DNA from: Flavobacterium sp. CYK-55
GTDB taxonomy: Bacteria > Bacteroidota > Bacteroidia > Flavobacteriales > Flavobacteriaceae
Length of the DNA stretch: 64,000 bases
NCBI RefSeq assembly: GCF_018413465.1
Contig: NZ_JAHCDK010000009.1
Span: 62,001-126,000, forward strand
Direction of reading: 5' to 3'
Shown here: positions 1 to 64,000 of the stretch, piece after piece
How positions within the stretch are numbered: position 1 is the stretch's first letter
Layout: each line of letters begins with the position of its first letter
Notes under the pieces: model-generated
What the model was told of the DNA's origin: nothing
Database searches by the model: none
Seen by the model: the letters and a program-made list of their open reading frames with translations, nothing else
Position numbers and translations under genes: made by a program

Positions 1-56
1 CGCTAAGTTTTATCCAGCAAACACAAAATAAGAGCCATCGCATTTTTTTCATCGTC

Positions 57-1670
57 TTATTCTACCATTAATTTTTGTGTAATTGAACTACTGTTGGTTT
101 CTATTTTTATCCAATACATTCCGTTTGAAAACCCTTGTACATTGATTGGTGAGGTAAATCGAGGAGATGAAAAAACTTTTTTGCCTTGCGCATTATAAAT
201 GACAACTTCGCGGATATCGGCTTTGAGCTGTTTATTTTTAAGTTCTATTTGCACCCAATTTTGAGCAGGATTAGGTGAGATGATAAGCTCCGGGCTTTGG
301 CTAAAAGTACTTTGTGCTAAGTTAGGAACTGTGCATTGTGAAAAACCATTGTAATTGGTGGTTGTAGTTCCTGAAGGAGTTACATAATTAAAAGTATAAC
401 TGGTTCCGTTCCAACTAAAATTAGTTGCATAACCGGCAGTTCCGTTGAGTGTGTAAGATAAATTATATCCGTTGTTGTTTGTGTTGGGTGTGCAAGTAGT
501 TATTAATGCTCCGTTGAGCGGGGTCCAATTTTCGTTTCGCACCGGATGAGCAGCTGCTTGCGGAATCAATTGATGCGTAGCATCTTCAGTTACTTGTCCT
601 ACAAAATTACCAATCATATACGGAGCGGTTGAAGTTCCGTGGTAGTGATAAACGCCGTTGGTCCCGATATGACCGTGATTGCTATCCAGCGGATTCATTG
701 GGCTTCCGTCGGGTTCAACGCTTCCATAAACCGCATAACCATCAAAACCAAAGGCACAAGGCAAAGAAGTCTGCGTCTGACCCAAAGTATATAAATGCAA
801 GGGCGCTATATGGTAATGATAATCATCGCCCCGACCACAGTGTCCGCCATAGTTGTCAAGTTGACCATCAAGATAAGAATCAACGCCTGTATTGGTGTGA
901 TAATTAAAAATAGGAACACCATTGGCTGCAATTCCAATTGCTCCGCGGGTAAAATGTATTTCGTCAATCGGAATTGGCGAAGCAGCCATCACCGGATTGA
1001 GCGGAATGCTCCATGCATTGTTGTTGATATAACACTGAGGAATGGGAACTTGTTGTTGCCAACCGTGATTTGAAATTCCAACCATCATCGGGTGATTGGG
1101 TATTCCTTTGGAGTGTACATAAAAATAGGTGTTGTCCCAACTGGTACTTACCGTAGATGAAAACGGTGCAAAAGCGGAATTGATAAAATCCGGGTCGGTT
1201 ATGGTTAATTGAGCCGTAAATCCAAAAGTTAAAGTAGCTAGCGCCACCATCAAAAGAGGTTTTAAATAGCGTGCTTTTTGTCTATTGATAAACAGCATCA
1301 TACAGAGTAAAAAAGCGGCTGAAATAAACCCGATGAATTGAATTTTCTCAACTAAAAAGTTTTGACTGCGATTCTCTTTTGAAGGCGCTTCATCAAAAGG
1401 ATTCTGATTTAATTCTTGCACTCTGTGGTTTTTGGCCAATGCATATTGTTGGTCTTCTTTTGAAAGATTTTTAAGCGGTATTTTAACCAAATTCAAATGC
1501 GCATCTTCCAGATATACACAATCGTTTTTGAGCATATAAAAAGTTCCGTCAGCTATTATTTTATTTTGCTGATTAGCCCAATGATGCAGAGGGAATTGCC
1601 CCGGATGCAAGTCATGCGCTTGAGCTGTCAAACCAACAAAGGCGAGTAGTATTAAAATTGCTTTTTTCAT
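57..1670 (-). CDS. YHYH-domain protein with T9SS sorting domain
   Basis: Predicted cell-surface or secreted protein of 537 aa. It begins with a signal peptide (about residues 1-18), has two hydrophobic segments near 108-130 and 136-155, and then a large domain carrying two YHYH motifs (GDDYHYHIAPLHLY near 280 and GVYHYHGTS near 340), the hallmark of the YHYH family, whose biochemical role is unknown. The last ~75 residues (from ELIISPNPAQNW, ending ITQKLMVE) form a type A T9SS C-terminal sorting domain, so export by the Por system is expected. Internal membrane-like segments are unusual for a T9SS cargo. The gene lies 11 nt downstream of the metallophosphoesterase gene and may be co-transcribed with it. 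Family assignment is firm; function is unknown. Confidence 0.85.
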   Translation of the reverse strand: MKKAILILLAFVGLTAQAHDLHPGQFPLHHWANQQNKIIADGTFYMLKNDCVYLEDAHLNLVKIPLKNLSKEDQQYALAKNHRVQELNQNPFDEAPSKENRSQNFLVEKIQFIGFISAAFLLCMMLFINRQKARYLKPLLMVALATLTFGFTAQLTITDPDFINSAFAPFSSTVSTSWDNTYFYVHSKGIPNHPMMVGISNHGWQQQVPIPQCYINNNAWSIPLNPVMAASPIPIDEIHFTRGAIGIAANGVPIFNYHTNTGVDSYLDGQLDNYGGHCGRGDDYHYHIAPLHLYTLGQTQTSLPCAFGFDGYAVYGSVEPDGSPMNPLDSNHGHIGTNGVYHYHGTSTAPYMIGNFVGQVTEDATHQLIPQAAAHPVRNENWTPLNGALITTCTPNTNNNGYNLSYTLNGTAGYATNFSWNGTSYTFNYVTPSGTTTTNYNGFSQCTVPNLAQSTFSQSPELIISPNPAQNWVQIELKNKQLKADIREVVIYNAQGKKVFSSPRFTSPINVQGFSNGMYWIKIETNSSSITQKLMVE

Positions 1671-1681
1671 AAAAAATATTT

Positions 1682-3391
1682 TTATCGTTTGAGGATGATT
1701 TTCCCGCTTTCAGTTTTGCCTGATTCATGTTTGATTTGATATAAATAAACACCGTTGGCAGCTTGATTACCGTCATTATTTTGCCCGTCCCAAACCACTT
1801 TGTAATTTCCGGAATTGATGGTGTGTGCCGGGATTAACGTTTTGATGAGTTGTCCATGGATGTTATAAATTTCAACCGATACATACGCTGGTTTTTCAAG
1901 TGAAAAAGCAAGGGTCGTTTCAGTTGAAAACGGATTCGGATATACAATATCTTCTGGATAATCAGCATTCCACATCATACTCGGATGCGTACCAAGCGTA
2001 TAACAATTCTCCGCAGGAATAAAATAACTTGCTGATACATCTTTGTTGTGACGAATGTTGTTTTCGCTCTCAGGTAAATAGGCTCGCACATATTCAACCA
2101 AGATGCCTGCTGCTGAAACAGTAACGCGAATATGTCCTGAATTGGGCAAAATTTGACCTTCAAGATATCCGTAAGTAGTGGCATACGCAACACCGTTAAA
2201 GTTCGGATGACTCGGTTGCGGTGTTTCTTGATAAATAAGGCAGTCTTTTTCTTGTTTTCCGAAAAAATGATCGTGTCCGTGAAAGAAAATATTGACTTTA
2301 TTTTGGGTCAGTAAATCTTTGATGGGCATATCCCAAGTGGGGCGATTCGCTGCCCATCCATTGGTTCCGTCGAGGTTTTGTCCGCCCCATTCATATAAAT
2401 TGGCAAATTCAATACCGCCGCGTCCGTCAGCATCGCCTCCGACCATTTGATGTGAAAAAACAAATTTATATTCGGCCGTACTGTTGGCTAAAGTATTTTT
2501 AAGCCAATTGTATTGCGAAGCACCTAAAGTCCAGCGCCAACCGGTAGTTGCCGTTGGTTTGGGCGAAGTATACCAATAAGGATCTAAAACCACAAACAAA
2601 GCATTACCCCATTGCCAGGCGTAATAGTTTTCGCGTTGTCCAACATAGTCGTGTTGGGTAGTATCGCCAGTGTAAAAACCACCATCCGGATAAGGATTCA
2701 TAAAGTATTTTTTTCTTTCCAATGTGCTCCAAACTGCAATGTTGTTGGGCGTGTTGTTCAAGTTCCAACCACATTCGCCTTCGTGGTTTCCTAGGGCAAT
2801 ATATAACGGAACTGAATGTGCTATTTTTTCATAATAACTTCTCAATAATTTACATCTATACGGAATAGTGTCGTGCGGAATACTATTGGTAGTCAAGTTT
2901 TTGAGTTTGTCGGTCATTAAAAAATCGCCTAAATCAATCATGAAATCCGGGTGATCTTCGAGCTGATTTTGTAAGCATCTTTGATACAAAACAGGATTGC
3001 TTTGTTCGTCTAAATGCGGATCGGCTTGTACCACAAAAGTAAAACCTGTATCCACATCGCGCTGCGTGTGAAAGGTGTGTTCAGGCTGGCTCAAAATTGA
3101 ACCTCCGGGCAATCGATACTGTAGCTGATAGTAATAAGCAGTATTAGATGACAGGTTTTGAAGGGTTAATTCTGCAGGTTCGTTGGCCAAAAAAAGCTGC
3201 CAATTGGTTTGAAAAGAGTAAACTCCTGAAGCGAGTCCGTATTGAACGCGCATTTCTACATCTGCATCAAAAAAAGCTTGTACCGTAATGCTGTTGTCAG
3301 TTGGGCACCCTAAAATTTCAGATTGTGTGATATTTTGTCCGAACGATTTTGTAAACACCAATCCAAGAAAAAAATAGTTTATGAATCTCAT
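1682..3391 (-). CDS. Secreted metallophosphoesterase (purple acid phosphatase-like), FlgD-like/T9SS tail
   Basis: 569 aa exported calcineurin-like phosphoesterase. A signal peptide (1-18) is followed by a fibronectin-like N-terminal domain (about 25-110) as in purple acid phosphatases. The metal-binding motifs are in order: D124-x-H126 in VQADPHLDE, D153 with G155-D156 in MIDLGDF, GNHEGE at 201-206, a histidine in FSHQMVGGDADGRGG, and HGHDHFF near 373. The C-terminus has a FlgD Ig-like fold (NPFSTETTLAF ... VVWDGQNNDG ... GVYLYQIKHESGKT) used as a T9SS tail. Only 3 nt separate it from the upstream paralogue, so the two are surely co-transcribed. The natural substrate is unknown; phosphate scavenging is an inference. 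Confidence 0.88.
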   Translation of the reverse strand: MRFINYFFLGLVFTKSFGQNITQSEILGCPTDNSITVQAFFDADVEMRVQYGLASGVYSFQTNWQLFLANEPAELTLQNLSSNTAYYYQLQYRLPGGSILSQPEHTFHTQRDVDTGFTFVVQADPHLDEQSNPVLYQRCLQNQLEDHPDFMIDLGDFLMTDKLKNLTTNSIPHDTIPYRCKLLRSYYEKIAHSVPLYIALGNHEGECGWNLNNTPNNIAVWSTLERKKYFMNPYPDGGFYTGDTTQHDYVGQRENYYAWQWGNALFVVLDPYWYTSPKPTATTGWRWTLGASQYNWLKNTLANSTAEYKFVFSHQMVGGDADGRGGIEFANLYEWGGQNLDGTNGWAANRPTWDMPIKDLLTQNKVNIFFHGHDHFFGKQEKDCLIYQETPQPSHPNFNGVAYATTYGYLEGQILPNSGHIRVTVSAAGILVEYVRAYLPESENNIRHNKDVSASYFIPAENCYTLGTHPSMMWNADYPEDIVYPNPFSTETTLAFSLEKPAYVSVEIYNIHGQLIKTLIPAHTINSGNYKVVWDGQNNDGNQAANGVYLYQIKHESGKTESGKIILKR

Positions 3392-3394
3392 TTC

Positions 3395-5029
3395 TTAATG
3401 TTTGATGATTATTTTTTGGGTTTCAAACTTTGTATCATCTGCTTTTAAGAAATAAACGCCATTGGGCAAATGTGAAGTTTCAAATGTATTGGTATCGAAC
3501 GCAGCTACTTTTTGTCCGACCATATTATACAATGAATATAGATGCGTTTGGGTATTTTGATTTGTTGATATGTTGATGAAATTATTAGCCGGATTCGGAT
3601 AAACCGTCCAATTTTTTTCTGATTCAAAAGTGTTGTTGGCCAGCGCACAATTGCCTAGGCTGTAAGAATAACCAATTTCACCATTGGTATGACCAGCAGA
3701 ACCTGTTGTTCCCGGTATATAGGCTTTAACATAATCAACGGTTACGCAATCAGGAGTTACTTGCACGCGAATGTGTCCTGTTCCGTCTAAAACCACATCT
3801 GTGTAGGCGTCGGCGTTGGCAGTATACCCAATTTGATAAGTGATGTCGCTGGGCATCGGAACTTCTTGATAAACCACATTATTGAGCACTTCTTTGGCAA
3901 ATAAATGATCATGTCCTTGAAAGAAAATATCTACTCCGCTATCTTCAAAAACTTTCTGAATCGGTTTGCCCCAACCGGGTCTGTTGGCATCAAACTGGTA
4001 ATTATTACCGGTGCCTTGATATCCGCCCCATTCAAATTGAGTGGCTGTTGCGATGCCTCCACGTCCTTGTCCGCGGGTGTGATGCGCAAAAACAAATTTG
4101 TGGGTGGCTGTTGAATTCTCTAATACATTGCGCATCCAGAGATATTGCTGATATCCCAGCGTCCAATTCCAATTTTGCGGTTTATCACTCAAAGTAGTAT
4201 AAGAAGAGGTTCGGTAAACATCTAAAACCACAAACAAAGCATCGCCCCATTGCCAAGCATAATAGTTTTCAGGACTTTCTATCCCAAAGTTTTCAATAGT
4301 CGTATTCCCAGAATAAAAGCTATTTGGGCTCGGATTTGGATAATAATATTTACGCCATAAAGTGCCCCAAACGGCTATATTGTTGGGTGGTGTTTGCGCC
4401 ATATAATAATCATTTTCGCCTTCGTGGTTTCCGAGGCATACATAAAACGGAACAGAATGACATATTTGCCCCAAGTATTGTCGGTAATCTTTGTGTAAGG
4501 CATCCATATCAGCGCTCGTTGTGGTTGTGGGCGTATGATCATCGCCAAAAATATCGCCTAATGAAAGCATAAAATCAGGTTGGTCCGCCAGCTCATTGGC
4601 TAAGGTAACTTGATACATATCGCGATTTCCTTTGATGTCATATAAGTGTTCGTCAGCTTCAATTGTAAAGGTAAAATTACTACCCGGCGCTCGTTGGGTA
4701 TGAAAAGTATATTCGGGAGTATTGAAAAAAGTTGAACTACTCGTTGGTTTGTATTTCATTCGGTAGAAATAACGCGTATTCGGATTGAGATTGTTCAGCT
4801 CAATTTCGTCAGGCACGTTGGCCAGATTTGATTGCTGATTGGTTACGAGATTGTATTGGGTACTTTGTGTGCCGTATTCAAGATAAAAATCAACATTCTG
4901 ATCAAAAAGAATACTCGCAGTTACTGAATTGTTGGTGGGTTTTCCCAAGATAATTGATTTTTCTTGCGCTTTTGTGAGGGTTGTTAAAAGAACAAAAAAC
5001 AGATTTAAAAAGAACGGTTTAAAGGTCAT
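3395..5029 (-). CDS. Secreted metallophosphoesterase (paralogue), type A T9SS tail
   Basis: 544 aa paralogue of the next gene with the same plan: signal peptide (1-21), fibronectin-like N-domain, then metallophosphoesterase motifs EADEHLYD (D126, H128), LSLGDIFGDD, LGNHEGEND, FAHHTRGQGRGG and FQGHDHLFAKE. Its tail differs: a classical type A sorting domain (VYPNPANNFINIST ... YNMVGQKVA ... GVYFLKADD ... IIIKH). It is the first gene of a probable three-gene unit with the second phosphoesterase and the YHYH protein. The metal ligands appear complete, so it is probably active. Substrate unknown. The pair looks like a tandem duplication followed by exchange of the sorting tail. Confidence 0.88.
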   Translation of the reverse strand: MTFKPFFLNLFFVLLTTLTKAQEKSIILGKPTNNSVTASILFDQNVDFYLEYGTQSTQYNLVTNQQSNLANVPDEIELNNLNPNTRYFYRMKYKPTSSSTFFNTPEYTFHTQRAPGSNFTFTIEADEHLYDIKGNRDMYQVTLANELADQPDFMLSLGDIFGDDHTPTTTTSADMDALHKDYRQYLGQICHSVPFYVCLGNHEGENDYYMAQTPPNNIAVWGTLWRKYYYPNPSPNSFYSGNTTIENFGIESPENYYAWQWGDALFVVLDVYRTSSYTTLSDKPQNWNWTLGYQQYLWMRNVLENSTATHKFVFAHHTRGQGRGGIATATQFEWGGYQGTGNNYQFDANRPGWGKPIQKVFEDSGVDIFFQGHDHLFAKEVLNNVVYQEVPMPSDITYQIGYTANADAYTDVVLDGTGHIRVQVTPDCVTVDYVKAYIPGTTGSAGHTNGEIGYSYSLGNCALANNTFESEKNWTVYPNPANNFINISTNQNTQTHLYSLYNMVGQKVAAFDTNTFETSHLPNGVYFLKADDTKFETQKIIIKH

Positions 5030-5095
5030 AATTAAGAGAGCTAGCGGTTAATTCTGTTCATAGACTTTTGTTTTTTAAAAGGGTTTAAAATAAAA

Positions 5096-5119
5096 AACCA
5101 CCCCGTTGCCGAAGTGGTT
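5096..5119 (-). terminator. Rho-independent terminator after the LRR gene
   Basis: Stem AACCAC (5096-5101) pairs with GTGGTT (5114-5119). Read on the minus strand, the hairpin runs directly into a T-rich tract. It lies about 30 nt beyond the stop codon of the leucine-rich-repeat gene and separates it from the phosphoesterase unit. Confidence 0.75.
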
Positions 5120-5149
5120 CCCATTTTCCCCCGAAAATGTTTTGTATTT

Positions 5150-6268
5150 TTAAAGTTTGATGATTTTACTAGTTGTAGTTCCTTGTTCAGAAACAATTTC
5201 AAGCAAATAAGTTCCCGTGTTTAATGAAGAAAAATCAATAGTAGATTTATCAGACATGTTTAAGTTTTGCACTAATACTTTTTGCCCCATTAAATTATAT
5301 ACTTGAACCGAAAATAATGAAGCGTTATTTTTTGATTCAATATTTAAGATGTTTTGCACCGGATTAGGATACCATTGAATATTTTTGGTCAAATCATTAA
5401 TGGTAAGCTCCGGCGATGGGCTTCCGCCGCAATTTTCATTAAAGCTAACATTCACCAAGTTGTATTGTGTTTGAAAAAAATCGAGTTCGTTTAATCCGCT
5501 AACTCCATCGTGTTCAAAAGTATCTAAACAAACATTGGTCAGTGAAGGATTTCCGGTTAAAGCCAAGTAAAAATGGCATCCGCCGCCCATAACATCACAA
5601 AAATCAAATCGATTATTTTTAATATTAAGCGACTGTAAATTTGGATTGTTTCTGATTGAAATAGTCTCACCCAATTGCAAAGTTTGCGATAAGTCTAATG
5701 CTGTTAATTGTGTATCTTCACAATAGAAATTTTCTAACCTAAGTTGCTGAATTTGTAGTGTTGAATATAAATTTCCGGAGATATTTAAATAAGCATAATT
5801 TGCTGTAGCGGGAAGATTAAGCTGAGTAATTTGATTATAAGACAAATCTAATTCTAAAGTTCCCGTGCCTACATTTACAGCAGAGATTTGATTGTGCGCA
5901 CAACGCAATTCCTGAAGTGTTGATGTATCAAAATCAAGAGAACTGATGTTGTTGTTATTACAATTCAAACGCTTCAAATAACCTAAAGTAGTAAGCGGTA
6001 GCTGATCTATTTGGTTGTTTTCACAATTGAGTTCTCTTAGATTAATGAATTGCTGGATACCTTCAAGCGATTGAATATTGGCATTTGACAAATCGAGATA
6101 CTGAATGTACAGAGCTTCTTCAAGCTGAATTTCACCGTCACCATCAAGGTCAATAAGACCATTCTCAAGTAAGCGATTTTTAAAATTCGCATCAGGAATT
6201 GAAATTGTTTGTGCATTCATCGCACAAGATAAGCCACTGGCTAATATGTAAGCAAATAGTTTTTTCAT
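5150..6268 (-). CDS. Leucine-rich-repeat secreted protein with T9SS sorting domain
   Basis: 372 aa. A signal peptide (1-19) is followed by a short Asp-rich calcium-like loop (DLDGDGEIQLEEA) and then about nine irregular leucine-rich repeats (roughly residues 50-260, e.g. LRELNCENNQIDQLPL, LKRLNCNNNNISSLDF, LQELRCAHNQISAVNV). The final ~75 residues are a type A sorting domain (IQWYPNPVQNILNIES ... VYNLMGQKVLVQN ... GTYLLEIVS ... SKIIKL). It is therefore a T9SS-exported surface protein that probably binds a protein or polysaccharide; the ligand cannot be told. It is monocistronic, with its own promoter-like box upstream and terminator downstream. Confidence 0.85.
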   Translation of the reverse strand: MKKLFAYILASGLSCAMNAQTISIPDANFKNRLLENGLIDLDGDGEIQLEEALYIQYLDLSNANIQSLEGIQQFINLRELNCENNQIDQLPLTTLGYLKRLNCNNNNISSLDFDTSTLQELRCAHNQISAVNVGTGTLELDLSYNQITQLNLPATANYAYLNISGNLYSTLQIQQLRLENFYCEDTQLTALDLSQTLQLGETISIRNNPNLQSLNIKNNRFDFCDVMGGGCHFYLALTGNPSLTNVCLDTFEHDGVSGLNELDFFQTQYNLVNVSFNENCGGSPSPELTINDLTKNIQWYPNPVQNILNIESKNNASLFSVQVYNLMGQKVLVQNLNMSDKSTIDFSSLNTGTYLLEIVSEQGTTTSKIIKL

Positions 6269-6306
6269 GTAAAGTAGTAGTTTTGGGGTTTCTAGTATTT
6301 ACATGA

Positions 6307-6314
6307 CAAACGTA
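6307..6314 (-). promoter_or_regulatory. Possible Bacteroidota -7 box for the LRR gene
   Basis: On the minus strand the sequence is TACGTTTG, a full match to TAnnTTTG, about 40 nt before the start codon at 6268. No convincing -33 TTG element is present at the usual spacing. Confidence 0.4.
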
Positions 6315-6497
6315 AGTCAAGCATTAAACATAGCTGACACAAAAGTTTACCTATTCGTTGTGGTGCTGCAAAAGCTCGATGAAGTAATTTTGCTTATAAA
6401 AATAATCTTACAGAAATATAATAGGGTTATTTGATAGAAATTGGCAAAAACTGCATATAATAGGGCCTCAAGAAAATTAAAAAAGAAGATATTTTGA

Positions 6498-8990
6498 TTA
6501 AAACCCGTCAGGAATTATTTCCATTATAAAATCCATGTAGTTGGTTTCCCAAATAACATAGTCACTTGAATCAACTATACCGTCACCACTGATATCAGCA
6601 TCTTCTTGACCAAATGCGAAATCATTGTATCTGGTTTCCCATAAAACATAATCAGTTGAATCGATAACTGAGTCTTGGTTGATATCTCCTGAATATAAAG
6701 CCCAAATTCCTGATTGAACTTCTGCCATATTGTTGCCAAATGCCATTGAACTTGAAGCGGTAAAATCATAATTTAACGGTGTGTTGCCAATCAATTGCGG
6801 ACTAGCACTCCATGTTCTGATAAAGTTATTTCCTTCAATAACAATATAATAAGATCCGCTAGGTGCTGTATTAAATGTACAAACAGCGGTTCCGTCGGTT
6901 TTTAAGGTTGCAATACAGGTATCAACTTTACTAAAATTAATCGGACTAAATAATGAAACTTCAATCTGAGCAACATCTGTATTATTAGAACTGACATTTT
7001 GATTTAATAAAACAGGGTCCATTAAATTTGTGTTTACATTATAGTAACCTTGTATATCAACTTTTAAATTCACTAGTGCGCCACAGCCAATTGTTATTGT
7101 CATTGTTGTTGAACTCGCGCATTGACCAACATTAGGCGTAAACGTGTAAGTTGTTGTAACAGTATTATTAATTGGCGGTGACCAGGTTCCGCTAAAGCCG
7201 TTCAGAGATGTGGTTGGCAAAGCAGCTATAGTCGAACCAGAACAACTTACAGCTACTTGATCAAAAGTTGGTGTAATCAATGAAGAGCATGATGTTGCAA
7301 TGATATTTGAATTGGCCGAGATTGTTGAACCATTCTTGGCACGTAAGCGATAATAATAAATAGTACTCGGAGCTAATCCTGAAACGATTGTATTGTTGGT
7401 CGCTTGTCCTGATATAACTTTTCCTTGATAACCGGGTACAAATGAATCAATCAAATTGTTATTATTGAACGAATGTGTTCCCAAATCAGAAACATCATCA
7501 ACATCCGAAACTAGCCATTGGGTTGATAAGCTTGGGAAACCAGTTGTGGGATTAACAGTTATTCCTGAAGTTATTGATGGCAAACGGGTGAGCGTTTTAT
7601 CTAAAGTTGTAAATGTGCTACTGGTCCATGCAGTTCCGGGGTCTTCGCCAATTCTACCAAAAATATCAACATACGAAGCTGTAGAAATCTTGTACAAAGC
7701 AATTGCGTCATCGCCATTAAAATCAAAATTGCTTAATCCTGTTGTCTGACCTGTATATAGATTGGTATTGATGTTTTTATAAACAACCGTTGAACCGTGT
7801 GGTAATGTCCCACTCAACTGATTTGAAAAAGAAGCATTTGTGGCACCGTTGAGAAAAAGTTGCAATCTATAATCACTTAAGTTTACCGAAGCGCCTGTTC
7901 CGTTGTAAATTTCAATATACTTATTAGAGCCTGAGCCTTCAACATACTCAGAAAAAAGCAAATCATTGGTAAACTGAGGGTTGGCAATCGAAAAATTTGG
8001 ATGGGTACTCACATCTAGTAAATATCCATCAGTAGCATTTGCAACCGTATTCCAATTTGCTGTAAAAGCAGAAGAACTAACGCTTGTAGCTGCTGTAGCC
8101 ACAGGAGCAGATACAGATAAAGGTGTACCCCAAATAGCTGATACATATTCAGGATGGTCTACAAAAGGATTTCGATTGTGTTGCGGCGTTTGATAATATA
8201 TTGCATTGTTACGGGATATCTCTTTGGCACTAACCGGGTCGTTGGTACTCCAATCTATGAGCATATTTAAAAACCATGATTTATACTGATTACCGGTTAT
8301 TAAATCAGCTATTTGCATAGTTGAATTAGCCGACACCCAACTGCTAACCTGATCCTTATAACGAGTAATAATATACAAATAAGCTCGGGCAAAATCACCC
8401 TTGTATTCATCGATGGGTTCAAAGACAAAACCCGTATATCCTGTAATTCCACAATTACCAACTTTGCTTCCGTTGGTTGATGTCCAAGAAACGGCTGTAG
8501 GGTTTACTTTGCCAATGGGATAATTATTTTTTTTGTTGTTCACATACTGATCTGCCGGAAATAAATGATGCAAATCAGTATACTGTGGATTGGTCGCATT
8601 ATCAGCTCCACCCCACCACGACTTAGGAAAACAATGTTCTCTTGAATAACAATCGCCTTCGGCTGCTGATGTTCCGCATTGCGATGTAAACAAAGTATAA
8701 GTATAGGCTGGTGAACTACTTGGTCTATCGCTGTACATATCCCAAATAATGTTTGGAGATGCAGGTCGAACATCAGTATATTGATACGCATCCCAAGTAT
8801 CAAAACTGGTACTGGTATAAGGCAATTTTATATGGCCATTACTAATGATGGTCTTAAGTTCAGTTCGCAAGGTTTCACCACTAAGCCCATTAGCACTATC
8901 ATAATAACCCGAAGGAATCTGAGACCATGATAACTGTGATAGTAATACTAAAAACAGTAAACTAAAATATAATCTGTAACTACTATTCAT
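6498..8990 (-). CDS. Extracellular endonuclease I with nested FN3/lamin-tail and EF-hand-like tail
   Basis: 830 aa secreted nuclease. After a signal peptide (1-23) comes an endonuclease I domain (about 25-290) with the signatures YSREHCFPKSWWGG and DLHHLFPADQYVNNKKNNYP, carrying the catalytic His and metal-binding Asn typical of this beta-beta-alpha-metal nuclease family. A fibronectin III domain starts near 293 (APVATAATSVSSSAFTANW) but is interrupted near 335 by a lamin-tail-like domain (NDLLFSEYVEGSGSNKYIEI ... to ~510) and resumes at FVPGYQG ... IVSGLAPSTIYYYRLRAK. The end carries two Asp-rich calcium loops (GDINQDSVIDSTDYVLWE and ADISGDGIVDSSDYVIWE), like dockerin or EF-hand repeats, instead of a standard sorting domain. 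Probably degrades extracellular DNA or RNA for nutrients. Confidence 0.88.
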   Translation of the reverse strand: MNSSYRLYFSLLFLVLLSQLSWSQIPSGYYDSANGLSGETLRTELKTIISNGHIKLPYTSTSFDTWDAYQYTDVRPASPNIIWDMYSDRPSSSPAYTYTLFTSQCGTSAAEGDCYSREHCFPKSWWGGADNATNPQYTDLHHLFPADQYVNNKKNNYPIGKVNPTAVSWTSTNGSKVGNCGITGYTGFVFEPIDEYKGDFARAYLYIITRYKDQVSSWVSANSTMQIADLITGNQYKSWFLNMLIDWSTNDPVSAKEISRNNAIYYQTPQHNRNPFVDHPEYVSAIWGTPLSVSAPVATAATSVSSSAFTANWNTVANATDGYLLDVSTHPNFSIANPQFTNDLLFSEYVEGSGSNKYIEIYNGTGASVNLSDYRLQLFLNGATNASFSNQLSGTLPHGSTVVYKNINTNLYTGQTTGLSNFDFNGDDAIALYKISTASYVDIFGRIGEDPGTAWTSSTFTTLDKTLTRLPSITSGITVNPTTGFPSLSTQWLVSDVDDVSDLGTHSFNNNNLIDSFVPGYQGKVISGQATNNTIVSGLAPSTIYYYRLRAKNGSTISANSNIIATSCSSLITPTFDQVAVSCSGSTIAALPTTSLNGFSGTWSPPINNTVTTTYTFTPNVGQCASSTTMTITIGCGALVNLKVDIQGYYNVNTNLMDPVLLNQNVSSNNTDVAQIEVSLFSPINFSKVDTCIATLKTDGTAVCTFNTAPSGSYYIVIEGNNFIRTWSASPQLIGNTPLNYDFTASSSMAFGNNMAEVQSGIWALYSGDINQDSVIDSTDYVLWETRYNDFAFGQEDADISGDGIVDSSDYVIWETNYMDFIMEIIPDGF

Positions 8991-9046
8991 ATTAAAAAAA
9001 ACGCTGTAAAAGTAGAATAAAAAAATTGTCTAGTTAAAAACAATTA

Positions 9047-9068
9047 CCAATAGCATTAACCCTATTGG
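9047..9068 (-). terminator. Possible terminator after the BamA-like gene
   Basis: Inverted repeat CCAATAG (9047-9053) / CTATTGG (9062-9068) with an 8-nt loop, followed on the minus strand by an imperfect T-rich run. It lies 28 nt after the stop codon of the 610-aa gene. The T tract is weak. Confidence 0.4.
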
Positions 9069-9095
9069 ATTATCTAAATAAATGTCCATAAATAT

Positions 9096-10928
9096 CTACT
9101 GATAATTAACCAAATTAGGTTTGTTCATTTCAAAGTCTTGCAATCCAAAATTATACGTGCGCAATGAATTTGTTTTGAATGGTGCTGTCATATCATCGGG
9201 TAAAGTCGGAAAATAGGAAAATGAAACCTGAAAATTACTGAACACCCAATAATCATTACTAATAATCAACCCCACACCAAATTCAGAAAACAACTGACTT
9301 CTACTAAACCCTGTGTCAGCTTGTCCAAGCATTCCCATGGTATAACTCAAATAAGGGTTCAAGCGAAAACCAACCAATTGCCAAGGCGAATAACCTTGCA
9401 TCTGAAAAGTAAGCAATAGCTTTTTGGTTCCGTATAGTTGATTGCTGTTAAATCCTGAAATTCCAGTTTCACCGTTGAGCGATAATCTATCGGTATTTGA
9501 GTCAATTCGTTTGGTTCCAATCACTGCGCGCGGCCTAACAAACTGACGAAACTTCCAACGTCTTGAATCAATCAAATTCGTAAAATAGGTTACACTAAAA
9601 TTATAGGCACTCTGTTCGGTAACGTGTTTATTAATAAATGTACCATACTCAAAATCAGTAGCTATATAACCAAAACTATAATAATTTCCGAAAGCAATTT
9701 TAGCTCCGAAATAAATCCGATCTTGAGCGTTCTTATTTTGCAATCCGCTGGTTACTGAATAGACAAAACCGGTGGCAATGTCTTCAACCACATCAAAATT
9801 AAATACATACTTTTCTTGAAGGTATTTTCGCGAAGAGATTCCAAGACTAAATAAATAGAGTTTCTCTGCCGAATATACACCTAAAACATCTTGACCGATC
9901 ACTGGTTTTTCTGAATATTTCCTATTAAAAAAACGCGCCGTGGCAATGATGTTTGTATTCCTATTATGATCAGTATTCTCAGTAAATATGGGCGTTGAGT
10001 GACCGGCCCATACATCTTGTGATTCATATTTTGAGCCTATAGCTTCTGTAGCTGTTGGTGTATCAACTGGTAAAATTCGCTCAAACTTTTGATCTAAATA
10101 TACACCGGCTGCCCAGCGAGCAAAAGGTGAATAAAATGGTCTTTCAACATTGATTGACTTGATATAATTTCGTTTTAAATCAAGATCATACTTAACTGTT
10201 GTTGTAATAAAAGTATTTTTAATATTCGGAACTGTATAACTTGCTCCAAAACCATCATTACTACTTGTTAAATCTTTGGTATAAGTATTAGAAAACTCAT
10301 GTCCGGTTCCTAAAAAATTTCGCTCTTTGACGGTAAAAACAGACTTTGAAGTTGTCAAATTCATTTCTGGAACTAAACTCCATGCATCAAGGGCTCTAAT
10401 ATAAACATCAACTGAATCCGACTTTTTAGAAACCCGTTGCACAATAACAGCTACACTTCGAATATATCTTTGACGACGAATCAATCGCTCAGATTCTCTT
10501 AAAAGCAAAGAATCAAGCGGTTCATTTTCTTTAATCATCAATAAATTATGAATAGCAAAATCACGCGTTTTCATGTGTAAAGCGTTTCCTGCTTTGAGTA
10601 TTCTTTTACGCGGCTTTTGTGCTGTATCACTCACTGAATAACCAAATGGATCCAAGGTTTTAATGTATATCTTTCTAATTATTTTTCCTTCAAGTTTTTT
10701 AAGGTTTTGTTTCTTGATTGGTTTGCTGGTTGATTTAACTTTTGGCTTTGACAATGGCTCAAAAATTAGTCGATGCAAATAACTGGTAAACTTTCGCTTT
10801 TTAGAATATTGCTCAATGGCTCTGTATACCTTGGCGGTATCTTTCTGTGTTTTATTTTGTTGCGCACATAAAGTTTGAAAAGACATCATGGATATAACAA
10901 CTAAAAAAAACAAGCGATGAAACTTCAT
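9096..10928 (-). CDS. BamA/TamA-like outer-membrane protein with POTRA-like N-terminus
   Basis: 610 aa, with a signal peptide (1-22) and a basic linker. One POTRA-like segment (about 80-180: KIIRKIYIKTLDPFGYSV ... ESERLIRRQRYIRSVAVIVQ) is followed by a long beta-strand-rich barrel region that opens with a short motif (FTVKERNFLGTGHEFSNTY) resembling the start of Omp85 barrels. The protein ends in alternating hydrophobic strands typical of outer-membrane barrels. This layout fits an Omp85-superfamily relative, but with one or two POTRA domains rather than the five of BamA, so it is unlikely to be BamA itself. Function unknown: possibly assembly or translocation across the outer membrane. It is transcribed alone. 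Confidence 0.7.
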   Translation of the reverse strand: MKFHRLFFLVVISMMSFQTLCAQQNKTQKDTAKVYRAIEQYSKKRKFTSYLHRLIFEPLSKPKVKSTSKPIKKQNLKKLEGKIIRKIYIKTLDPFGYSVSDTAQKPRKRILKAGNALHMKTRDFAIHNLLMIKENEPLDSLLLRESERLIRRQRYIRSVAVIVQRVSKKSDSVDVYIRALDAWSLVPEMNLTTSKSVFTVKERNFLGTGHEFSNTYTKDLTSSNDGFGASYTVPNIKNTFITTTVKYDLDLKRNYIKSINVERPFYSPFARWAAGVYLDQKFERILPVDTPTATEAIGSKYESQDVWAGHSTPIFTENTDHNRNTNIIATARFFNRKYSEKPVIGQDVLGVYSAEKLYLFSLGISSRKYLQEKYVFNFDVVEDIATGFVYSVTSGLQNKNAQDRIYFGAKIAFGNYYSFGYIATDFEYGTFINKHVTEQSAYNFSVTYFTNLIDSRRWKFRQFVRPRAVIGTKRIDSNTDRLSLNGETGISGFNSNQLYGTKKLLLTFQMQGYSPWQLVGFRLNPYLSYTMGMLGQADTGFSRSQLFSEFGVGLIISNDYWVFSNFQVSFSYFPTLPDDMTAPFKTNSLRTYNFGLQDFEMNKPNLVNYQ

Positions 10929-11150
10929 AATTAGGTTTACAAATTAAAAACATTCCAAAGTTAAGTTTATTGAATTGATATAAAAGAAAAAGACTGAAAT
11001 GACAACAGACGATTTTAATGATATAGTAAACTTTGTTACAGCTCAAGACTCCAATTGATTTTAAATATGATCCAACTAACTATATTAATCAATATAACTG
11101 CTCGTATAGATGCCAATAACAAACAAGTTCAATTCTAAAAATGAGATAAA
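10929..11150. other. Intergenic, no feature recognised
   Basis: AT-rich spacer between the BamA-like gene and the CAP-lipoprotein terminator. I see no coding sequence, RNA or repeat in it beyond its presumed promoter role for the 610-aa gene. Confidence 0.5.
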
Positions 11151-11177
11151 ATAAAAAAACCACCCGTGAAGGTGGCT
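11151..11177 (-). terminator. Terminator after the CAP lipoprotein gene
   Basis: Stem CCACC (11160-11164) / GGTGG (11171-11175) with a 6-nt loop; on the minus strand it is followed by a run of seven T. Located about 45 nt downstream of the stop codon at 11222. Confidence 0.7.
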
Positions 11178-11221
11178 TTAGTGTCAAAACAAAACATAAT
11201 TAAATTAAACTCAATTTTAAT

Positions 11222-11725
11222 TTATTTTTTAATGAAAATATTAGTATAGTATTTTCTACCGGTAGTTGGATCTTCTTTGATGGCTATGCCAAAATGTGTG
11301 AAACTGCCTTCAATGTTGGCTTTGTGCCCAGGGCTTCTTAGCCATGCGTTGAGTGCCCCAGCTGGAGACATAAAATTGTAAGCCACATTTTCATTCACTT
11401 TCACAGCGCCTAAAACTTCAATAATGTTTTCAGAACGGGCAGCAAATAAATCATGATTAACTACTTTTTTAGCAATCATATACTGAGTGTGTTCTTCAGA
11501 TTTGTAAGAAACGTGGTTAATTAATTCAAGCGGGTTTAAACCTATGCTAACGCGGTGCTGATTGATTAAATCAGCTAACTCTAATTCGTCAACATTGTAG
11601 TCATAGCTCTGAACCAATTCAGGTTTGGCAACAGCAGAGCTATCTTCAGAATCGTTTGAAGAGCAAGAAATCATTGTGAACATGAATGCCACCGGCACCA
11701 ATGCTCTGAGTAGAGATGTTTTCAT
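11222..11725 (-). CDS. CAP (SCP/PR-1) domain lipoprotein
   Basis: 167 aa. The N-terminus ends in a lipobox-like stretch with Cys21 (MFTMISCSSNDSED), so it is likely a lipoprotein. Residues ~45-167 form a CAP/SCP domain: the first helix LADLINQHRVSIGL, a His-containing EEHTQYMI, a conserved NENVAYNF and the late motif WLRSPGHKANIEG. The cavity residues (His, Glu, Glu/His) seem present. Bacterial CAP proteins are extracytoplasmic, with roles proposed in lipid binding or proteolysis but seldom shown. It has its own terminator and is not in an obvious operon. Confidence 0.85.
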   Translation of the reverse strand: MKTSLLRALVPVAFMFTMISCSSNDSEDSSAVAKPELVQSYDYNVDELELADLINQHRVSIGLNPLELINHVSYKSEEHTQYMIAKKVVNHDLFAARSENIIEVLGAVKVNENVAYNFMSPAGALNAWLRSPGHKANIEGSFTHFGIAIKEDPTTGRKYYTNIFIKK

Positions 11726-11926
11726 GACTAGTAGGTTTTAAGTTTAAAGTAGATTGTGGGGCAAACTTCTTTAAATATGTTTTTTTGTTATTAAGAACGT
11801 GTTCGTTAGATTTGGTTCAGCAATACTACATCAAACATCGTTTAAGTAACAAATAAAATCGATGAAATACACAATATTGAATTTTTAATATGTATTTTTC
11901 TTACAATAATTGAATTTAAGAATAAA

Positions 11927-11950
11927 AAAAGACCAACTAAGTGATCTTAT
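11927..11950 (-). terminator. Possible terminator after pdxH
   Basis: Imperfect hairpin (AAGATCAC ... TTGGTCTT on the minus strand) followed by seven T, about 20 nt after the pdxH stop. The stem contains mismatches. Confidence 0.45.
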
Positions 11951-11969
11951 AAAAAATTTGTGCCTATTT

Positions 11970-12614
11970 CTAAGGTGCCAATCGGTCAATCGCCCATGAA
12001 TATTCATCTTGTAAGTTATATCTTATTCGGTCATGCAAACGATTCGGTCGACCTTGCCAGAATTCAACCGAAATGGGCTTGACTAAATATCCGCCCCAAT
12101 GCTCCGGACGATTCACTTCTGTGTTTTCAGTATCAATTTCAAGCTGATGCAACTTATTTTCTAAATAATTCCGATTTGGAATCACCTCAGACTGATCTGA
12201 AACCACTGCGCCCAGCTGACTTCCTTTAGGGCGTGATGCGAAATAATTGTCTGAAACATCTTTTGAAGTTGGCTCAGCCATTCCTTTTATAATGATTTGG
12301 CGTTCTATGGATGGCCAGAAAAAAGAAAGACACAACTGCGGATTTTTGGCTATAGCCCTACCCTTTTCTGAATGATAGTTGGTATAAAAAATAAAACCTT
12401 CTTCGTTGTATTGTTTGAGCAAAACCACACGCGCTTTCGGAAAACCATCCAATCCGATTGTTGAAACCGTCATTGCATTGACTTCATCTACTCCACCGAA
12501 ATCTTTGACTTCACAAAACCATCGGTGAAACAAATTCATCGGATCTTCCGGAATCATGTGCTCTAACAATTCACTTTTCTCATACGATTTTCGAAAATCA
12601 CTCAAATCATTCAT
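11970..12614 (-). CDS. pdxH: Pyridoxamine 5'-phosphate oxidase
   Basis: 214 aa, the usual length for PdxH. This FMN enzyme oxidises pyridoxine or pyridoxamine 5'-phosphate to pyridoxal 5'-phosphate in the cytoplasm. The family features are clear: the N-terminal DPMNLFHRWFCE, the FMN-binding KARVVLLKQYNEEGFIFYTN and SEKGRAIAKNP, the SFFWPSIERQIIIKG strand, SRPKGSQLGA, and the C-terminal signature EFWQGRPNRLHDRIRY that binds the PLP phosphate. It lies upstream-to-downstream after rnz on the same strand with a 26-nt gap, so it may share a transcript with the rnz pair. Confidence 0.96.
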   Translation of the reverse strand: MNDLSDFRKSYEKSELLEHMIPEDPMNLFHRWFCEVKDFGGVDEVNAMTVSTIGLDGFPKARVVLLKQYNEEGFIFYTNYHSEKGRAIAKNPQLCLSFFWPSIERQIIIKGMAEPTSKDVSDNYFASRPKGSQLGAVVSDQSEVIPNRNYLENKLHQLEIDTENTEVNRPEHWGGYLVKPISVEFWQGRPNRLHDRIRYNLQDEYSWAIDRLAP

Positions 12615-12640
12615 AACAAAATATTTAGATCAAAAGAAAA

Positions 12641-13552
12641 TTAAAATTCAAAAAAAACGCCATCATCACCCAACAAAACATTTTCAAAAATAGGTTTCGC
12701 CTCATCTTTAAAACGCTCAATACTTTCATAACGCGTTGAATAATGCCCTAAAACCAGTTGTCCTACACCCGCTGCTTGAGCTATTTGAGCCGCCTGAGCC
12801 GCCGTACTGTGCATGGTTTTAGCACCTAATTCTTCTTCCGAGTTCAAAAAAGTTGATTCGTGATACAACACATCAACACCTTTTACATAAGTAATTAAAT
12901 CTTCGTCATAAACCGTATCTGAACAAAAAGCATAGCTCTTGGGCGCCGGCGGATCAAAAGTCAAAGTCTCATTGCGCAATACTGTGCCGTCGTCTAAAGT
13001 CAAATCATGACCGTTTTTGATTTTCTGAAAATAACAAGTCTCTATACGATGTTCTTTGACCGCCTCAAAATTAAGTTTGCGTTCAGCGGGCTTTTCGCGG
13101 AATAAAAATCCGTTGGTATACACGCGATGTTTGAGCGGAATAGTATGTACTGTAACTTTATCATCTTCAAAAATCAATTCGCTTTGATTTGATTCTAATT
13201 CATGAAAAAACAAACCATAACTCACCCATGAATTCGACAACCGCAACTGAAGCACAATCACTTCTTTAATGCCTTTTGGGCCGTAGATGTGCAAATCATT
13301 TACGCGATTGAACAACATAAAAGTGGATATCAAGCCAATCAATCCATAAAAATGGTCACCGTGCAAATGCGAAATAAAAATATGGTTGATTTTAGAAAAC
13401 TTGATTTTATGTCTGCGCAATTCAACTTGTGTTCCTTCGCCGCAATCGATCAAAAAAAGCTCATTGCGCATTTCTAAAACTTGCGAAGTCGGATGCGTCA
13501 ACGTGCGCGGGGTGGCCGCATAACAGCCCAATATGGTTAGATTCATTGACAT
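12641..13552 (-). CDS. rnz: Ribonuclease Z (tRNA 3' processing)
   Basis: 303 aa metallo-beta-lactamase-fold endonuclease that cleaves the 3' trailer of pre-tRNA. The zinc motif FISHLHGDHFYGL is present with the further ligands in FCSDTVYDED, YHESTFL and LGHYSTRY. The exosite region (residues ~150-190) has the length seen in short-form RNase Z. Start MSMNLTILGCYAATP is chosen because the small upstream gene ends 1 nt before it; MNLTILGC two codons later is equally possible. It is translationally close to the 110-aa protein and probably co-transcribed with it and with pdxH. Confidence 0.95.
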   Translation of the reverse strand: MSMNLTILGCYAATPRTLTHPTSQVLEMRNELFLIDCGEGTQVELRRHKIKFSKINHIFISHLHGDHFYGLIGLISTFMLFNRVNDLHIYGPKGIKEVIVLQLRLSNSWVSYGLFFHELESNQSELIFEDDKVTVHTIPLKHRVYTNGFLFREKPAERKLNFEAVKEHRIETCYFQKIKNGHDLTLDDGTVLRNETLTFDPPAPKSYAFCSDTVYDEDLITYVKGVDVLYHESTFLNSEEELGAKTMHSTAAQAAQIAQAAGVGQLVLGHYSTRYESIERFKDEAKPIFENVLLGDDGVFFEF

Positions 13553-13553
13553 T

Positions 13554-13886
13554 TTAAAAGCCTAAATCGCGCTCAATTTCTTCCATTTCAATCATATCAT
13601 GCGCTTCGAGCAAAGTAGGAACGACCGTGAGTTTATTTTTGACGGCGTTAAAATCATCGCAATCGGCCACGACAACAAATGATTTTTTTCCTTTGAGATG
13701 CAACTTGGACAAATCGGCAAAATCATTCACACGGGCTACTGCCAAATTGGTGTAAGCCAATAAATCAAGAATGATATTTTGCTTTTCAAAACTTTTGTGC
13801 TCGTGCGTTACTTTGGCCAAAAAAGAAGTCAAATCACCCTGGGTATCTTTGATGATTGTAGTGTGGCCTTTTTGATCGACTTTCAT
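13554..13886 (-). CDS. Small STAS-like protein paired with RNase Z
   Basis: 110 aa soluble protein with alternating beta and alpha segments (GHTTIIKDT, NIILDLLAYTNLA, DFADLSKLHLKGKKSFVVVADC, TLLEAHDMIEMEEIERDLG) that resemble the STAS/anti-sigma-antagonist fold, although the phosphorylatable Ser is not evident. It sits 1 nt upstream of rnz in a tight pair. A role as a partner or regulator of RNase Z is only inferred from position. No signal peptide or membrane segment. Confidence 0.75.
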   Translation of the reverse strand: MKVDQKGHTTIIKDTQGDLTSFLAKVTHEHKSFEKQNIILDLLAYTNLAVARVNDFADLSKLHLKGKKSFVVVADCDDFNAVKNKLTVVPTLLEAHDMIEMEEIERDLGF

Positions 13887-13949
13887 AAGAAATAGAAATT
13901 AAAATCGATGGCTAAGGTACAGTTTTTCGGAGGATTTTTTACAGGTGAA

Positions 13950-14876
13950 TCACTGAATTTTAGCAGCCAACAAATAGATCACGGCCATGCGAATCGCGAC
14001 GCCATTTTCAACCTGATCCAAAATCACCGACTGATGCGAATCGGCCACTTCACTAGTAATTTCAACCCCACGATTAATCGGCCCCGGATGCATGATGACA
14101 ATTTCTTTGTCGAGTGATTCGAGTAATGACTTATCAACACCATAACGCTGCACGTATTCACGCGTTGACGGAAAATAACTCACATCCATACGCTCATTTT
14201 GCACACGCAACATATTGGCCGCATCACACCAATTGAGTGCTTTTCGTAGATCAGATTCTACCTGAACACCTAAAGATGCAACATAGCGCGGAATAAGTGT
14301 TTTGGGTCCGCAAACTTTAACTTCAGCGCCCAACATCTGCAATGCATAAATATTAGACAACGCCACTCTTGAATGCAAAATATCGCCAACAATGACCACT
14401 TTCTTCCCAGCCAAATCTCCGAGTTTTTCTCTAAGTGTAAAACTGTCGAGTAAACCTTGCGTTGGGTGCTCGTGCGCTCCGTCACCGGCATTGATGATAC
14501 TGGCTTTGACGTTTTGAGACAAAAACAAAGCGGCGCCCGGATGTGCATGTCGCATCACAACCATATCAACTTTCATCGCCAAAATATTGTTGACCGTATC
14601 GATTAATGTTTCGCCTTTTTTAACGGATGATTGTGCCGCCGAAAAACTAATCACATCCGCCGAAAGCCTTTTCTGGGCGAGTTCAAACGACAATTTTGTA
14701 CGCGTACTGTTTTCAAAAAAGATGTTGGCAATAGTGGTATCACGTAATGAAGGTACTTTTTTAATCGGACGATTGATGACTTCTTTAAAGTGAGCAGCCG
14801 TTTCAAAAATAAGTTCTATATCTGAAGGTTGCAGATACTTGATTCCCAATAAATGTTGGACACTTAATTCACTCAT
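13950..14876 (-). CDS. pyrB: Aspartate carbamoyltransferase catalytic subunit
   Basis: 308 aa enzyme of pyrimidine synthesis that joins carbamoyl phosphate and aspartate. The carbamoyl-phosphate site STRTKLSFE (in FFENSTRTKLSFELA), the loop SSVKKGET, VMRHAHPGAA, the HPTQGLLDSFTL motif and the aspartate-side HPGPINRGVEI are intact. Its start overlaps the pyrR stop by 4 nt (ATGA), showing translational coupling. No pyrI regulatory subunit lies nearby, so it probably works as an unregulated trimer or is controlled through PyrR. Confidence 0.96.
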   Translation of the reverse strand: MSELSVQHLLGIKYLQPSDIELIFETAAHFKEVINRPIKKVPSLRDTTIANIFFENSTRTKLSFELAQKRLSADVISFSAAQSSVKKGETLIDTVNNILAMKVDMVVMRHAHPGAALFLSQNVKASIINAGDGAHEHPTQGLLDSFTLREKLGDLAGKKVVIVGDILHSRVALSNIYALQMLGAEVKVCGPKTLIPRYVASLGVQVESDLRKALNWCDAANMLRVQNERMDVSYFPSTREYVQRYGVDKSLLESLDKEIVIMHPGPINRGVEITSEVADSHQSVILDQVENGVAIRMAVIYLLAAKIQ

Positions 14877-15427
14877 GGCTGCGGATTGTTTTTAGAAATG
14901 AGGTAAACGGCATCTTCATTTTGCACTTCTTGCCAATGAACGCGCACTTTTTCATCATTGATGGCATCTACCTGACGACCATAATAATCAGGTTGAATAG
15001 GCAAATGACGACTAAATCGACGATCAATCAGCACCAAAAGTTCTATCGCAGTCGGACGCCCGAATGATTGAATAGCTGTGAGTGCCGAGCGAATGCTTCG
15101 TCCGGTGTACAACACATCATCAATAAAAACTACTTTTTTGTCATCGACCAAAAAATCAATGCGGGTTTCACTAGCCTCAAAAGATGGCGCATGTTGACGA
15201 AAATCATCTCTAAAAAAAGTAATGTCCAAATACCCCAAAGGAACCTTTTTGATTCCGTATTCAGATTGCAATAATTTTTTGAGACGCTCAGCCAAATAAA
15301 TACCGCGTGGCTGAATCCCGACCAAAACTGTCTGCGAAAAATCAAGGTGATTCTCGATAAGCTGACAGGCCAATCGATGCAAGATAATGTTAACCTCGCG
15401 CGGGCTGAGCAAAAGTTTTTGACTCAT
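14873..15427 (-). CDS. pyrR: PyrR bifunctional pyrimidine regulator / uracil phosphoribosyltransferase
   Basis: 184 aa with start MSQKLLLSPREV at 15427; the reading frame is open 11 codons further upstream but those residues are not family-like. The PRPP-binding motif VVFIDDVLYTGRSIRSAL and the N-terminal HRLACQLIENHLDF ... GIQPRGIYLAERL are typical of PyrR. The family binds pyr mRNA in Gram-positives and also has UPRT activity. Overlap with pyrB supports a pyrimidine role. No clear attenuator is visible in the short leader, so in this organism it may act mainly as an enzyme. Confidence 0.93.
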   Translation of the reverse strand: MSQKLLLSPREVNIILHRLACQLIENHLDFSQTVLVGIQPRGIYLAERLKKLLQSEYGIKKVPLGYLDITFFRDDFRQHAPSFEASETRIDFLVDDKKVVFIDDVLYTGRSIRSALTAIQSFGRPTAIELLVLIDRRFSRHLPIQPDYYGRQVDAINDEKVRVHWQEVQNEDAVYLISKNNPQP

Positions 15428-15483
15428 GGTTGTTGTGTTGTTGCGCGTGTAAAAGTACAATTTTTATCCATCGAATTAAAATA

Positions 15484-15508
15484 AAAACTCCCGCTAAAAA
15501 ACGGGAGC
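15484..15508 (-). terminator. Terminator after the ABC-F gene
   Basis: GC-rich stem CTCCCG (15488-15493) / CGGGAG (15502-15507); on the minus strand it is followed by TTTTTATTTT. Only a few bases from the ABC-F stop codon at 15515. Confidence 0.85.
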
Positions 15509-15514
15509 TTCATA

Positions 15515-17176
<1,662 letters not shown>

Positions 17177-17260
17177 CTAGGCATTTCTTAGGCTTATGAC
17201 CAATAAATTAAACGATTCTTATTTAACGATGCCTTAACAGTAAAACTCAGCCCAACTAAA

Positions 17261-17268
17261 TATTTTTG
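17261..17268 (+). promoter_or_regulatory. Bacteroidota -7 box for the thioredoxin-fold lipoprotein gene
   Basis: TATTTTTG matches TAnnTTTG and would give a transcript start about 10-12 nt before the ATG at 17287, hence a very short leader. It is divergent from the ABC-F promoter. Confidence 0.45.
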
Positions 17269-17286
17269 TCGACTAGTTTTCATTAG

Positions 17287-18693
17287 ATGCGTCTGAAAAA
17301 AATACATACTTTAGTACTAGTTTCTTCATCATTAGTGGCTCTGCTGTATTCATGCAACAAGCAATTCAAAGAAGATAATTTTACAGCCTATTTTGGTGGA
17401 GAAGTAACCAATCCCAGTAATCCGTATGTATTGTTCTGCAAAGACAACGAAGTGATTGACAGCGTCAAAATTGACAAAAACAATCGTTTCTTTATTAAAT
17501 TTGATTCACTTGCTCCGGGTTTATATACCTTCAAAAACGAACCCGAATATCAATACGTTTACTTTGATAAAAACGACAGCATCATGGTGCGCATGAATGC
17601 TCAGGATTTTGACAACTCGATTATTTTCTGTGGACGTGGTGATCAAAAAAACAACTTTTTGATGGAAATGTATGTCAAAAACGAAGAAGACCGCGGAAAG
17701 CTTTTTGACGTTTTTGATTATGATATTCCGGCTTTTGAAAAAAATATAGATTCATCCTATCAAGCCAAAAAACGCTTTTATCAAACCAAGAAAGGAGCTA
17801 TTAAATGGAGCGATGATTTTGATGTGTATGCCCAAGCCGCACTTGATTTCTTTCATTATTCCAAAAAAGAAATCTATCCGATGGCACATCAATTCAGAAC
17901 CGGTGAAGACATCGTTGAAAAATTACCCAAAGATTTCTACAGCTATCGAAAGCAGATCAACTTCAACGACGAAAAACTGACTACTTATTCGCCTTTCGTC
18001 AATTACTTAACACACATGCTCAACAATGTTTCGGCCATTCATTACCACAATCACTATACGCCGGTAGATATGGCTTTACGCACCAACATCAACAAACTCA
18101 ATATTGCCGATACGCTCATCAAAAATAAAACAGTCAAAAACACGGTTTTAAACAACATTGCTTTTACCTATTTGCTTGAAGATCAAAACATGGTCAACAA
18201 CAAAATATTTTTAGATACTTATCACAAATATTCTACAGATAAAAGTAAGAAAAACGAAATCCTCAAAATCGGCAACGCCATTCAAACGCTCAAATTAGGC
18301 AACGCGCTGCCCAATGTTGATTTGATTGACCAAAACGATAAATTGGTTTTACCTGAAAGTTTCCCGAAACAAAAAAGTGTGGTGTTTTTGTGGACAGAAC
18401 ATTTGTCATCACACATGAGCGCAGTGCACAAAAAAATAGCAACGCTCAAAGCAGCCCATCCTGATTATCAATTCATCGGAATTTGCCTTGACAAAGACCA
18501 CAAGCGCTGGAAATCACTGCTCGAAAAAAACAAATTCAATGGCGTTATTGAACTGCGCGCCGCCAACTTTGAAGACCTTAAATCAAAATGGGCCATCATG
18601 AAAGTGCATCGCACCATTGTGCTCGATCAAAACGGTAAAATCAAAAATGCATTTACCAATTTGTTTGATGTAAATTTTGAGAAAGAACTTTAA
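17287..18693 (+). CDS. Thioredoxin-fold lipoprotein lacking the CxxC pair
   Basis: 468 aa. The N-terminus has a lipobox-like end (LVALLYSCNKQ, Cys23), so it is a probable periplasm-facing lipoprotein. Residues 30-120 look like the DUF4369-type beta domain found ahead of TlpA/AhpC-like proteins in Bacteroidota. The central part (120-330) is alpha-helical. The C-terminal ~130 residues have a thioredoxin-like order (LGNALPNVDLIDQNDKLV, SVVFLWTEHLSSHMSAV, YQFIGICLDKD, KWAIMKVHRTIVLDQNGKI), but the active-site position reads WTEHLSSH with no cysteines, so it cannot be a standard disulfide reductase. It is probably a binding or structural relative. Confidence 0.78.
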   Translation: MRLKKIHTLVLVSSSLVALLYSCNKQFKEDNFTAYFGGEVTNPSNPYVLFCKDNEVIDSVKIDKNNRFFIKFDSLAPGLYTFKNEPEYQYVYFDKNDSIMVRMNAQDFDNSIIFCGRGDQKNNFLMEMYVKNEEDRGKLFDVFDYDIPAFEKNIDSSYQAKKRFYQTKKGAIKWSDDFDVYAQAALDFFHYSKKEIYPMAHQFRTGEDIVEKLPKDFYSYRKQINFNDEKLTTYSPFVNYLTHMLNNVSAIHYHNHYTPVDMALRTNINKLNIADTLIKNKTVKNTVLNNIAFTYLLEDQNMVNNKIFLDTYHKYSTDKSKKNEILKIGNAIQTLKLGNALPNVDLIDQNDKLVLPESFPKQKSVVFLWTEHLSSHMSAVHKKIATLKAAHPDYQFIGICLDKDHKRWKSLLEKNKFNGVIELRAANFEDLKSKWAIMKVHRTIVLDQNGKIKNAFTNLFDVNFEKEL

Positions 18694-18694
18694 A

Positions 18695-18715
18695 AGACCG
18701 CTGCGCTGTTAGACA
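18695..18715 (-). repeat. Family D short repeat, copy 1
   Basis: Reverse complement carries GTCTAACAGCGCAGCGGTCT, found exactly in the copy at 22.17 kb. It directly adjoins family C copy 1. Confidence 0.6.
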
Positions 18716-18718
18716 AAA

Positions 18719-18830
18719 GAGAATTTGAAAATGAGATGATTTGAAAATTTGGAAATGAGATGCATATAACAGAATGCTTCAACTAAACTTCTTAAACCTT
18801 TTCAACTTCTTAAACTTTTTAAACTTCAAT
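18719..18830 (-). repeat. Family C low-complexity repeat, copy 1
   Basis: AT-rich run of short oligo motifs; on the minus strand it reads AAGTTGAAAAGGTTTAAG, TAGTTGAAGCATTCTGTT, then CATCTCATTTTCAAATTC. The same ordered motifs occur at 22.04 and 22.67 kb in the opposite orientation. Its translations (LNFLNLFNFLNF) are artefacts. Confidence 0.65.
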
Positions 18831-18833
18831 AAA

Positions 18834-18862
18834 AAAACGGCTCCTTTTCTGGAAGCCGTTTT
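18834..18862 (-). terminator. Terminator after the transaldolase-like gene
   Basis: Nine-base stem AAAACGGCT (18834-18842) / AGCCGTTTT (18854-18862) with an 11-nt loop and flanking T run on the minus strand, 20 nt after the stop codon. Confidence 0.85.
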
Positions 18863-18881
18863 ATATTTTCAATCATTATTC

Positions 18882-19538
18882 TTATTGATTTCCTTTGGCA
18901 TAATCAGCCAAGAACTGCGCCAAACCATTATCAGTCAGCGGATGTTTGAGCAAACCTAAAATCGCCGAAAGCGGTCCGGTCATCACATCAGCACCCAACT
19001 TAGCACAATTCACAATATGCATCGTATGACGCACCGATGCCGCCAAAATTTCGGTTTCAAAACCGTAGTTGTCATAAATCAATCTGATTTCTTCAATGAG
19101 CGCCATACCATCGGTAGACACATCATCTAAACGACCAATAAACGGCGAAACATAAGTAGCTCCGGCTTTGGCAGCCAACAAAGCCTGACCTGCCGAAAAC
19201 ACCAAAGTTACATTGGTTTTGATGCCTTTATCTGAAAAATATTTACATGCTTTTACGCCTTCCTTGGTCATCGGCAATTTCACCACAATTTGCTCGTGCA
19301 AATCAGCCAATTCCTCGCCTTCGCGGATCATTCCTTCCAAATCAGTCGCAATTACTTCAGCGCTTACATCGCCTGTTACAATATTACAGATGTCTACATA
19401 ATGCTTCAAAATATTGTTTTTACCGGTAATTCCCTCTTTGGCCATCAGCGACGGATTGGTGGTCACTCCGTCTAAAATTCCGAGCGCTTCTGCCTCGCGA
19501 ATGTCGTTCAAATTGGCCGTGTCAATAAAAAATTTCAT
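18882..19538 (-). CDS. fsa: Fructose-6-phosphate aldolase / TalC-type transaldolase
   Basis: 218 aa when started at [10 protein letters not shown] (19538). Twenty extra upstream codons are open but belong to repeat A1. The enzyme is a small class I aldolase barrel of the MipB/TalC group. The motifs [31 protein letters not shown], the Schiff-base lysine in [36 protein letters not shown] and [14 protein letters not shown] are conserved. Members act as transaldolase or fructose-6-phosphate aldolase; sequence inspection alone does not separate these. Monocistronic, with its own strong terminator. Confidence 0.93.
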
Positions 19539-19564
19539 ATGCTTAGTTTTAAAAGTCTTTTGTT

Positions 19565-19705
19565 TTTGGGCGTTTCCCTGCGCCATCTCGGCACTCATTC
19601 GTTTTGGTAAATGCTCGAACTACTCGATGGGCTGCGGGTCAGGCCATACGCTGCTATCTTTTTCGCTCGTCGCTCAAAAGGATATCCGCTGCTGTCCTTA
19701 ACGCG
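19565..19705 (+). repeat. Family A dispersed element, copy A1
   Basis: Begins TTTTGGGCGTTTCCC and ends TGTCCTTAACGCG, with the internal box GCTGCGGGTC followed by a hairpin-like core (TATCTTTTTCGCTC ... CAAAAGGATATC). The ends match copies at 27.1 and 51.1 kb. It fills the space between the aldolase start and the ars promoter region. Confidence 0.65.
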
Positions 19706-19843
19706 CCACAAAAATACTCAATTGTATCGTGCTGCCAACAGATTTTTAAAAAGATATCTGTGTTTAAAATGTCTCAAATTAATCGTTGTCTGTTTTATTC
19801 AAAAATTTAACATTCAAAAAACGAGCGGCTATTCTATTTATCG

Positions 19844-19859
19844 TAATATTGCAATATTA
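19844..19859. promoter_or_regulatory. Probable ArsR operator
   Basis: TAATATTGCAATATTA is a perfect 16-bp palindrome ending 11 nt before the arsR start codon, just downstream of a weak -7-like sequence (TATTTATC). ArsR-family dimers bind such AT-rich inverted repeats, so autoregulation of the arsenic operon is likely. Confidence 0.65.
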
Positions 19860-19870
19860 AAATACAAATC

Positions 19871-20203
19871 ATGGGCGCGTCCAAAACCGAACATTTTACC
19901 GAACGTCAAAATCAAATAGCCGCATTGGCCAAAGCCTTAGCGCATCCGGCGCGTGTGGCCATTATTGAATATCTGATGAGTGTGAACACCTGTATTTGCG
20001 GTGACATTGTCAATGTATTGCCCCTTGCCCAGCCTACGGTTTCGCAACACCTCAAAGAACTCAAAACAGCCGGCCTCATCAAAGGAAGTATTGAAGGAAC
20101 CGCTATTTGTTATTGCATCAACGAGCCGGCGCTCGAAGTTTTGCAGAACTATTTTGCGGCCGTAAGCCAGCAACTCGAACAAAAGAAAAATAATTGTTGT
20201 TAA
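19871..20203 (+). CDS. arsR: ArsR-family arsenic-responsive repressor
   Basis: 110 aa winged-helix regulator. The helix-turn-helix is VLPLAQPTVSQHLKELKTAGLI (about 50-72; positions 48-70 in total). The cysteine pair C41-x-C43 in NTCICGDIV is in the alpha-3 position of the classical ArsR metal site (ELCVCDL in E. coli). Further cysteines are in AICYCINE and in the C-terminal NNCC. First gene of a small ars operon; a perfect palindrome lies just upstream. Metalloid binding should release DNA and induce the operon. Confidence 0.93.
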   Translation: MGASKTEHFTERQNQIAALAKALAHPARVAIIEYLMSVNTCICGDIVNVLPLAQPTVSQHLKELKTAGLIKGSIEGTAICYCINEPALEVLQNYFAAVSQQLEQKKNNCC

Positions 20204-20221
20204 TATAAATTATAGATTATC

Positions 20222-20680
20222 ATGAAACTATCACAAGTAAAACAAATACTCGATTCAGTTGAACAAGTTCATTTTGAATTGACCGATGGAACAAAGGTTC
20301 CCGAACATTTTCACATTACCGAAATTGGAGCGATTACCAAAAAATTCATCGATTGCGGCGGAACCATCCGCGAAGAAAAAATCATCAACTTCCAACTATG
20401 GACCGCGCGTGATTTTGATCATCGACTCAAACCACAAAAAATGAAAGACATTATTTCATTGTCAGAAAAAGCTTTATCGCTTGAAGACGCATCAGTTGAA
20501 GTCGAATATCAATCAGATACCATCGGTCGCTATGATTTAGATTTTGCGGGCGGTACATTTATCTTACAACCCAAAAACACGGCTTGTTTGGCCCAAGATC
20601 ATTGCGGAATTTCTGCCGAACAAATGCCTGAAACCAAAGTTAAAACTTCATGTTGTTCGCCAGATGCAGCTTGTTGTTAA
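20222..20680 (+). CDS. DUF6428-like protein with Cys-rich tail, arsenic operon
   Basis: 152 aa cytoplasmic protein, by memory the DUF6428 family that often accompanies arsR in Bacteroidota. The conserved block HFELTDGTKVPEHFHITEIG, the CGGTIREE strand and LWTARDFDHRLKPQKM are visible. The tail is cysteine-rich (SCCSPDAACC, plus CLAQDHC), suggesting metalloid or thiol chemistry. It is 18 nt after arsR. The biochemical role is not established; arsenic sensing, chaperoning or detoxification are inferences. Confidence 0.8.
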   Translation: MKLSQVKQILDSVEQVHFELTDGTKVPEHFHITEIGAITKKFIDCGGTIREEKIINFQLWTARDFDHRLKPQKMKDIISLSEKALSLEDASVEVEYQSDTIGRYDLDFAGGTFILQPKNTACLAQDHCGISAEQMPETKVKTSCCSPDAACC

Positions 20681-20798
20681 GTTTTTTCAGCAATACAAAA
20701 AGGCAATCATCATCACAATGGCGGTGGTTGTCTTGCAACTTATCTTTGGGTTTGACCCTAAATTTTGTCTGATGAATATAATTTGGCTATTGGTATAA
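20664..20798 (+). CDS. Small 44-codon membrane protein in the ars operon
   Basis: A short ORF (start MQLVVKFFQQYKKAI) overlaps the end of the preceding gene by 17 nt, and its TAA stop is directly followed by the arsC ATG. The product is a single hydrophobic helix (IIITMAVVVLQLIFGF) with basic residues at the N-side and a WLLV end. It therefore fits a one-pass membrane peptide that is translationally coupled to arsC. The alternative is a chance ORF, but the exact junctions and the helix character favour a real gene. Function unknown. Confidence 0.55.
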   Translation: MQLVVKFFQQYKKAIIITMAVVVLQLIFGFDPKFCLMNIIWLLV

Positions 20799-21212
20799 AT
20801 GAAAAATATTTTAGTTCTCTGCACCGGAAACAGTTGCCGAAGTCAAATAGCCGAAGGTTATCTTCGTTATTTTGCGGGCAACAAAGCCAACATTTACAGC
20901 GCCGGAATTCAAACCCACGGAGTCAATCCGAAAGCTATTTTGGTGATGGCTGAAGATGGTGTTGATATCTCTATGCATACTTCAAATCATGTAGATGAAT
21001 ACGCTCAAATTAATTTTGACTGGATTATTACCGTTTGCGATCACGCCCGAGAAAGTTGTCCGATAATACCAAGTAAAGCCATCAAGCTTCACCACAATTT
21101 TGCGGATCCGGCCAAAGCCACCGGAACCGAAGATGAAATTTTAAATCAATTCAGAACCGTTCGGAATCAGATCAAAGAATACTGCCGCAATTTTGTAGAA
21201 AATAACCTTTAA
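20799..21212 (+). CDS. arsC: Arsenate reductase, thioredoxin-coupled (LMW phosphatase type)
   Basis: 137 aa. The phosphatase loop CTGNSCRS gives the nucleophile Cys8; Cys80 and Cys87 (TVCDHARESCP) form the relay pair known from the S. aureus pI258 ArsC, so the enzyme should be reduced by thioredoxin. The acid DPAKATG loop is present. It reduces arsenate to arsenite in the cytoplasm. No arsenite efflux gene follows: the next gene is on the other strand. The product must therefore be exported by a pump encoded elsewhere. Confidence 0.94.
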   Translation: MKNILVLCTGNSCRSQIAEGYLRYFAGNKANIYSAGIQTHGVNPKAILVMAEDGVDISMHTSNHVDEYAQINFDWIITVCDHARESCPIIPSKAIKLHHNFADPAKATGTEDEILNQFRTVRNQIKEYCRNFVENNL

Positions 21213-21214
21213 AA

Positions 21215-22018
21215 TTATAGCTTATAATGGTTCATGAGTAGTTTTTCATAAACCGTATCGGGCAAAATGCGTTTGAGCACAATAGAGAATTTCTGCATAA
21301 AAGCGCCCACTTTGTAATGCACTTTGGGTTGTTTTTGCTGGATGATTTCATAAATAGCCACGGCCATTTCACGCGGATCGCTGCCTTGGTCTACATGCTC
21401 GTTCATCATCTGCAGCGTTTGTCCGTAGCTTTGTTCATAGGCTGAACCGGCCACTAGCGGCGCATGATAGCGCCCGGCAGCAATATTGGTGGCAAAATCA
21501 CCCGGGGCTACATCGGTAATTTGAATTCCAAAAGCTTTGACTTCCATGCGCAAAGCTTCGGTGATTAAATACAACGCGCCTTTAGAGGCCGAATAAGCGC
21601 TGCGATACGGCAAGCCCATATATCCGGCAATCGAGGTAATATTGATGATGAGCCCTGATTTTTGAGCGCGCATCTGCGGCAATACGGCGCGCATTACTTC
21701 AATCGGGCCAAAAAAATTAGTATCAAAATGGGCTTTGAGTTCTTGGGTCGGGATTTCTTCAAGCGGTCCGGTAATGCCCACACCCGCGTTGTTGATCAAA
21801 ACATCTAATCGGCCGCAGCGCTCTATGACCGAAGCCACGGCAGCACTTATGGATTCTGGCTTTGTGACATCAAGTTCCAACAACGGGAAAACCGAACCTG
21901 AAACTTGCTCAGGCTTGCGACTGGTGCCGTACACGGTAAAACCTTTTTCGTGCAAAAATGCACCGATTGATTTACCGATTCCGGAAGATGCGCCGGTGAT
22001 GAGAACCACTTTGCTCAT
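21215..22018 (-). CDS. Short-chain dehydrogenase/reductase
   Basis: 267 aa classical SDR. Cofactor motif TGASSGIGKSIG, NNAGVGI, catalytic Ser in INITSIAGYMG and YSASK (Tyr-x3-Lys in SAYSASKGAL). The residue after the first strand (SRKPEQ) suggests NADP(H). It converges with arsC with only 2 nt between the stops. The C-terminal region (QKFSIVLKRILPDTVYEKLL) resembles retinol/steroid-type SDRs. Substrate unknown. Confidence 0.92.
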   Translation of the reverse strand: MSKVVLITGASSGIGKSIGAFLHEKGFTVYGTSRKPEQVSGSVFPLLELDVTKPESISAAVASVIERCGRLDVLINNAGVGITGPLEEIPTQELKAHFDTNFFGPIEVMRAVLPQMRAQKSGLIINITSIAGYMGLPYRSAYSASKGALYLITEALRMEVKAFGIQITDVAPGDFATNIAAGRYHAPLVAGSAYEQSYGQTLQMMNEHVDQGSDPREMAVAIYEIIQQKQPKVHYKVGAFMQKFSIVLKRILPDTVYEKLLMNHYKL

Positions 22019-22034
22019 AATTTGGTTGTTTATG

Positions 22035-22149
22035 AAAGTTTAAGAAGTGTAAAAGGTTTAAAAAGTTTAGTTGAAACATTCTGTTCGTTGAATAATCTCA
22101 TTTTCAAATTTCCAAATTTCCAAATTATCTCATTTTCAAATTCTTTTTA
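22035..22149 (+). repeat. Family C low-complexity repeat, copy 2
   Basis: Contains AAAAGGTTTAAAAAGTTTAG, TTGAAACATTCTGTTCGTTG and then repeated TTTCAAATTTCC units. Same motif order as copies 1 and 3; copy 1 is inverted relative to it. Confidence 0.65.
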
Positions 22150-22202
22150 CGGTCTATAAGCGCAGCCGTGTCTAACAGCGCAGCGGTCTACAGACAAAGC
22201 AG
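22150..22202 (+). repeat. Family D short repeat, copy 2
   Basis: Contains GGTCTATAAGCGCAGCCGTG and GTCTAACAGCGCAGCGGTCT, adjoining family C copy 2. The second string matches the copy at 18.7 kb exactly, in inverted orientation. Confidence 0.6.
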
Positions 22203-22210
22203 CTGTTTAA

Positions 22211-22612
22211 CTACTTAACTTCTTTGCGAACGTAATAATACACTTCTTTTCCGTCAGCGCCTTTTTTGCTGGCCGTGATGGTGTAGTATTTACTGCCAAC
22301 GGGTTTAATTTCATATTCCCAATCAGCAGGTGCATTCGGGTTTTTGCTTTTGTCAAAACGGTTCATATCAGCACACAACTTTTTTTGTGGCGGTGTATTG
22401 ACGAGTTCTTCAGCACCACGCGTGGTAACCATATACTGCAAATTGTACTGACCACACGGACCCGGTTTTAAAGTACTGTTTTCTGAGGCTACTTCGGGAT
22501 TATCGCGGTAGGCTTCAAACTCTTTTTTGAATTCAGGATAAGCGGCTTTATCAGCCGTTTGAGCGATGGTTGATGCTGCGGTAAACAGCAATGCGATTAG
22601 GATAGATTTCAT
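22211..22612 (-). CDS. Secreted small protein of unknown function
   Basis: 133 aa when started at MKSILIALLFTAAS (22612); the longer frame upstream merely translates a repeat. Signal peptide 1-18 (ends TIAQT). The mature part (KAAYPEFKKEFEAYRDNPEV ... PQKKLCADMNRFDKSKNPNA ... YYYVRKEVK) holds two cysteines that could pair. I do not recognise the family. It lies alone between repeat arrays. A TATATTTA sequence about 25 nt upstream is a near match to the -7 box. Confidence 0.7.
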   Translation of the reverse strand: MKSILIALLFTAASTIAQTADKAAYPEFKKEFEAYRDNPEVASENSTLKPGPCGQYNLQYMVTTRGAEELVNTPPQKKLCADMNRFDKSKNPNAPADWEYEIKPVGSKYYTITASKKGADGKEVYYYVRKEVK

Positions 22613-22670
22613 AGTTTTATTTTTGAATTCGGAGCGTAAATATAGGATTTTTTGTAGTGGATTGGAAAGG

Positions 22671-22790
22671 AAGTTTAGGAAGTTGAAAAGGTTTAAAAAG
22701 TTTAGTTGAAACATTCTGTTTGTTGAATCATCTCATTTTCAAATTTTCAAATTTCCAAATCTTCAAATCTTCAAATCATCTTTTCTCTTA
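22671..22790 (+). repeat. Family C low-complexity repeat, copy 3
   Basis: GAAGTTGAAAAGGTTTAAAA, TTGAAACATTCTGTTTGTTG, then several TTTCAAATTTTC/ATCTTCAA units; continues into a CTTAAAATCTTACTGTCTG stretch of family E type. Lies upstream of the 133-aa gene. Confidence 0.65.
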
Positions 22791-22837
22791 AAATCTTACT
22801 GTCTGATTGTCCTACAGTCTTAAAATCTCAACTACTG

Positions 22838-22917
22838 CCCTAGCCCCGATTGAAGACGATATCCTTTTGCGCGCGAGCAAGCAAAAGATAAAGGCGAAAA
22901 GCGGGATGAGCTCCTGC
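22838..22917 (+). repeat. Family B dispersed hairpin element, copy B1
   Basis: Begins CCTAGCCCCGATTGAAG and ends GAAAAGCGGGATGAGCTCCT. The core ATCCTTTTGC ... GCAAAAGAT forms a hairpin. Matches the ends of copies at 30.0, 35.75, 35.88 and 48.95 kb. Confidence 0.7.
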
Positions 22918-22930
22918 CAAAAATAAAAAA

Positions 22931-22960
22931 ACTTCCCTGAGGAAGCCTTTGTTTTTTTTT
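22931..22960. terminator. Terminator, possibly bidirectional
   Basis: CTTCC (22932-22936) pairs with GGAAG (22941-22945); the flanks are T-rich on both strands (ten T on the plus strand, seven on the minus). It probably ends the SRP RNA transcript on the minus strand. Confidence 0.6.
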
Positions 22961-22970
22961 ATAAAAAAAT

Positions 22971-23064
22971 GGCAAGCGACCTACATCGCACCGCTACAAC
23001 CGCATACCTTTGCTATGTTCCCATCCTGGAGGATTTTGCAGGAGCTGGTCGTGTAGGACTTGCC
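22971..23064 (-). ncRNA. ffs: Signal recognition particle RNA (small bacterial type)
   Basis: Read on the minus strand, the sequence forms a long hairpin: outer stem GGCAAG/CTTGCC and CCTACA/TGTAGG, then the apical SRP domain CAGGATGGGAACATAGCAA, which matches the universal CAGG-N-GGAA-N-AGCA internal loops. The GGAA tetraloop is closed by TG/CA pairs in place of the E. coli CC/GG. Length about 94 nt fits a 4.5S-like RNA lacking the Alu domain. A perfect -7 box precedes it and terminator signals follow. It partners Ffh in co-translational targeting of membrane proteins. Confidence 0.85.
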
Positions 23065-23068
23065 GCCG

Positions 23069-23098
23069 CAAATATACAATCTTTTTATATTTTTGCAA
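23069..23098 (-). promoter_or_regulatory. Promoter of the SRP RNA gene
   Basis: Minus-strand TTGC (23095-23098), 18-bp spacer, then TATATTTG (23069-23076), a full match to the Bacteroidota -33/-7 pattern TTG-N~19-TAnnTTTG. It places the start about 5 nt downstream, at the beginning of the RNA. Confidence 0.75.
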
Positions 23099-23125
23099 GC
23101 AATAAAACTCTTGAAAAATCATTAA

Positions 23126-23133
23126 TATATTTG
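23126..23133 (+). promoter_or_regulatory. -7 box of the glutaminyl cyclotransferase gene
   Basis: TATATTTG, 20 nt before the ATG at 23154, divergent from the SRP RNA promoter. The upstream element is not clear. Confidence 0.5.
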
Positions 23134-23153
23134 CTCGCGATTAAATTAAATTC

Positions 23154-24200
23154 ATGAAAAAACGTAATCTGCTCCCAGCCATTTTGTTAGGCGCTTTATT
23201 GGTAGCCTGTAAAGGTTCAGAAAATAACAACGAAAGTTTGTTTTCATTTGAAACCAAGAATTTTAAAGAGGCTTATCAGCCCGGCGAACAAGTATCGCTC
23301 GAGATTGTCAATGCACAAAACAAAAAAATTGACAGTATTATTTATTATGTCAACGATATAAAAGTAGGTTCAAAAAAAGGTTCCGAAAAAATGTCGGTGG
23401 CTTTGGGCGGCGGAAAACTCGGTTACCAGAACTTGAAAGCGTCTATTTATTTTGAAGGTGAAAATACTGAAACCACCGCGCGTGTTGAGCTTATGTCAGG
23501 CGTTGAACCCAAGCTTTTGAGTTATTCATTGGTGCGCACTTATCCGCACGACACATTGGCTTTTACCGAAGGTTTTGAATTTTACCGCGATACTTTGCTC
23601 GAGAGCACCGGACAAAAAGGTTTGTCGCATTTTAGAAAGTACGACTACAAAACCGGCAAAATCTACAAGCAAGTCAATATGGACAATCAATATTTTGGCG
23701 AAGGTATTACGGTGATCAACAACCAGATTTTTCAGTTGACTTGGCAGTCAGGCATTGGTTTTATTTACGATGCCAACTCGCTCAAACAACTCAAATCATT
23801 TGCCTATGACAAAAAGATTGAAGGTTGGGGCATGACCAATGACGGCAAAATGATTTATCAATCAGACGGAACCGAAAAAATCTGGAAGATGGATCCGGCC
23901 ACGCAAAAGATGACCGATTACATCAACGTTTATACTAATTCAAGCAAAATTAAAAGCATCAACGAACTCGAATGGATTGGCGGAAAAATCTACGGCAACA
24001 TTTGGCAAAAAGATGCTATTGCGGTGATCAACCCAACTACCGGCGCGGTTGAAGGTGTTTTGAACTTAGCCGATTTGCGGAATCAAGTCAAGAACCAAGA
24101 AGCCGAAGTGCTCAACGGAATTGCCTACAACCCCAAAACCAAAACCATTTTTGTAACCGGTAAAAACTGGGATAAAATTTTTGAGATAACGGTGAAGTAA
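23154..24200 (+). CDS. Glutaminyl-peptide cyclotransferase, lipoprotein
   Basis: 348 aa with a lipobox (GALLVACKGS, Cys19). N-terminal ~110 residues form an Ig-like beta domain; the rest is the plant-type (papaya) glutamine cyclotransferase beta-propeller, with motifs HDTLAFTEGFEFYRDTLLES, TGQKGLSHFRKYD, YFGEGITVINNQIFQLTW, EGWGMTNDGKMIYQSDG, INELEWIGGKIYGNIWQ and NGIAYNPKTKTIFVTGKNW. The enzyme turns N-terminal glutamine into pyroglutamate. In flavobacteria, periplasmic cyclisation of exported proteins with N-terminal Gln is plausible: several exported proteins here mature just before a Gln. Confidence 0.9.
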   Translation: MKKRNLLPAILLGALLVACKGSENNNESLFSFETKNFKEAYQPGEQVSLEIVNAQNKKIDSIIYYVNDIKVGSKKGSEKMSVALGGGKLGYQNLKASIYFEGENTETTARVELMSGVEPKLLSYSLVRTYPHDTLAFTEGFEFYRDTLLESTGQKGLSHFRKYDYKTGKIYKQVNMDNQYFGEGITVINNQIFQLTWQSGIGFIYDANSLKQLKSFAYDKKIEGWGMTNDGKMIYQSDGTEKIWKMDPATQKMTDYINVYTNSSKIKSINELEWIGGKIYGNIWQKDAIAVINPTTGAVEGVLNLADLRNQVKNQEAEVLNGIAYNPKTKTIFVTGKNWDKIFEITVK

Positions 24201-24256
24201 GACACGCTGCGCTACAGACACGCTCTGCGAGCTATAGAAACGCCCTTCGGGCTTTA
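24201..24256 (+). repeat. Family D short repeats, copy 3
   Basis: Tandem short units GACACGCTGCGCTACAGACA, CGCTCTGCGAGCTATAGA, CGCCCTTCGGGCTTTAGA follow the cyclotransferase stop. Related to the units at 24.33 and 22.15 kb. Confidence 0.5.
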
Positions 24257-24275
24257 GATGGTTTGCGTATAAATT

Positions 24276-24310
24276 AAAAAAGAGGCTTCGTTATGAAACC
24301 TCTTTTTTAT
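24276..24310. terminator. Bidirectional terminator between convergent genes
   Basis: AAAAAGAGGTTTC-type stem: AAAAGAGG(C)TTC pairs with GAA(A)CCTCTTTT; A/T runs on both sides. Lies between the cyclotransferase (plus) and a minus-strand secreted protein gene. Confidence 0.75.
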
Positions 24311-24326
24311 TTTAATATCTGTCAAT

Positions 24327-24399
24327 CTATAGGCGTTAGCCGTGTCTGTAGCAAAGCGTGTCCTGAGCGTTAGCGTGTCTATAGCACAGCGTGTCCCAA
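24327..24399 (-). repeat. Family D short repeats, copy 4
   Basis: Units CTATAGGCGTTAGCCGTGTC, TGTAGCAAAGCGTGTCC and TCTATAGCACAGCGTGTCC; reaches the stop codon of the 196-aa gene. Confidence 0.5.
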
Positions 24400-24990
24400 C
24401 TACTTTTTCTTCAAATCTTTACTGTCCTGATAGATATTGCTCGATGCGTTATAAATCAGCGTTCTGTCTTCTTTTTTGTTTTTCAAACTCACATCGCCAT
24501 TGGGGTTCAACGCAAAAGCCAAACCTTCACTGCGGTTTTTCTCAACGGTTTGCGAGGCATTTTTGAGTTTGTCTAAATACTGAATTTCTTTGATTTTGGT
24601 GGTGGTTTGCGCATTTGAAAACGCCTTGCCTTTGCTGGCTAAATTGTAAATTTCGGTATAGGTCGTTGTTTTATCTTCGGTGCGTTCCGAGGTTTGTATC
24701 AAGGTATTTTCGGTCCAACTAATGCAATGCAATTTGACGCCTTTAGCCGTAAAAGCGGTAATCGAAGCCGTGGCCGGTTTGGCGGGTTCGGTATACGATT
24801 TTAGTTTGATGGTGTCTTTTTTCCCTTTTCCGTTGACAAACAAATAAAGCTCATTTTTGATAAACTCAACCGTCAAGTTTTCAGCTTTGGCCAAGGCAGC
24901 CGTTGATTTAGCTGTGGCGGGTTTTTTTTTCTGTGCCGACAGCGGAAGTGCGAATAGAGCGCACAAAACGAAGAACAATACTTTTTTCAT
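24400..24990 (-). CDS. Secreted protein of unknown function
   Basis: 196 aa. Signal peptide 1-19 (MKKVLFFVLCALFALPLSAQ) followed by a Lys/Ala-rich linker (KKKPATAKSTAALAKA) and a beta-rich domain (FIKNELYLFVNGKGKKD, GVKLHCISWTENTLIQTSE, GKAFSNAQTTTKIKEIQYLD). No family recognised. Probably periplasmic. The stop lies against a family D repeat. No cysteine pair or catalytic motif stands out. Confidence 0.7.
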   Translation of the reverse strand: MKKVLFFVLCALFALPLSAQKKKPATAKSTAALAKAENLTVEFIKNELYLFVNGKGKKDTIKLKSYTEPAKPATASITAFTAKGVKLHCISWTENTLIQTSERTEDKTTTYTEIYNLASKGKAFSNAQTTTKIKEIQYLDKLKNASQTVEKNRSEGLAFALNPNGDVSLKNKKEDRTLIYNASSNIYQDSKDLKKK

Positions 24991-25055
24991 AAGAATATTT
25001 TTGAATCGGGAAAGTACAAAAAATAAAGTTTCACTGGTTCGGGATGCATCATAAA

Positions 25056-25083
25056 AAAACCGGATAATCTCTTAACCGGTTTT
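25056..25083 (-). terminator. Terminator after dnaK
   Basis: Eight-base stem AAAACCGG (25056-25063) / CCGGTTTT (25076-25083), followed on the minus strand by additional T. Located 23 nt downstream of the dnaK stop. Confidence 0.85.
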
Positions 25084-25105
25084 AGTATTTATAAATCTAA
25101 AAGCC

Positions 25106-26992
25106 TTACTTGACTTCTTCGTAATCTACATCCTGCACTTGATCACCTTGGTTTTCGGCCTGCGGTTGTGCTGCTTGCGGTTCGCCTTGCGCGCCTTGTG
25201 CATACATATTCTCACTAGCGGTTTTCCAAGCCGCATTGATTTTGTCTAATGCATTTTGAATCGCCGCTAAATCTTGGCTTTGGTGTGCTGTTTTGAGCTC
25301 TTCTAAAGCCGCTTCAATCGATGCTTTGTGCTCAGCGGGCATTTTCTCGCCTAATTCTTTAAGCTGATTCTCGGTTTGGAAAATCATACTATCCGCCTCG
25401 TTGAGTTTTTCGGCTTTTTCACGCGCAATACGATCGCTGTCGGCATTGGCTTCGGCTTCTTTTTTCATTCTTTCAATTTCATCCGGAGTCAATCCTGAAG
25501 AAGCTTCAATACGAATGTCATGTGATTTTCCGGTTCCTTTATCAGTAGCCGAAACTTTGATGATACCATTGGCATCAATATCAAAAGTTACCTCAATTTG
25601 CGGAACACCTCTCGGGGCCGGCGGAATTCCGTCTAAGTGAAAACGTCCGATGGTTTTGTTGTCATTGGCCATAGAGCGCTCACCTTGCAACACGTGAATC
25701 TCCACGCTTGGTTGCGAATCAACAGCGGTTGAGAATACTTGTGATTTTTTGGTCGGAATGGTCGTGTTGGCATCGATGAGTTTGGTCATCACTCCGCCCA
25801 TGGTTTCAATACCTAATGAAAGCGGCGTTACATCCAAAAGCAATACATCTTTTACATCGCCTGACAATACACCACCTTGAATGGCTGCACCAATCGCTAC
25901 CACCTCATCAGGGTTTACACCTTTAGAAGCTTTTTTACCAAAGAACTTTTCAACTTCTTCAGCAATACGCGGCATACGGGTTGAACCACCTACCAAGATG
26001 ATTTCATCAATATCTGATTTTGACAAACCGGCATCTTGCAAAGCTTTAGCCACCGGCTCCATCGAGCGTTTGATGAGTGCATCTGACAATTGCTCAAATT
26101 TGGCACGGCTCAATTTTTTCACCAAGTGTTTGGGTCCTGAAGCCGTAGCCGTAATATAAGGCAAGTTGATTTCGGTTTCAGCCGATGATGACAACTCAAT
26201 CTTCGCTTTTTCAGCCGCTTCTTTAATACGTTGCAACGACATCGGATCTTGACGCAAATCAATACCCTCTTCGGCTTTGAATTCATCAGCCAACCAATCA
26301 ATAACGGTTTGGTCAAAATCATCACCCCCTAAGTGCGTGTCACCGTTGGTTGACAATACTTCAAAAACACCATCGCCCAATTCTAAGATTGAGATATCAA
26401 ACGTACCTCCACCCAAATCGTATACAGCAATTTTTTGGTCTTTACCTTGTTTGTCCAAACCATAAGCAAGCGCAGCAGCTGTTGGCTCGTTGATGATACG
26501 CATCACTTTTAAGCCTGCAATTTCTCCGGCTTCTTTAGTAGCTTGACGCTGTGCATCGTTAAAATACGCCGGCACGGTAATGACCGCTTCGGTTACGCTT
26601 TGACCCAAATAGTCTTCGGCCGTTTTTTTCATTTTTTGCAACGTCATCGCAGAGAGTTCTTGCGGTGTATACAAACGACCGTCAATATCTACACGCGGTG
26701 TGTTGTTGTCGCCTTTAACCACGCTATACGGAACACGCGTTGCCTCACCTTTGGTTTCATCAAAACTGTGGCCCATAAAACGTTTGATTGATGCGATGGT
26801 TTTGGTTGGGTTGGTCACTGCCTGTCTTTTGGCCGGATCACCCACTTTAATTTCACCACCTTCTACAAAACCAATAATAGACGGTGTGGTTCTTTTTCCT
26901 TCTGAATTCGGAATCACTACTGCCTCGCTACCTTCCATTACAGAAACACAAGAGTTGGTGGTTCCTAAGTCAATTCCAATAATTTTACCCAT
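25106..26992 (-). CDS. dnaK: Chaperone DnaK (Hsp70)
   Basis: 628 aa, full length. The N-terminal ATPase has [59 protein letters not shown] and [12 protein letters not shown]. The linker [15 protein letters not shown] leads into the substrate domain and a helical lid ending in a Gln/Ala-rich tail with acidic DVDYEEVK. It folds nascent and stress-damaged proteins with DnaJ and GrpE, neither of which is encoded next to it. The gene is single, with a strong terminator. Repeated TGACA/TGTCA half-sites upstream may be a heat-shock control region. Confidence 0.98.
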
Positions 26993-27114
26993 TTCTTATA
27001 GTATTAATTTTTTGTTCTTTTTGTTTCGTTTTTTTAAAAACTTGAGTCGCCGTTGTCAATCTTTATGCCACGAGGTCAGACGTTATTTGATTGTCAGTTT
27101 TTGATGCATAACTC

Positions 27115-27139
27115 TGACAAGCTGTCATTTTTTTTGACA
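27115..27139. promoter_or_regulatory. Inverted TGACA/TGTCA half-sites upstream of dnaK
   Basis: TGACA-3 nt-TGTCA-7 nt-TGACA, about 125-145 nt before the dnaK start. Further TGTCA sites occur at 27092 and 27053. The arrangement resembles an operator for a dimeric regulator; identity unknown. Confidence 0.4.
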
Positions 27140-27140
27140 T

Positions 27141-27246
27141 TTTTGGGCGTTCCCCTACGCGCCAACCACCCATTTGACAGCAACAACCTTCAGCTGCGGG
27201 TCGGGCTGTTCGCGGTGCACGGCACCCGGCTGCCATCCCTAACGCG
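27141..27246 (+). repeat. Family A dispersed element, copy A2
   Basis: Begins TTTTGGGCGTTCCCC and ends GCCATCCCTAACGCG with the box GCTGCGGGTCGGGCTGTTCG inside; the core differs from A1. Together with the half-sites and the sdaA promoter it accounts for most of the 410-bp dnaK-sdaA gap. Confidence 0.65.
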
Positions 27247-27353
27247 CACAACGCCAACGCTCAAGCATTATCAAATCAGCAAAAAAACCAAACCGCTATT
27301 CAAAATCCTTTAATTTCACAACATTGTTTCTGCGCATTATTCAAGCATTCAAT

Positions 27354-27361
27354 TATATTTG
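27354..27361 (+). promoter_or_regulatory. -7 box of sdaA
   Basis: TATATTTG, full match to TAnnTTTG, 41 nt before the sdaA ATG. The -33 partner is not clear at standard spacing. Confidence 0.5.
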
Positions 27362-27402
27362 CACAAGGCGCACAAGCGCAACCCAACAAAACCGTCTTTT
27401 TT

Positions 27403-28830
27403 ATGGAAGAATGTATCTCAGTTTTTGACATGCTCAAAATTGGCGTCGGACCATCGAGTTCACACACCCTCGGGCCCTGGCGCGCCGCCGAACGTTTCTT
27501 GAGCGAACTGCGCGAGCAAAACCAACTGAGTCATACCCAAAAAGTTCAGGTTGATTTGTATGGCTCGCTTTCGCTCACCGGTAAAGGCCACGCCACAGAT
27601 TTGGCCGTCATGCTCGGACTCAGCGGTCAAGACCCAGAATATATTCCGGTGCAAAATATAGATGGCATTATTACGCACATCAAAACCCAGCATCAACTGC
27701 ATTTGGGCGGTGAAATCCATATTGATTTTAACCCGGAACAGAACATCATATTCAACAAAAACTTTTTGCCGTTTCATGCCAATGCGCTCACATTTACAGC
27801 TTATTTTTCAGACGAAAAAAACTACAGCTCTACCTTTTACTCGATTGGTGGCGGTTTTGTAGTCAAAGAAGACCGTCCAAATGCCAAAAAGAAAGTCGAA
27901 ATCAAACGCACATTTCCGTTTCCGATTCAAAATGCCGACGAGCTTTTAAAATATACCCAAACCCAAAACAAAAGTATTTCTGAGATAGTTTTAGAAAATG
28001 AAAAATCAATGCGCTCTGAAGCCGAAATCAGCTCAGAACTCATGCGCGTTTGGAACACCATGCTCGAATGTATGTATATTGGTTGCCATACCGAAGGCGT
28101 TTTGCCCGGCGGGCTCAATGTGCGTCGTCGCGCTTTTGATATGCACCAAAACCTCATCGGCGAATTGCCATATAACAATCCGCAAGAATGGCTCGAAGTC
28201 ATTCGAAAAACCGAAGTTAAATTCCGCCAAATCCTCAAATGGGTTTCGTGTTTTGCCTTGGCCGTCAACGAGGTCAATGCAGCCTTGGGCCGAGTAGTAA
28301 CAGCGCCCACCAACGGAAGTGCGGGTGTGATTCCGGCGGTGCTCATGTATTATATGGTGATTGAAAACCACCAAGCCGGCGAAAAAGAAATCAAACAATT
28401 TTTGATGGTGGCCGGCGAAATTGGCAGCATCTTTAAAAAAGGTTCTACCATTTCAGCCGCTATGGGCGGTTGCCAGGCCGAAATTGGCGTATCATCAGCC
28501 ATGGCTGCGGCTGCTTTATGCGAAGTCATGGGCGGCACTGCTGATCAAGTTTTGATGGCCGCCGAAATTGCCATGGAACACCACTTAGGGCTTACCTGTG
28601 ATCCGATTGGCGGATTGGTGCAAGTTCCGTGTATTGAGCGCAATACAATGGGCGCCATCAAAGCCATCAACGCGGCTGAACTCGCTATGGAAACCGATGC
28701 CAAAAATGCCAAAGTGCCGCTGGATAAAGTCATTGACACCATGTGGAAAACGGCCCAAGACATGAATTCAAAATACAAAGAAACCTCTGAGGGCGGCTTG
28801 GCTATTACAGTCAACATGGCGGATTGTTAG
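27403..28830 (+). CDS. sdaA: L-serine ammonia-lyase, single-chain iron-sulfur type
   Basis: 475 aa. Converts L-serine to pyruvate and ammonia. Beta domain first ([28 protein letters not shown] ...), alpha domain after about residue 190 ([94 protein letters not shown]). The cysteines in [16 protein letters not shown] and VPCIERN are those that hold the 4Fe-4S cluster. The enzyme is oxygen-sensitive. Standalone gene with its own -7 box. Confidence 0.96.
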
Positions 28831-28911
28831 TTTTATGTTGTATGCTGTATGTTAAATGTTGAATGAGAATCTTATATGTAATCGAACTTTGTTGAACCTA
28901 CTGAATAAATT

Positions 28912-29277
28912 ATGAGGCGCAATCGAAGTTTTTATTTCTTAATCACTTTATTTGTAGTGCTTATTGGGATTTTATCCCGAAAAATTGATTCTATCCCTTT
29001 GTTTATCGGAGATGTTTTATATGCCGTGATGGTGTATTTTGGATGTCGTGTGCTTTTCGTCCATTTTGTTCATTCAAAGAAAATCATAGTGCCGTTGGTG
29101 ATTTGCTACTTAATCGAACTGCAGCAATTGTCGGATGCATCGTGGCTCGTGTCAATACGCAATACGACTTTGGGGCATTATGCCTTGGGTCAGGGTTTTC
29201 TGTGGAGTGATTTGGTTTGCTATGCTGTTGGCGTTGGAATCGGTTTCCTATTGGATTATAAGACTGTAAGATTTTAA
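28912..29277 (+). CDS. DUF2809 family membrane protein
   Basis: 121 aa with about four hydrophobic helices (YFLITLFVVLIGIL, PLFIGDVLYAVMVYFGCRVLF, IIVPLVICYLIELQQL, FLWSDLVCYAVGVGIGFLL). The motifs SRKIDSIPLFIGDVLYAVMV and FLWSDLVCYAVG are characteristic of DUF2809, whose function is unknown. It lies 11 nt before the beta-lactamase gene on the same strand and could be co-transcribed with it; a functional link is not established. Confidence 0.85.
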   Translation: MRRNRSFYFLITLFVVLIGILSRKIDSIPLFIGDVLYAVMVYFGCRVLFVHFVHSKKIIVPLVICYLIELQQLSDASWLVSIRNTTLGHYALGQGFLWSDLVCYAVGVGIGFLLDYKTVRF

Positions 29278-29288
29278 GATTTTAGATA

Positions 29289-30002
29289 ATGAGAATTATA
29301 AAATATTGGTTGGTCGTTATTTTACTGGGTTGCTTTGAAAGTGGCTTCTCCCAAAAACTTGATATTACACATCTCACGGGAAACTTCTATGTCTATACGA
29401 CTTATAAAGACATCGGCGGCAGACCGTTTCCTTCAAATGGTTTGTATCTGGTAACGGGCAATGGAGTGGTCTTGATTGATACACCTTGGGATGAAACGCA
29501 ATTCCAGCCGCTACTCGACTCGATTCTGAAGCGTCACCACGCAAAACCGGTACTTTGCATTGCGACGCATTCCCACGACGACCGCACAGCCGGACTCGAA
29601 TACTTCCGCTCGAAAGGGATTCGAACCTATACCTCAAAGCAAACGCTCGATTTATGTAAAAAGCATCATGAAAAACAAGCGGAATTCAGTTTCAAAAATG
29701 ATACGGTTTTTAATGTTGGTGGCAACAAAATCCAAACATTCTATCCCGGAAAAGGCCACACGCAAGACAACATTATCATTTGGTTTGAACAGGATAAAGT
29801 CTTATACGGCGGCTGTTTCGTCAAAAGTACCCAAAGCGCTGGCTTGGGCAATATTGCCGATGCCGATCTAAAAGCCTGGCCGAAATCGATGCGGAAACTC
29901 ATCAAAAAATTCCCGCAGCGACAATTCATCATTCCCGGCCATCAAAGCTGGACGAATAATAAAAGTCTAGAGCATACCTTAAAATTGCTTGAACAGAATT
30001 GA
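29289..30002 (+). CDS. Subclass B1 metallo-beta-lactamase
   Basis: 237 aa periplasmic zinc hydrolase. Signal peptide 1-21. All B1 zinc ligands are present: H94, H96 and D98 in ATHSHDDRT, H157 in PGKGHTQDN, C176 in GGCFVKS and H218 in IPGHQSW; K179 is the substrate carboxylate-binding lysine of B1 enzymes. The pattern (WDETQFQPLLDSI, AGLEYFRSKGIRTY) is nearest to chromosomal BlaB/JOHN-type enzymes of flavobacteria. It should hydrolyse penams, cephalosporins and carbapenems, though rate and range are not predictable. No mobile element or integron surrounds it, so it appears intrinsic. Confidence 0.93.
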   Translation: MRIIKYWLVVILLGCFESGFSQKLDITHLTGNFYVYTTYKDIGGRPFPSNGLYLVTGNGVVLIDTPWDETQFQPLLDSILKRHHAKPVLCIATHSHDDRTAGLEYFRSKGIRTYTSKQTLDLCKKHHEKQAEFSFKNDTVFNVGGNKIQTFYPGKGHTQDNIIIWFEQDKVLYGGCFVKSTQSAGLGNIADADLKAWPKSMRKLIKKFPQRQFIIPGHQSWTNNKSLEHTLKLLEQN

Positions 30003-30042
30003 GGTTCTAGATTTTTAGATTTATGCCGAATAGGTGTCGAAA

Positions 30043-30190
30043 GCCCTAGCCCGGATTGTACTGAAAAACAAAATCGCGTCAGACCCTACAAAAGGTGACG
30101 GGACAAAGCGACCGAAGGAAGCTCTTGTCCCGTTTTACCGTTGTGGTCTGACGCGATTTTTTTGTAAGGGAAAGCCGGATAAGCTTCTAA
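30043..30190 (+). repeat. Family B element with a long double hairpin, copy B2
   Basis: Ends CCCTAGCCCGGATTGTA and GAAAGCCGGATAAGCTTCT are of family B. The inside is a nested hairpin: 15-16 bp outer stem (30070-30085 with 30145-30160) and an inner stem CGGGACAA (30099-30106) / TTGTCCCG (30125-30132). It lies between convergent genes and would terminate both; its right end forms the porin stop codon. Confidence 0.75.
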
Positions 30191-31542
30191 ATTCTAAACA
30201 AAACTGCAAAAATTAATCGGTTCTCAACTTTGACCAAATCGGGTTTCCATTCAGACGGTAAAGGGGTGGTCGTATAACCTGTCGGTGAAGTCACGCCTCC
30301 GCTTCCGGCAAAATACGGCACATTGGCCTCGCGATGCGCGAACTCAATCCGAAAAGTAATGCTTTGATTGGGCATATAATCAAAATTGGTCGAGGCATCC
30401 CAACCTTTGAATTCATCGCCGGGGTTGGCCGAAAACGGATGTGTTCCGATGGTTTGCGTTGGGTTATTAGGATTCGGCAGCGGGCTCGCATCGCCGGTTG
30501 GATACAACACCAAATAGCGTCCGGGGTTGGTCATTGCGCCGCCGCCGATGGTCCAAGCCATACGATCGCGGTTGAACCACATGCGGTGATAGACCATCCC
30601 ACTCAAAAAATATTGTGACGGGTTTTGCGCATTTCCGTTGAAGCCGCCCACGCCATCGCCGGTTTCAAAACCAACATCGGCTGTAATTGAAAAAGCGGCT
30701 TTGCTCAAACCTTTGCTATTGGGCTGATTGAAATAGCGCACCTGCAAACTGTTGTCAGAATGAAAGCGTTTGCGGTTGGGCAAGCCTGCGGCATCGGTTC
30801 CGAAATAATCGTTGGTGAGCAATTTGACGGCTTCGTTCGGACACCAAGTGAGGTTGCCGCCCAAACCGGGCATACTGTTGAATTTGCCGTAACTCTGCCA
30901 ACCGTTGATGAGCCAACCTTCAATTTTAAGTTTGTTGGTCGGGAAGATTTGCACGCGCAATCCGTTGAAAAACCAAGGTGTGTTGTCAGAGGTAAACGAG
31001 GCTTGATATTCCCAGTTTTCAACCTGATAATACGAATTCAAACCAATGTAGGACATAAACATCCCCGCATCGACATTGATGCCGTGCCATTTATCAAAAT
31101 GATAACCCGCATAGGCTTCTGACAAATATCGATACACATTGTCGAGTTGATATTGCCCGCGATACACGCTGTAATCATTGCGCGGAACCACTGTTGAACG
31201 CGTTCCGAATTGCATCATGATGCGACCGCGCGCGTTTTGATAATTAAAATCTCCGCCCAAATTAGCACTTGAAAGTTGAAACTCATTGTTGCGCGCCAAG
31301 GCTGTGGAACCTACGACGGTGTTGTCTTTCGGGTTGTTGAACGAATGCGTATAATTGACATCAATCATCACACTGCCGGTAAAATATTTCGTAGCCAAAA
31401 CCGGTGGAGAAGTTCTGCGGTCAGAGCCATTTTGCCATGATTGATCCATGCCGGCAAAAGGCGTCTTGACTTGGGTGGAATCAATTTGTGCCGAGCTGAT
31501 GAGTGAAAAAGCAATAAAAGCCCAAATAAAAATAGTTTTCAT
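30187..31542 (-). CDS. Outer-membrane beta-barrel porin linked to potassium uptake
   Basis: 451 aa. Signal peptide 1-18, then a barrel-forming region with many amphipathic strands (KYFTGSVMIDVNYTHSFN, YQNARGRIMMQFGTRST, FRIEFAHREANVPYFAG, VENRLIFAVLFRI at the end) typical of the outer-membrane porin family often found in Bacteroidota Kdp operons. The gene follows kup by 11 nt on the same strand, suggesting it supports potassium entry across the outer membrane. The stop codon TAG arises from the right end of the family B element. Confidence 0.82.
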   Translation of the reverse strand: MKTIFIWAFIAFSLISSAQIDSTQVKTPFAGMDQSWQNGSDRRTSPPVLATKYFTGSVMIDVNYTHSFNNPKDNTVVGSTALARNNEFQLSSANLGGDFNYQNARGRIMMQFGTRSTVVPRNDYSVYRGQYQLDNVYRYLSEAYAGYHFDKWHGINVDAGMFMSYIGLNSYYQVENWEYQASFTSDNTPWFFNGLRVQIFPTNKLKIEGWLINGWQSYGKFNSMPGLGGNLTWCPNEAVKLLTNDYFGTDAAGLPNRKRFHSDNSLQVRYFNQPNSKGLSKAAFSITADVGFETGDGVGGFNGNAQNPSQYFLSGMVYHRMWFNRDRMAWTIGGGAMTNPGRYLVLYPTGDASPLPNPNNPTQTIGTHPFSANPGDEFKGWDASTNFDYMPNQSITFRIEFAHREANVPYFAGSGGVTSPTGYTTTPLPSEWKPDLVKVENRLIFAVLFRI

Positions 31543-31553
31543 AAATGATGAGA

Positions 31554-33491
31554 TTAGTTTGATTTTTTTTCTAGAATGAGTTGCGTAATCGGTTGATATA
31601 CAATGGGTAATTCTTCAATGGTGACGTCGCTTTTGTCGAGTCCGAAGGCTTTGGTATCAGAAATAGATAGTACTTTGAGCCAATAATAAGCACGTAAAAG
31701 CAATCCATCGCGCACAGCAAATTCATTCTCGACCGAAAGGAATTTTTCAAGAATCACAAACTGATAATCGGGCTCGCAATGATAGCGCGAAGTAGCATCT
31801 ACCGACGGTGCAAAAGGTTGTGCGCGCTGTGCTGACCATTCTGAAGCTATTTTTTTGAAGTACAACTCAACGCGCGGTTGTACGCGGAATCCAATGTTGA
31901 GCACTATTTTGATAACGCGGTCTGAAAGTTCAATTACTTCATAATTCAGTGTATACGGATCATTGACGCGGTTGATGTGGAAAAACCAATAAACATCGGC
32001 GCGTTTGGGCTTTTTGGCAAAAATTGATTTGATGATTTTTTCTTCGATTTCATAATTTTTGTCGGCTTTGGATAAATAGATCAAATGTGTTGCAAAAAGG
32101 GGAATTTGCTGGTCTTGACTCAGTTGTTCCAACAGCGGGACTTCTTCGGCCAAATTGGTGAATTTGATGAATCGGTTGTTGATTTTACGCGCGTAATACC
32201 AAACATACATCACCATAAAAATGAACAATTCAAAAAACAAGAACATCCAACGTTCTTTGATTTTGACAATATTCGCAGCAAAAAACGAGAGTTCAATGAC
32301 ACAAAAAACCAGCATAATGATTGAAACCCAGAGCGCTTTCATCTTCTTGATAAACACCAAATAATAACCCAAAAGCAAACTGGTCATCATCATGGCAATC
32401 GTGATGGAGAAGCCATAAGCAGCTTCCATATGAGTTGAATTTTTAAAGTATAAAATCATCAGTACGCAGCCCACCCACAAAATAGTATTGATCGATGGAA
32501 TGTAGATTTGCCCTTTGAGGTCCGTCGGGTTTTTGAGGGCAACGCGTGGCCAAAAGTTGAGCGAAATGGCTTCGTTGATCAAAGTATACGAACCGCTGAT
32601 GAGCGCTTGCGAGGCAATGATTGCGGCCATGGTAGCAATGATGATTCCGGTGAGCAAAAACCACTCGGGCATGATGGCGTAAAACGGATTGCGGTCACCC
32701 AACGATGGATTACCTTGTGTCATCAGCCAAGCGGCTTGACCAAGATAGTTTACGACCAAAGCAATTTTGACATATACCCAAGTAATGCGGATGTTCTTTT
32801 TGCCGCAATGACCTAAATCTGAATACAAAGCTTCGGCTCCGGTGGTACACAAAAACACAGCACCGAGCAACCAAAAACCTTTTGGATATTCAACGAGTAA
32901 TTCATAAGCATAAACCGGATTGAGCGCCTTGAAAATCTCAGGGTGATGGATAATTTGACTCGCGCCCATAACCAACAACATCCCGAACCAAAGCGCCATA
33001 ATCGGCCCGAAGAGCGAACCTACTTTTTGGGTTCCGAAGCGCTGAAAGAAAAACAAACTCGAGAGAATGGCAATGACAATCGGAATGGTCGGTAAATGCG
33101 GCACGAGCACTTCTAAGCCTTCAACAGCTGAGGCCACTGAAATCGGTGGTGTGATGATGCCGTCGGCTAGCAAAGTGGTTGCACCGAGAATTGTTGGAAT
33201 GACCAGTTTGCCTTTGCCGAATCGTTTGACGAGCGCATACAATGAGAAAACACCGCCTTCGCCATGATTGTCGGCCGAAAGCGTCAAGAAAATATACTTA
33301 AATGTGGTCTGGAAAGTGAGCGTCCAAAAAACGCAAGAAACCCCGCCATAGACGAGTAATTCAGTAATCGGGCGATCGCCAACAATGGCCTTCATCACAT
33401 ACAACGGGCTGGTGCCGATGTCGCCATAAATAATGCCCAAAGCCACCAACAATGAGGCCGCGGAAACTTTTGATAAATCAGGTGATTTCAT
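31554..33491 (-). CDS. kup: KUP-family potassium transporter
   Basis: 645 aa. About 12 transmembrane helices cover the first ~430 residues, beginning SLLVALGIIYGDIGTSPLYVMKAI, with GVSCVFWTLTFQTTFKYIFLTLSADNHGEGG and FGPIMALWFGMLLVMG typical of Kup/TrkD. The cytoplasmic tail (450-645) has the KUP C-terminal fold. It imports K+ with protons at the inner membrane. It is placed between a KdpDE-like two-component system and a porin, in the position KdpFABC holds in other species. Confidence 0.95.
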   Translation of the reverse strand: MKSPDLSKVSAASLLVALGIIYGDIGTSPLYVMKAIVGDRPITELLVYGGVSCVFWTLTFQTTFKYIFLTLSADNHGEGGVFSLYALVKRFGKGKLVIPTILGATTLLADGIITPPISVASAVEGLEVLVPHLPTIPIVIAILSSLFFFQRFGTQKVGSLFGPIMALWFGMLLVMGASQIIHHPEIFKALNPVYAYELLVEYPKGFWLLGAVFLCTTGAEALYSDLGHCGKKNIRITWVYVKIALVVNYLGQAAWLMTQGNPSLGDRNPFYAIMPEWFLLTGIIIATMAAIIASQALISGSYTLINEAISLNFWPRVALKNPTDLKGQIYIPSINTILWVGCVLMILYFKNSTHMEAAYGFSITIAMMMTSLLLGYYLVFIKKMKALWVSIIMLVFCVIELSFFAANIVKIKERWMFLFFELFIFMVMYVWYYARKINNRFIKFTNLAEEVPLLEQLSQDQQIPLFATHLIYLSKADKNYEIEEKIIKSIFAKKPKRADVYWFFHINRVNDPYTLNYEVIELSDRVIKIVLNIGFRVQPRVELYFKKIASEWSAQRAQPFAPSVDATSRYHCEPDYQFVILEKFLSVENEFAVRDGLLLRAYYWLKVLSISDTKAFGLDKSDVTIEELPIVYQPITQLILEKKSN

Positions 33492-33578
33492 GGTAAGAGT
33501 TTAAAAAAATAGAAATAAAAAGTCTGTATCGCCTGTAATGACAAGCAATGCATAGTGAGTGCGATATGTAGTTAATGA

Positions 33579-34265
33579 TTATCCGGTGTTGAATCGGTAG
33601 CCTATGCCCGACTCGGTAATAATGTATTTGGGATGATTGGCATCGGCTTCAATTTTTTTGCGCAATTGAGCCACAAACACCCGCAAATATTGGGTTTGAT
33701 CGGCATAAGCGTTGCCCCAAACTTCTTTGAGTAAATACTGATGCGTGAGCACGCTGCCTTCATTTTGAGCGAGCAAAACCAAAAGCGCATATTCGGTAGC
33801 GGTGAGTTTGATGATTTGTTCTGCTTTTTTGACCACGCGCGCTTGCACATCAATCGAGCAATCGCCAAAAACAATCAAGGGTTGCGCTGTTTTAGTCACC
33901 ACATTGCGCAAACCGGTACGAATTCTGGCCAACAATTCTTGCGTGCGAAAAGGTTTGGTCATGTAATCATTGGCGCCGTGGTCTAGAGCAGTGACAATAT
34001 CGCTCTCTGTATTTTTGACCGTCAGCATAATGATCGGAGCTGCGTACCATTCGCGCAGGCGTTTGAGCACTTCTTGACCATCTAAATCAGGCAAACCTAA
34101 ATCAAGCAAAATCATATCGGGCTGATGTCCGGCGGCCAAAGCCATTCCTTCATGGGCAGTGGCAGCCATAAGGGTTTTATAACCTTCAGATTCTAGGGTA
34201 ATTTCGAGTAGCTTGCGAATTTGCGGCTCATCGTCAATGATCAATATAAGCGATTTATGATTCAT
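33579..34265 (-). CDS. kdpE: KdpE-like response regulator (OmpR family)
   Basis: 228 aa with start MNHKSLILIIDDEPQIRK at 34265; residues further upstream are the kinase gene in another frame. Receiver domain 1-120: acidic pair D11-D12, phospho-acceptor D55 (MILLDLGLPDLDG), K in YMTKPF. C-terminal OmpR winged helix (ARVVKKAEQIIKLTATEYALLVLLAQ ... YLRVFVAQLRKKIEADANHPKYIITESGIGYRF). It overlaps the kinase by 11 nt. It probably controls the downstream kup and porin in response to K+ or turgor. Confidence 0.92.
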   Translation of the reverse strand: MNHKSLILIIDDEPQIRKLLEITLESEGYKTLMAATAHEGMALAAGHQPDMILLDLGLPDLDGQEVLKRLREWYAAPIIMLTVKNTESDIVTALDHGANDYMTKPFRTQELLARIRTGLRNVVTKTAQPLIVFGDCSIDVQARVVKKAEQIIKLTATEYALLVLLAQNEGSVLTHQYLLKEVWGNAYADQTQYLRVFVAQLRKKIEADANHPKYIITESGIGYRFNTG

Positions 34266-35370
34266 GGCTGATGTCTTTGAGATGCATGACCGCTGCCGGA
34301 AATTGAACGGTGAAAACCGCTCCGCCTGCTTCAGCATTTTGCAAAGTGATGGTTCCGTTTTGGGCTTCGGTAAAACCACGGACGATGGATAAACCCAAAC
34401 CAGTTCCGCCGGTTTTTGCATTTTGAGGTCGATAAAACTTGTCAAAAGCGTGTTCGATTTCATCAGGCTGAAAACCCGGCCCGTCATCGGCAATGGTGAG
34501 CTGACAAGTCATGGGATTTTGCGGATGATATTCAAAATCGGCTTCGGGCATATACTCAATGGCTATTTGAATCGCGGCTCCTTTAGGCGTGTAAAGCGAT
34601 GCGTTGTAAACCAAGTTATACAGAATTTGCTCAGTCAAACCATAATCGAGTTTGAACAACGGCAAATAATCGTTCTTTTTGACTTGAACCCGGTGAAATG
34701 GCAAATCGTCTTTTAAGCTATCGAGCACGTTGTAGACCAACTCGCTCATATCGCACCAATCATAATGCGGCTGAATATAACCCGATTCTAAACGCGACAT
34801 ATTGAGCAAATTCTCTACCTGATGATTGAGTCGCATGGATGCTTTGTCCATTTCAAACAGAAGTTTGTTTTTGTTCTCCTCGCTAATTTTACCGGTCTGT
34901 TCTTGCAACATCCCGATTCCGCCCATGATGGTGGCAATGGGCGTTCTGAGTTCGTGCGAAAGCGAATCGAGCAAAGTATTATAGAGTTTCATAGTGCTGA
35001 TTTTGGCTTCGCGTACCCGGGCCAATTGTTCGGCTTTGCGGATTTTAAAAGTCAGCACGGCATTGACCAGCGCAATCACAAAAAACAAAAGCAACAACAA
35101 AAAATCTTCGGTGCTGTTGATGTGTAGCGTATAATAGGGTTGGATGAACAAAAAGTCGAGAATCAGCGCGCTGTATAAAGCCGCAAAAAGCACCGGCCAC
35201 ATGTCGAGAAAAATGGCCAAAATAGATACCGCCACGAGTAGTACATAACCCAAAACCTTATAATCAAACAAATCGCGGGTAAGCAAACCCAAGGCAGCAA
35301 TGATACTGATGGTAAGCCAACTGACCAGATATTGTTTTTTGTGCGAAGTAGGCTTTAAAGAAGTATTCAT
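34255..35370 (-). CDS. Short KdpD-like sensor histidine kinase
   Basis: 371 aa. Four transmembrane helices (about 14-107, DUF4118/KdpD type) lead to HisKA with the phosphorylation site H139 (LSHELRTPIATIMGG) and a HATPase domain ([32 protein letters not shown]). It lacks the ~370-residue N-terminal KdpD sensor and universal-stress domains, so it is a reduced form. In many Bacteroidota the KdpD N-terminal part is a separate gene; none is found here. First gene of the kinase-regulator-kup-porin unit. Confidence 0.9.
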   Translation of the reverse strand: MNTSLKPTSHKKQYLVSWLTISIIAALGLLTRDLFDYKVLGYVLLVAVSILAIFLDMWPVLFAALYSALILDFLFIQPYYTLHINSTEDFLLLLLFFVIALVNAVLTFKIRKAEQLARVREAKISTMKLYNTLLDSLSHELRTPIATIMGGIGMLQEQTGKISEENKNKLLFEMDKASMRLNHQVENLLNMSRLESGYIQPHYDWCDMSELVYNVLDSLKDDLPFHRVQVKKNDYLPLFKLDYGLTEQILYNLVYNASLYTPKGAAIQIAIEYMPEADFEYHPQNPMTCQLTIADDGPGFQPDEIEHAFDKFYRPQNAKTGGTGLGLSIVRGFTEAQNGTITLQNAEAGGAVFTVQFPAAVMHLKDISHES

Positions 35371-35489
35371 AAATTACTTTCAGAATAACGATACAAAGGT
35401 AAGGTAAGCGATGTAAGTATTTTATAAGAACTTTTGGGTTGGATATAAAGATTTTATAAAGATAATTTGGGAGTGAAGTTTTTGGTTGA

Positions 35490-35745
35490 GGAGCACAAAA
35501 TGACACGAAGTTAACACAAAGTAACACAATGTTTTTTTAAGTTTAAAAGGGCTTTGAAGCACAAAGTTTACAGAAGTTAACGCAAAGTGACGCAAAGGTT
35601 TTTAAGTTAGGAAAGTTTTGGTGTACAAGGTTTAGAAGTGGAGCACAAAGTTCAAAGAAGTTAACACAAAGTGACGTAAAGGTTTTTAAGTTAGAGTAGT
35701 TTTTGCCGTGCTCATAAATGTTGTGCTGCATTTATCAGTTAACAC
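35490..35745. repeat. Degenerate tandem repeat
   Basis: About three imperfect copies of a ~75-nt unit built of GAGCACAAAG, GAAGTTAACACAAAGTGACG and AAAGGTTTTTAAGTTAG. The unit is visible at 35490-35560, 35560-35630 and 35635-35705. No protein is supported. Together with B3, B4 and the 33-bp repeats it fills the 600-bp gap 35371-35971. Confidence 0.65.
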
Positions 35746-35763
35746 AAAACTCCTAGCCCTGAT
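35731..35763 (+). repeat. 33-bp direct repeat, left copy
   Basis: Starts TTTATCAGTTAACACAAAAC and ends CTAGCCCTGAT; an identical copy is at 35858-35890. Its right end is the left end of B3. Confidence 0.75.
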
Positions 35764-35832
35764 ATTTAGCTTCGCTCAGTTCGGCTGCGCCTCGGGTGAT
35801 ATTAAGAGGAGCAAGTCCGGTGGACTTGAGGT
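35749..35832 (+). repeat. Family B element, copy B3
   Basis: Left end CTCCTAGCCCTGAT then a different hairpin core (CTCAGTTCGGCTGCGCC) and a right half that has diverged from other copies, with an extra AAGTCCGGTGGACTT stem. Confidence 0.55.
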
Positions 35833-35857
35833 ATCTTAAGTTTATTTGAAAACAAAC

Positions 35858-35890
35858 TTTATCAGTTAACACAAAACTCCTAGCCCTGAT
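35858..35890 (+). repeat. 33-bp direct repeat, right copy
   Basis: Perfect copy of 35731-35763. Its right end forms the left end of B4. Confidence 0.75.
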
Positions 35891-35959
35891 GGAAGCGGCA
35901 TCCTTTTTTGAGAGGAACGAACAAAAAAGATAAAGCGCACAGCAGGTTCCCGGCTTCTA
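35876..35959 (+). repeat. Family B element, copy B4
   Basis: CTCCTAGCCCTGATGGAAGC, core GCATCCTTTTTTGAGAGG ... ACAAAAAAGATAAAGC, right end AGCAGGTTCCCGGCTTCT; ends 12 nt before the stop codon of the next gene (minus strand). Confidence 0.65.
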
Positions 35960-35971
35960 AAAATGAATCAC

Positions 35972-36412
35972 CTATTTTCTTCTGGTGTCAATAATATACA
36001 CAATCTTCCAGCGGTCTTTTTCTTTAAACAACGTAAAAGCATTCACGCCTTTGTGGCTGAGTTTGCCGTTTAAGTAGAATTCATAAGGTGTCCAAGCGTG
36101 GCCCATAGAGCCGTCAACCTGTATGGTATAACCCAAAATTTGCTCGTTGTATTTAAGTGTCTGAGGCATTGAGGCAATGGAGCGGTAAAAAAATTGTTGC
36201 GGTTCTTCGGTCAGTTTGTTGCCGTTGGCGTTTTCTTCAATGGATTGCAAAATCAACTTATCGGCACAAACCTGATGCAACAAAACAGTATCGCGGTGGT
36301 GAAAACCCTCAAAAAAAGTCTCGATGGTGTTGCGAATTTCTTGTTTGTCAAAATCTTGTGCGTTGACTTGTAGTGCGCCCATGAGTAAAACTGCGAATAA
36401 TATCTTTTTCAT
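35972..36412 (-). CDS. Secreted NTF2-like (SnoaL/DUF4440-type) protein
   Basis: 146 aa. Signal peptide 1-18 (ends QVNAQ). The mature part is a small NTF2-like alpha+beta cone: EIRNTIETFFEGFHHRDTVLL, KLILQSIEENANGNKLTEEP, GSMGHAWTPYEFYLNGKLSHKGVNAFTLFKEKDRWKIVYIIDTRRK. The last three strands match nuclear transport factor 2-like proteins of the polyketide-cyclase/SnoaL kind. Catalytic role unknown. A TATCTTTG box lies 22 nt upstream. Confidence 0.82.
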   Translation of the reverse strand: MKKILFAVLLMGALQVNAQDFDKQEIRNTIETFFEGFHHRDTVLLHQVCADKLILQSIEENANGNKLTEEPQQFFYRSIASMPQTLKYNEQILGYTIQVDGSMGHAWTPYEFYLNGKLSHKGVNAFTLFKEKDRWKIVYIIDTRRK

Positions 36413-36433
36413 AACAACTCAATTGAATAAAGA

Positions 36434-36441
36434 CAAAGATA
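36434..36441 (-). promoter_or_regulatory. -7 box of the NTF2-like gene
   Basis: Minus-strand TATCTTTG, a full TAnnTTTG match, 22 nt before the ATG at 36412; divergent from panB. Confidence 0.5.
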
Positions 36442-36507
36442 AAAAAACAAGCTCCGGTTAACTACCGTATGATTTTATTACTTTTACATCCACTAAAATC
36501 GCAAAGT

Positions 36508-37326
36508 ATGTCAGTTGCCAAAAAAGATTACAAAAGAATCACGACCAAATCGCTGATTGAAATGAAAGAAAACGGCGAGAAAATCTCGATGCTCACCGCT
36601 TATGATTTCACCATGGCCCATATTGTAGATGTGGCCGGAGTTGATGTGATTCTTGTGGGCGATTCTGCGAGCAACGTTATGGCTGGGCATGAAACCACTT
36701 TGCCTATTACGCTCGACCAGATGATTTACCACGCATCGAGTGTGATTCGTGGAGTTCAAAGAGCACTCGTGGTGGTTGATTTGCCTTTTGGTAGTTATCA
36801 ATCAGATTCTAAAGAAGCGCTGCGTTCGGCCATCAGAATCATGAAAGAAAGCGGTGCGCATGCCGTGAAAATGGAAGGTGGTGCCGAAATCAAAGACAGC
36901 ATCAAAAAAATCCTCAATGCCGGAATTCCGGTGATGGGGCATTTGGGTTTGACCCCGCAATCGATTTACAAATTCGGAACTTATACCGTACGTGCCAAAG
37001 AAGAAGCCGAAGCCGAACAACTCATGGAAGATGCTAAATTGCTCGAGAGTTTGGGTTGTTTTGCCATTGTACTTGAGAAAATTCCGGCACATTTGGCCGA
37101 AAAAGTAGCCCAAAGCATCTCGATTCCGGTGATTGGCATTGGAGCCGGTGGCGGTGTAGATGGTCAGGTTTTGGTGATTCACGATATGCTGGGTATGAAC
37201 AACGAATTTAGTCCGCGCTTTTTGCGCCGTTACCTCAATTTATATGAGCAAATGACCGGCGCGATTGGGCAATATGTAGCTGATGTAAAGGCGAAAGATT
37301 TTCCGAACGAGAAAGAGCAATACTAA
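36508..37326 (+). CDS. panB: 3-methyl-2-oxobutanoate hydroxymethyltransferase
   Basis: 272 aa started at [16 protein letters not shown] (36508). Forms ketopantoate from alpha-ketoisovalerate and methylene-THF in pantothenate synthesis. Conserved motifs [42 protein letters not shown] (Mg-binding Asp), [46 protein letters not shown] and [20 protein letters not shown] are intact. Not clustered with other pan genes here. Confidence 0.96.
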
Positions 37327-37387
37327 GACTGTAAGACTGTAAGATTATAAGACCAATTAAAATTGTATTCGCCTAAAATTTATTTAT

Positions 37388-37739
37388 ATGCACAAATTCA
37401 AGCAATTAGAGATTTGGAAACAAAGTAGAGAGTTCTGTACTCAAATTTATAAATTGACAAGTGTTTTTCCTCATGAAGAAAAATTTGGTTTGGTCAATCA
37501 GTTGAGGAGAGCTGCTGTATCAATTCCTTCAAATATAGCAGAAGGTTCATCTAGAAAATCCAAAAAAAGACTTTAGTAGATTTATAGAAATTGCGATAGG
37601 TTCTGCTTATGAAATTGAAACACAATTACTCATCTCATCAGATCTTGAGTTTATCAATTCTGAATGTCTAGATTCGTAAGTAATCAAAATTGATATACTC
37701 ACAAAAATGATGTATAATTTTCAACTCACACTTAAATAA
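37388..37739 (+). pseudogene. Four-helix-bundle protein (23S rRNA IVS type), broken
   Basis: The frame [19 protein letters not shown] ... [20 protein letters not shown] matches four-helix-bundle proteins of ~115-120 aa, but a 7-A run at 37562-37568 shifts the frame and gives a stop after 62 codons. Reading on after removal of one A gives [20 protein letters not shown] ... NSECLDS, then an in-frame TAA at 37677-37679, then IDILTKMMYNFQLTLK and a proper stop at 37737. Two independent lesions argue for a true pseudogene and not a single sequencing error. Confidence 0.8.
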
Positions 37740-37797
37740 CTTAATAAAATCAAATCATCTTATAATCTCAAAATCCTACAGTCCTAAAATCTCAAAA
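37738..37797 (+). repeat. Family E intergenic low-complexity repeat
   Basis: CATCTTATAATCTCAAAATC and CTACAGTCCTAAAATCTC; related strings (ACTGTAAGATTTTAAGATT type) are at 22.79, 29.26 and 37.32 kb. It runs up to the start codon of the next gene. Confidence 0.5.
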
Positions 37798-38490
37798 TTG
37801 AAAATACTTTCTACAAAAGACAACCTCCAAATTCTCCACGAAGACAACCACATCATTGTCATCAATAAACGCGTAGGCGATATTGTACAAGGTGATCAAA
37901 CCGGCGATAAGCCACTGTCTGAAATTGTCAAAGAATACATCAAAGACAAATACAACAAACCCGGCGAAGTTTTTTTGGGTGTGGTGCACAGATTAGATAG
38001 GCCAACCAGCGGCATCGTTGTCTTTGCCCGAACCAGCAAGGCACTCACCAGGCTCAATGAAATGTTTAGTCAGCGGGAAACCCAAAAAACCTATTGGGCC
38101 GTGGTCAAAAATGCGCCGCCCAAAACCCAAGATTCGCTTGTTCACTTTTTAACCAGAAACCCTAAGAACAACACATCAAAAGCACACATAAAAGAAGTTC
38201 CCGGCAGTAAAAAAGCGCATCTTGATTACAAAATCATTCGGCAACTTGATTCATATTTTGTACTCGAAATTCAACTGCACACCGGCCGTCACCACCAAAT
38301 CAGAGCACAACTCGCAGCGATTGGTTGCCCCATTAAAGGTGATTTGAAATACGGCTTTGACCGCAGCAATCCAGATGGCGGAATTCATTTGCACGCGCGT
38401 CAACTCATTCTGACTCACCCGGTTTCTAAAGTTGAGTTTACCCTCAAAGCCACTCCGCCAAATAATCCGGTGTGGGATGCAGTTAGTTAG
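37798..38490 (+). CDS. RluA-family pseudouridine synthase
   Basis: 230 aa without an S4 domain. Catalytic motif HRLDRPTSGIVVFARTSKALTRLNE with the active Asp, plus HTGRHHQIRAQLAAIGCPIKGDLKYG and IHLHARQLILTHPVS. Modifies an rRNA or tRNA uridine; target not predictable. The start is a TTG codon (37798): family members usually begin MK(I)LSTKDNLQILHEDNHI, and no ATG or GTG exists nearby, so the rare TTG start is used. Confidence 0.9.
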   Translation: MKILSTKDNLQILHEDNHIIVINKRVGDIVQGDQTGDKPLSEIVKEYIKDKYNKPGEVFLGVVHRLDRPTSGIVVFARTSKALTRLNEMFSQRETQKTYWAVVKNAPPKTQDSLVHFLTRNPKNNTSKAHIKEVPGSKKAHLDYKIIRQLDSYFVLEIQLHTGRHHQIRAQLAAIGCPIKGDLKYGFDRSNPDGGIHLHARQLILTHPVSKVEFTLKATPPNNPVWDAVS

Positions 38491-38561
38491 CATAAAATTG
38501 TATATTTACCCGAGTGCGAACCCAAACAGCACTAATATCTACTAACCAAACAAATAAAACT

Positions 38562-39929
38562 ATGAAAAAATGGCTTTTTCCTATCTTGTTGGCACTGCCT
38601 GTACTTGGTTTATCACAAGAACACTTCATTGGCATAAGCACTTCAAACAGAACCGGTATACTCAATACCAACCTCAACCCAGCCGAGCTGGTCAATTTGT
38701 CTAAAAAATACGAAGTCAACATCAACGGACTCAGTGTGAATGTATCCAACAATATCATCAGCATGAGTGATTTGAATTCTGATACTGATTTTGAAGACAT
38801 GATTTTCAAAAGCGGAAAATCAGTCAACATGAATATTGATGCCGAAATTCTCTTTCCGGGTTTTGCCATGAAATGGAACAAATGGGGCTTTGGTTTATCT
38901 ACCAAAGGCAATGTAAAATTTGTATTGGTTGATGTGGATCCGAATTTAGGACAGGCCTTATTTAATACGAGCGATATTACCCAAACCGGTACAGCGCTGA
39001 TCAACAACAAAAACAACCAACGCTTCAATGGAATTTCTTGGGGCGAAGTTGGTTTGTCGGCCGCACGCAATTTGTTTGAAAATGATCAACATCGCATTAG
39101 CGCCGGTTTGACTTTTAAAATATTGTTTCCGGGTTCATATTCAAATGCTGGTGTTGATGCCTTTAACGGGACTATTGTATCGCAATACGATGCTGCTAAT
39201 CCAAGCAACAGCAATGCCTATTTGACCGATACACAAGCAGCTCTAAATTTTGCTTATTCAGGAGATTTGTCCAATAGTTTTACCAACCAAAGTGATTATA
39301 CCAAATCTATTTTCGGCAAAATCGGTGGCGTCGGAACTGACATCGGGTTCAATTATCAATGGAAAGACCCGAACAATGCCAAGAAATATAAAATCAATGC
39401 TGGTTTAGCATTCAAAAATATGGGCAGTATGTCGTTTAGCGATACTAAGAACGCTTCTAACTCATACAAACTCAATATTCCTCAGGGACAATTCCTAGAC
39501 TTGAATGATTTTAGCAATCTTGAGAGTTTGCGCGATGTTGAGCAGGTATTGATTAACAGTGGTTATTTGATTACCGAAAATAAGAACAATGATTTTAATG
39601 TAAAACTCCCGGCAACTTTTTCAATCTACAGTGATTTCAAGGTATACGGAAAATTCTTTGTTACCGGACATTTACAACAAAAAATGAGCAACAATGAAGG
39701 CAACAATCAAGTAACGGCGCAAAACAACTTCAGCATCATTCCAAGAATCTGTTGGAATTATTTTGAAACTTTTATCCCGTATTCACAAAATGAAGTTTCG
39801 GGCAGCAACTTCGGGTTTGGCTTTAGAGTTGGCGGATTTTATTTGGCTTCATCATCGCTCATTACAGCTTTGAGCAACGATGCTAAGCAGTTTGATTTGA
39901 ACTTTGGTTTCCGTTGGGGATTCTTGTAA
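38562..39929 (+). CDS. Outer-membrane beta-barrel protein, DUF5723-like
   Basis: 455 aa with start MKKWLFPILLALPVLGLSQ (signal peptide 1-18) followed by EHFIGISTSNRTGILNTNLNPAELVNLSKKYEVNINGL, a block recalled from the DUF5723 family. The body has many amphipathic strands separated by Asn-rich loops and ends FDLNFGFRWGFL with a terminal aromatic residue pattern fit for barrel insertion. Resembles FadL-like or PorV-like barrels. Function unknown. Confidence 0.8.
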   Translation: MKKWLFPILLALPVLGLSQEHFIGISTSNRTGILNTNLNPAELVNLSKKYEVNINGLSVNVSNNIISMSDLNSDTDFEDMIFKSGKSVNMNIDAEILFPGFAMKWNKWGFGLSTKGNVKFVLVDVDPNLGQALFNTSDITQTGTALINNKNNQRFNGISWGEVGLSAARNLFENDQHRISAGLTFKILFPGSYSNAGVDAFNGTIVSQYDAANPSNSNAYLTDTQAALNFAYSGDLSNSFTNQSDYTKSIFGKIGGVGTDIGFNYQWKDPNNAKKYKINAGLAFKNMGSMSFSDTKNASNSYKLNIPQGQFLDLNDFSNLESLRDVEQVLINSGYLITENKNNDFNVKLPATFSIYSDFKVYGKFFVTGHLQQKMSNNEGNNQVTAQNNFSIIPRICWNYFETFIPYSQNEVSGSNFGFGFRVGGFYLASSSLITALSNDAKQFDLNFGFRWGFL

Positions 39930-39939
39930 AACATACAGA

Positions 39940-41262
39940 ATGACTTGGGAGATAGCCCAGAGAAAACGAGTGTTAAAAAAGCTTTCAGATGAAATTTCTA
40001 CATCTGAAAAAGCGATTATTGAAGCACTTCAAAAAGATTTTAAAAAACCAGGCTTTGAAACAGTACTCACTGAAATTTCAGTTGTTCAATCTGAAATCAG
40101 AACTGTTATTAGTCAACTTGATAGCTGGGCTAAACCCCGAAAAGTATGGCCTTCACTATTGAATTTCCCTTCGACCGACCAAATCATTTACGAGCCATAC
40201 GGAAAAGTTTTAATTATTTCACCTTGGAATTATCCGTTTCAATTGGCGATGGTTCCGCTTGTATCAGCCATTGCTGCCGGAAATCAAGTAGTTTTAAAAC
40301 CTTCAGAACTCAGCCCAAATACATCCGGCCTGTTGCATAAAATCATTTCTGGCATTTTTACTTCTGAGCAAGCTCAAGTTGTTTTGGGCGATGCAAATGT
40401 TGGTCAAGAATTGCTGAATCAAAAATGGGATTATATCTTTTTTACCGGAAGCACGCGTGTAGGGCATTTGGTGGCACAAGCTGCCGCTAAAAATATTACA
40501 CCGACAACTTTAGAACTCGGCGGAAAAAATCCTTGTATCGTGGATGCTTCAGCATCACTTGTGGTGTCTGCCAAACGAATTGTCTGGGGGAAATTCATCA
40601 ACGCTGGACAAACGTGTTTGGCTCCAGATTATCTGTTGGTACACGAATCAGTTTTTGATACTTTCTTGGTGTTGCTTCAAAAAGAAATCACCAAAGCTTA
40701 TGGCAAAAACCCGCAAGAATCCAGAGATTTTTGTCGGATCATCAACAGAAAACATTGGGACAGGCTGATTAGTTTATTACAAAATGCCGAAATTGTTTAT
40801 GGCGGACAATCAGATAGTGACGATTTGTTCCTAGCTCCTACTTTATTAGCACAACCAAATCAAAATAGCCCGCTCATGCAGGAAGAAATTTTTGGTCCGA
40901 TTTTGCCAATCATAAAATATGAGAGCGCTGAAAAACTTGATTTTTATCTAACAAAACACACAAAACCCTTGGCGCTGTATGTTTTTACAACAGATAAAAG
41001 TTTTAGTCAATCTATCCTCAACAAATATTCATTTGGCGGTGGTTGTATCAACGATACACTGATTCATTTTGCCAATACAAAACTTCCGTTCGGCGGCATT
41101 GGACCATCGGGCATGGGCGCCTATCATGGGCGTTGGGGTTTTGAAACTTTTTCGCATAAAAAACCCATCGTCAAAAAAGCCACTTGGTTAGACATTCCGA
41201 TTCGGTATGCGCCTTATCCGGAGAACTTTAACTGGATAAAAAAATTACTCAAGCATTTGTAA
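39940..41262 (+). CDS. Aldehyde dehydrogenase (class 3-like, short)
   Basis: 440 aa started at MTWEIAQRKRVLKKLSDEI, 10 nt after the previous stop. Oxidises aldehydes to acids with NAD(P). Motifs: PWNYPFQLAMVPLVSAIAAGN, KPSELSPNTSGLL, FFTGSTRVG, catalytic Glu in LELGGKNPC, catalytic Cys in NAGQTCLAPDYLL, and EEIFGPILPII. The short N-terminus and C-terminal KKATWLDIPIRYAPYPEN are class 3/coniferyl-aldehyde type. The substrate is probably a fatty or aromatic aldehyde. Confidence 0.93.
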   Translation: MTWEIAQRKRVLKKLSDEISTSEKAIIEALQKDFKKPGFETVLTEISVVQSEIRTVISQLDSWAKPRKVWPSLLNFPSTDQIIYEPYGKVLIISPWNYPFQLAMVPLVSAIAAGNQVVLKPSELSPNTSGLLHKIISGIFTSEQAQVVLGDANVGQELLNQKWDYIFFTGSTRVGHLVAQAAAKNITPTTLELGGKNPCIVDASASLVVSAKRIVWGKFINAGQTCLAPDYLLVHESVFDTFLVLLQKEITKAYGKNPQESRDFCRIINRKHWDRLISLLQNAEIVYGGQSDSDDLFLAPTLLAQPNQNSPLMQEEIFGPILPIIKYESAEKLDFYLTKHTKPLALYVFTTDKSFSQSILNKYSFGGGCINDTLIHFANTKLPFGGIGPSGMGAYHGRWGFETFSHKKPIVKKATWLDIPIRYAPYPENFNWIKKLLKHL

Positions 41263-41306
41263 ACCCAACAAATTAATTGTAAAATTGATTTTAAATAATT
41301 TGAATT

Positions 41307-42098
41307 ATGTACATAGCCAAAAGAACCATTGAAGAATTAAAAGCCCAAGGTTATGAGCTTGATTTCAGCTCGGTATTTAACAAATCGCTCGAAAATTTTA
41401 AAAAAACGGCCTTGACATCAGGAATCGGACTCTTACTAATTAGTTTGCTTCTGGTAGTTTTTTTTGGGGTTATAATTTTTGCGGTAATTGGCATTAGTCT
41501 ATTTACTGACAAAGCTAAAAATCCAATAGAAATTCAAAACCTTGACCTAATTGGACTTGCAATTTATTGGATGGCATTGACTACTTTTTCGGCCTTTTTT
41601 TATCCACTATCAGCTGGTTTTTTGAAAATGGCCCAAGATGCGTCAAAAGACGATTCATTGAGTTTAAGTACTGTTTTTTCATTTTATTTTCACAAAAAAA
41701 CAGGTTCAATTATGATGGCTGGCGCTTTAATTTCAGGGGTTTCAAATTTTATATCTACTGCCTTGACTTTTGCCCACTGGAATTTCATCGGAATTATTGT
41801 GAGTTTTTTCATTTCGGCCATTACACTTTTGACCATTCCGATTATTATTTTTGACAACAAACCTGCTGTTGAAGCTATTGAGGCCAGCATACAAATTGTT
41901 GCAAAACAATTCTTAATCATTTTTGCATTGATGATAATTGCAGGCATATTTAGTATACTGGGTATTTTTGGGCTATGCATTGGTATATTTTTTACACTTC
42001 CGTTTTTATACTCATTTCACTACACTCTATATGCTGAAATCATAGGCGACCCAATTGAACTTGAAGAAGTAGTTCAAAATGATGGGATTGACCTGTGA
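41307..42098 (+). CDS. Multipass membrane protein of unknown function
   Basis: 263 aa with about six hydrophobic segments (LTSGIGLLLISLLLVVFFGVIIFAVIG, LIGLAIYWMALTTFSAFFY, SIMMAGALISGVSNFISTAL, FIGIIVSFFISAITLLTIPIIIF, FLIIFALMIIAGIFSILGIFGLCIGIFF). The order resembles DUF975 or glycerophosphodiesterase membrane-domain-like proteins. The N-terminus is cytoplasmic (RTIEELKAQGYELDFSSVFNKSLENFKKTA). Function unknown. Confidence 0.75.
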   Translation: MYIAKRTIEELKAQGYELDFSSVFNKSLENFKKTALTSGIGLLLISLLLVVFFGVIIFAVIGISLFTDKAKNPIEIQNLDLIGLAIYWMALTTFSAFFYPLSAGFLKMAQDASKDDSLSLSTVFSFYFHKKTGSIMMAGALISGVSNFISTALTFAHWNFIGIIVSFFISAITLLTIPIIIFDNKPAVEAIEASIQIVAKQFLIIFALMIIAGIFSILGIFGLCIGIFFTLPFLYSFHYTLYAEIIGDPIELEEVVQNDGIDL

Positions 42099-42206
42099 AT
42101 AAAATAGCTCAAAAAGGTTGATAAAATCCTGAGGAAACTGTTAATTTTTAGTACTTTTCTGAAGTATTTTTATTACGAAAACAACGCACTAACCTAATCT
42201 TGAGCT

Positions 42207-45200
42207 ATGCCGTTATTTAATTTTGATTTCGGGTTACCAACTGCATTTCAATTGGTTCAAATAACAGTAAAGTGTCTGCATCGTTGGTGGTTACTTCCCA
42301 AAAATATAGTTTGGGAAGATTACCTCGGATTTGACAAAAATTTTCTTTGGGTCATTGTTCCCATTTTGTGCGTTTTAATTTTGCTTTTGCTGTTCAACGT
42401 TTTTAAAATCAATCAAAGATTCCACAATAAAAACCTTGACAATTATCAAGAATTAGAGGCTTTTGATCAAGAATATCAGTTGTATTTTTTGTTCTTAGGG
42501 ATACTTTTACCCATTCTTGAAATTGTTTTTAAAATGTTTTTGATTAGACCAAATCATTTGCTGATCATTAATTGCTGTGTGGGTGTTTTTTCGTTAATAA
42601 TGTATATTTTGACCAAAAAGAACCCCTTTTTCAACCGAAATAACTACCTTTTTTTTATCCTATTTTTTGTTTCTTATTTTGCTTATATCGCCAAAAACAT
42701 CATCACCCTTGATTATGATATTATTACTGTAATTGCCTTTGTTATTGGTTTCTTTTTTTCGTTTCAGGTTTTAAAAAAAATCAAGTTATATTGTTTTTTT
42801 GTTGGCTCAATTGGGCTTTATTTATTGAGTTTATATTCATTTTCAAAAGTCCCGACAAGCTTGATTATAGTGTTGGCTGGTTTTTGTGTGGTGATATTAT
42901 TTATACACTACATTCAGTATATAAGCCAGCTTAACACGCAAGACAAGCTGAGATTTACCAGTGAAATTGTTCACAAAGGAAACACCCTGACCATTGCAAC
43001 CAACAAAATAGGTGAAGTTTCATTTTGCAGCGATTCTGTTGAAGAAATTTTGGGGTATAAATCTCATGAAATGCTTGGTTTTGGCTTTTGGACCTTGACC
43101 GAAGATCCCGACTTTGTTGGCGCTGATTACCACAATGATTATATTGACAATAGATTGCATGTGCGCAAACTCAAATGCAGAAACGGTCAATACAAATACA
43201 TTCAGTGGAAAGACAAAAAATTCAATGACAACCTAGTTATCGGTATTGGACAAGACATTACCGAGCAACTTATGGCCAAAGATCAATACGAAACTCTGGT
43301 TCAAACCGCTACAGATATCATCTTTGAAACTGATGCCAGAGGTTACTTTACTTTTGTCAATGAATTCTGTGAAAAAGCCTTAGGCTATCATGCCCGAGAG
43401 ATTATTGGCAAACATTACAGTCAGTTCATCCAAACGGATTACATCGAGATGGTCGTTGACTTTTTTATGAAAACCAATTTTGAGGTTGAAGGCCATAAAA
43501 CTGTTGAATTTCCGGCCATAAAAAAAAATAAAACCGAATTCTGGATTTCACAAAAAGTTAATGCCCGTAAAGATTCAACCGGAAAAATCATTGGTTATAC
43601 TGCCATTGCTCGAGATATTACACTACTTAAAAACATTGAACTAGAAAAAGTAAAACGCCAAGAAAAAATTGAACGATACAACCATTCTTTACAGAAGTTT
43701 ATGGTTCAAAGCTATTCTTCTCAAAAATCATTTGACGATGTTTTACGTGAATTACTTTTGGCAGCTTCTGAAACAGTTGGATTAGATCGCATTAGTTATT
43801 GGGATTACTTTCCTGAAAAAATCAAATGTGTTAATCTGTATGAAAAATCAAAAGACAAGTTTGAAAAAGGTTTCACCCTAAAGCGCAGCGATTATCCTGT
43901 TTACTTTGAAACCATCGAAAAAGAGTTACAAATCATTGCCGAAAACGTTTCAAAAAATCCAATTACGCAAGAACTCAATCAAAACTACAACGAAAAATAC
44001 CAAATCAAATCTTTGCTGGATACGCCCGTTTTTATTGATGGCCAATTGCGCGGAATACTCTGCTTTGAATCAACCAATGAACATATAAACTGGGACAACG
44101 AAGACATTGCTTATGCAAGAACTTTGTGTGATTTAATTGTTATTGGGTTAGAATCTCAACGAAGATTAGAAGTTGAGCGAAGATTGGCCTATAAAAGTGA
44201 ACTACTTTCGGCTATTGTGGTCTGTACAGAGAAATTTTTACAAAGTCGTAACCAACATGAAATCTTTGAAGAAACCTACCCGCTCATCGGAAAAGTAACC
44301 GGAGCTGATCATCTATATTATTACGAAAACGACCCAAAAACACAACTCATCAACCAAAAATACAAATGGGGACGCGAAGGCATACCGCTTCAAATAACAC
44401 CATTGCGCGCATTTACCCACGAACAAATTATTGAAATCACCAGTCAGGTCAAAAATCGTAAACCATTTAATTCGTTCACCCGAAAACTCAACGAAGGCTT
44501 TTTCAAGAAACTCCTAATTGATAATGAAATTAAATCGATTTTAATTTTACCGGTTTTTATCAAAGATGCTTTTCGAGGGTTTATTGGATTAGATGATTGT
44601 TCAAGAGAGCGCGATTGGTCAGATGATGAAATCAATATCTTACAGATGTTGGCCACCAATATTGCCACCTCAATTGAACGCAACGAAAATGAAATTGAGA
44701 TTCAGCAAAGCGAAGAAAAATTTAGGCTTTTGGCCAACAACATACCCGGAACGGTTTATTTGTCTCGCTTTGACGAGAAATGGTCGAAAATTTATCTTAA
44801 CGATGAAATTGAAAAACTAACCGGTTATCCAAAATCTAAGTTTTTAGACAATGAACTCTATTATATAGATATTGTTCATCCTGAAGATGTAGCGATTTTG
44901 GCCGAAACCGCGCGTGTAATGTTTAATGAACAGAAAAAAATTCATGTTACTTATCGCATCATCCACAAAGACGGGCATGCAGTTTGGGTTGAAGAATTCG
45001 GAGAACCTATTTTAAAAGACGGTGAGATTGAATTTATCGGTGGAATTTTCATTGACATTACAGAGCGTAAATTGGCCGAGAACATTCTCAAAGAAAAAGA
45101 AATTGCCGAAGCTGCCAACAAAGCCAAATCTGAGTTTTTGGCCAATATGAGTCATGAAATCAGAACACCACTCAATGGCATCATCGGATTTACAGATTTG

Positions 45201-46256
45201 CTCATGAATACCAAGCTTGAAGATATTCAAAAGCAATATATGACAACCATTAACCAGTCAGCCAATTTGCTGATGGAGGTAATCAGCAATATTCTTGATT
45301 TCTCAAAAATTGAATCGGGCAAACTTGAACTCAACATTGAAAAGTATAACCTAGTTGAATTGGCGCATCAAGTGGTTGAATTGGTGCAACACGAATCAAA
45401 CAATAAAAACTTAGAACTCAATTTAAGTATTGATTCTGAAGTTCCTGAACTGGTTAATATTGATTACATCAGGCTAAAACAAATTTTAGTCAACCTACTG
45501 AGCAACGCCATTAAATTTACAGAACAAGGCAGCATCAACTTCAATATCCAAACCCTAAAAATATCAAATCACAAAGCTTACTTACGACTAGCCGTAAAAG
45601 ACACCGGAATTGGTATTCACAAAGAAAATCAAGAAAAAATATTTGAAGCGTTTTCACAAGAAGATCTATCAACCACCAAAAAATTTGGAGGAACTGGTTT
45701 AGGATTATCGATCTCGAACCAATTGCTTGGCCTGATGGGCAGTCAATTGCAACTCATCAGTAACCAAGGACAGGGCAGCGAGTTCTTTTTTGAACTAGAG
45801 CTAGAAATTGCTCAAGACTCCGCTGATGTTAAAATCGCAATACCAACATTGCAAATTCCTGAGCAATCTACTGGTCCAATTGCAGCATCTGTAACAATAC
45901 TTATTGCCGAAGACAATAAAATCAATATGCTTTTGGCCAAAACACTCATCAGACAAATTTTGCATGAAGTAAACATCATCGAAGCCGAAAATGGTCAAGA
46001 AGCTGTAGAAAAATTCTCCAAAAACACCATTGATTTGGTCTTGATGGATGTACAAATGCCCGTGATGAACGGTTATGAGGCCACCCAAAAAATTCGAAAA
46101 ATTCAAAAAGAGCATACACCTATTATAGCTTTGACTGCCGGAACCGTAGTGGGTGAACGCGAACGATGTCTTGAAGCGGGCATGGATGATTATGCTTCAA
46201 AACCCATCATCAAAGACACCTTAGAAGCTTTGATAGCCCATTGGGTAAAAGTTTAA
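42207..46256 (+). CDS. Hybrid sensor histidine kinase with PAS and GAF domains
   Basis: 1349 aa. The N-terminal ~240 residues hold several transmembrane helices. Then: PAS (~255-350), PAS (~360-470), GAF (~508-650), GAF (~660-830), PAS (~835-955), HisKA with site His in [16 protein letters not shown] (~982), HATPase ([48 protein letters not shown]) and a receiver domain (~1230-1345) with Asp in [17 protein letters not shown] phosphorelay needs a separate HPt protein and output regulator, neither of which is adjacent. Signal unknown; PAS/GAF domains suggest redox, light or small-ligand input. Confidence 0.93.
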
Positions 46257-46273
46257 TTCTAAAATTCAGTGAT

Positions 46274-47143
46274 ATGAAATGGATCGGAAGAAGACAAAGC
46301 GAAAACATGGAAGATCGCCGTGGAGTTTCTGGCGGTAAAGTAGCTGTCGGTGGCGGAATCATTGGTATTATCATCTTGCTCATCAATTTACTGGGTGGTG
46401 AAAATACCCAACAACTCACACCGGTATTAGAACAGTTAAAAGAAAATCAAGCTGTCAGTAGTCCGGCACAAGAACTGTCACAAGCCGATCGAGAAATGGG
46501 CGAATTTTGCGCCACCGTTTTGGCGGATACTGAAGACGTTTGGTCAAAAATTTTTCAAGAAAACGGTTTAGAATATCAAAAGCCAAAAATGGTTTTGTTT
46601 ACCGATGCAGTTCAAACTGGTTGTGGTTCAGCTACAGCAGCATCGGGACCGTTTTACTGCCCGGCAGATCAAAAACTCTACATGGATTTAGCTTTTTTTG
46701 AAGAACTCAAAACTCGGTTTGGTGCGCAAGGCGGAGATTTTGCCATTGCTTATGTCATCGCCCATGAAGTCGGACATCATGTGCAAAACTTACTCGGAAC
46801 CTCAGACAAAACACATCAACAACAACAACAAAAATCTGAAGCCCAAGCCAATAAACTCTCAGTAGCATTAGAACTTCAAGCAGATTTTTATGCAGGTGTT
46901 TTTACGCACTATGACCAAAAATACAATCAAGTTCTTGAAGCCGGAGATATTGAAGAAGCATTGAGTGCAGCGCAAGCAGTAGGCGACGATGCCATACAAA
47001 AACGCATGCAAGGTCAAGTGGTGCCCGACAGTTTTACCCACGGAACTTCACAACAACGCATGAAATGGTTTACCCGTGGATTTGAATCGGGTGATATGCA
47101 ACAAGGAAACACTTTTCAAGAATTATTGAACGTATCGCTTTAA
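46274..47143 (+). CDS. Neutral zinc metallopeptidase (YpfJ/KPN_02809 family)
   Basis: 289 aa started at MKWIGRRQSENMEDRRG. One transmembrane helix near 25-45 (VGGGIIGIIILLINLLGG) and an exposed catalytic domain: the HExxH site in VIAHEVGHHVQN, the FCATVLADTEDVWSKIF start, GCGSATAASGPFYCPADQKLYMDLAFF, and the third ligand in ELQADFYAGV. This is the putative neutral zinc metallopeptidase family, widespread but with no known substrate. It lies 17 nt after the sensor kinase. Confidence 0.92.
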   Translation: MKWIGRRQSENMEDRRGVSGGKVAVGGGIIGIIILLINLLGGENTQQLTPVLEQLKENQAVSSPAQELSQADREMGEFCATVLADTEDVWSKIFQENGLEYQKPKMVLFTDAVQTGCGSATAASGPFYCPADQKLYMDLAFFEELKTRFGAQGGDFAIAYVIAHEVGHHVQNLLGTSDKTHQQQQQKSEAQANKLSVALELQADFYAGVFTHYDQKYNQVLEAGDIEEALSAAQAVGDDAIQKRMQGQVVPDSFTHGTSQQRMKWFTRGFESGDMQQGNTFQELLNVSL

Positions 47144-47156
47144 GCAAAAGCTAAAA

Positions 47157-48194
47157 TCATTCTTCTTCGCTTTCATCAGCGCGCGCAGTGGCATAAGTGC
47201 GCCATTTTTCAATCAGCAATTTCATATCATCCGGGAGTTCGGTATCAAATCGCATCATCTCACCGGTTACCGGATGTGTAAAGCCCAAAGTCTTGGCATG
47301 CAACGCCTGACGCGGAGTAATTTTGAAGCAATTCTCAACAAACTGTTTGTATTTGGCAAAAGTGGTTCCTTTAAGGATTAAGTTTCCGCCGTAGCGTTCA
47401 TCGTTAAAAAGCGTATGCCCGATGTGCTTCATGTGCACGCGAATTTGATGTGTTCGTCCGGTTTCTAAAATACAAGAAACCAAAGTCACATAACCAAATC
47501 GCTCCAGAACTTTATAATGCGTAACGGCTGGCTTGCCTATATTCGGATCGGCAAAAACGGCCATTTGCATACGGTCTTTTACGTGGCGTGCAATATTGCC
47601 TTCAATGGTCCCTTCGTCTTCTTTGACATTGCCCCAAACCATGGCCACATATTCTCGTTCAGAAGTTTTAAACTCAAACTGACGCGCCAAATGTGCCATC
47701 GCAGCATCGGTTTTGGCAATCACGAGCAAGCCCGAAGTATTTTTGTCAATTCGGTGCACCAAACCCGGGCGTTCACTGCTGTTGAGCGGTAAGTTCTGAA
47801 AATGATATGCTAGTGCATTGACCAAGGTTCCGGTGTAGTTTCCGTGGCCCGGATGCACGACGAGTCCCGCAGGTTTGTTGATCACCAAAAGCGAATCATC
47901 TTCATACACAATATCCAAAGGAATGTTTTCGGGATCAATGCGGTTTTCAAACGGCGGATGCGGCAACAATACACGCACCACATCAAAAGGCTTGACTTTG
48001 TAGTTTGATTTTACCGGAACATCATTTACATAAATATCTCCGTTGTTCGCAGCTTGCTGAATCTTGTTGCGCGTGGTATTGGGCACAAAATGCATCAAAA
48101 ACTTATCAATGCGCAAGAGCTCTTGACCTTTGGGCACATCAACCCGAAGATGCTCGTATAATTCGTCCTCTAGTTCAAGGCTTTGATCATTCAT
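47157..48194 (-). CDS. rluD: RluD-type pseudouridine synthase with S4 domain
   Basis: 345 aa. An S4 RNA-binding domain (about 18-80, RIDKFLMHFVPNTTRNKIQQAANNGDIYVNDVPVKSNYKVK) precedes the catalytic domain: HRIDKNTSGLLVIAKTDAAMAHL with the active Asp, HQIRVHMKHIGHTLFNDERYGG, and RQALHAKTLGFTHPVTGE. Fits RluD/RluC/YlyB relatives that modify 23S rRNA. It overlaps the PASTA gene by 8 nt, so translation is coupled. Confidence 0.93.
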   Translation of the reverse strand: MNDQSLELEDELYEHLRVDVPKGQELLRIDKFLMHFVPNTTRNKIQQAANNGDIYVNDVPVKSNYKVKPFDVVRVLLPHPPFENRIDPENIPLDIVYEDDSLLVINKPAGLVVHPGHGNYTGTLVNALAYHFQNLPLNSSERPGLVHRIDKNTSGLLVIAKTDAAMAHLARQFEFKTSEREYVAMVWGNVKEDEGTIEGNIARHVKDRMQMAVFADPNIGKPAVTHYKVLERFGYVTLVSCILETGRTHQIRVHMKHIGHTLFNDERYGGNLILKGTTFAKYKQFVENCFKITPRQALHAKTLGFTHPVTGEMMRFDTELPDDMKLLIEKWRTYATARADESEEE

Positions 48195-48810
48195 TGGTGA
48201 CAGGTTCTGTAGTAGGTTCTGTAGCAGGAATGCTGTCTAACTGAGTGTCGTCAAAGCCCACATTTCCGTCTCCCAAAACCAAATCAATCTTAGACGATTT
48301 TAAAACCTGATCGCCCGGTTTGAGTTTTTTACCGTTGAGTTGCATTTCTAAAACCATATCTTTTCCGAGGTAGGGTTTATAAATAATACTGCCTTCTTGC
48401 AAGCCCAAAGCTTTGAGCGTTGGCACGGCTTGACGATAGGTTTTTTCAATCAAGTTGGGCATCTTGACCATTACAAAAGTTCCTGAATTGATCTTGATGT
48501 ATATTTTTCGACCTTCTTTAACTTTAGAGCCGGCCGTCGGGTCTTGTTCTACCACTGAAAACTTCGGAAACCCCGGATTGTAATCAACCGTATCGAGCAA
48601 AACGTATTCTAAGTTGAGCTCATCGAGTTTGTCTTCTACTTCTTGTTCGCTGAGTTTGCGCAAATCGGGCACCGTAATTTCATGACCGTGATCGGTGGTA
48701 AAAGTCAGCCAATGCATGAACAAATAACCCAACAACAAAATAATTGAAACGCCAATGACGGCTTGAATAGCAAAGGTTCGCGTTTTGAGATATTCCTTAA
48801 AAGTCATCAT
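48187..48810 (-). CDS. Membrane-anchored PASTA-domain protein
   Basis: 207 aa. One transmembrane helix near 13-33 (FAIQAVIGVSIILLLGYLFMH) with PASTA domains outside: ITVPDLRKLSEQEVEDKLDEL ... KVKEGRKIYIKINSG (~42-108) and VKMPNLIEKTYRQAVPTLKAL ... KPGDQVLKSSKIDLVLGDG (~112-185). Bacteroidota lack a linked PknB-type kinase here. PASTA domains bind peptidoglycan muropeptides or act as spacers. The position next to ddl and rluD is consistent with a wall-related role; this is inference. Confidence 0.9.
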   Translation of the reverse strand: MMTFKEYLKTRTFAIQAVIGVSIILLLGYLFMHWLTFTTDHGHEITVPDLRKLSEQEVEDKLDELNLEYVLLDTVDYNPGFPKFSVVEQDPTAGSKVKEGRKIYIKINSGTFVMVKMPNLIEKTYRQAVPTLKALGLQEGSIIYKPYLGKDMVLEMQLNGKKLKPGDQVLKSSKIDLVLGDGNVGFDDTQLDSIPATEPTTEPVTNE

Positions 48811-48824
48811 CTATTGATTTGCGG

Positions 48825-48832
48825 CAAAGATA
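48825..48832 (-). promoter_or_regulatory. -7 box of the PASTA-rluD unit
   Basis: Minus-strand TATCTTTG, a full match, about 15 nt upstream of the start codon at 48810. Confidence 0.45.
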
Positions 48833-48952
48833 TAAAATTACCTTAGGCAACGAGCGCAAAAATCGAATGTTTTACCACCAAAAATCAACGCCGAATATTT
48901 ACCTGTGCATCATGTTCAAACCAAAAAAAACAATACTTTTGTTTAGGTTTTT

Positions 48953-49029
48953 CTGAAGCTATTTCCGGCTTTCGCCTTTATCTCTGCGCTGCGCTGCGAG
49001 GATATCGGCTCTATCCGGGCTAGGGCTTT
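48953..49029 (-). repeat. Family B element, copy B5
   Basis: Minus strand: AAAGCCCTAGCCCGGATAGA, GCCGATATCCTCGCAGCG core, AGATAAAGGCGAAAGCCGGA, AATAGCTTC. The closest relative of B1, sharing the outer arms GATATCC and GATAAAGGCGAAA. It lies between a TACTTTTG box at 48934 and ddl. Confidence 0.7.
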
Positions 49030-49068
49030 AGAACCACAAACAAACCATCATCAAAATCTGAAACAAGC

Positions 49069-50043
49069 ATGAAGCACATAGCCATCATCATGGGCGGCTA
49101 CTCCAGCGAATTTGAAATTTCGCTCAAAAGTGGCAACGTAGTTTATCAATACCTCGACAAAAGCCGGTATGTGGGTTACCGCATTCACATTTTTAAAGAA
49201 AAATGGGTATATGTCAATGATCAAAACCAAGAATTCGCCATTGATAAAAATGATTTTTCCGTAACGGTCAACGGCCAGAAAATTACTTTTGATGCGGTGT
49301 TCAACGCCATTCACGGAACGCCCGGCGAAGACGGACTCATGCAAGCCTATTTTGATTTGATTGGTTTGCCGCAATCTTCATGCGATTATTATCAAGCAGC
49401 GCTTACGTTTAACAAACGCGATTTGCTTTCGGTGCTCAAACCCTACGGCATTAAATGCGCCGAATCATTTTATCTCAACAAAGGCGACGTCATTGATACC
49501 GCAGCCATTGTGGCCAAAGTGGGTTTGCCTTGTTTTGTAAAACCCAACAAATCGGGTTCAAGTTTTGGTATTTCAAAAGTAAAAACCGAGGCCGAATTGC
49601 CCATTGCCATTGAAGTAGCCTATAAAGAAGACAGCGAAATCATCATTGAAAGTTTCTTAAACGGAACCGAGGTTTCGGTGGGCGTGATCAATTACCACGG
49701 AAAAATCACCGTTTTGCCCATGACCGAAATTGTTTCAGAAAATGACTTCTTTGACTACGAAGCCAAGTATTTGGGAAAATCACAAGAAATCACACCCGCG
49801 AGAATTTCACCCGAGCTCACCGAAAAAGTTAATGCGGTGGCCAAACGTGCCTATGAAATTCTCAAAATGAAAGGCTTTTCCAGAAGCGAATTCATCATTG
49901 TAAACGATGAACCTTATATGCTTGAGATGAATACCATTCCGGGCTTGACCACCGAAAGTTTGATTCCGCAGCAAGCGCGCGCCGCCGGAATTTCTTTGGA
50001 AGATTTGTTTACGAATGCCATTGAGTTGGCACTTACAAAGTAA
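49069..50043 (+). CDS. ddl: D-alanine--D-alanine ligase
   Basis: 324 aa ATP-grasp enzyme making the D-Ala-D-Ala dipeptide for peptidoglycan. Motifs: IAIIMGGYSSEFEISLKSG, NAIHGTPGEDGLMQAYFDLIGLP, PCFVKPNKSGSSFGISKV, EIIIESFLNGTEVSVGVI, KGFSRSEFIIVNDEPYMLEMNTIPGLT. The omega loop (EAKYLGKSQEITPARI) and the metal-binding LEMNTIPG are intact; Ser/Tyr residues fit a D-Ala-D-Ala and not a D-lactate ligase. First gene of a ddl-zinc-ribbon-coaD unit. Confidence 0.96.
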   Translation: MKHIAIIMGGYSSEFEISLKSGNVVYQYLDKSRYVGYRIHIFKEKWVYVNDQNQEFAIDKNDFSVTVNGQKITFDAVFNAIHGTPGEDGLMQAYFDLIGLPQSSCDYYQAALTFNKRDLLSVLKPYGIKCAESFYLNKGDVIDTAAIVAKVGLPCFVKPNKSGSSFGISKVKTEAELPIAIEVAYKEDSEIIIESFLNGTEVSVGVINYHGKITVLPMTEIVSENDFFDYEAKYLGKSQEITPARISPELTEKVNAVAKRAYEILKMKGFSRSEFIIVNDEPYMLEMNTIPGLTTESLIPQQARAAGISLEDLFTNAIELALTK

Positions 50044-50048
50044 CTGAG

Positions 50049-50657
50049 ATGCTAGTTCAATATAACATTGACCAAAAAAATATTCAACAAGGAAATATTA
50101 ACGACTTACCCTGCCCCAATTGTAAAAAAACAGATGGGCTTTTTTATGCAGTTAGAGGTGGAATAGTAAGAATATTTTTTATACCTACTGCTCCGATGCG
50201 CAAATCAGTTTCTGTGCATTGCAACAATTGTCAAAAGACATTTAAACAAAAACAACTAACTCCCGAGATAAAACAATTTATTATAAACGAACGAAAAAAA
50301 AACTCTGTAAAAACACCTTTATGGCATTTCACCGGTGCTTTTATTCTGTTCGGTTTATTGACGGCAGCTATATACACCGGAATTCAGATAAAAAATGAAG
50401 AAAAGATATTCATTAGCCAACCCAAAACTGGTGATGTTTATTATGTTCACAACGAAACCTATACAACCTACAAAGTTGACGAAATTGATGGCGATAGTGT
50501 GCGTGTTTTTCTTAATCGCATGGAAACTTCTGATTATAACCAGTTAAAAGATATTGATACTGACAATAATTACATTGAACATAAAGTTTTCGCTCATCAA
50601 GATTTGAAAAAAATGTTCGAAGACAATGTAATTTATCAAATTAAAAGAAAGGAATGA
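50049..50657 (+). CDS. Zinc-ribbon membrane protein of unknown function
   Basis: 202 aa. The N-terminal zinc ribbon has two cysteine pairs (C22/C25 in PCPNCKK and C58/C61 in VHCNNCQK). One transmembrane helix lies near 98-117 (FTGAFILFGLLTAAIYTGIQ). The C-terminal domain (about 120-202) is beta-rich (PKTGDVYYVHNETYTTYKVDEIDGDSVRVFLNRME). It starts 5 nt after ddl and ends 4 nt into coaD (ATGA overlap), so all three are co-translated. Function unknown. Confidence 0.8.
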   Translation: MLVQYNIDQKNIQQGNINDLPCPNCKKTDGLFYAVRGGIVRIFFIPTAPMRKSVSVHCNNCQKTFKQKQLTPEIKQFIINERKKNSVKTPLWHFTGAFILFGLLTAAIYTGIQIKNEEKIFISQPKTGDVYYVHNETYTTYKVDEIDGDSVRVFLNRMETSDYNQLKDIDTDNNYIEHKVFAHQDLKKMFEDNVIYQIKRKE

Positions 50658-51106
50658 AAAAAGCCATTTTCCCGGGTTCGTTTGACCCAATTACGCTAGG
50701 CCATTATGACATCATTAAACGCGGGGTTTCGTTGTTTGATGAAGTGATTGTAGCTATTGGTGTCAACGCTGACAAAAAATATATGTTTACTCTGGAGCAG
50801 CGCAAAAAGTTTATAGAAGAAGCCTTTAAAGACGAGCCCAAAGTTTCGGTAATTACCTACGAAGGTTTGACCATTGATTTGTGCCGAAAAATGAAGGCGG
50901 ATTTTATTTTGCGCGGTTTGCGAAATCCGGCAGATTTTGAGTTTGAAAAGGCTATTGCACACACCAACCGCAAACTCTCAAAGATTGAAACGGTGTTTTT
51001 GCTCACGGCTTCAAAAACTTCGTACATCAGTTCAAGCATTGTGCGTGATGTGATTCGCAACGGCGGTGATTATACCGTGTTGGTGCCGGATTCGGTTGTG
51101 TTGTGA
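50654..51106 (+). CDS. coaD: Phosphopantetheine adenylyltransferase
   Basis: 150 aa. Fourth step of CoA synthesis: 4'-phosphopantetheine plus ATP to dephospho-CoA. Nucleotidyltransferase motif GSFDPITLGHYDIIKRG (T/HxGH), ATP-binding ISSSIVRD near the end, and RGLRNPADFEFEKAIAHTNRKL. Standard length and fold. The start codon overlaps the preceding stop. Confidence 0.96.
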   Translation: MKKAIFPGSFDPITLGHYDIIKRGVSLFDEVIVAIGVNADKKYMFTLEQRKKFIEEAFKDEPKVSVITYEGLTIDLCRKMKADFILRGLRNPADFEFEKAIAHTNRKLSKIETVFLLTASKTSYISSSIVRDVIRNGGDYTVLVPDSVVL

Positions 51107-51124
51107 TTTTTCTGCTAAACGTTT

Positions 51125-51218
51125 GCGTGAGGGATGGCAACGGTTAGCCCGCAGGCGCGAAGCATGAGCGCCGAGGACTATGAGTGAACAGCCCGACCCG
51201 CAGGGGCACGCCCAAAAT
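51125..51218 (-). repeat. Family A dispersed element, copy A3
   Basis: Minus strand begins TTTTGGGCGTGCCCC and ends GCCATCCCTCACGC with the box CTGCGGGTCGGGCTGTTC; the core contains CTCGGCGCTCATGCTTCGCG. Lies immediately downstream of coaD. Confidence 0.65.
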
Positions 51219-51221
51219 AAA

Positions 51222-51254
51222 AAAGGTTGCACGGTATTGATTCGGGCAACCTTT
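51222..51254. terminator. Bidirectional terminator between coaD and NUDIX genes
   Basis: Nine-base stem AAAGGTTGC (51222-51230) / GCAACCTTT (51246-51254) with A/T-rich flanks on both sides; located between convergent genes. Confidence 0.85.
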
Positions 51255-51271
51255 GTTTTTATAGGTTCAAT

Positions 51272-51874
51272 TTACGATTGAACTGTCTGGTTCTCAAACA
51301 ATAATTTGATGTTTTCGTAGGAGTTTTTAAGCGCTTCTTTGATTTGCTCCGGATTGAGCCAAGCTACTTGCTCGATGCCTTCTTCGGCCTGCCCTACCGG
51401 GATTCCTTGGTAGTCAGTGTGCATTTCAAACCAATGGGTAATTTTGAGTTTGTAGACTCCGTTGCGTTTAAAAATGTGATAGGTTTTGGCGAGTTTTCGT
51501 TTAATTACTAGGCCGTTGACGCCGGTTTCTTCTTCAACCTCTCGCATGGCGGCGTGTTTCATTTTTTCGCGTTTTTCTTTTCCGCCTTTGGGTAAATCCC
51601 ATTTTCCGTTGCGCAAAATAAAGAGCACTTCGCCCTTGGCATTATACACCAATCCGCCACCGGCGCGCTGAACGGGAATTTTTTCTTTGAGTTTTTTGAA
51701 CATTACCTTTTCATCAGGATGGTACAAATAACACTTTTTGATTTTGTTGTTAAACATCTTGATGACCAACTTTTTAATATCAGTACTCTCTAATAAAAAG
51801 AGCTGAAAATCGGTCTCTTTAACAATCTGATTTGTGAGGAAAAAAGGTTTATCGTTGACAAAAACTTTATACAT
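51272..51874 (-). CDS. NUDIX hydrolase
   Basis: 200 aa. Nudix box G-x5-E-x7-REVEEETGV is intact (GGKEKREKMKHAAMREVEEETGV region). The N-terminal ~65 residues (MYKVFVNDKPFFLTN ... YHPDEKVMFKKLKEKIPVQ) precede the Nudix core. Similar to flavobacterial NUDIX proteins placed beside pyrE. Substrate could be a nucleotide or a nucleotide sugar; not predictable. Only 8 bp separate its start from pyrE on the other strand. Confidence 0.9.
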   Translation of the reverse strand: MYKVFVNDKPFFLTNQIVKETDFQLFLLESTDIKKLVIKMFNNKIKKCYLYHPDEKVMFKKLKEKIPVQRAGGGLVYNAKGEVLFILRNGKWDLPKGGKEKREKMKHAAMREVEEETGVNGLVIKRKLAKTYHIFKRNGVYKLKITHWFEMHTDYQGIPVGQAEEGIEQVAWLNPEQIKEALKNSYENIKLLFENQTVQS

Positions 51875-51876
51875 TT
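51869..51876 (+). promoter_or_regulatory. Possible -7 box of pyrE overlapping the NUDIX start
   Basis: TACATTTG matches TAnnTTTG exactly; it overlaps the reverse-strand start codon of the NUDIX gene and lies 6 nt before the pyrE ATG, which would make pyrE mRNA leaderless or nearly so. Confidence 0.4.
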
Positions 51877-51882
51877 GTACCT

Positions 51883-52530
51883 ATGATTTTTAATAAAGAA
51901 ACCGCCGAAAAAACAGCCGAATTGCTTTTGCAAATAAATGCAATTAAATTGAATCCGAAAAATCCTTTTACATGGGCTTCTGGCTGGAAGTCGCCGATTT
52001 ATTGTGACAACAGACTCACCTTGTCGTTTCCGGCGATTAGAAATTATATCCGCGAAGAATTCTCTAAAAACATCGAAAAACAATTTGGCAAACCCGACGT
52101 GATTGCGGGCGTAGCTACCGGAGCCATTGGCATTGGAATGCTCGTGGCTGAATATATGGGGCTTCCGTTTGTGTATGTTCGGCCAGAACCCAAAAAACAC
52201 GGACGTCAAAATCAAGTAGAAGGCTTTTTGCAAAAAGGACAAAATGTAGTTATTGTTGAAGACCTCATCAGCACCGGAAACAGCAGTCTCATGGCGGTTC
52301 AAGCTATTAAAGAAGCCGGCGCCAATGTCAAAGGAATGGTGGCTATTTTTACGTATGGTTTTGAGCAAGCGCGTGAAAACTTCGAACAAGCGCATGTTGA
52401 GTTGTATACTTTGAGTAATTACCAACATTTGCTCAATTTGGCCGTAGCTAAAAATTACATCACCGAAGCAGAACAAACCACTTTACAAGAATGGAGTTCC
52501 GCACCCGAAACCTGGGGTGTTGAAGTATAA
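51883..52530 (+). CDS. pyrE: Orotate phosphoribosyltransferase
   Basis: 215 aa. Transfers phosphoribose to orotate in pyrimidine synthesis. The PRPP motif VVIVEDLISTGNSSLMA, the catalytic-loop KKHGRQNQVEG, and AIKLNPKNPFTWASGWKSPIYCDNR are typical. Distant from pyrR-pyrB in this window. Followed closely (26 nt) by an SRPBCC-type gene. Confidence 0.96.
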   Translation: MIFNKETAEKTAELLLQINAIKLNPKNPFTWASGWKSPIYCDNRLTLSFPAIRNYIREEFSKNIEKQFGKPDVIAGVATGAIGIGMLVAEYMGLPFVYVRPEPKKHGRQNQVEGFLQKGQNVVIVEDLISTGNSSLMAVQAIKEAGANVKGMVAIFTYGFEQARENFEQAHVELYTLSNYQHLLNLAVAKNYITEAEQTTLQEWSSAPETWGVEV

Positions 52531-52556
52531 TTTATAAAATTCAAGAACCAAATAAT

Positions 52557-52949
52557 ATGAACCTAGAAAGCCCAAAAGTAACTGTAGAAAAATCAGCACA
52601 AGAACTTTTTGATCAATTGACCGATGTCAAAAACTTTGAAAAACTGATGCCTGATAACATCGCTAAATTTGAATTGCTCGGCGAGGACACTTTTGTTTTT
52701 GGCTTGAAAGGAATGCCTGAAATTAAATTGCGTCTTAAAGAACAAGTAGCGCCCAACAAAGTTGTTTTGGGTGCTGCCAGTGATAAACTTCCGTTTTCGT
52801 TGACTGCTCAGATTGATGAGTTGGCTCCGGCACAAGCAGCGGTACAGTTATTTTTTGAAGGCGAATTCAATGCGATGATGGCTATGATGATCAAAGGGCC
52901 GATTAGCAAATTTTTAGAAACCCTAGCGCAAAACATGCCTAAGTTGTAA
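52557..52949 (+). CDS. SRPBCC-like small protein downstream of pyrE
   Basis: 130 aa. Alternating strand-helix pattern of the START/SRPBCC (Bet v 1-like) fold: ESPKVTVEKSAQELFDQLTD, KFELLGEDTFVFGLKGMPEI, RLKEQVAPNKVVLGAASDKL, FSLTAQIDELAPAQAAVQLFFEGEFNAMMAMMIKGPISKFLETLA. Commonly found after pyrE in flavobacteria; binding partner unknown. Probably in one transcript with pyrE. Confidence 0.85.
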   Translation: MNLESPKVTVEKSAQELFDQLTDVKNFEKLMPDNIAKFELLGEDTFVFGLKGMPEIKLRLKEQVAPNKVVLGAASDKLPFSLTAQIDELAPAQAAVQLFFEGEFNAMMAMMIKGPISKFLETLAQNMPKL

Positions 52950-53189
52950 ATGAATCAATTTTTAGTTTGGGTTACCCCAAAATTATTTAGGGCAAACTTG
53001 AGCAAACCACCACTTTTTACAATTGATTACCGACACATTTCAACGTTTCATCGTTTTTTTTGGTTCTATAACAGAATTTTTTTGCATCTCTAGGTGTTTA
53101 TAATTAATCTTGCCTAAGAATTATTTGATTAACAATCTGATAATGATTTATTAATCAATAACAAACTGGACAAGATAAACCCCGAATCT

Positions 53190-55604
53190 ATGCCAAAAAC
53201 AGACCAACAACTCAAAAACAACGACTGTGGTATCAGTGCCGTCAAGACAGTATTCAATATCTTTGAGAAGAACATCTCACGGAAGTATATTGAAGAAAAC
53301 ATTCCTTTGGACCAAAAAGGAACTCGTTTAACTGACCTCAAAACTTTCTTGAACGACCACGGCTTTGATGCCAAAACGCGCTTGCTTGATGTGAACTACA
53401 TTGATGGCAATGAAGCGTATTTGAATTATTTGTTTCCGTTTATCATGCCGGTGCGCCACAAAAACGGAACGCGCTTTATTGTAGTAAGCGAAATCAAAGG
53501 CCGCAAGTTTAAAGTGTATGACCCGAACAAAGGCAGCCAATATTATTTGTCTTTGGCCGAGCTCAAAAACAAAGCCATCAGCAACAAATCTGATTGGGAA
53601 GAAGCCGATGTTGAAGACCGCATCGTATCGATTTGTTCTGAAGATTTAAAAGATTATAAGATTAATTATACTGAAGCCATCCGTGAAAATGGTCACGCAA
53701 CGGTATTCAACAAACTCACCTATTTTAAATACCTTAAAGAAAATTTTGGTTTTAAAGATACCGCAGCCGAAAAAAGCTTTTTGGTAGACTTGCTCAAAAA
53801 CCAAGAAATTTCGAGTATCCCGAATAGTTTTAAAACTTTGGAGCTTGAAAAAGGCAAAATCAAAAACAAAGCACCGCAGATTTTGACGGTCAAGTCAAAC
53901 GAAGAAAAAGAAAAAGCGATTTCGTATCCTGAAGAAGTGCGCGGAAGCTTATACTGGCAGCTTTTCAAACAACTCGGTGACTACAAACAATTGTGGTACA
54001 TCTACATTTTTGCGGCTTTGTTCTCAGCAACTACCGCTCAAATTGCCGTGTTTACCAATCAGATTCTCATTGACAATGTCTTGCCAACATACAACATGAA
54101 TACGCTCATTTTGTTTGCGGTTGGTTTGGGTATTTACAAAGTATTTGACTTGTTTACGACTTTATATAAAAACTACGTGAGCATGCATTTGGGCAATGCG
54201 CTCGATCGATATTTCTTGTTTTCATTTGATGAGAAAATCAACAATTCATCATTGGCTTATATTCACTCGTACAAAAAAGGCGATTTGATGGAACGCGTGA
54301 GCGACTCCATGAAGCTCAAAACCTTCTTCATGAAATTCTTTACCGGAATTTTGGTTGATTTGAGCGTGTCGTTGTATTCGCTTTGCATCTTGTTCTTTAT
54401 TGACAAAATGCTCACCATGATTGTGGTGGTGGTGATGGTGATGTTTGTATTTTGGTTTAAATTCATTACGCCTTATCTCAAGCAAAATGAGCGTTTGCGC
54501 TACATTCGCAAGGCTGAATTCATTTCAAAAATGATGGAAAAGGTTGAGGGTATTCAAGTGATTAAAAGCTTTAGAATTGAGCGTTTTCACTCCAATAAAA
54601 TCTACTCGAGCATCAATGATTATTTGCGTATTCAGCTTAGAAACGGCTATGTAGATTTGATCAACAAAACCATCGTAGCGCTGATCATCATTTTTTCATC
54701 GGTATTGATTACGGTATTCTTAACCAAATCAGCCATTGAAACACAAATCATCACGCTTGGACAAATTGTTACTTTTATAGCTTTGTCATCTAAGATTTTC
54801 TCATCGCTCAAAGGCATTTTGGACGACAACATGACCTTGCAAGAAAACGAAGTTATTTTAAGACGTTATCTTGATTTTGATGAAATTACCCAACAAGAAG
54901 AAGGCAAAGGCATCAAAGATTTTGCGATTGACAAAATTGAATTTCAAAGTATTCACTACAGCTACATTCCGAACGAGCACGTTTTGAAAGACATCAATTT
55001 AAAGATGAAAAAAGGTGAGAAAATCAAGATTGAAGGTCAAAATGGTTCTGGAAAATCAACCTTCAGTAAAATCTTGACCACTTTGTATCGTCCTGATTCT
55101 GGTGCGATCTTGATCAACGGCCGAGACATTAAATTTTACAATGCCGAAAAAGTTCGCGAGAAGATTTTGCTGGTAACCAACGAAGACATTTTGTTCAACG
55201 ACACCATTTACAACAACATTGCTTTAGGCAAAAACATTGAGATTACGGATATTCTGGACCGCGCCAAAGAAATCAATTTCTATGATTTTATTGCCTCAAA
55301 AGAAGATGGACTTGAGTTCATCATCAACGAAAACGGTAAGAACTTATCAACCGGTCAGCGCAAAAAAATTCTGTTGCTCAGAGCTTTGTTTGCCGATACT
55401 GAAATTGTAATTCTTGATGAAGTGCTCTCGGGCATGGATATCGAATCAAGAAACAAAGTAGAAACGCTTGTAGATAATGACCAAGACAAAACCTATATTG
55501 TCATTTCACACGAGCCGATTAAAAACATCAACTTCACGAAAAAATACAAAATAACCAATGGAGAACTCTACATTTTACAACACGAAGTCGATCAATTTTA
55601 TTAA
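53190..55604 (+). CDS. C39 peptidase-containing ABC exporter (PCAT)
   Basis: 804 aa. The N-terminal C39 peptidase (1-145) has its triad: C13 in NNDCGIS, H90 in MPVRHKNG, D111 in VYDPNKG. Then a six-helix ABC transmembrane domain (about 270-540) and an ATPase: Walker A GQNGSGKS (~616), signature NLSTGQRKK, Walker B TEIVILDEVLSG and the H-loop VISHEP. Such proteins cut a double-Gly-type leader off a peptide and export the product. The substrate is not evident in the window. First gene of an export operon with HlyD and TolC. Start MPKTDQQLKNN is well supported by the C39 motif near the N-terminus. Confidence 0.93.
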   Translation: MPKTDQQLKNNDCGISAVKTVFNIFEKNISRKYIEENIPLDQKGTRLTDLKTFLNDHGFDAKTRLLDVNYIDGNEAYLNYLFPFIMPVRHKNGTRFIVVSEIKGRKFKVYDPNKGSQYYLSLAELKNKAISNKSDWEEADVEDRIVSICSEDLKDYKINYTEAIRENGHATVFNKLTYFKYLKENFGFKDTAAEKSFLVDLLKNQEISSIPNSFKTLELEKGKIKNKAPQILTVKSNEEKEKAISYPEEVRGSLYWQLFKQLGDYKQLWYIYIFAALFSATTAQIAVFTNQILIDNVLPTYNMNTLILFAVGLGIYKVFDLFTTLYKNYVSMHLGNALDRYFLFSFDEKINNSSLAYIHSYKKGDLMERVSDSMKLKTFFMKFFTGILVDLSVSLYSLCILFFIDKMLTMIVVVVMVMFVFWFKFITPYLKQNERLRYIRKAEFISKMMEKVEGIQVIKSFRIERFHSNKIYSSINDYLRIQLRNGYVDLINKTIVALIIIFSSVLITVFLTKSAIETQIITLGQIVTFIALSSKIFSSLKGILDDNMTLQENEVILRRYLDFDEITQQEEGKGIKDFAIDKIEFQSIHYSYIPNEHVLKDINLKMKKGEKIKIEGQNGSGKSTFSKILTTLYRPDSGAILINGRDIKFYNAEKVREKILLVTNEDILFNDTIYNNIALGKNIEITDILDRAKEINFYDFIASKEDGLEFIINENGKNLSTGQRKKILLLRALFADTEIVILDEVLSGMDIESRNKVETLVDNDQDKTYIVISHEPIKNINFTKKYKITNGELYILQHEVDQFY

Positions 55605-56787
55605 GATTCTCAATAAGATTCTTGTCGGGTTTTTGATTATTGTTGTAGTGTTAATTTTTGCCTTGCGGTTAAATGATACGGTAAGTTTTAAAGATGGACA
55701 GATTTATTCTGACACACCGCAAATCAAAATCAACACACCCAACGACGTCAAAGTCTTAAGAGTTTCGGTAAAAGAAGGTCAACAAGTACGTAAAGGCGAT
55801 ACCCTTTTTGTACTTGAAAATAAAAAAACACAGTCTGATTACAATGTGCTAAACACTGATTTGGCCTCAAAAGAAAACAAGGTCAAAATCATCAAAAAGC
55901 TTATTGCTAATACAACTGAACGCAAAAATGCACTCAAGCGATTGCTATCAATTCAAGCCGGAATTTACAAAACCGATCGCAGCAAAGCCGCAGCCGAGAT
56001 TGAAGCGCTCAACAACAAACTGAGCTTGTCATCACAGCAAACCAATATCTTAACCGATAAATACAAAACCGACTCATTGTTGTATGCCAAAGGTGCCATT
56101 TCACGCTATGAAATGACTGATACCAAAAACCGCAACCTCGATGTAAAAAAGGCTCAAGTTGACAATCGTTCGGTTTATAGCGTGAAAAATTTTGACTATC
56201 AGAATTTACACAACAATTATAAGCGTTCACGCAATGATTTGGAACGAAGTATTATTGATGTTGACAATGAATTACAAGGTTATCAACGTGATTTAGTTGA
56301 GCTTGAAACTGAAATTCAAGACGGTAAATACACCATGAATTATATGAGTGATGAGCTCAATAAATTGGTTGTTATTAGTCCGGTTGAAGGAACGATTTCA
56401 AACTTATACAATTCACGTCAGAATGTAGAAATTCTAGCAAAAGGCGATTTATTAGGAATCATTGCCCCGAAAAAAGAGAATTTCTATGCCAAAGTAACGC
56501 TCAACGAAAAAGACTTGGCTTACATTAAAAACGGTCAAGAAATCAACCTCAAACTCGATGCTTATAACTATTACCGATTTGGCGCCATTAAAGGCAAAAT
56601 CACTTATGTTTCGCCATCTGATGTAGATAGAACGTTTTATTGTTTGGCGGTAATCAAGAAATACAACCCAAACATTACACTCAAAGCCGGATACAAACTT
56701 AAAGGCGAAGTGATTATTGAGCGCATGCAATTGTATCAATACATCATCAAGAAATTATTTAACAAGATAGACAACAACATGAACTAG
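55558..56787 (+). CDS. HlyD-family periplasmic adaptor
   Basis: 409 aa. One N-terminal transmembrane helix (ILVGFLIIVVVLIFALRL, ~21-38), a biotinyl-lipoyl-like piece (VKVLRVSVKEGQQVRKGDTLFVLE), a long coiled coil (~85-260), and a barrel-like second half (VVISPVEGTISNLYN, ENFYAKVTLNEKDLAYIKNGQEINLKLD). Bridges the inner-membrane ABC exporter and the outer-membrane TolC. Its start lies 47 nt inside the transporter gene, so expression is coupled. Confidence 0.93.
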   Translation: MENSTFYNTKSINFIKILNKILVGFLIIVVVLIFALRLNDTVSFKDGQIYSDTPQIKINTPNDVKVLRVSVKEGQQVRKGDTLFVLENKKTQSDYNVLNTDLASKENKVKIIKKLIANTTERKNALKRLLSIQAGIYKTDRSKAAAEIEALNNKLSLSSQQTNILTDKYKTDSLLYAKGAISRYEMTDTKNRNLDVKKAQVDNRSVYSVKNFDYQNLHNNYKRSRNDLERSIIDVDNELQGYQRDLVELETEIQDGKYTMNYMSDELNKLVVISPVEGTISNLYNSRQNVEILAKGDLLGIIAPKKENFYAKVTLNEKDLAYIKNGQEINLKLDAYNYYRFGAIKGKITYVSPSDVDRTFYCLAVIKKYNPNITLKAGYKLKGEVIIERMQLYQYIIKKLFNKIDNNMN

Positions 56788-56791
56788 CCCC

Positions 56792-58120
56792 ATGAAAAAA
56801 TCTATTTTAATCATATTACTAACGCTGAGCAGTTCTGTTTTTTCGCAAGAAATGCTAACTTTTAAAGATTGTCTTGAACTAGCACTCAAAGAAAATCTCG
56901 ACATAAAAACGGCACTCAATGAGCAACAAATTGCCAAAATGCAATACCATTCAAGTTACGGCAAATTATTGCCCAATCTGTTTGGTAGTTTTGAAAACAA
57001 AAACTCTTGGGGACGCGATGTAGACCCGAACTCAAACTTGTTTATCAATACCGATATCAAATCGTATGTGGGTTATTTAAACGCTACTTATAATTTGTTT
57101 GCTGGATTTAATACAATCAATAATATCAAACTCAACAAAAGAGAATACAAAATCAGTCAGACCAATGTACAGAAAGTTGAAAACCAAGTAACCATTGAAT
57201 TGGCTGAACGATTTATCACAATACTATACTTGCAAGAAATTATCGCAGCCAATCAAAAACAGATTGAATCAAGCCAGAAGCAAATTGAAATGGCTGAACT
57301 AAAATTTGCTGCAGGTAGCATTGCCGAAAGTGAAGTTTTTAAAATTAAATCGCAAAAAGCCTCAGAAGAACTCAATTTATTGACCAATCAAAACAGATTG
57401 ACAGACAATATGGTCAACATCAAACAATTGATGAATATACCACTTGATAAAGAAATCATTTTGGTCAAACCTATCATGCAGTTAGACGAAAATGTCGATG
57501 TCAGTAATCCGTATGATTTGATTCATAAAGCTGTTGAAATCAATCCTTCGTATAACATCAGTAAAATGCGCGAGAAAAAAGCCAGAACAGCTTTGGCCAT
57601 TGCACGAGGTTCACGATATCCGGTGCTTTCACTTCGTGCCCAGTATGGCTCACAATACATCAAAACTGACTATCAAGATGACGAGGAAGATTTGCTCCCG
57701 TTAGACGAACAGCTCCGAAACAATGAAGTGAACATTTTTAGAATTAATTTGGTAGTGCCTATTTTTAGTCAATTGGATAATCGAACAAAAATCAAGACAT
57801 CAAAAACACTTTACAAGCAATCAAAAATTGATACACAAATCAAACGCAATGAGCTTTCTAAAGAGGTTATGCAAGCTATTACCGATACCAAAACTTCGAT
57901 TAAGAAAAAAGAAGCATCTTCTATTGCCTATGAATTCTCTCAAAAAAGCTATGATGCCGATGCATTAAAATTTGAACTAGGCAAAATCAACATCAATGAA
58001 CTGAATTTAACCAAATCAAACCTCAATAATTCTGAGGCCCAACTCATTCAGTCAAAATATGAGTTGATGTACAACAACGCACTCATTAAGTTTTATCTGG
58101 GTGAAAAGTTTAATCTTTAA
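56792..58120 (+). CDS. TolC-family outer-membrane channel
   Basis: 442 aa. Signal peptide 1-18 (ends SVFSQ). Two homologous halves rich in coiled-coil helices (LTFKDCLELALKENLDIKTAL, LAERFITILYLQEIIAANQKQI, ELNLTKSNLNNSEAQLIQSKYELMYNN) with short barrel strands between (KSYVGYLNATYNLFAGFNT, VNIFRINLVVPIF). Typical outer-membrane efflux protein. It completes the ABC-HlyD-TolC export line; 4 nt after the adaptor. Confidence 0.93.
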   Translation: MKKSILIILLTLSSSVFSQEMLTFKDCLELALKENLDIKTALNEQQIAKMQYHSSYGKLLPNLFGSFENKNSWGRDVDPNSNLFINTDIKSYVGYLNATYNLFAGFNTINNIKLNKREYKISQTNVQKVENQVTIELAERFITILYLQEIIAANQKQIESSQKQIEMAELKFAAGSIAESEVFKIKSQKASEELNLLTNQNRLTDNMVNIKQLMNIPLDKEIILVKPIMQLDENVDVSNPYDLIHKAVEINPSYNISKMREKKARTALAIARGSRYPVLSLRAQYGSQYIKTDYQDDEEDLLPLDEQLRNNEVNIFRINLVVPIFSQLDNRTKIKTSKTLYKQSKIDTQIKRNELSKEVMQAITDTKTSIKKKEASSIAYEFSQKSYDADALKFELGKININELNLTKSNLNNSEAQLIQSKYELMYNNALIKFYLGEKFNL

Positions 58121-58153
58121 TAGATTTAAACCTATATTTGGGTTTTCGTCAAA

Positions 58154-60172
58154 ATGATGTCTGCCCAAAATATCAATAGATTTTACTTTTTCTTTTTGGC
58201 TTTGATGCCATTGATTTACGACCAACATAGAATTGTTGATCCTACGGTTGCGCCGCGACTTTTGTACCTATGCTTGTTTCTTTGTTTAGCTGTTTTTTTG
58301 CTGCACAAATCTCAAATCAAGACCATTGACAATTTATTTAAATCTTCATTTTTCTATGCGATTTTTGCTTTTTTAGGCTCGCTATTATTGAGCACAATAG
58401 TAAATGGTTTTAACCCTGAAAATCACGCAACTATAGCAAAATGGATGGCTTCAAGTGTTTTTCTGGTTGTGGTTTCGATAGAATTATATCAAGAAAGATT
58501 AAGCTTTAAAACATTAGTAAACGGTATTACGGTATTTTTCGGGTTGGCTGTTTTAGGAGCTTATTTTGATGTCTACCAAATGATGCAAAACTCAAGTTCA
58601 ATCTTGAAGCATATGAGTGAAATCAAAAGCTTTTTTGGCAATAAGAATCTTCTTTCGTCTGCGTTGTTTTTGTGTGTGCCGTTTGTTTTGATTTCAAGTC
58701 AACATAGTCCGAAACAGCAATTAATATCCAGACTGTTGTTATTGTTGAGCATTCCTATTTTGCTCTTAACGCAAACCAGAGCTGTTTGGTTGGCTTTTTT
58801 TGTTTTTATATTGGTAATTGGGTTTTACAAGCTAAAGTCAAATCTAGCAACAAAAGCAATTTTATTCGTTGGTATTTTGGCCCTAGGTTTTTCAATTTCT
58901 GAATTTATTTTACCCAAGTTCAGAGCCATAAAAGACGATAAATTTTCAAATATTTACCTTTCAAAACTGGGCAATCAAAATACGCTCAACAGTAGAAACA
59001 TATATTGGGAAAGTGCCTATAAAATGTGGCAAGAACAACCAATTTTTGGTATTGGCCCAGGTAATTTTGGCCAGTTATTTTCAGCCTACAATACAAACAA
59101 AATGTCTGTTGAAATGGCCAACGGAACAGAAACATTACAAAGGGTTCACAATGATTTTCTGAGCATATTAGCCGAAAGTGGTTTATTGGGATTTTTGTCT
59201 TTTATGAGTATTTGGATTTTGACCATTTATTGGGCCGTACAACTAATCCAACAAGCAACTGAAAAAACCGAAAAATCAACCTATTTGTTCTTACTAGCCG
59301 GATTATTAGGTTTTGCAGTGATTGTTTTTTTAGATTTTCCGTTTGAGCGAATTGAACATCAACTGATTTTTGTCACAATTATAGCTTTTATATTTGTCTG
59401 GTCATTTAAAAAGAAAAAAAAACAAACCAAAAGTTTAAAGAAATCAGATGTTGTTATAGTGCTGACTTGTTTCATCATATACGCAACAACAGTAGCAGCT
59501 ATGCGCTTGATGAGTGAAATTCACATGATGAAAGTTTATCAGGCCAAAGCCCAAGGCAATTGGAGTGAAGTTATTTACGAAGCTAAAAAAGCCAGAAATT
59601 CATTTTATCAACTTGATCCAACTGGTATTCCGGTAGAATGGTATCAAGGAATTGCTTATTTTGGACAAGGCGAACTCGAGCAAAGTCAAGCATCATTTGA
59701 ATCTGCTTTTAAGGCGTCACCATATCAGGTACAAGTTCTACACAACTTAGGGGCTGTTTACGAGCAAAAAAAAGAAATTGACAGTGCGATGATTTATTAT
59801 CAAAAAGCACTGGAAATTTCACCAGCTTTTGAAGAAGCACTTTTGAGTTTATCAGCTTGCTATTACAAAAAAGGAAGATACCAACAAGCATTTAACACTA
59901 TTGAAAAAGTTGAGCCCAAATCAAAAAACAAGCGTTATCGCCCTTATCTTGCTAAGATTTTGGTAAAAAAACTCAACTCAATTTTAGCCAAAATGAACCA
60001 ACCCACATTGTCTGGCTTTATGGCTAAAGAAATGAATAGTGTTGAAAAAATAAACAATTTTTATTGGGTTGCCAGAGCACATAAAGTAAATCTTGAAAAA
60101 CAAATCATACTTCAGAAGAAATCGGCTGACTACTATTGGTACGAACGTTCAGTAAAGTTAGCGCATAAATAA
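58154..60172 (+). CDS. O-antigen ligase-like (Wzy_C) membrane protein with C-terminal TPRs
   Basis: 672 aa. About 12 transmembrane helices in the first ~430 residues. The ligase motif is in the big periplasmic loop: SRNIYWESAYKMWQEQPIFGIGPGNFGQL and HNDFLSILAESGLLGFLSF. The C-terminal part has TPR units (WYQGIAYFGQGELEQSQASF, VLHNLGAVYEQKKEIDSAMI, LLSLSACYYKKGRYQQAF). Wzy_C proteins attach O-antigen to lipid A core or, in PglL relatives, glycans to proteins; the exact role cannot be chosen. Its 3' end overlaps the opposite-strand gene by 68 nt. Confidence 0.88.
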   Translation: MMSAQNINRFYFFFLALMPLIYDQHRIVDPTVAPRLLYLCLFLCLAVFLLHKSQIKTIDNLFKSSFFYAIFAFLGSLLLSTIVNGFNPENHATIAKWMASSVFLVVVSIELYQERLSFKTLVNGITVFFGLAVLGAYFDVYQMMQNSSSILKHMSEIKSFFGNKNLLSSALFLCVPFVLISSQHSPKQQLISRLLLLLSIPILLLTQTRAVWLAFFVFILVIGFYKLKSNLATKAILFVGILALGFSISEFILPKFRAIKDDKFSNIYLSKLGNQNTLNSRNIYWESAYKMWQEQPIFGIGPGNFGQLFSAYNTNKMSVEMANGTETLQRVHNDFLSILAESGLLGFLSFMSIWILTIYWAVQLIQQATEKTEKSTYLFLLAGLLGFAVIVFLDFPFERIEHQLIFVTIIAFIFVWSFKKKKKQTKSLKKSDVVIVLTCFIIYATTVAAMRLMSEIHMMKVYQAKAQGNWSEVIYEAKKARNSFYQLDPTGIPVEWYQGIAYFGQGELEQSQASFESAFKASPYQVQVLHNLGAVYEQKKEIDSAMIYYQKALEISPAFEEALLSLSACYYKKGRYQQAFNTIEKVEPKSKNKRYRPYLAKILVKKLNSILAKMNQPTLSGFMAKEMNSVEKINNFYWVARAHKVNLEKQIILQKKSADYYWYERSVKLAHK

Positions 60173-61466
60173 ACGAAGGCGCGGCCAATCGCATTCCTGA
60201 ATGAGCAATAGTCAATAGCCAAAACAAATAAAAACTCCAAAAGTAGAGGTTCTGAGTGTTTTTATAATTTATTAAGATGGGAAGAATAAGCAATACCAAA
60301 AACGAACCCAAACCCAACAATCCGTGTTCGGCTAGTAAACGTGTAATTTCGTTATGAGACGAAACAGTTTCACCAAAATAATTCTGGCTATTTTGGATTC
60401 CTTTGCCCACTCCAACGCCAAAAACAGGCGCTGATTTAAAAAGTTTTAGCTCATAACTCATCAAGTGTTGGCGATCTATTTTTGAAGCATCACTCTTATC
60501 AGACAAACCCACCAGAATGGCATAGCGCTTTATAATAAATCCATCGCTTTGGAAAGTTAAAAATACAGTTGCTATGGCCGCTAAACCAACTGCTATTTTT
60601 AACTTTTGCCTAATTTCATCAGAATAAGCGCTGGACCGAAAAATTTGAAAAACTAAAATAGTACAAATAATAAGCCCAGTAATCATTCCACCACGTGAGA
60701 AAGTTAACATACATCGGTAAAAAATGTACGTCATCAACAAAAAATAAACAACACTATATATTAGAGACAGTTGTTGAACCAATATGCGCCCGAATATAAT
60801 AAACACACATAGTCCGAGTACCGTAGCCATTTGATTGGGACCAAAATTTCCTGTAAATAAAAAGTTTGATTCCATATTGTAATAAATCTCTTTGACATCA
60901 GGATAATCTAATATTAAAAAAGAAATACAAGATGTTACCGGCAACAAAAACAAAAACAATATGTTTTGTAATTGATCCATATTTATTTGCTTTTCACAAG
61001 TATAAACTGAGGCAATTACTGTAACTAATGGTCCAATTAAAACAAATACATAATGAATATCTTGAACAATTACTGAGGAAAAAAAACTAATCAAAAAACC
61101 GGGGATTAAAAGAATCAAGCTCAGAAAAAACCACCTTGTTTTTTGATTAAAACCGCTGTAAAACAATCCCAACACAAAAAACAACATTACACCATAGCGC
61201 CCATATTCATAGAGCAAATTGCCTCGTGTCATGCGCAGAAAAATTTCGGCACCTGCCAAATAAGACACCATTTCAAGCACTTGATTTTTTTGGTTCTTGG
61301 CAAGGATAATATAAATCAATCCAAAACTTAACAAAGCAACACCGTATGCTATAGAGAGCCAATGAAAATAATAAACCAACAAACCCAACAAAGAATGCAG
61401 CAGCAAAAGAAAAAGTTTTTTGTTTTCTGCTTTGTTGGAATTTACTGCAAATTGAGATATAATCAT
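60105..61466 (-). CDS. O-antigen ligase-like (Wzy_C) membrane protein
   Basis: 453 aa, about 12 transmembrane helices and no TPR tail. Ligase loop: YELKLFKSAPVFGVGVGKGIQ ... VSSHNEITRLLAEHGLLGLGSFLVLL with the family His. Distant paralogue of the gene it faces (58154-60172), with which it overlaps tail to tail by 68 nt. Follows birA by 7 nt, suggesting a shared transcript. Confidence 0.88.
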   Translation of the reverse strand: MIISQFAVNSNKAENKKLFLLLLHSLLGLLVYYFHWLSIAYGVALLSFGLIYIILAKNQKNQVLEMVSYLAGAEIFLRMTRGNLLYEYGRYGVMLFFVLGLFYSGFNQKTRWFFLSLILLIPGFLISFFSSVIVQDIHYVFVLIGPLVTVIASVYTCEKQINMDQLQNILFLFLLPVTSCISFLILDYPDVKEIYYNMESNFLFTGNFGPNQMATVLGLCVFIIFGRILVQQLSLIYSVVYFLLMTYIFYRCMLTFSRGGMITGLIICTILVFQIFRSSAYSDEIRQKLKIAVGLAAIATVFLTFQSDGFIIKRYAILVGLSDKSDASKIDRQHLMSYELKLFKSAPVFGVGVGKGIQNSQNYFGETVSSHNEITRLLAEHGLLGLGSFLVLLILPILINYKNTQNLYFWSFYLFWLLTIAHSGMRLAAPSFIYALTLLNVRTNSSQPISSEV

Positions 61467-61473
61467 GAATGGT

Positions 61474-62199
61474 TTAAAAGATCATCTGTACTTCTTTGAT
61501 GTCAAAATCAAATATGCCATCATCAGATTGAATGAGCAACTTTCCGATAGGATTAATACCTATAATGCTGCCTTCAAAAACAAAGTCATCCTTTTTTTTG
61601 AATAACATTTTTTGATGAAGCTTGAATAACGAAGATATATATTCCGGTTTAAAAAAATCTTTTTTTTCTGACCAATTGGTCACATTAGCTTTGAATTGAA
61701 TTATTATTTCATACATCAATTCAACAATATCATAGTCAAGCCCGGTAGCTAGTACCAAAGACGAAGCTTGAGGCAAATGGTTAAAATTCTTTTGATTAAC
61801 ATTAAGGCCTAAACCAACAACCGACAGAATTTCATTTTCAGATTTAAAACTGTTTTCAATGAGTATTCCGCCAATTTTCTTATTTCCTGACATAATGTCG
61901 TTGGGCCATTTGACAGTGACATCAGGTATTTTATTTCTTTTTAGAACTGATAAAACAGCCAATGAAAAAGCCATGTTTAAATCAAAAACCAAGGTAGCAT
62001 CAATCAAAAAATCCTTAACCAATATACTCATTATAAGATTTTTACCTTTCTCTGAAGCCCAAACCGAACCCATTTGACCCCGACCGTTGGTTTGCTCATC
62101 AGCAGATACAACAGTAAAGTTGTCCACTTGTTCTTTACGGATTAAATCCTTTAGAAAATTATTGGTTGAGTCAATGGCATCGAGTTTGACAAGGCGCAT
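61474..62199 (-). CDS. birA: Biotin--[acetyl-CoA-carboxylase] ligase
   Basis: 241 aa single-domain biotin protein ligase without the DNA-binding helix-turn-helix, so it is not a repressor. Biotin/ATP motifs: DEQTNGRGQMGSVWASEKGKNLIMSILV, VKWPNDIMSGNKKIGGILIEN, VVGLGLNVNQ, and a C-terminal barrel (GSIIGINPIGKLLIQSDDG). Adds biotin to carboxylase carrier proteins. Start MRLVKLDAIDSTNNFL. Confidence 0.95.
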   Translation of the reverse strand: MRLVKLDAIDSTNNFLKDLIRKEQVDNFTVVSADEQTNGRGQMGSVWASEKGKNLIMSILVKDFLIDATLVFDLNMAFSLAVLSVLKRNKIPDVTVKWPNDIMSGNKKIGGILIENSFKSENEILSVVGLGLNVNQKNFNHLPQASSLVLATGLDYDIVELMYEIIIQFKANVTNWSEKKDFFKPEYISSLFKLHQKMLFKKKDDFVFEGSIIGINPIGKLLIQSDDGIFDFDIKEVQMIF

Positions 62200-62263
62200 G
62201 TAAGTGATTTAAAAAACAGAATTTAATCTTGTGTTAAGAATCCAAATTAAATACAAAAAATGA

Positions 62264-62271
62264 TAACTTTG
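62264..62271 (+). promoter_or_regulatory. -7 box of rsfS-ftsH
   Basis: TAACTTTG, full TAnnTTTG match, 24 nt before the rsfS ATG. Confidence 0.55.
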
Positions 62272-62294
62272 CACACATTGATACAAAATTATAA

Positions 62295-62666
62295 ATGACA
62301 AAAAAAACAATCAACAATGATGTATTACTGGCTCATATCATCAAAGGAATTGAGGAAGTAAAAGGAAATGACATCGATATTTTAGACCTCAGAGAAATTG
62401 ACAATTCTGCTTGCGATTACTTCATCATTTGCAACGGAAGTTCAAATACACAAGTTAACGCCATTGTTAACTCAATTCAAAAAACAGTTTCAAAAGCAAT
62501 CAAAGACAAACCTTGGCATGTTGAAGGAACCGACAATGCCGAATGGGTTTTAATGGACTATGTCAACATAGTTGTGCATGTTTTTCAGAAACACATCCGC
62601 GAATACTACAACATTGAAAGCCTTTGGGGCGATGCCAAAATCACAACGATTGAAAACAAATATTAA
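62295..62666 (+). CDS. rsfS: Ribosome silencing factor RsfS
   Basis: 123 aa. The family core [35 protein letters not shown] and [41 protein letters not shown] is intact. It binds L14 of the large subunit and blocks 30S joining in stationary phase. Start chosen at the first ATG after the promoter. It is 8 nt upstream of ftsH, the usual flavobacterial order. Confidence 0.95.
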
Positions 62667-62674
62667 GAGAGAAA

Positions 62675-64000
62675 ATGTCTAACGATAATAAAAATCCCAA
62701 TAGATTAAGAGTTAACCCTTGGTTGGTTTATGCTGCCGTGATAGGTTTATTCTTATTCATTAGTTATACCACCGGCGGATCAAACTTTCAGGAACTTGCT
62801 AAAACCACTTCATCAAGATTCAACACCTTTCTGGAGCATGGTGACATTCAGAAAGTAATAGTTTACAATAAAACCGAAGCCGAAGTATACCTTAACCCTG
62901 CAGCCTTAAAAAAACCTGAGCATAAAGCGGTTGCTAAAGATTTGCTTAACCGTGCCAACATCAAAGGTCCTCACTATACTTTTGACATTGGTAATGACGA
63001 AATTTTTCAGAAAAAACTAGAACAAGCTGTTGCTGACAAAAAGCTAAAAGACTTCAATTTTATGCCCAAAAGCAATTGGTCAGAAATTTTTATTGGTCTT
63101 TTACCGGTGTTGATTATTGTAGCCTTGTGGATTTTCATCATGCGACGAATGAACGCTGGCGGCGCTGGTGGAGGTGGTCAGATTTTTAATATTGGCAAAT
63201 CAAAAGCAAGGTTGTTTGATGAAAAAACCGACATTAAAACAACTTTTAAAGATGTAGCCGGGCTTGAAGGAGCAAAAGAAGAAATACAAGAAATTGTTGA
63301 GTTTTTAAAAAACCCATCAAAATATACCAACTTAGGTGGTAAAATACCCAAAGGCGCTTTATTGGTAGGGCCGCCGGGAACCGGAAAAACCTTGCTTGCC
63401 AAGGCAGTAGCCGGCGAAGCAAAAGTGCCTTTTTTCTCATTATCGGGTTCTGATTTTGTTGAAATGTTTGTGGGTGTTGGCGCATCACGTGTTCGAGACT
63501 TGTTCAAACAAGCCAAAGAAAAATCACCAGCCATTATTTTTATTGATGAAATTGACGCCGTAGGCCGTGCTCGAGGAAAAAGCAATTTCTCAGGCGGAAA
63601 CGACGAACGCGAAAACACATTAAATCAATTACTAACCGAAATGGATGGTTTTGGTTCAGATTCAAATGTTATTGTATTAGCTGCAACCAACCGTGCAGAT
63701 GTGCTCGACAAAGCCTTGATGCGTGCCGGACGTTTTGATCGTCAGATTTTTGTTGACCTTCCTGATATCCGTGAGCGTAAAGAAATCTTTGAGGTGCACT
63801 TGGCTCCTCTCAAAAAAGTAGCTGAACTCGATACTGACTTTCTAGCCAAACAAACCCCGGGCTTTTCGGGTGCCGACATTGCCAACGTATGTAATGAAGC
63901 TGCTTTGATTGCTGCGCGCAACAACAAAGAAGCTGTAGACAAGCAAGATTTCTTAGATGCAGTTGACCGAATTGTTGGCGGCCTTGAAAAGAAAAACAAA
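62675..64000 (+). CDS. ftsH: ATP-dependent zinc metalloprotease FtsH (5' part)
   Basis: The gene runs off the window end; 442 codons are seen from ATG 62675 ([19 protein letters not shown]). N-terminal helix [17 protein letters not shown], a periplasmic domain, a second helix ([19 protein letters not shown]), a Gly-rich linker, then the AAA domain: [18 protein letters not shown] (Walker A), [12 protein letters not shown] (Walker B), RAGRFDRQ (second region of homology), and AAA lid residues. The protease HEAGH motif lies beyond the window. Membrane-bound quality-control protease. Confidence 0.97.

Follow-up and report, generated by a model that had tools for sequence, protein, structure and literature searches.

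Gene content and position of the export operon

The window, a stretch of 64,000 nucleotides from Flavobacterium sp. CYK-55 (genome G000, 3.15 Mb, 99.9% complete), contains three head-to-tail genes for a transporter, an adaptor and a channel. These and their neighbours are arranged as follows:

52557..52949, + strand: small SRPBCC/CoxG-like gene at the left border, the usual neighbour upstream of the exporter
52950..53189, + strand: intergenic leader/promoter region, a non-coding block that is partly conserved
53190..55604, + strand: C39-domain ABC exporter, 804 aa (ORF and Pfam), comprising a C39 domain (~1-126), an extra, mostly helical stretch (~127-254), a transmembrane domain (TMD, ~265-560) and an ATPase (~583-804)
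55558..56787, + strand: HlyD-type periplasmic adaptor, 409 aa (ORF and Pfam)
56792..58120, + strand: TolC-type outer-membrane channel, 442 aa (ORF and Pfam, OEP 5.8e-46)
58154..60172, + strand: O-antigen-ligase/TPR gene, 33 bases downstream of the TolC-type gene

The preliminary description had placed the three export genes here, and the open reading frames and Pfam matches bear this out, as ABC_membrane, ABC_tran, Peptidase_C39, HlyD_3 and OEP were all matched. It had also described the adaptor and TolC genes as overlapping, which is true of the first, since the adaptor gene overlaps the transporter gene by 47 bases, but not of the TolC-type gene, which begins after a gap of 4 bases. The C39 domain matched PF03412 with 57.6 bits (cut-off 22), alongside PF00664 and PF00005. 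None of the 25 best NCBIfam matches of the exporter reached its cut-off; the top-ranking model, for peptidase-domain ABC transporters, reached half of the score it requires. The ATPase motifs are in place (Walker A at 616, LSTGQ at 719, ILDE at 741 and SHE at 773). The name of the left-border gene is one we presume from resemblance and from weak, sub-threshold Pfam matches.

At 804 aa, the exporter is ~60-90 residues longer than canonical C39 exporters from Flavobacterium, whose open frames measure ~717-747, and the additional length lies between the C39 domain and the TMD. Residues 126-234 matched no Pfam family at E values up to 1 and gave one PHROG match at 0.11. Our guess is that this stretch could be an element that contacts the cargo or the adaptor.

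Among relatives the usual gene order is pyrE, the coxG-like gene, the exporter, birA, rsfS and ftsH, with differences at the left border in L041 and L042 and at the right border in L039. The O-antigen-ligase gene follows the operon in several relatives that share the active-site replacement described below and is absent from other members, so we regard it as an optional neighbour. In eight of 12 exporter-free genomes of the genus (L183, L184, L187, L188, L190-L193) the coxG-like gene directly adjoins birA; in L185 and L186 about 1 kb separates the two, and in L189 and L194 no coxG-like gene was found within the flank. Of 398 genomes sampled from the genus, 18 carry the exporter family (32 matches, of which 18, CYK-55 included, are at family level), and of 296 sampled from the order four do, all of them Flavobacterium (one of 90 genera). 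A plasmid origin found no backing among the best 5000 plasmid records listed by tblastn, all of which were below 60% identity. The distribution is most simply explained by one insertion between the coxG-like gene and birA followed by vertical inheritance, and we read the exporter as an old chromosomal fixture of one Flavobacterium clade, where loss elsewhere may also have played a part.

The C39 domain of CYK-55 has probably lost its catalytic histidine

In the C39 peptidases CvaB (H105/D121; PMC3335142), LahT (H101/D117; PMC6363468) and ComA (H96/D112; PMC8277102), the catalytic His and Asp are 16 residues apart, according to the excerpts of these papers that we consulted. The CYK-55 exporter has Gln7, Cys13 and Asp111 in place, and 16 residues before D111 lies an arginine, R95. 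The alignment to the solved domains of ComA and LahT puts the catalytic His of both on this column, and in a profile scan that covered 42 loci and aligned nine (L094, L096-L099 and L102-L105, all canonical C39s) column 95 was His in nine of nine and position 111 was Asp in eight of nine canonical C39 proteins of the genus. L095 and L100 had His95 in a first alignment only, outside the profile re-alignment. Thus the catalytic Cys and Asp expected of a PCAT (peptidase-containing ABC transporter) are present, and the His 16 residues before the Asp is not. The triad had earlier been given as intact (C13, H90, D111). C13 and D111 are indeed canonical, but H90 is not the equivalent of the catalytic His: it lies 21 residues before D111, five upstream of R95, and varies (H, N, S or R) among relatives with a true His95. 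With Arg95 in the His column the general base would be missing, despite Gln7, Cys13 and Asp111 being in place; judged from sequence, the domain has probably lost its catalytic His, and the protease is likely dead. The case also carries a caution, as a neighbouring His may make a disabled C39 site appear intact.

Arg95 and His95 exporters are close relatives under similar selection

We compared ten distinct genomes whose exporter carries Arg95 (R95) with ten sisters carrying His95 (H95). F. lotistagni CYK-4 is an R95 species, and F. psychrotolerans and F. luteum are H95 sisters. Across 235 positions (1-235), residue 95 was the sole fixed difference between the two groups, which are themselves defined by that residue. 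Left out of the comparison were duplicate genome copies, L092 (Cys lost), L093 (no N-terminus), G506 and G612; the last two also carry His95. The adjacent residue 94 splits by sets, being Leu or Met in the ten H95 and Thr, Ser or His in the ten R95 genomes. In a tree of 26 rows the R95 rows cluster, so that one H95R change suffices, with low support (SH-aLRT 61) for the branch that unites them all. In the H95 relatives compared, Cys, His and Asp are all still present. L092, a metagenome-assembled genome 65% complete, keeps His95 and has Gly at the Cys position, possibly a second loss.

In all ten R95 genomes C13 and H90 are invariant and Gln7 and Asp111 are retained, as part of 73 invariant positions among the 126 of the C39 domain. 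The R95 C39 domain stays under strong purifying selection: dN/dS was ~0.05 (0.024/0.51) between CYK-55 and L032 and ~0.07 (0.039/0.57) between CYK-55 and L033, similar to the 0.05 (0.026/0.479) of the H95 pair L041/L042. For the TMD it was ~0.01. TMD identity exceeded NBD identity in 18 of 19 family pairs, namely in all 15 pairs with CYK-55, which share one row, and in three of four others, the exception being L035/L040 (0.95 versus 0.97); among other ABC exporters, taken as control, the same held for 75 of 157 pairs. The conservation of the TMD, the highest among the domains, suggests a single constant cargo, probably shared by all family members, more than it does a bacteriocin that differs between them.

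No precursor was found next to the operon

In CYK-55, we scanned 6 kb before and 11 kb after the transporter start and found no intergenic ATG-started ORF with a double-Gly (GG) leader. A scan of this type, which looks for GG leaders on short ORFs between genes, detected such leaders near six of 11 canonical C39 exporters (11 stretches from seven genomes) versus none of 22 family stretches (from 21 genomes; Fisher p 0.0004, kinship ignored), in a single scan in which L043, L045, L248 and L175 were one-sided or short and which is blind to long leaders of the NHLP type (in L239 the precursors lie ~12 kb away). Loci L246 and L177 are among those of the genus that have a GG leader. No small conserved precursor ORF common to the relatives was found in the upstream intergenic region. 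A looser scan, which allowed GG, GA or GS, any start and gene overlap, recovered the real precursor of L177 and a further 28 weak matches in family loci. A GG ending is seen in only three of these 28, each with TTG as its start, and the stricter scan recovers none. The absence of a double-Gly precursor nearby, which the preliminary description had reported, is thus confirmed by the intergenic scan, and its view of the exporter as an orphan extends to the whole family.

Genome-wide searches for an unlinked cargo

We searched the CYK-55 genome with the motif ExxxZxGG (Z being Ile, Val or Met), which gave 63 matches versus 48 in a reversed control. Read in context, none of the 63 was judged a plausible precursor. 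The motif covers GG leaders with Glu at -8 and catches seven of the ten known leaders from the linked scan, which makes this negative informative, yet incomplete. Of these matches (62 after a repeat was merged), eight fall within short frames that are closed and begin 12-45 codons ahead of the GG; six of the eight overlap longer open frames for the most part. Of the other two, the L136 match would leave a core of only five residues, and the L140 match is a 136-aa protein that resembles OsmC. In the L135 match, outside these eight, the GG falls near the end of a longer frame that looks ExbD-like.

The GG-leader family models are insensitive, and their results are weak negatives. TIGR01847 (GG leader) matched none of 13 genomes, its control matches being only in Lactococcus; PF10439 (GG leader) matched one of 15, G612, below cut-off, and missed the likely precursor of G112; and TIGR03793 (NHLP leader) matched one of 18 exporter genomes, again G612 and not CYK-55, and none of 14 controls. 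RTX repeats (PF00353) were found in none of 15 exporter genomes and in two of 14 control genomes. The conserved upstream block, used as a pattern on nine genomes, gave matches in four. The CYK-55 block itself was not matched by the pattern, and the sole match away from an exporter locus (G343:C8) precedes the gene of a 222-aa protein whose start resembles a signal peptide; as this match occurs in one genome only, we set aside a cargo co-regulated through the block.

Pfam matches no C39 domain in the CYK-55 genome besides that of the exporter, and the same holds for six of the seven R95 genomes searched, G247 having two. It is therefore unlikely that CYK-55 has a precursor paired with a different C39 exporter. 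A genome-wide search for short ORFs with a leader had been proposed at the outset; its GG part, with the sensitivity given above, yielded no plausible candidate, and together with the His-to-Arg replacement this leaves the idea that the operon matures a leader peptide unsupported in CYK-55.

A non-cleaving receptor as the favoured interpretation

Our favoured explanation, to which we give a probability of roughly 0.55, is that the operon encodes a vertically inherited, substrate-orphan tripartite exporter, in which the R95 C39 domain would act as a non-cleaving receptor for a cargo encoded elsewhere. The replacement in the His column suggests that C39 cleavage was lost in the R95 branch, and by analogy with the C39-like domain of HlyB the domain may have kept a role in docking or positioning. 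The cargo would bind the non-cutting docking domain, cross the TMD with ATP, and exit uncleaved through the adaptor and the TolC-type channel; it would belong neither to the RTX proteins nor to the classical GG precursors. Two observations on the active site speak against this explanation. The retained Cys13, Gln7 and Asp111 would be dispensable for a pure receptor, a weak counterpoint because invariance is common in the R95 genomes, where it extends to 73 of the 126 positions of the C39 domain. The adjacent invariant His90 could in principle act.

This last point leads to an alternative that we consider unlikely, in which the protease is active with a rearranged site where H90 stands in for the lost His, and the GG peptide that the exporter processes is encoded elsewhere and escaped the motif. 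The invariance of H90 and C13 in the ten R95 genomes agrees with it, as does the failure of the motif to catch three of ten known leaders. The two AlphaFold models (residues 1-258 and the full protein; mean pLDDT 51 and 41), which are too poor for active-site geometry, both give strands at 84-90 and 93-103, so that residues 90 and 95 could sit side by side. Against it, 34 of the 76 positions that vary among H95 members are invariant in the R95 group, so H90 is not special and a swap of the His to H90 is no better than chance. H90 is also found in some H95 members and hence did not arise as compensation, and no plausible precursor was found genome-wide. The unmodified form of this idea, an intact maturation system with the triad C13/H90/D111 and its substrate elsewhere, accounts for C13, D111 and the lack of a precursor nearby, but is very improbable for CYK-55 given the R95 that the alignment places at the catalytic His column; with H95, it may well hold for the sister species.

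Another alternative, which we rate below the rearranged site, gives the exporter a non-peptide cargo (a lipid, a glycan or a drug-like molecule) and makes the C39 domain an ancestral remnant with a structural role. It fits the lack of a precursor in all 22 family stretches and the O-antigen-ligase gene directly after the operon in several R95 genomes, but that gene is missing in other members, purifying selection on the C39 domain is strong, and the H95 relatives compared retain Cys, His and Asp alike. Decay of the operon, as a relic that is being lost, is hardly credible: the lost catalytic His and the Cys-less relative L092 would suit it, but all three genes are open, the ATPase motifs are present, and the dN/dS values of TMD (~0.01) and C39 domain (~0.05) speak strongly against it. 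If the receptor explanation is right, the domain would serve one conserved, unlinked cargo, and the family would offer a natural before/after experiment in which a peptidase domain became a pure cargo receptor, with His-bearing sisters at the same locus.

Comparison with known systems

The exporter resembles PCAT/AMS transporters (CvaB, ComA, LahT) in its C39, TMD and NBD architecture, in Q7, C13 and D111, and in a DPxxG motif. Colicin V export uses an HlyD-type adaptor and a TolC-type channel, as in the CYK-55 operon. Unlike PCAT/AMS transporters, the CYK-55 exporter has Arg for the catalytic His, is a longer protein and is inherited vertically at one locus, and in its family a linked GG precursor was not found.

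Like HlyB-type exporters, it is an ABC/HlyD/TolC system with a C39 fold that presumably does not cleave. In the consulted part of PMC8277102, HlyB-type C39-like domains are described as having lost the Cys, HlyB as keeping the His, and RTX proteins as the cargo class tied to such domains. The R95 exporters do the reverse, keeping Cys13 (ten genomes) and losing the His, and no RTX protein was found in the 15 exporter genomes. HetC of Nostoc, as far as the excerpt of PMC10986499 goes, is likewise a C39 exporter whose precursor is not known, and it too has an extra domain, located on the N-terminal side; it keeps Cys and His, shows protease activity and has no membrane-fusion-protein gene nearby, unlike the CYK-55 exporter, which has no catalytic His and an adjoining HlyD-type adaptor gene.

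Protease-inactive C39-like domains are thus known, and the consulted parts of PMC8277102, PMC10986499 and PMC6363468 describe them as Cys-less; a legend in PMC3335142 mentions 'family C39 non-peptidase homologues'. Among the open-licence PMC matches listed, none dealt with a C39 exporter that keeps the Cys and lacks the His, or with the Flavobacterium operon described here. We put forward only tentatively that the R95 exporters might form a third kind of non-cleaving C39 exporter, with the Cys kept, the His lost and a cargo that is neither a GG precursor nor an RTX protein. In the excerpts of the literature that we found, the change from a PCAT to a non-cleaving domain is described through HlyB and other distant cases without the Cys. 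In the present family, sister species that share the operon and its location differ by one catalytic replacement, so the question whether the domain must cut to export becomes directly testable in ordinary Flavobacterium.

Genes downstream of the exporter

Three genes follow the exporter in the window:

58154-60172, + strand: O-antigen-ligase (Wzy_C) gene with TPR repeats (Pfam)
60105-61466, - strand: second O-antigen-ligase (Wzy_C) gene (Pfam)
61474-62199, - strand: birA

The two Wzy_C genes are convergent and overlap by 68 bases. Both diverge fast, with 39-48% identity to their counterparts in the window's nearest relatives (L032 and L033), where the neighbours of these genes are mostly >90% identical to those of the window; many relatives do not have the two genes. 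At the border of the locus birA is unusually variable (~49-68% identity in relatives), and in the same relatives it is flanked by highly conserved genes, such as rsfS (94-100%).

Unusual family members and their neighbourhoods

In two distant members of the exporter family a bacteriophytochrome kinase gene lies directly upstream of the exporter (L038:6488-9811 and L176:7420-10088). It is accompanied by a heme-oxygenase gene in L038, and likely also in L176. Another member, L092 (G182:C147), which comes from an assembly that is 65% complete, has Gly at the position of the catalytic Cys and retains His95. The Flavobacterium genome G612 encodes an H95-type exporter of this family, and seven matches to NHLP-leader precursors were found in it at G612:C1 ~1113000-1118300 (L201/L202), ~12 kb from its own canonical C39 exporter. 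L037 and L044, whose contig titles name Bifidobacterium breve and Sphingobacterium thalpophilum, hold a typical Flavobacterium exporter locus, so their assemblies look mislabelled or contaminated.

Upstream block and ATPase domain of the transporter

A non-coding block 5′ of the transporter start codon (window ~53020-53130) is partly conserved across the exporter family. A similar site was found in one genome (G343:C8:28939-28968), upstream of a gene for an exported-looking protein of 222 aa. ABC ATPases have the consensus signature LSGGQ and usually a Gln at the Q-loop. The window transporter (53190-55604) reads LSTGQ in place of LSGGQ (residues 719-723) and VTNED, without the usual Gln, at the place of the Q-loop (residues 661-666), and both motifs are nearly invariant across the exporter family.
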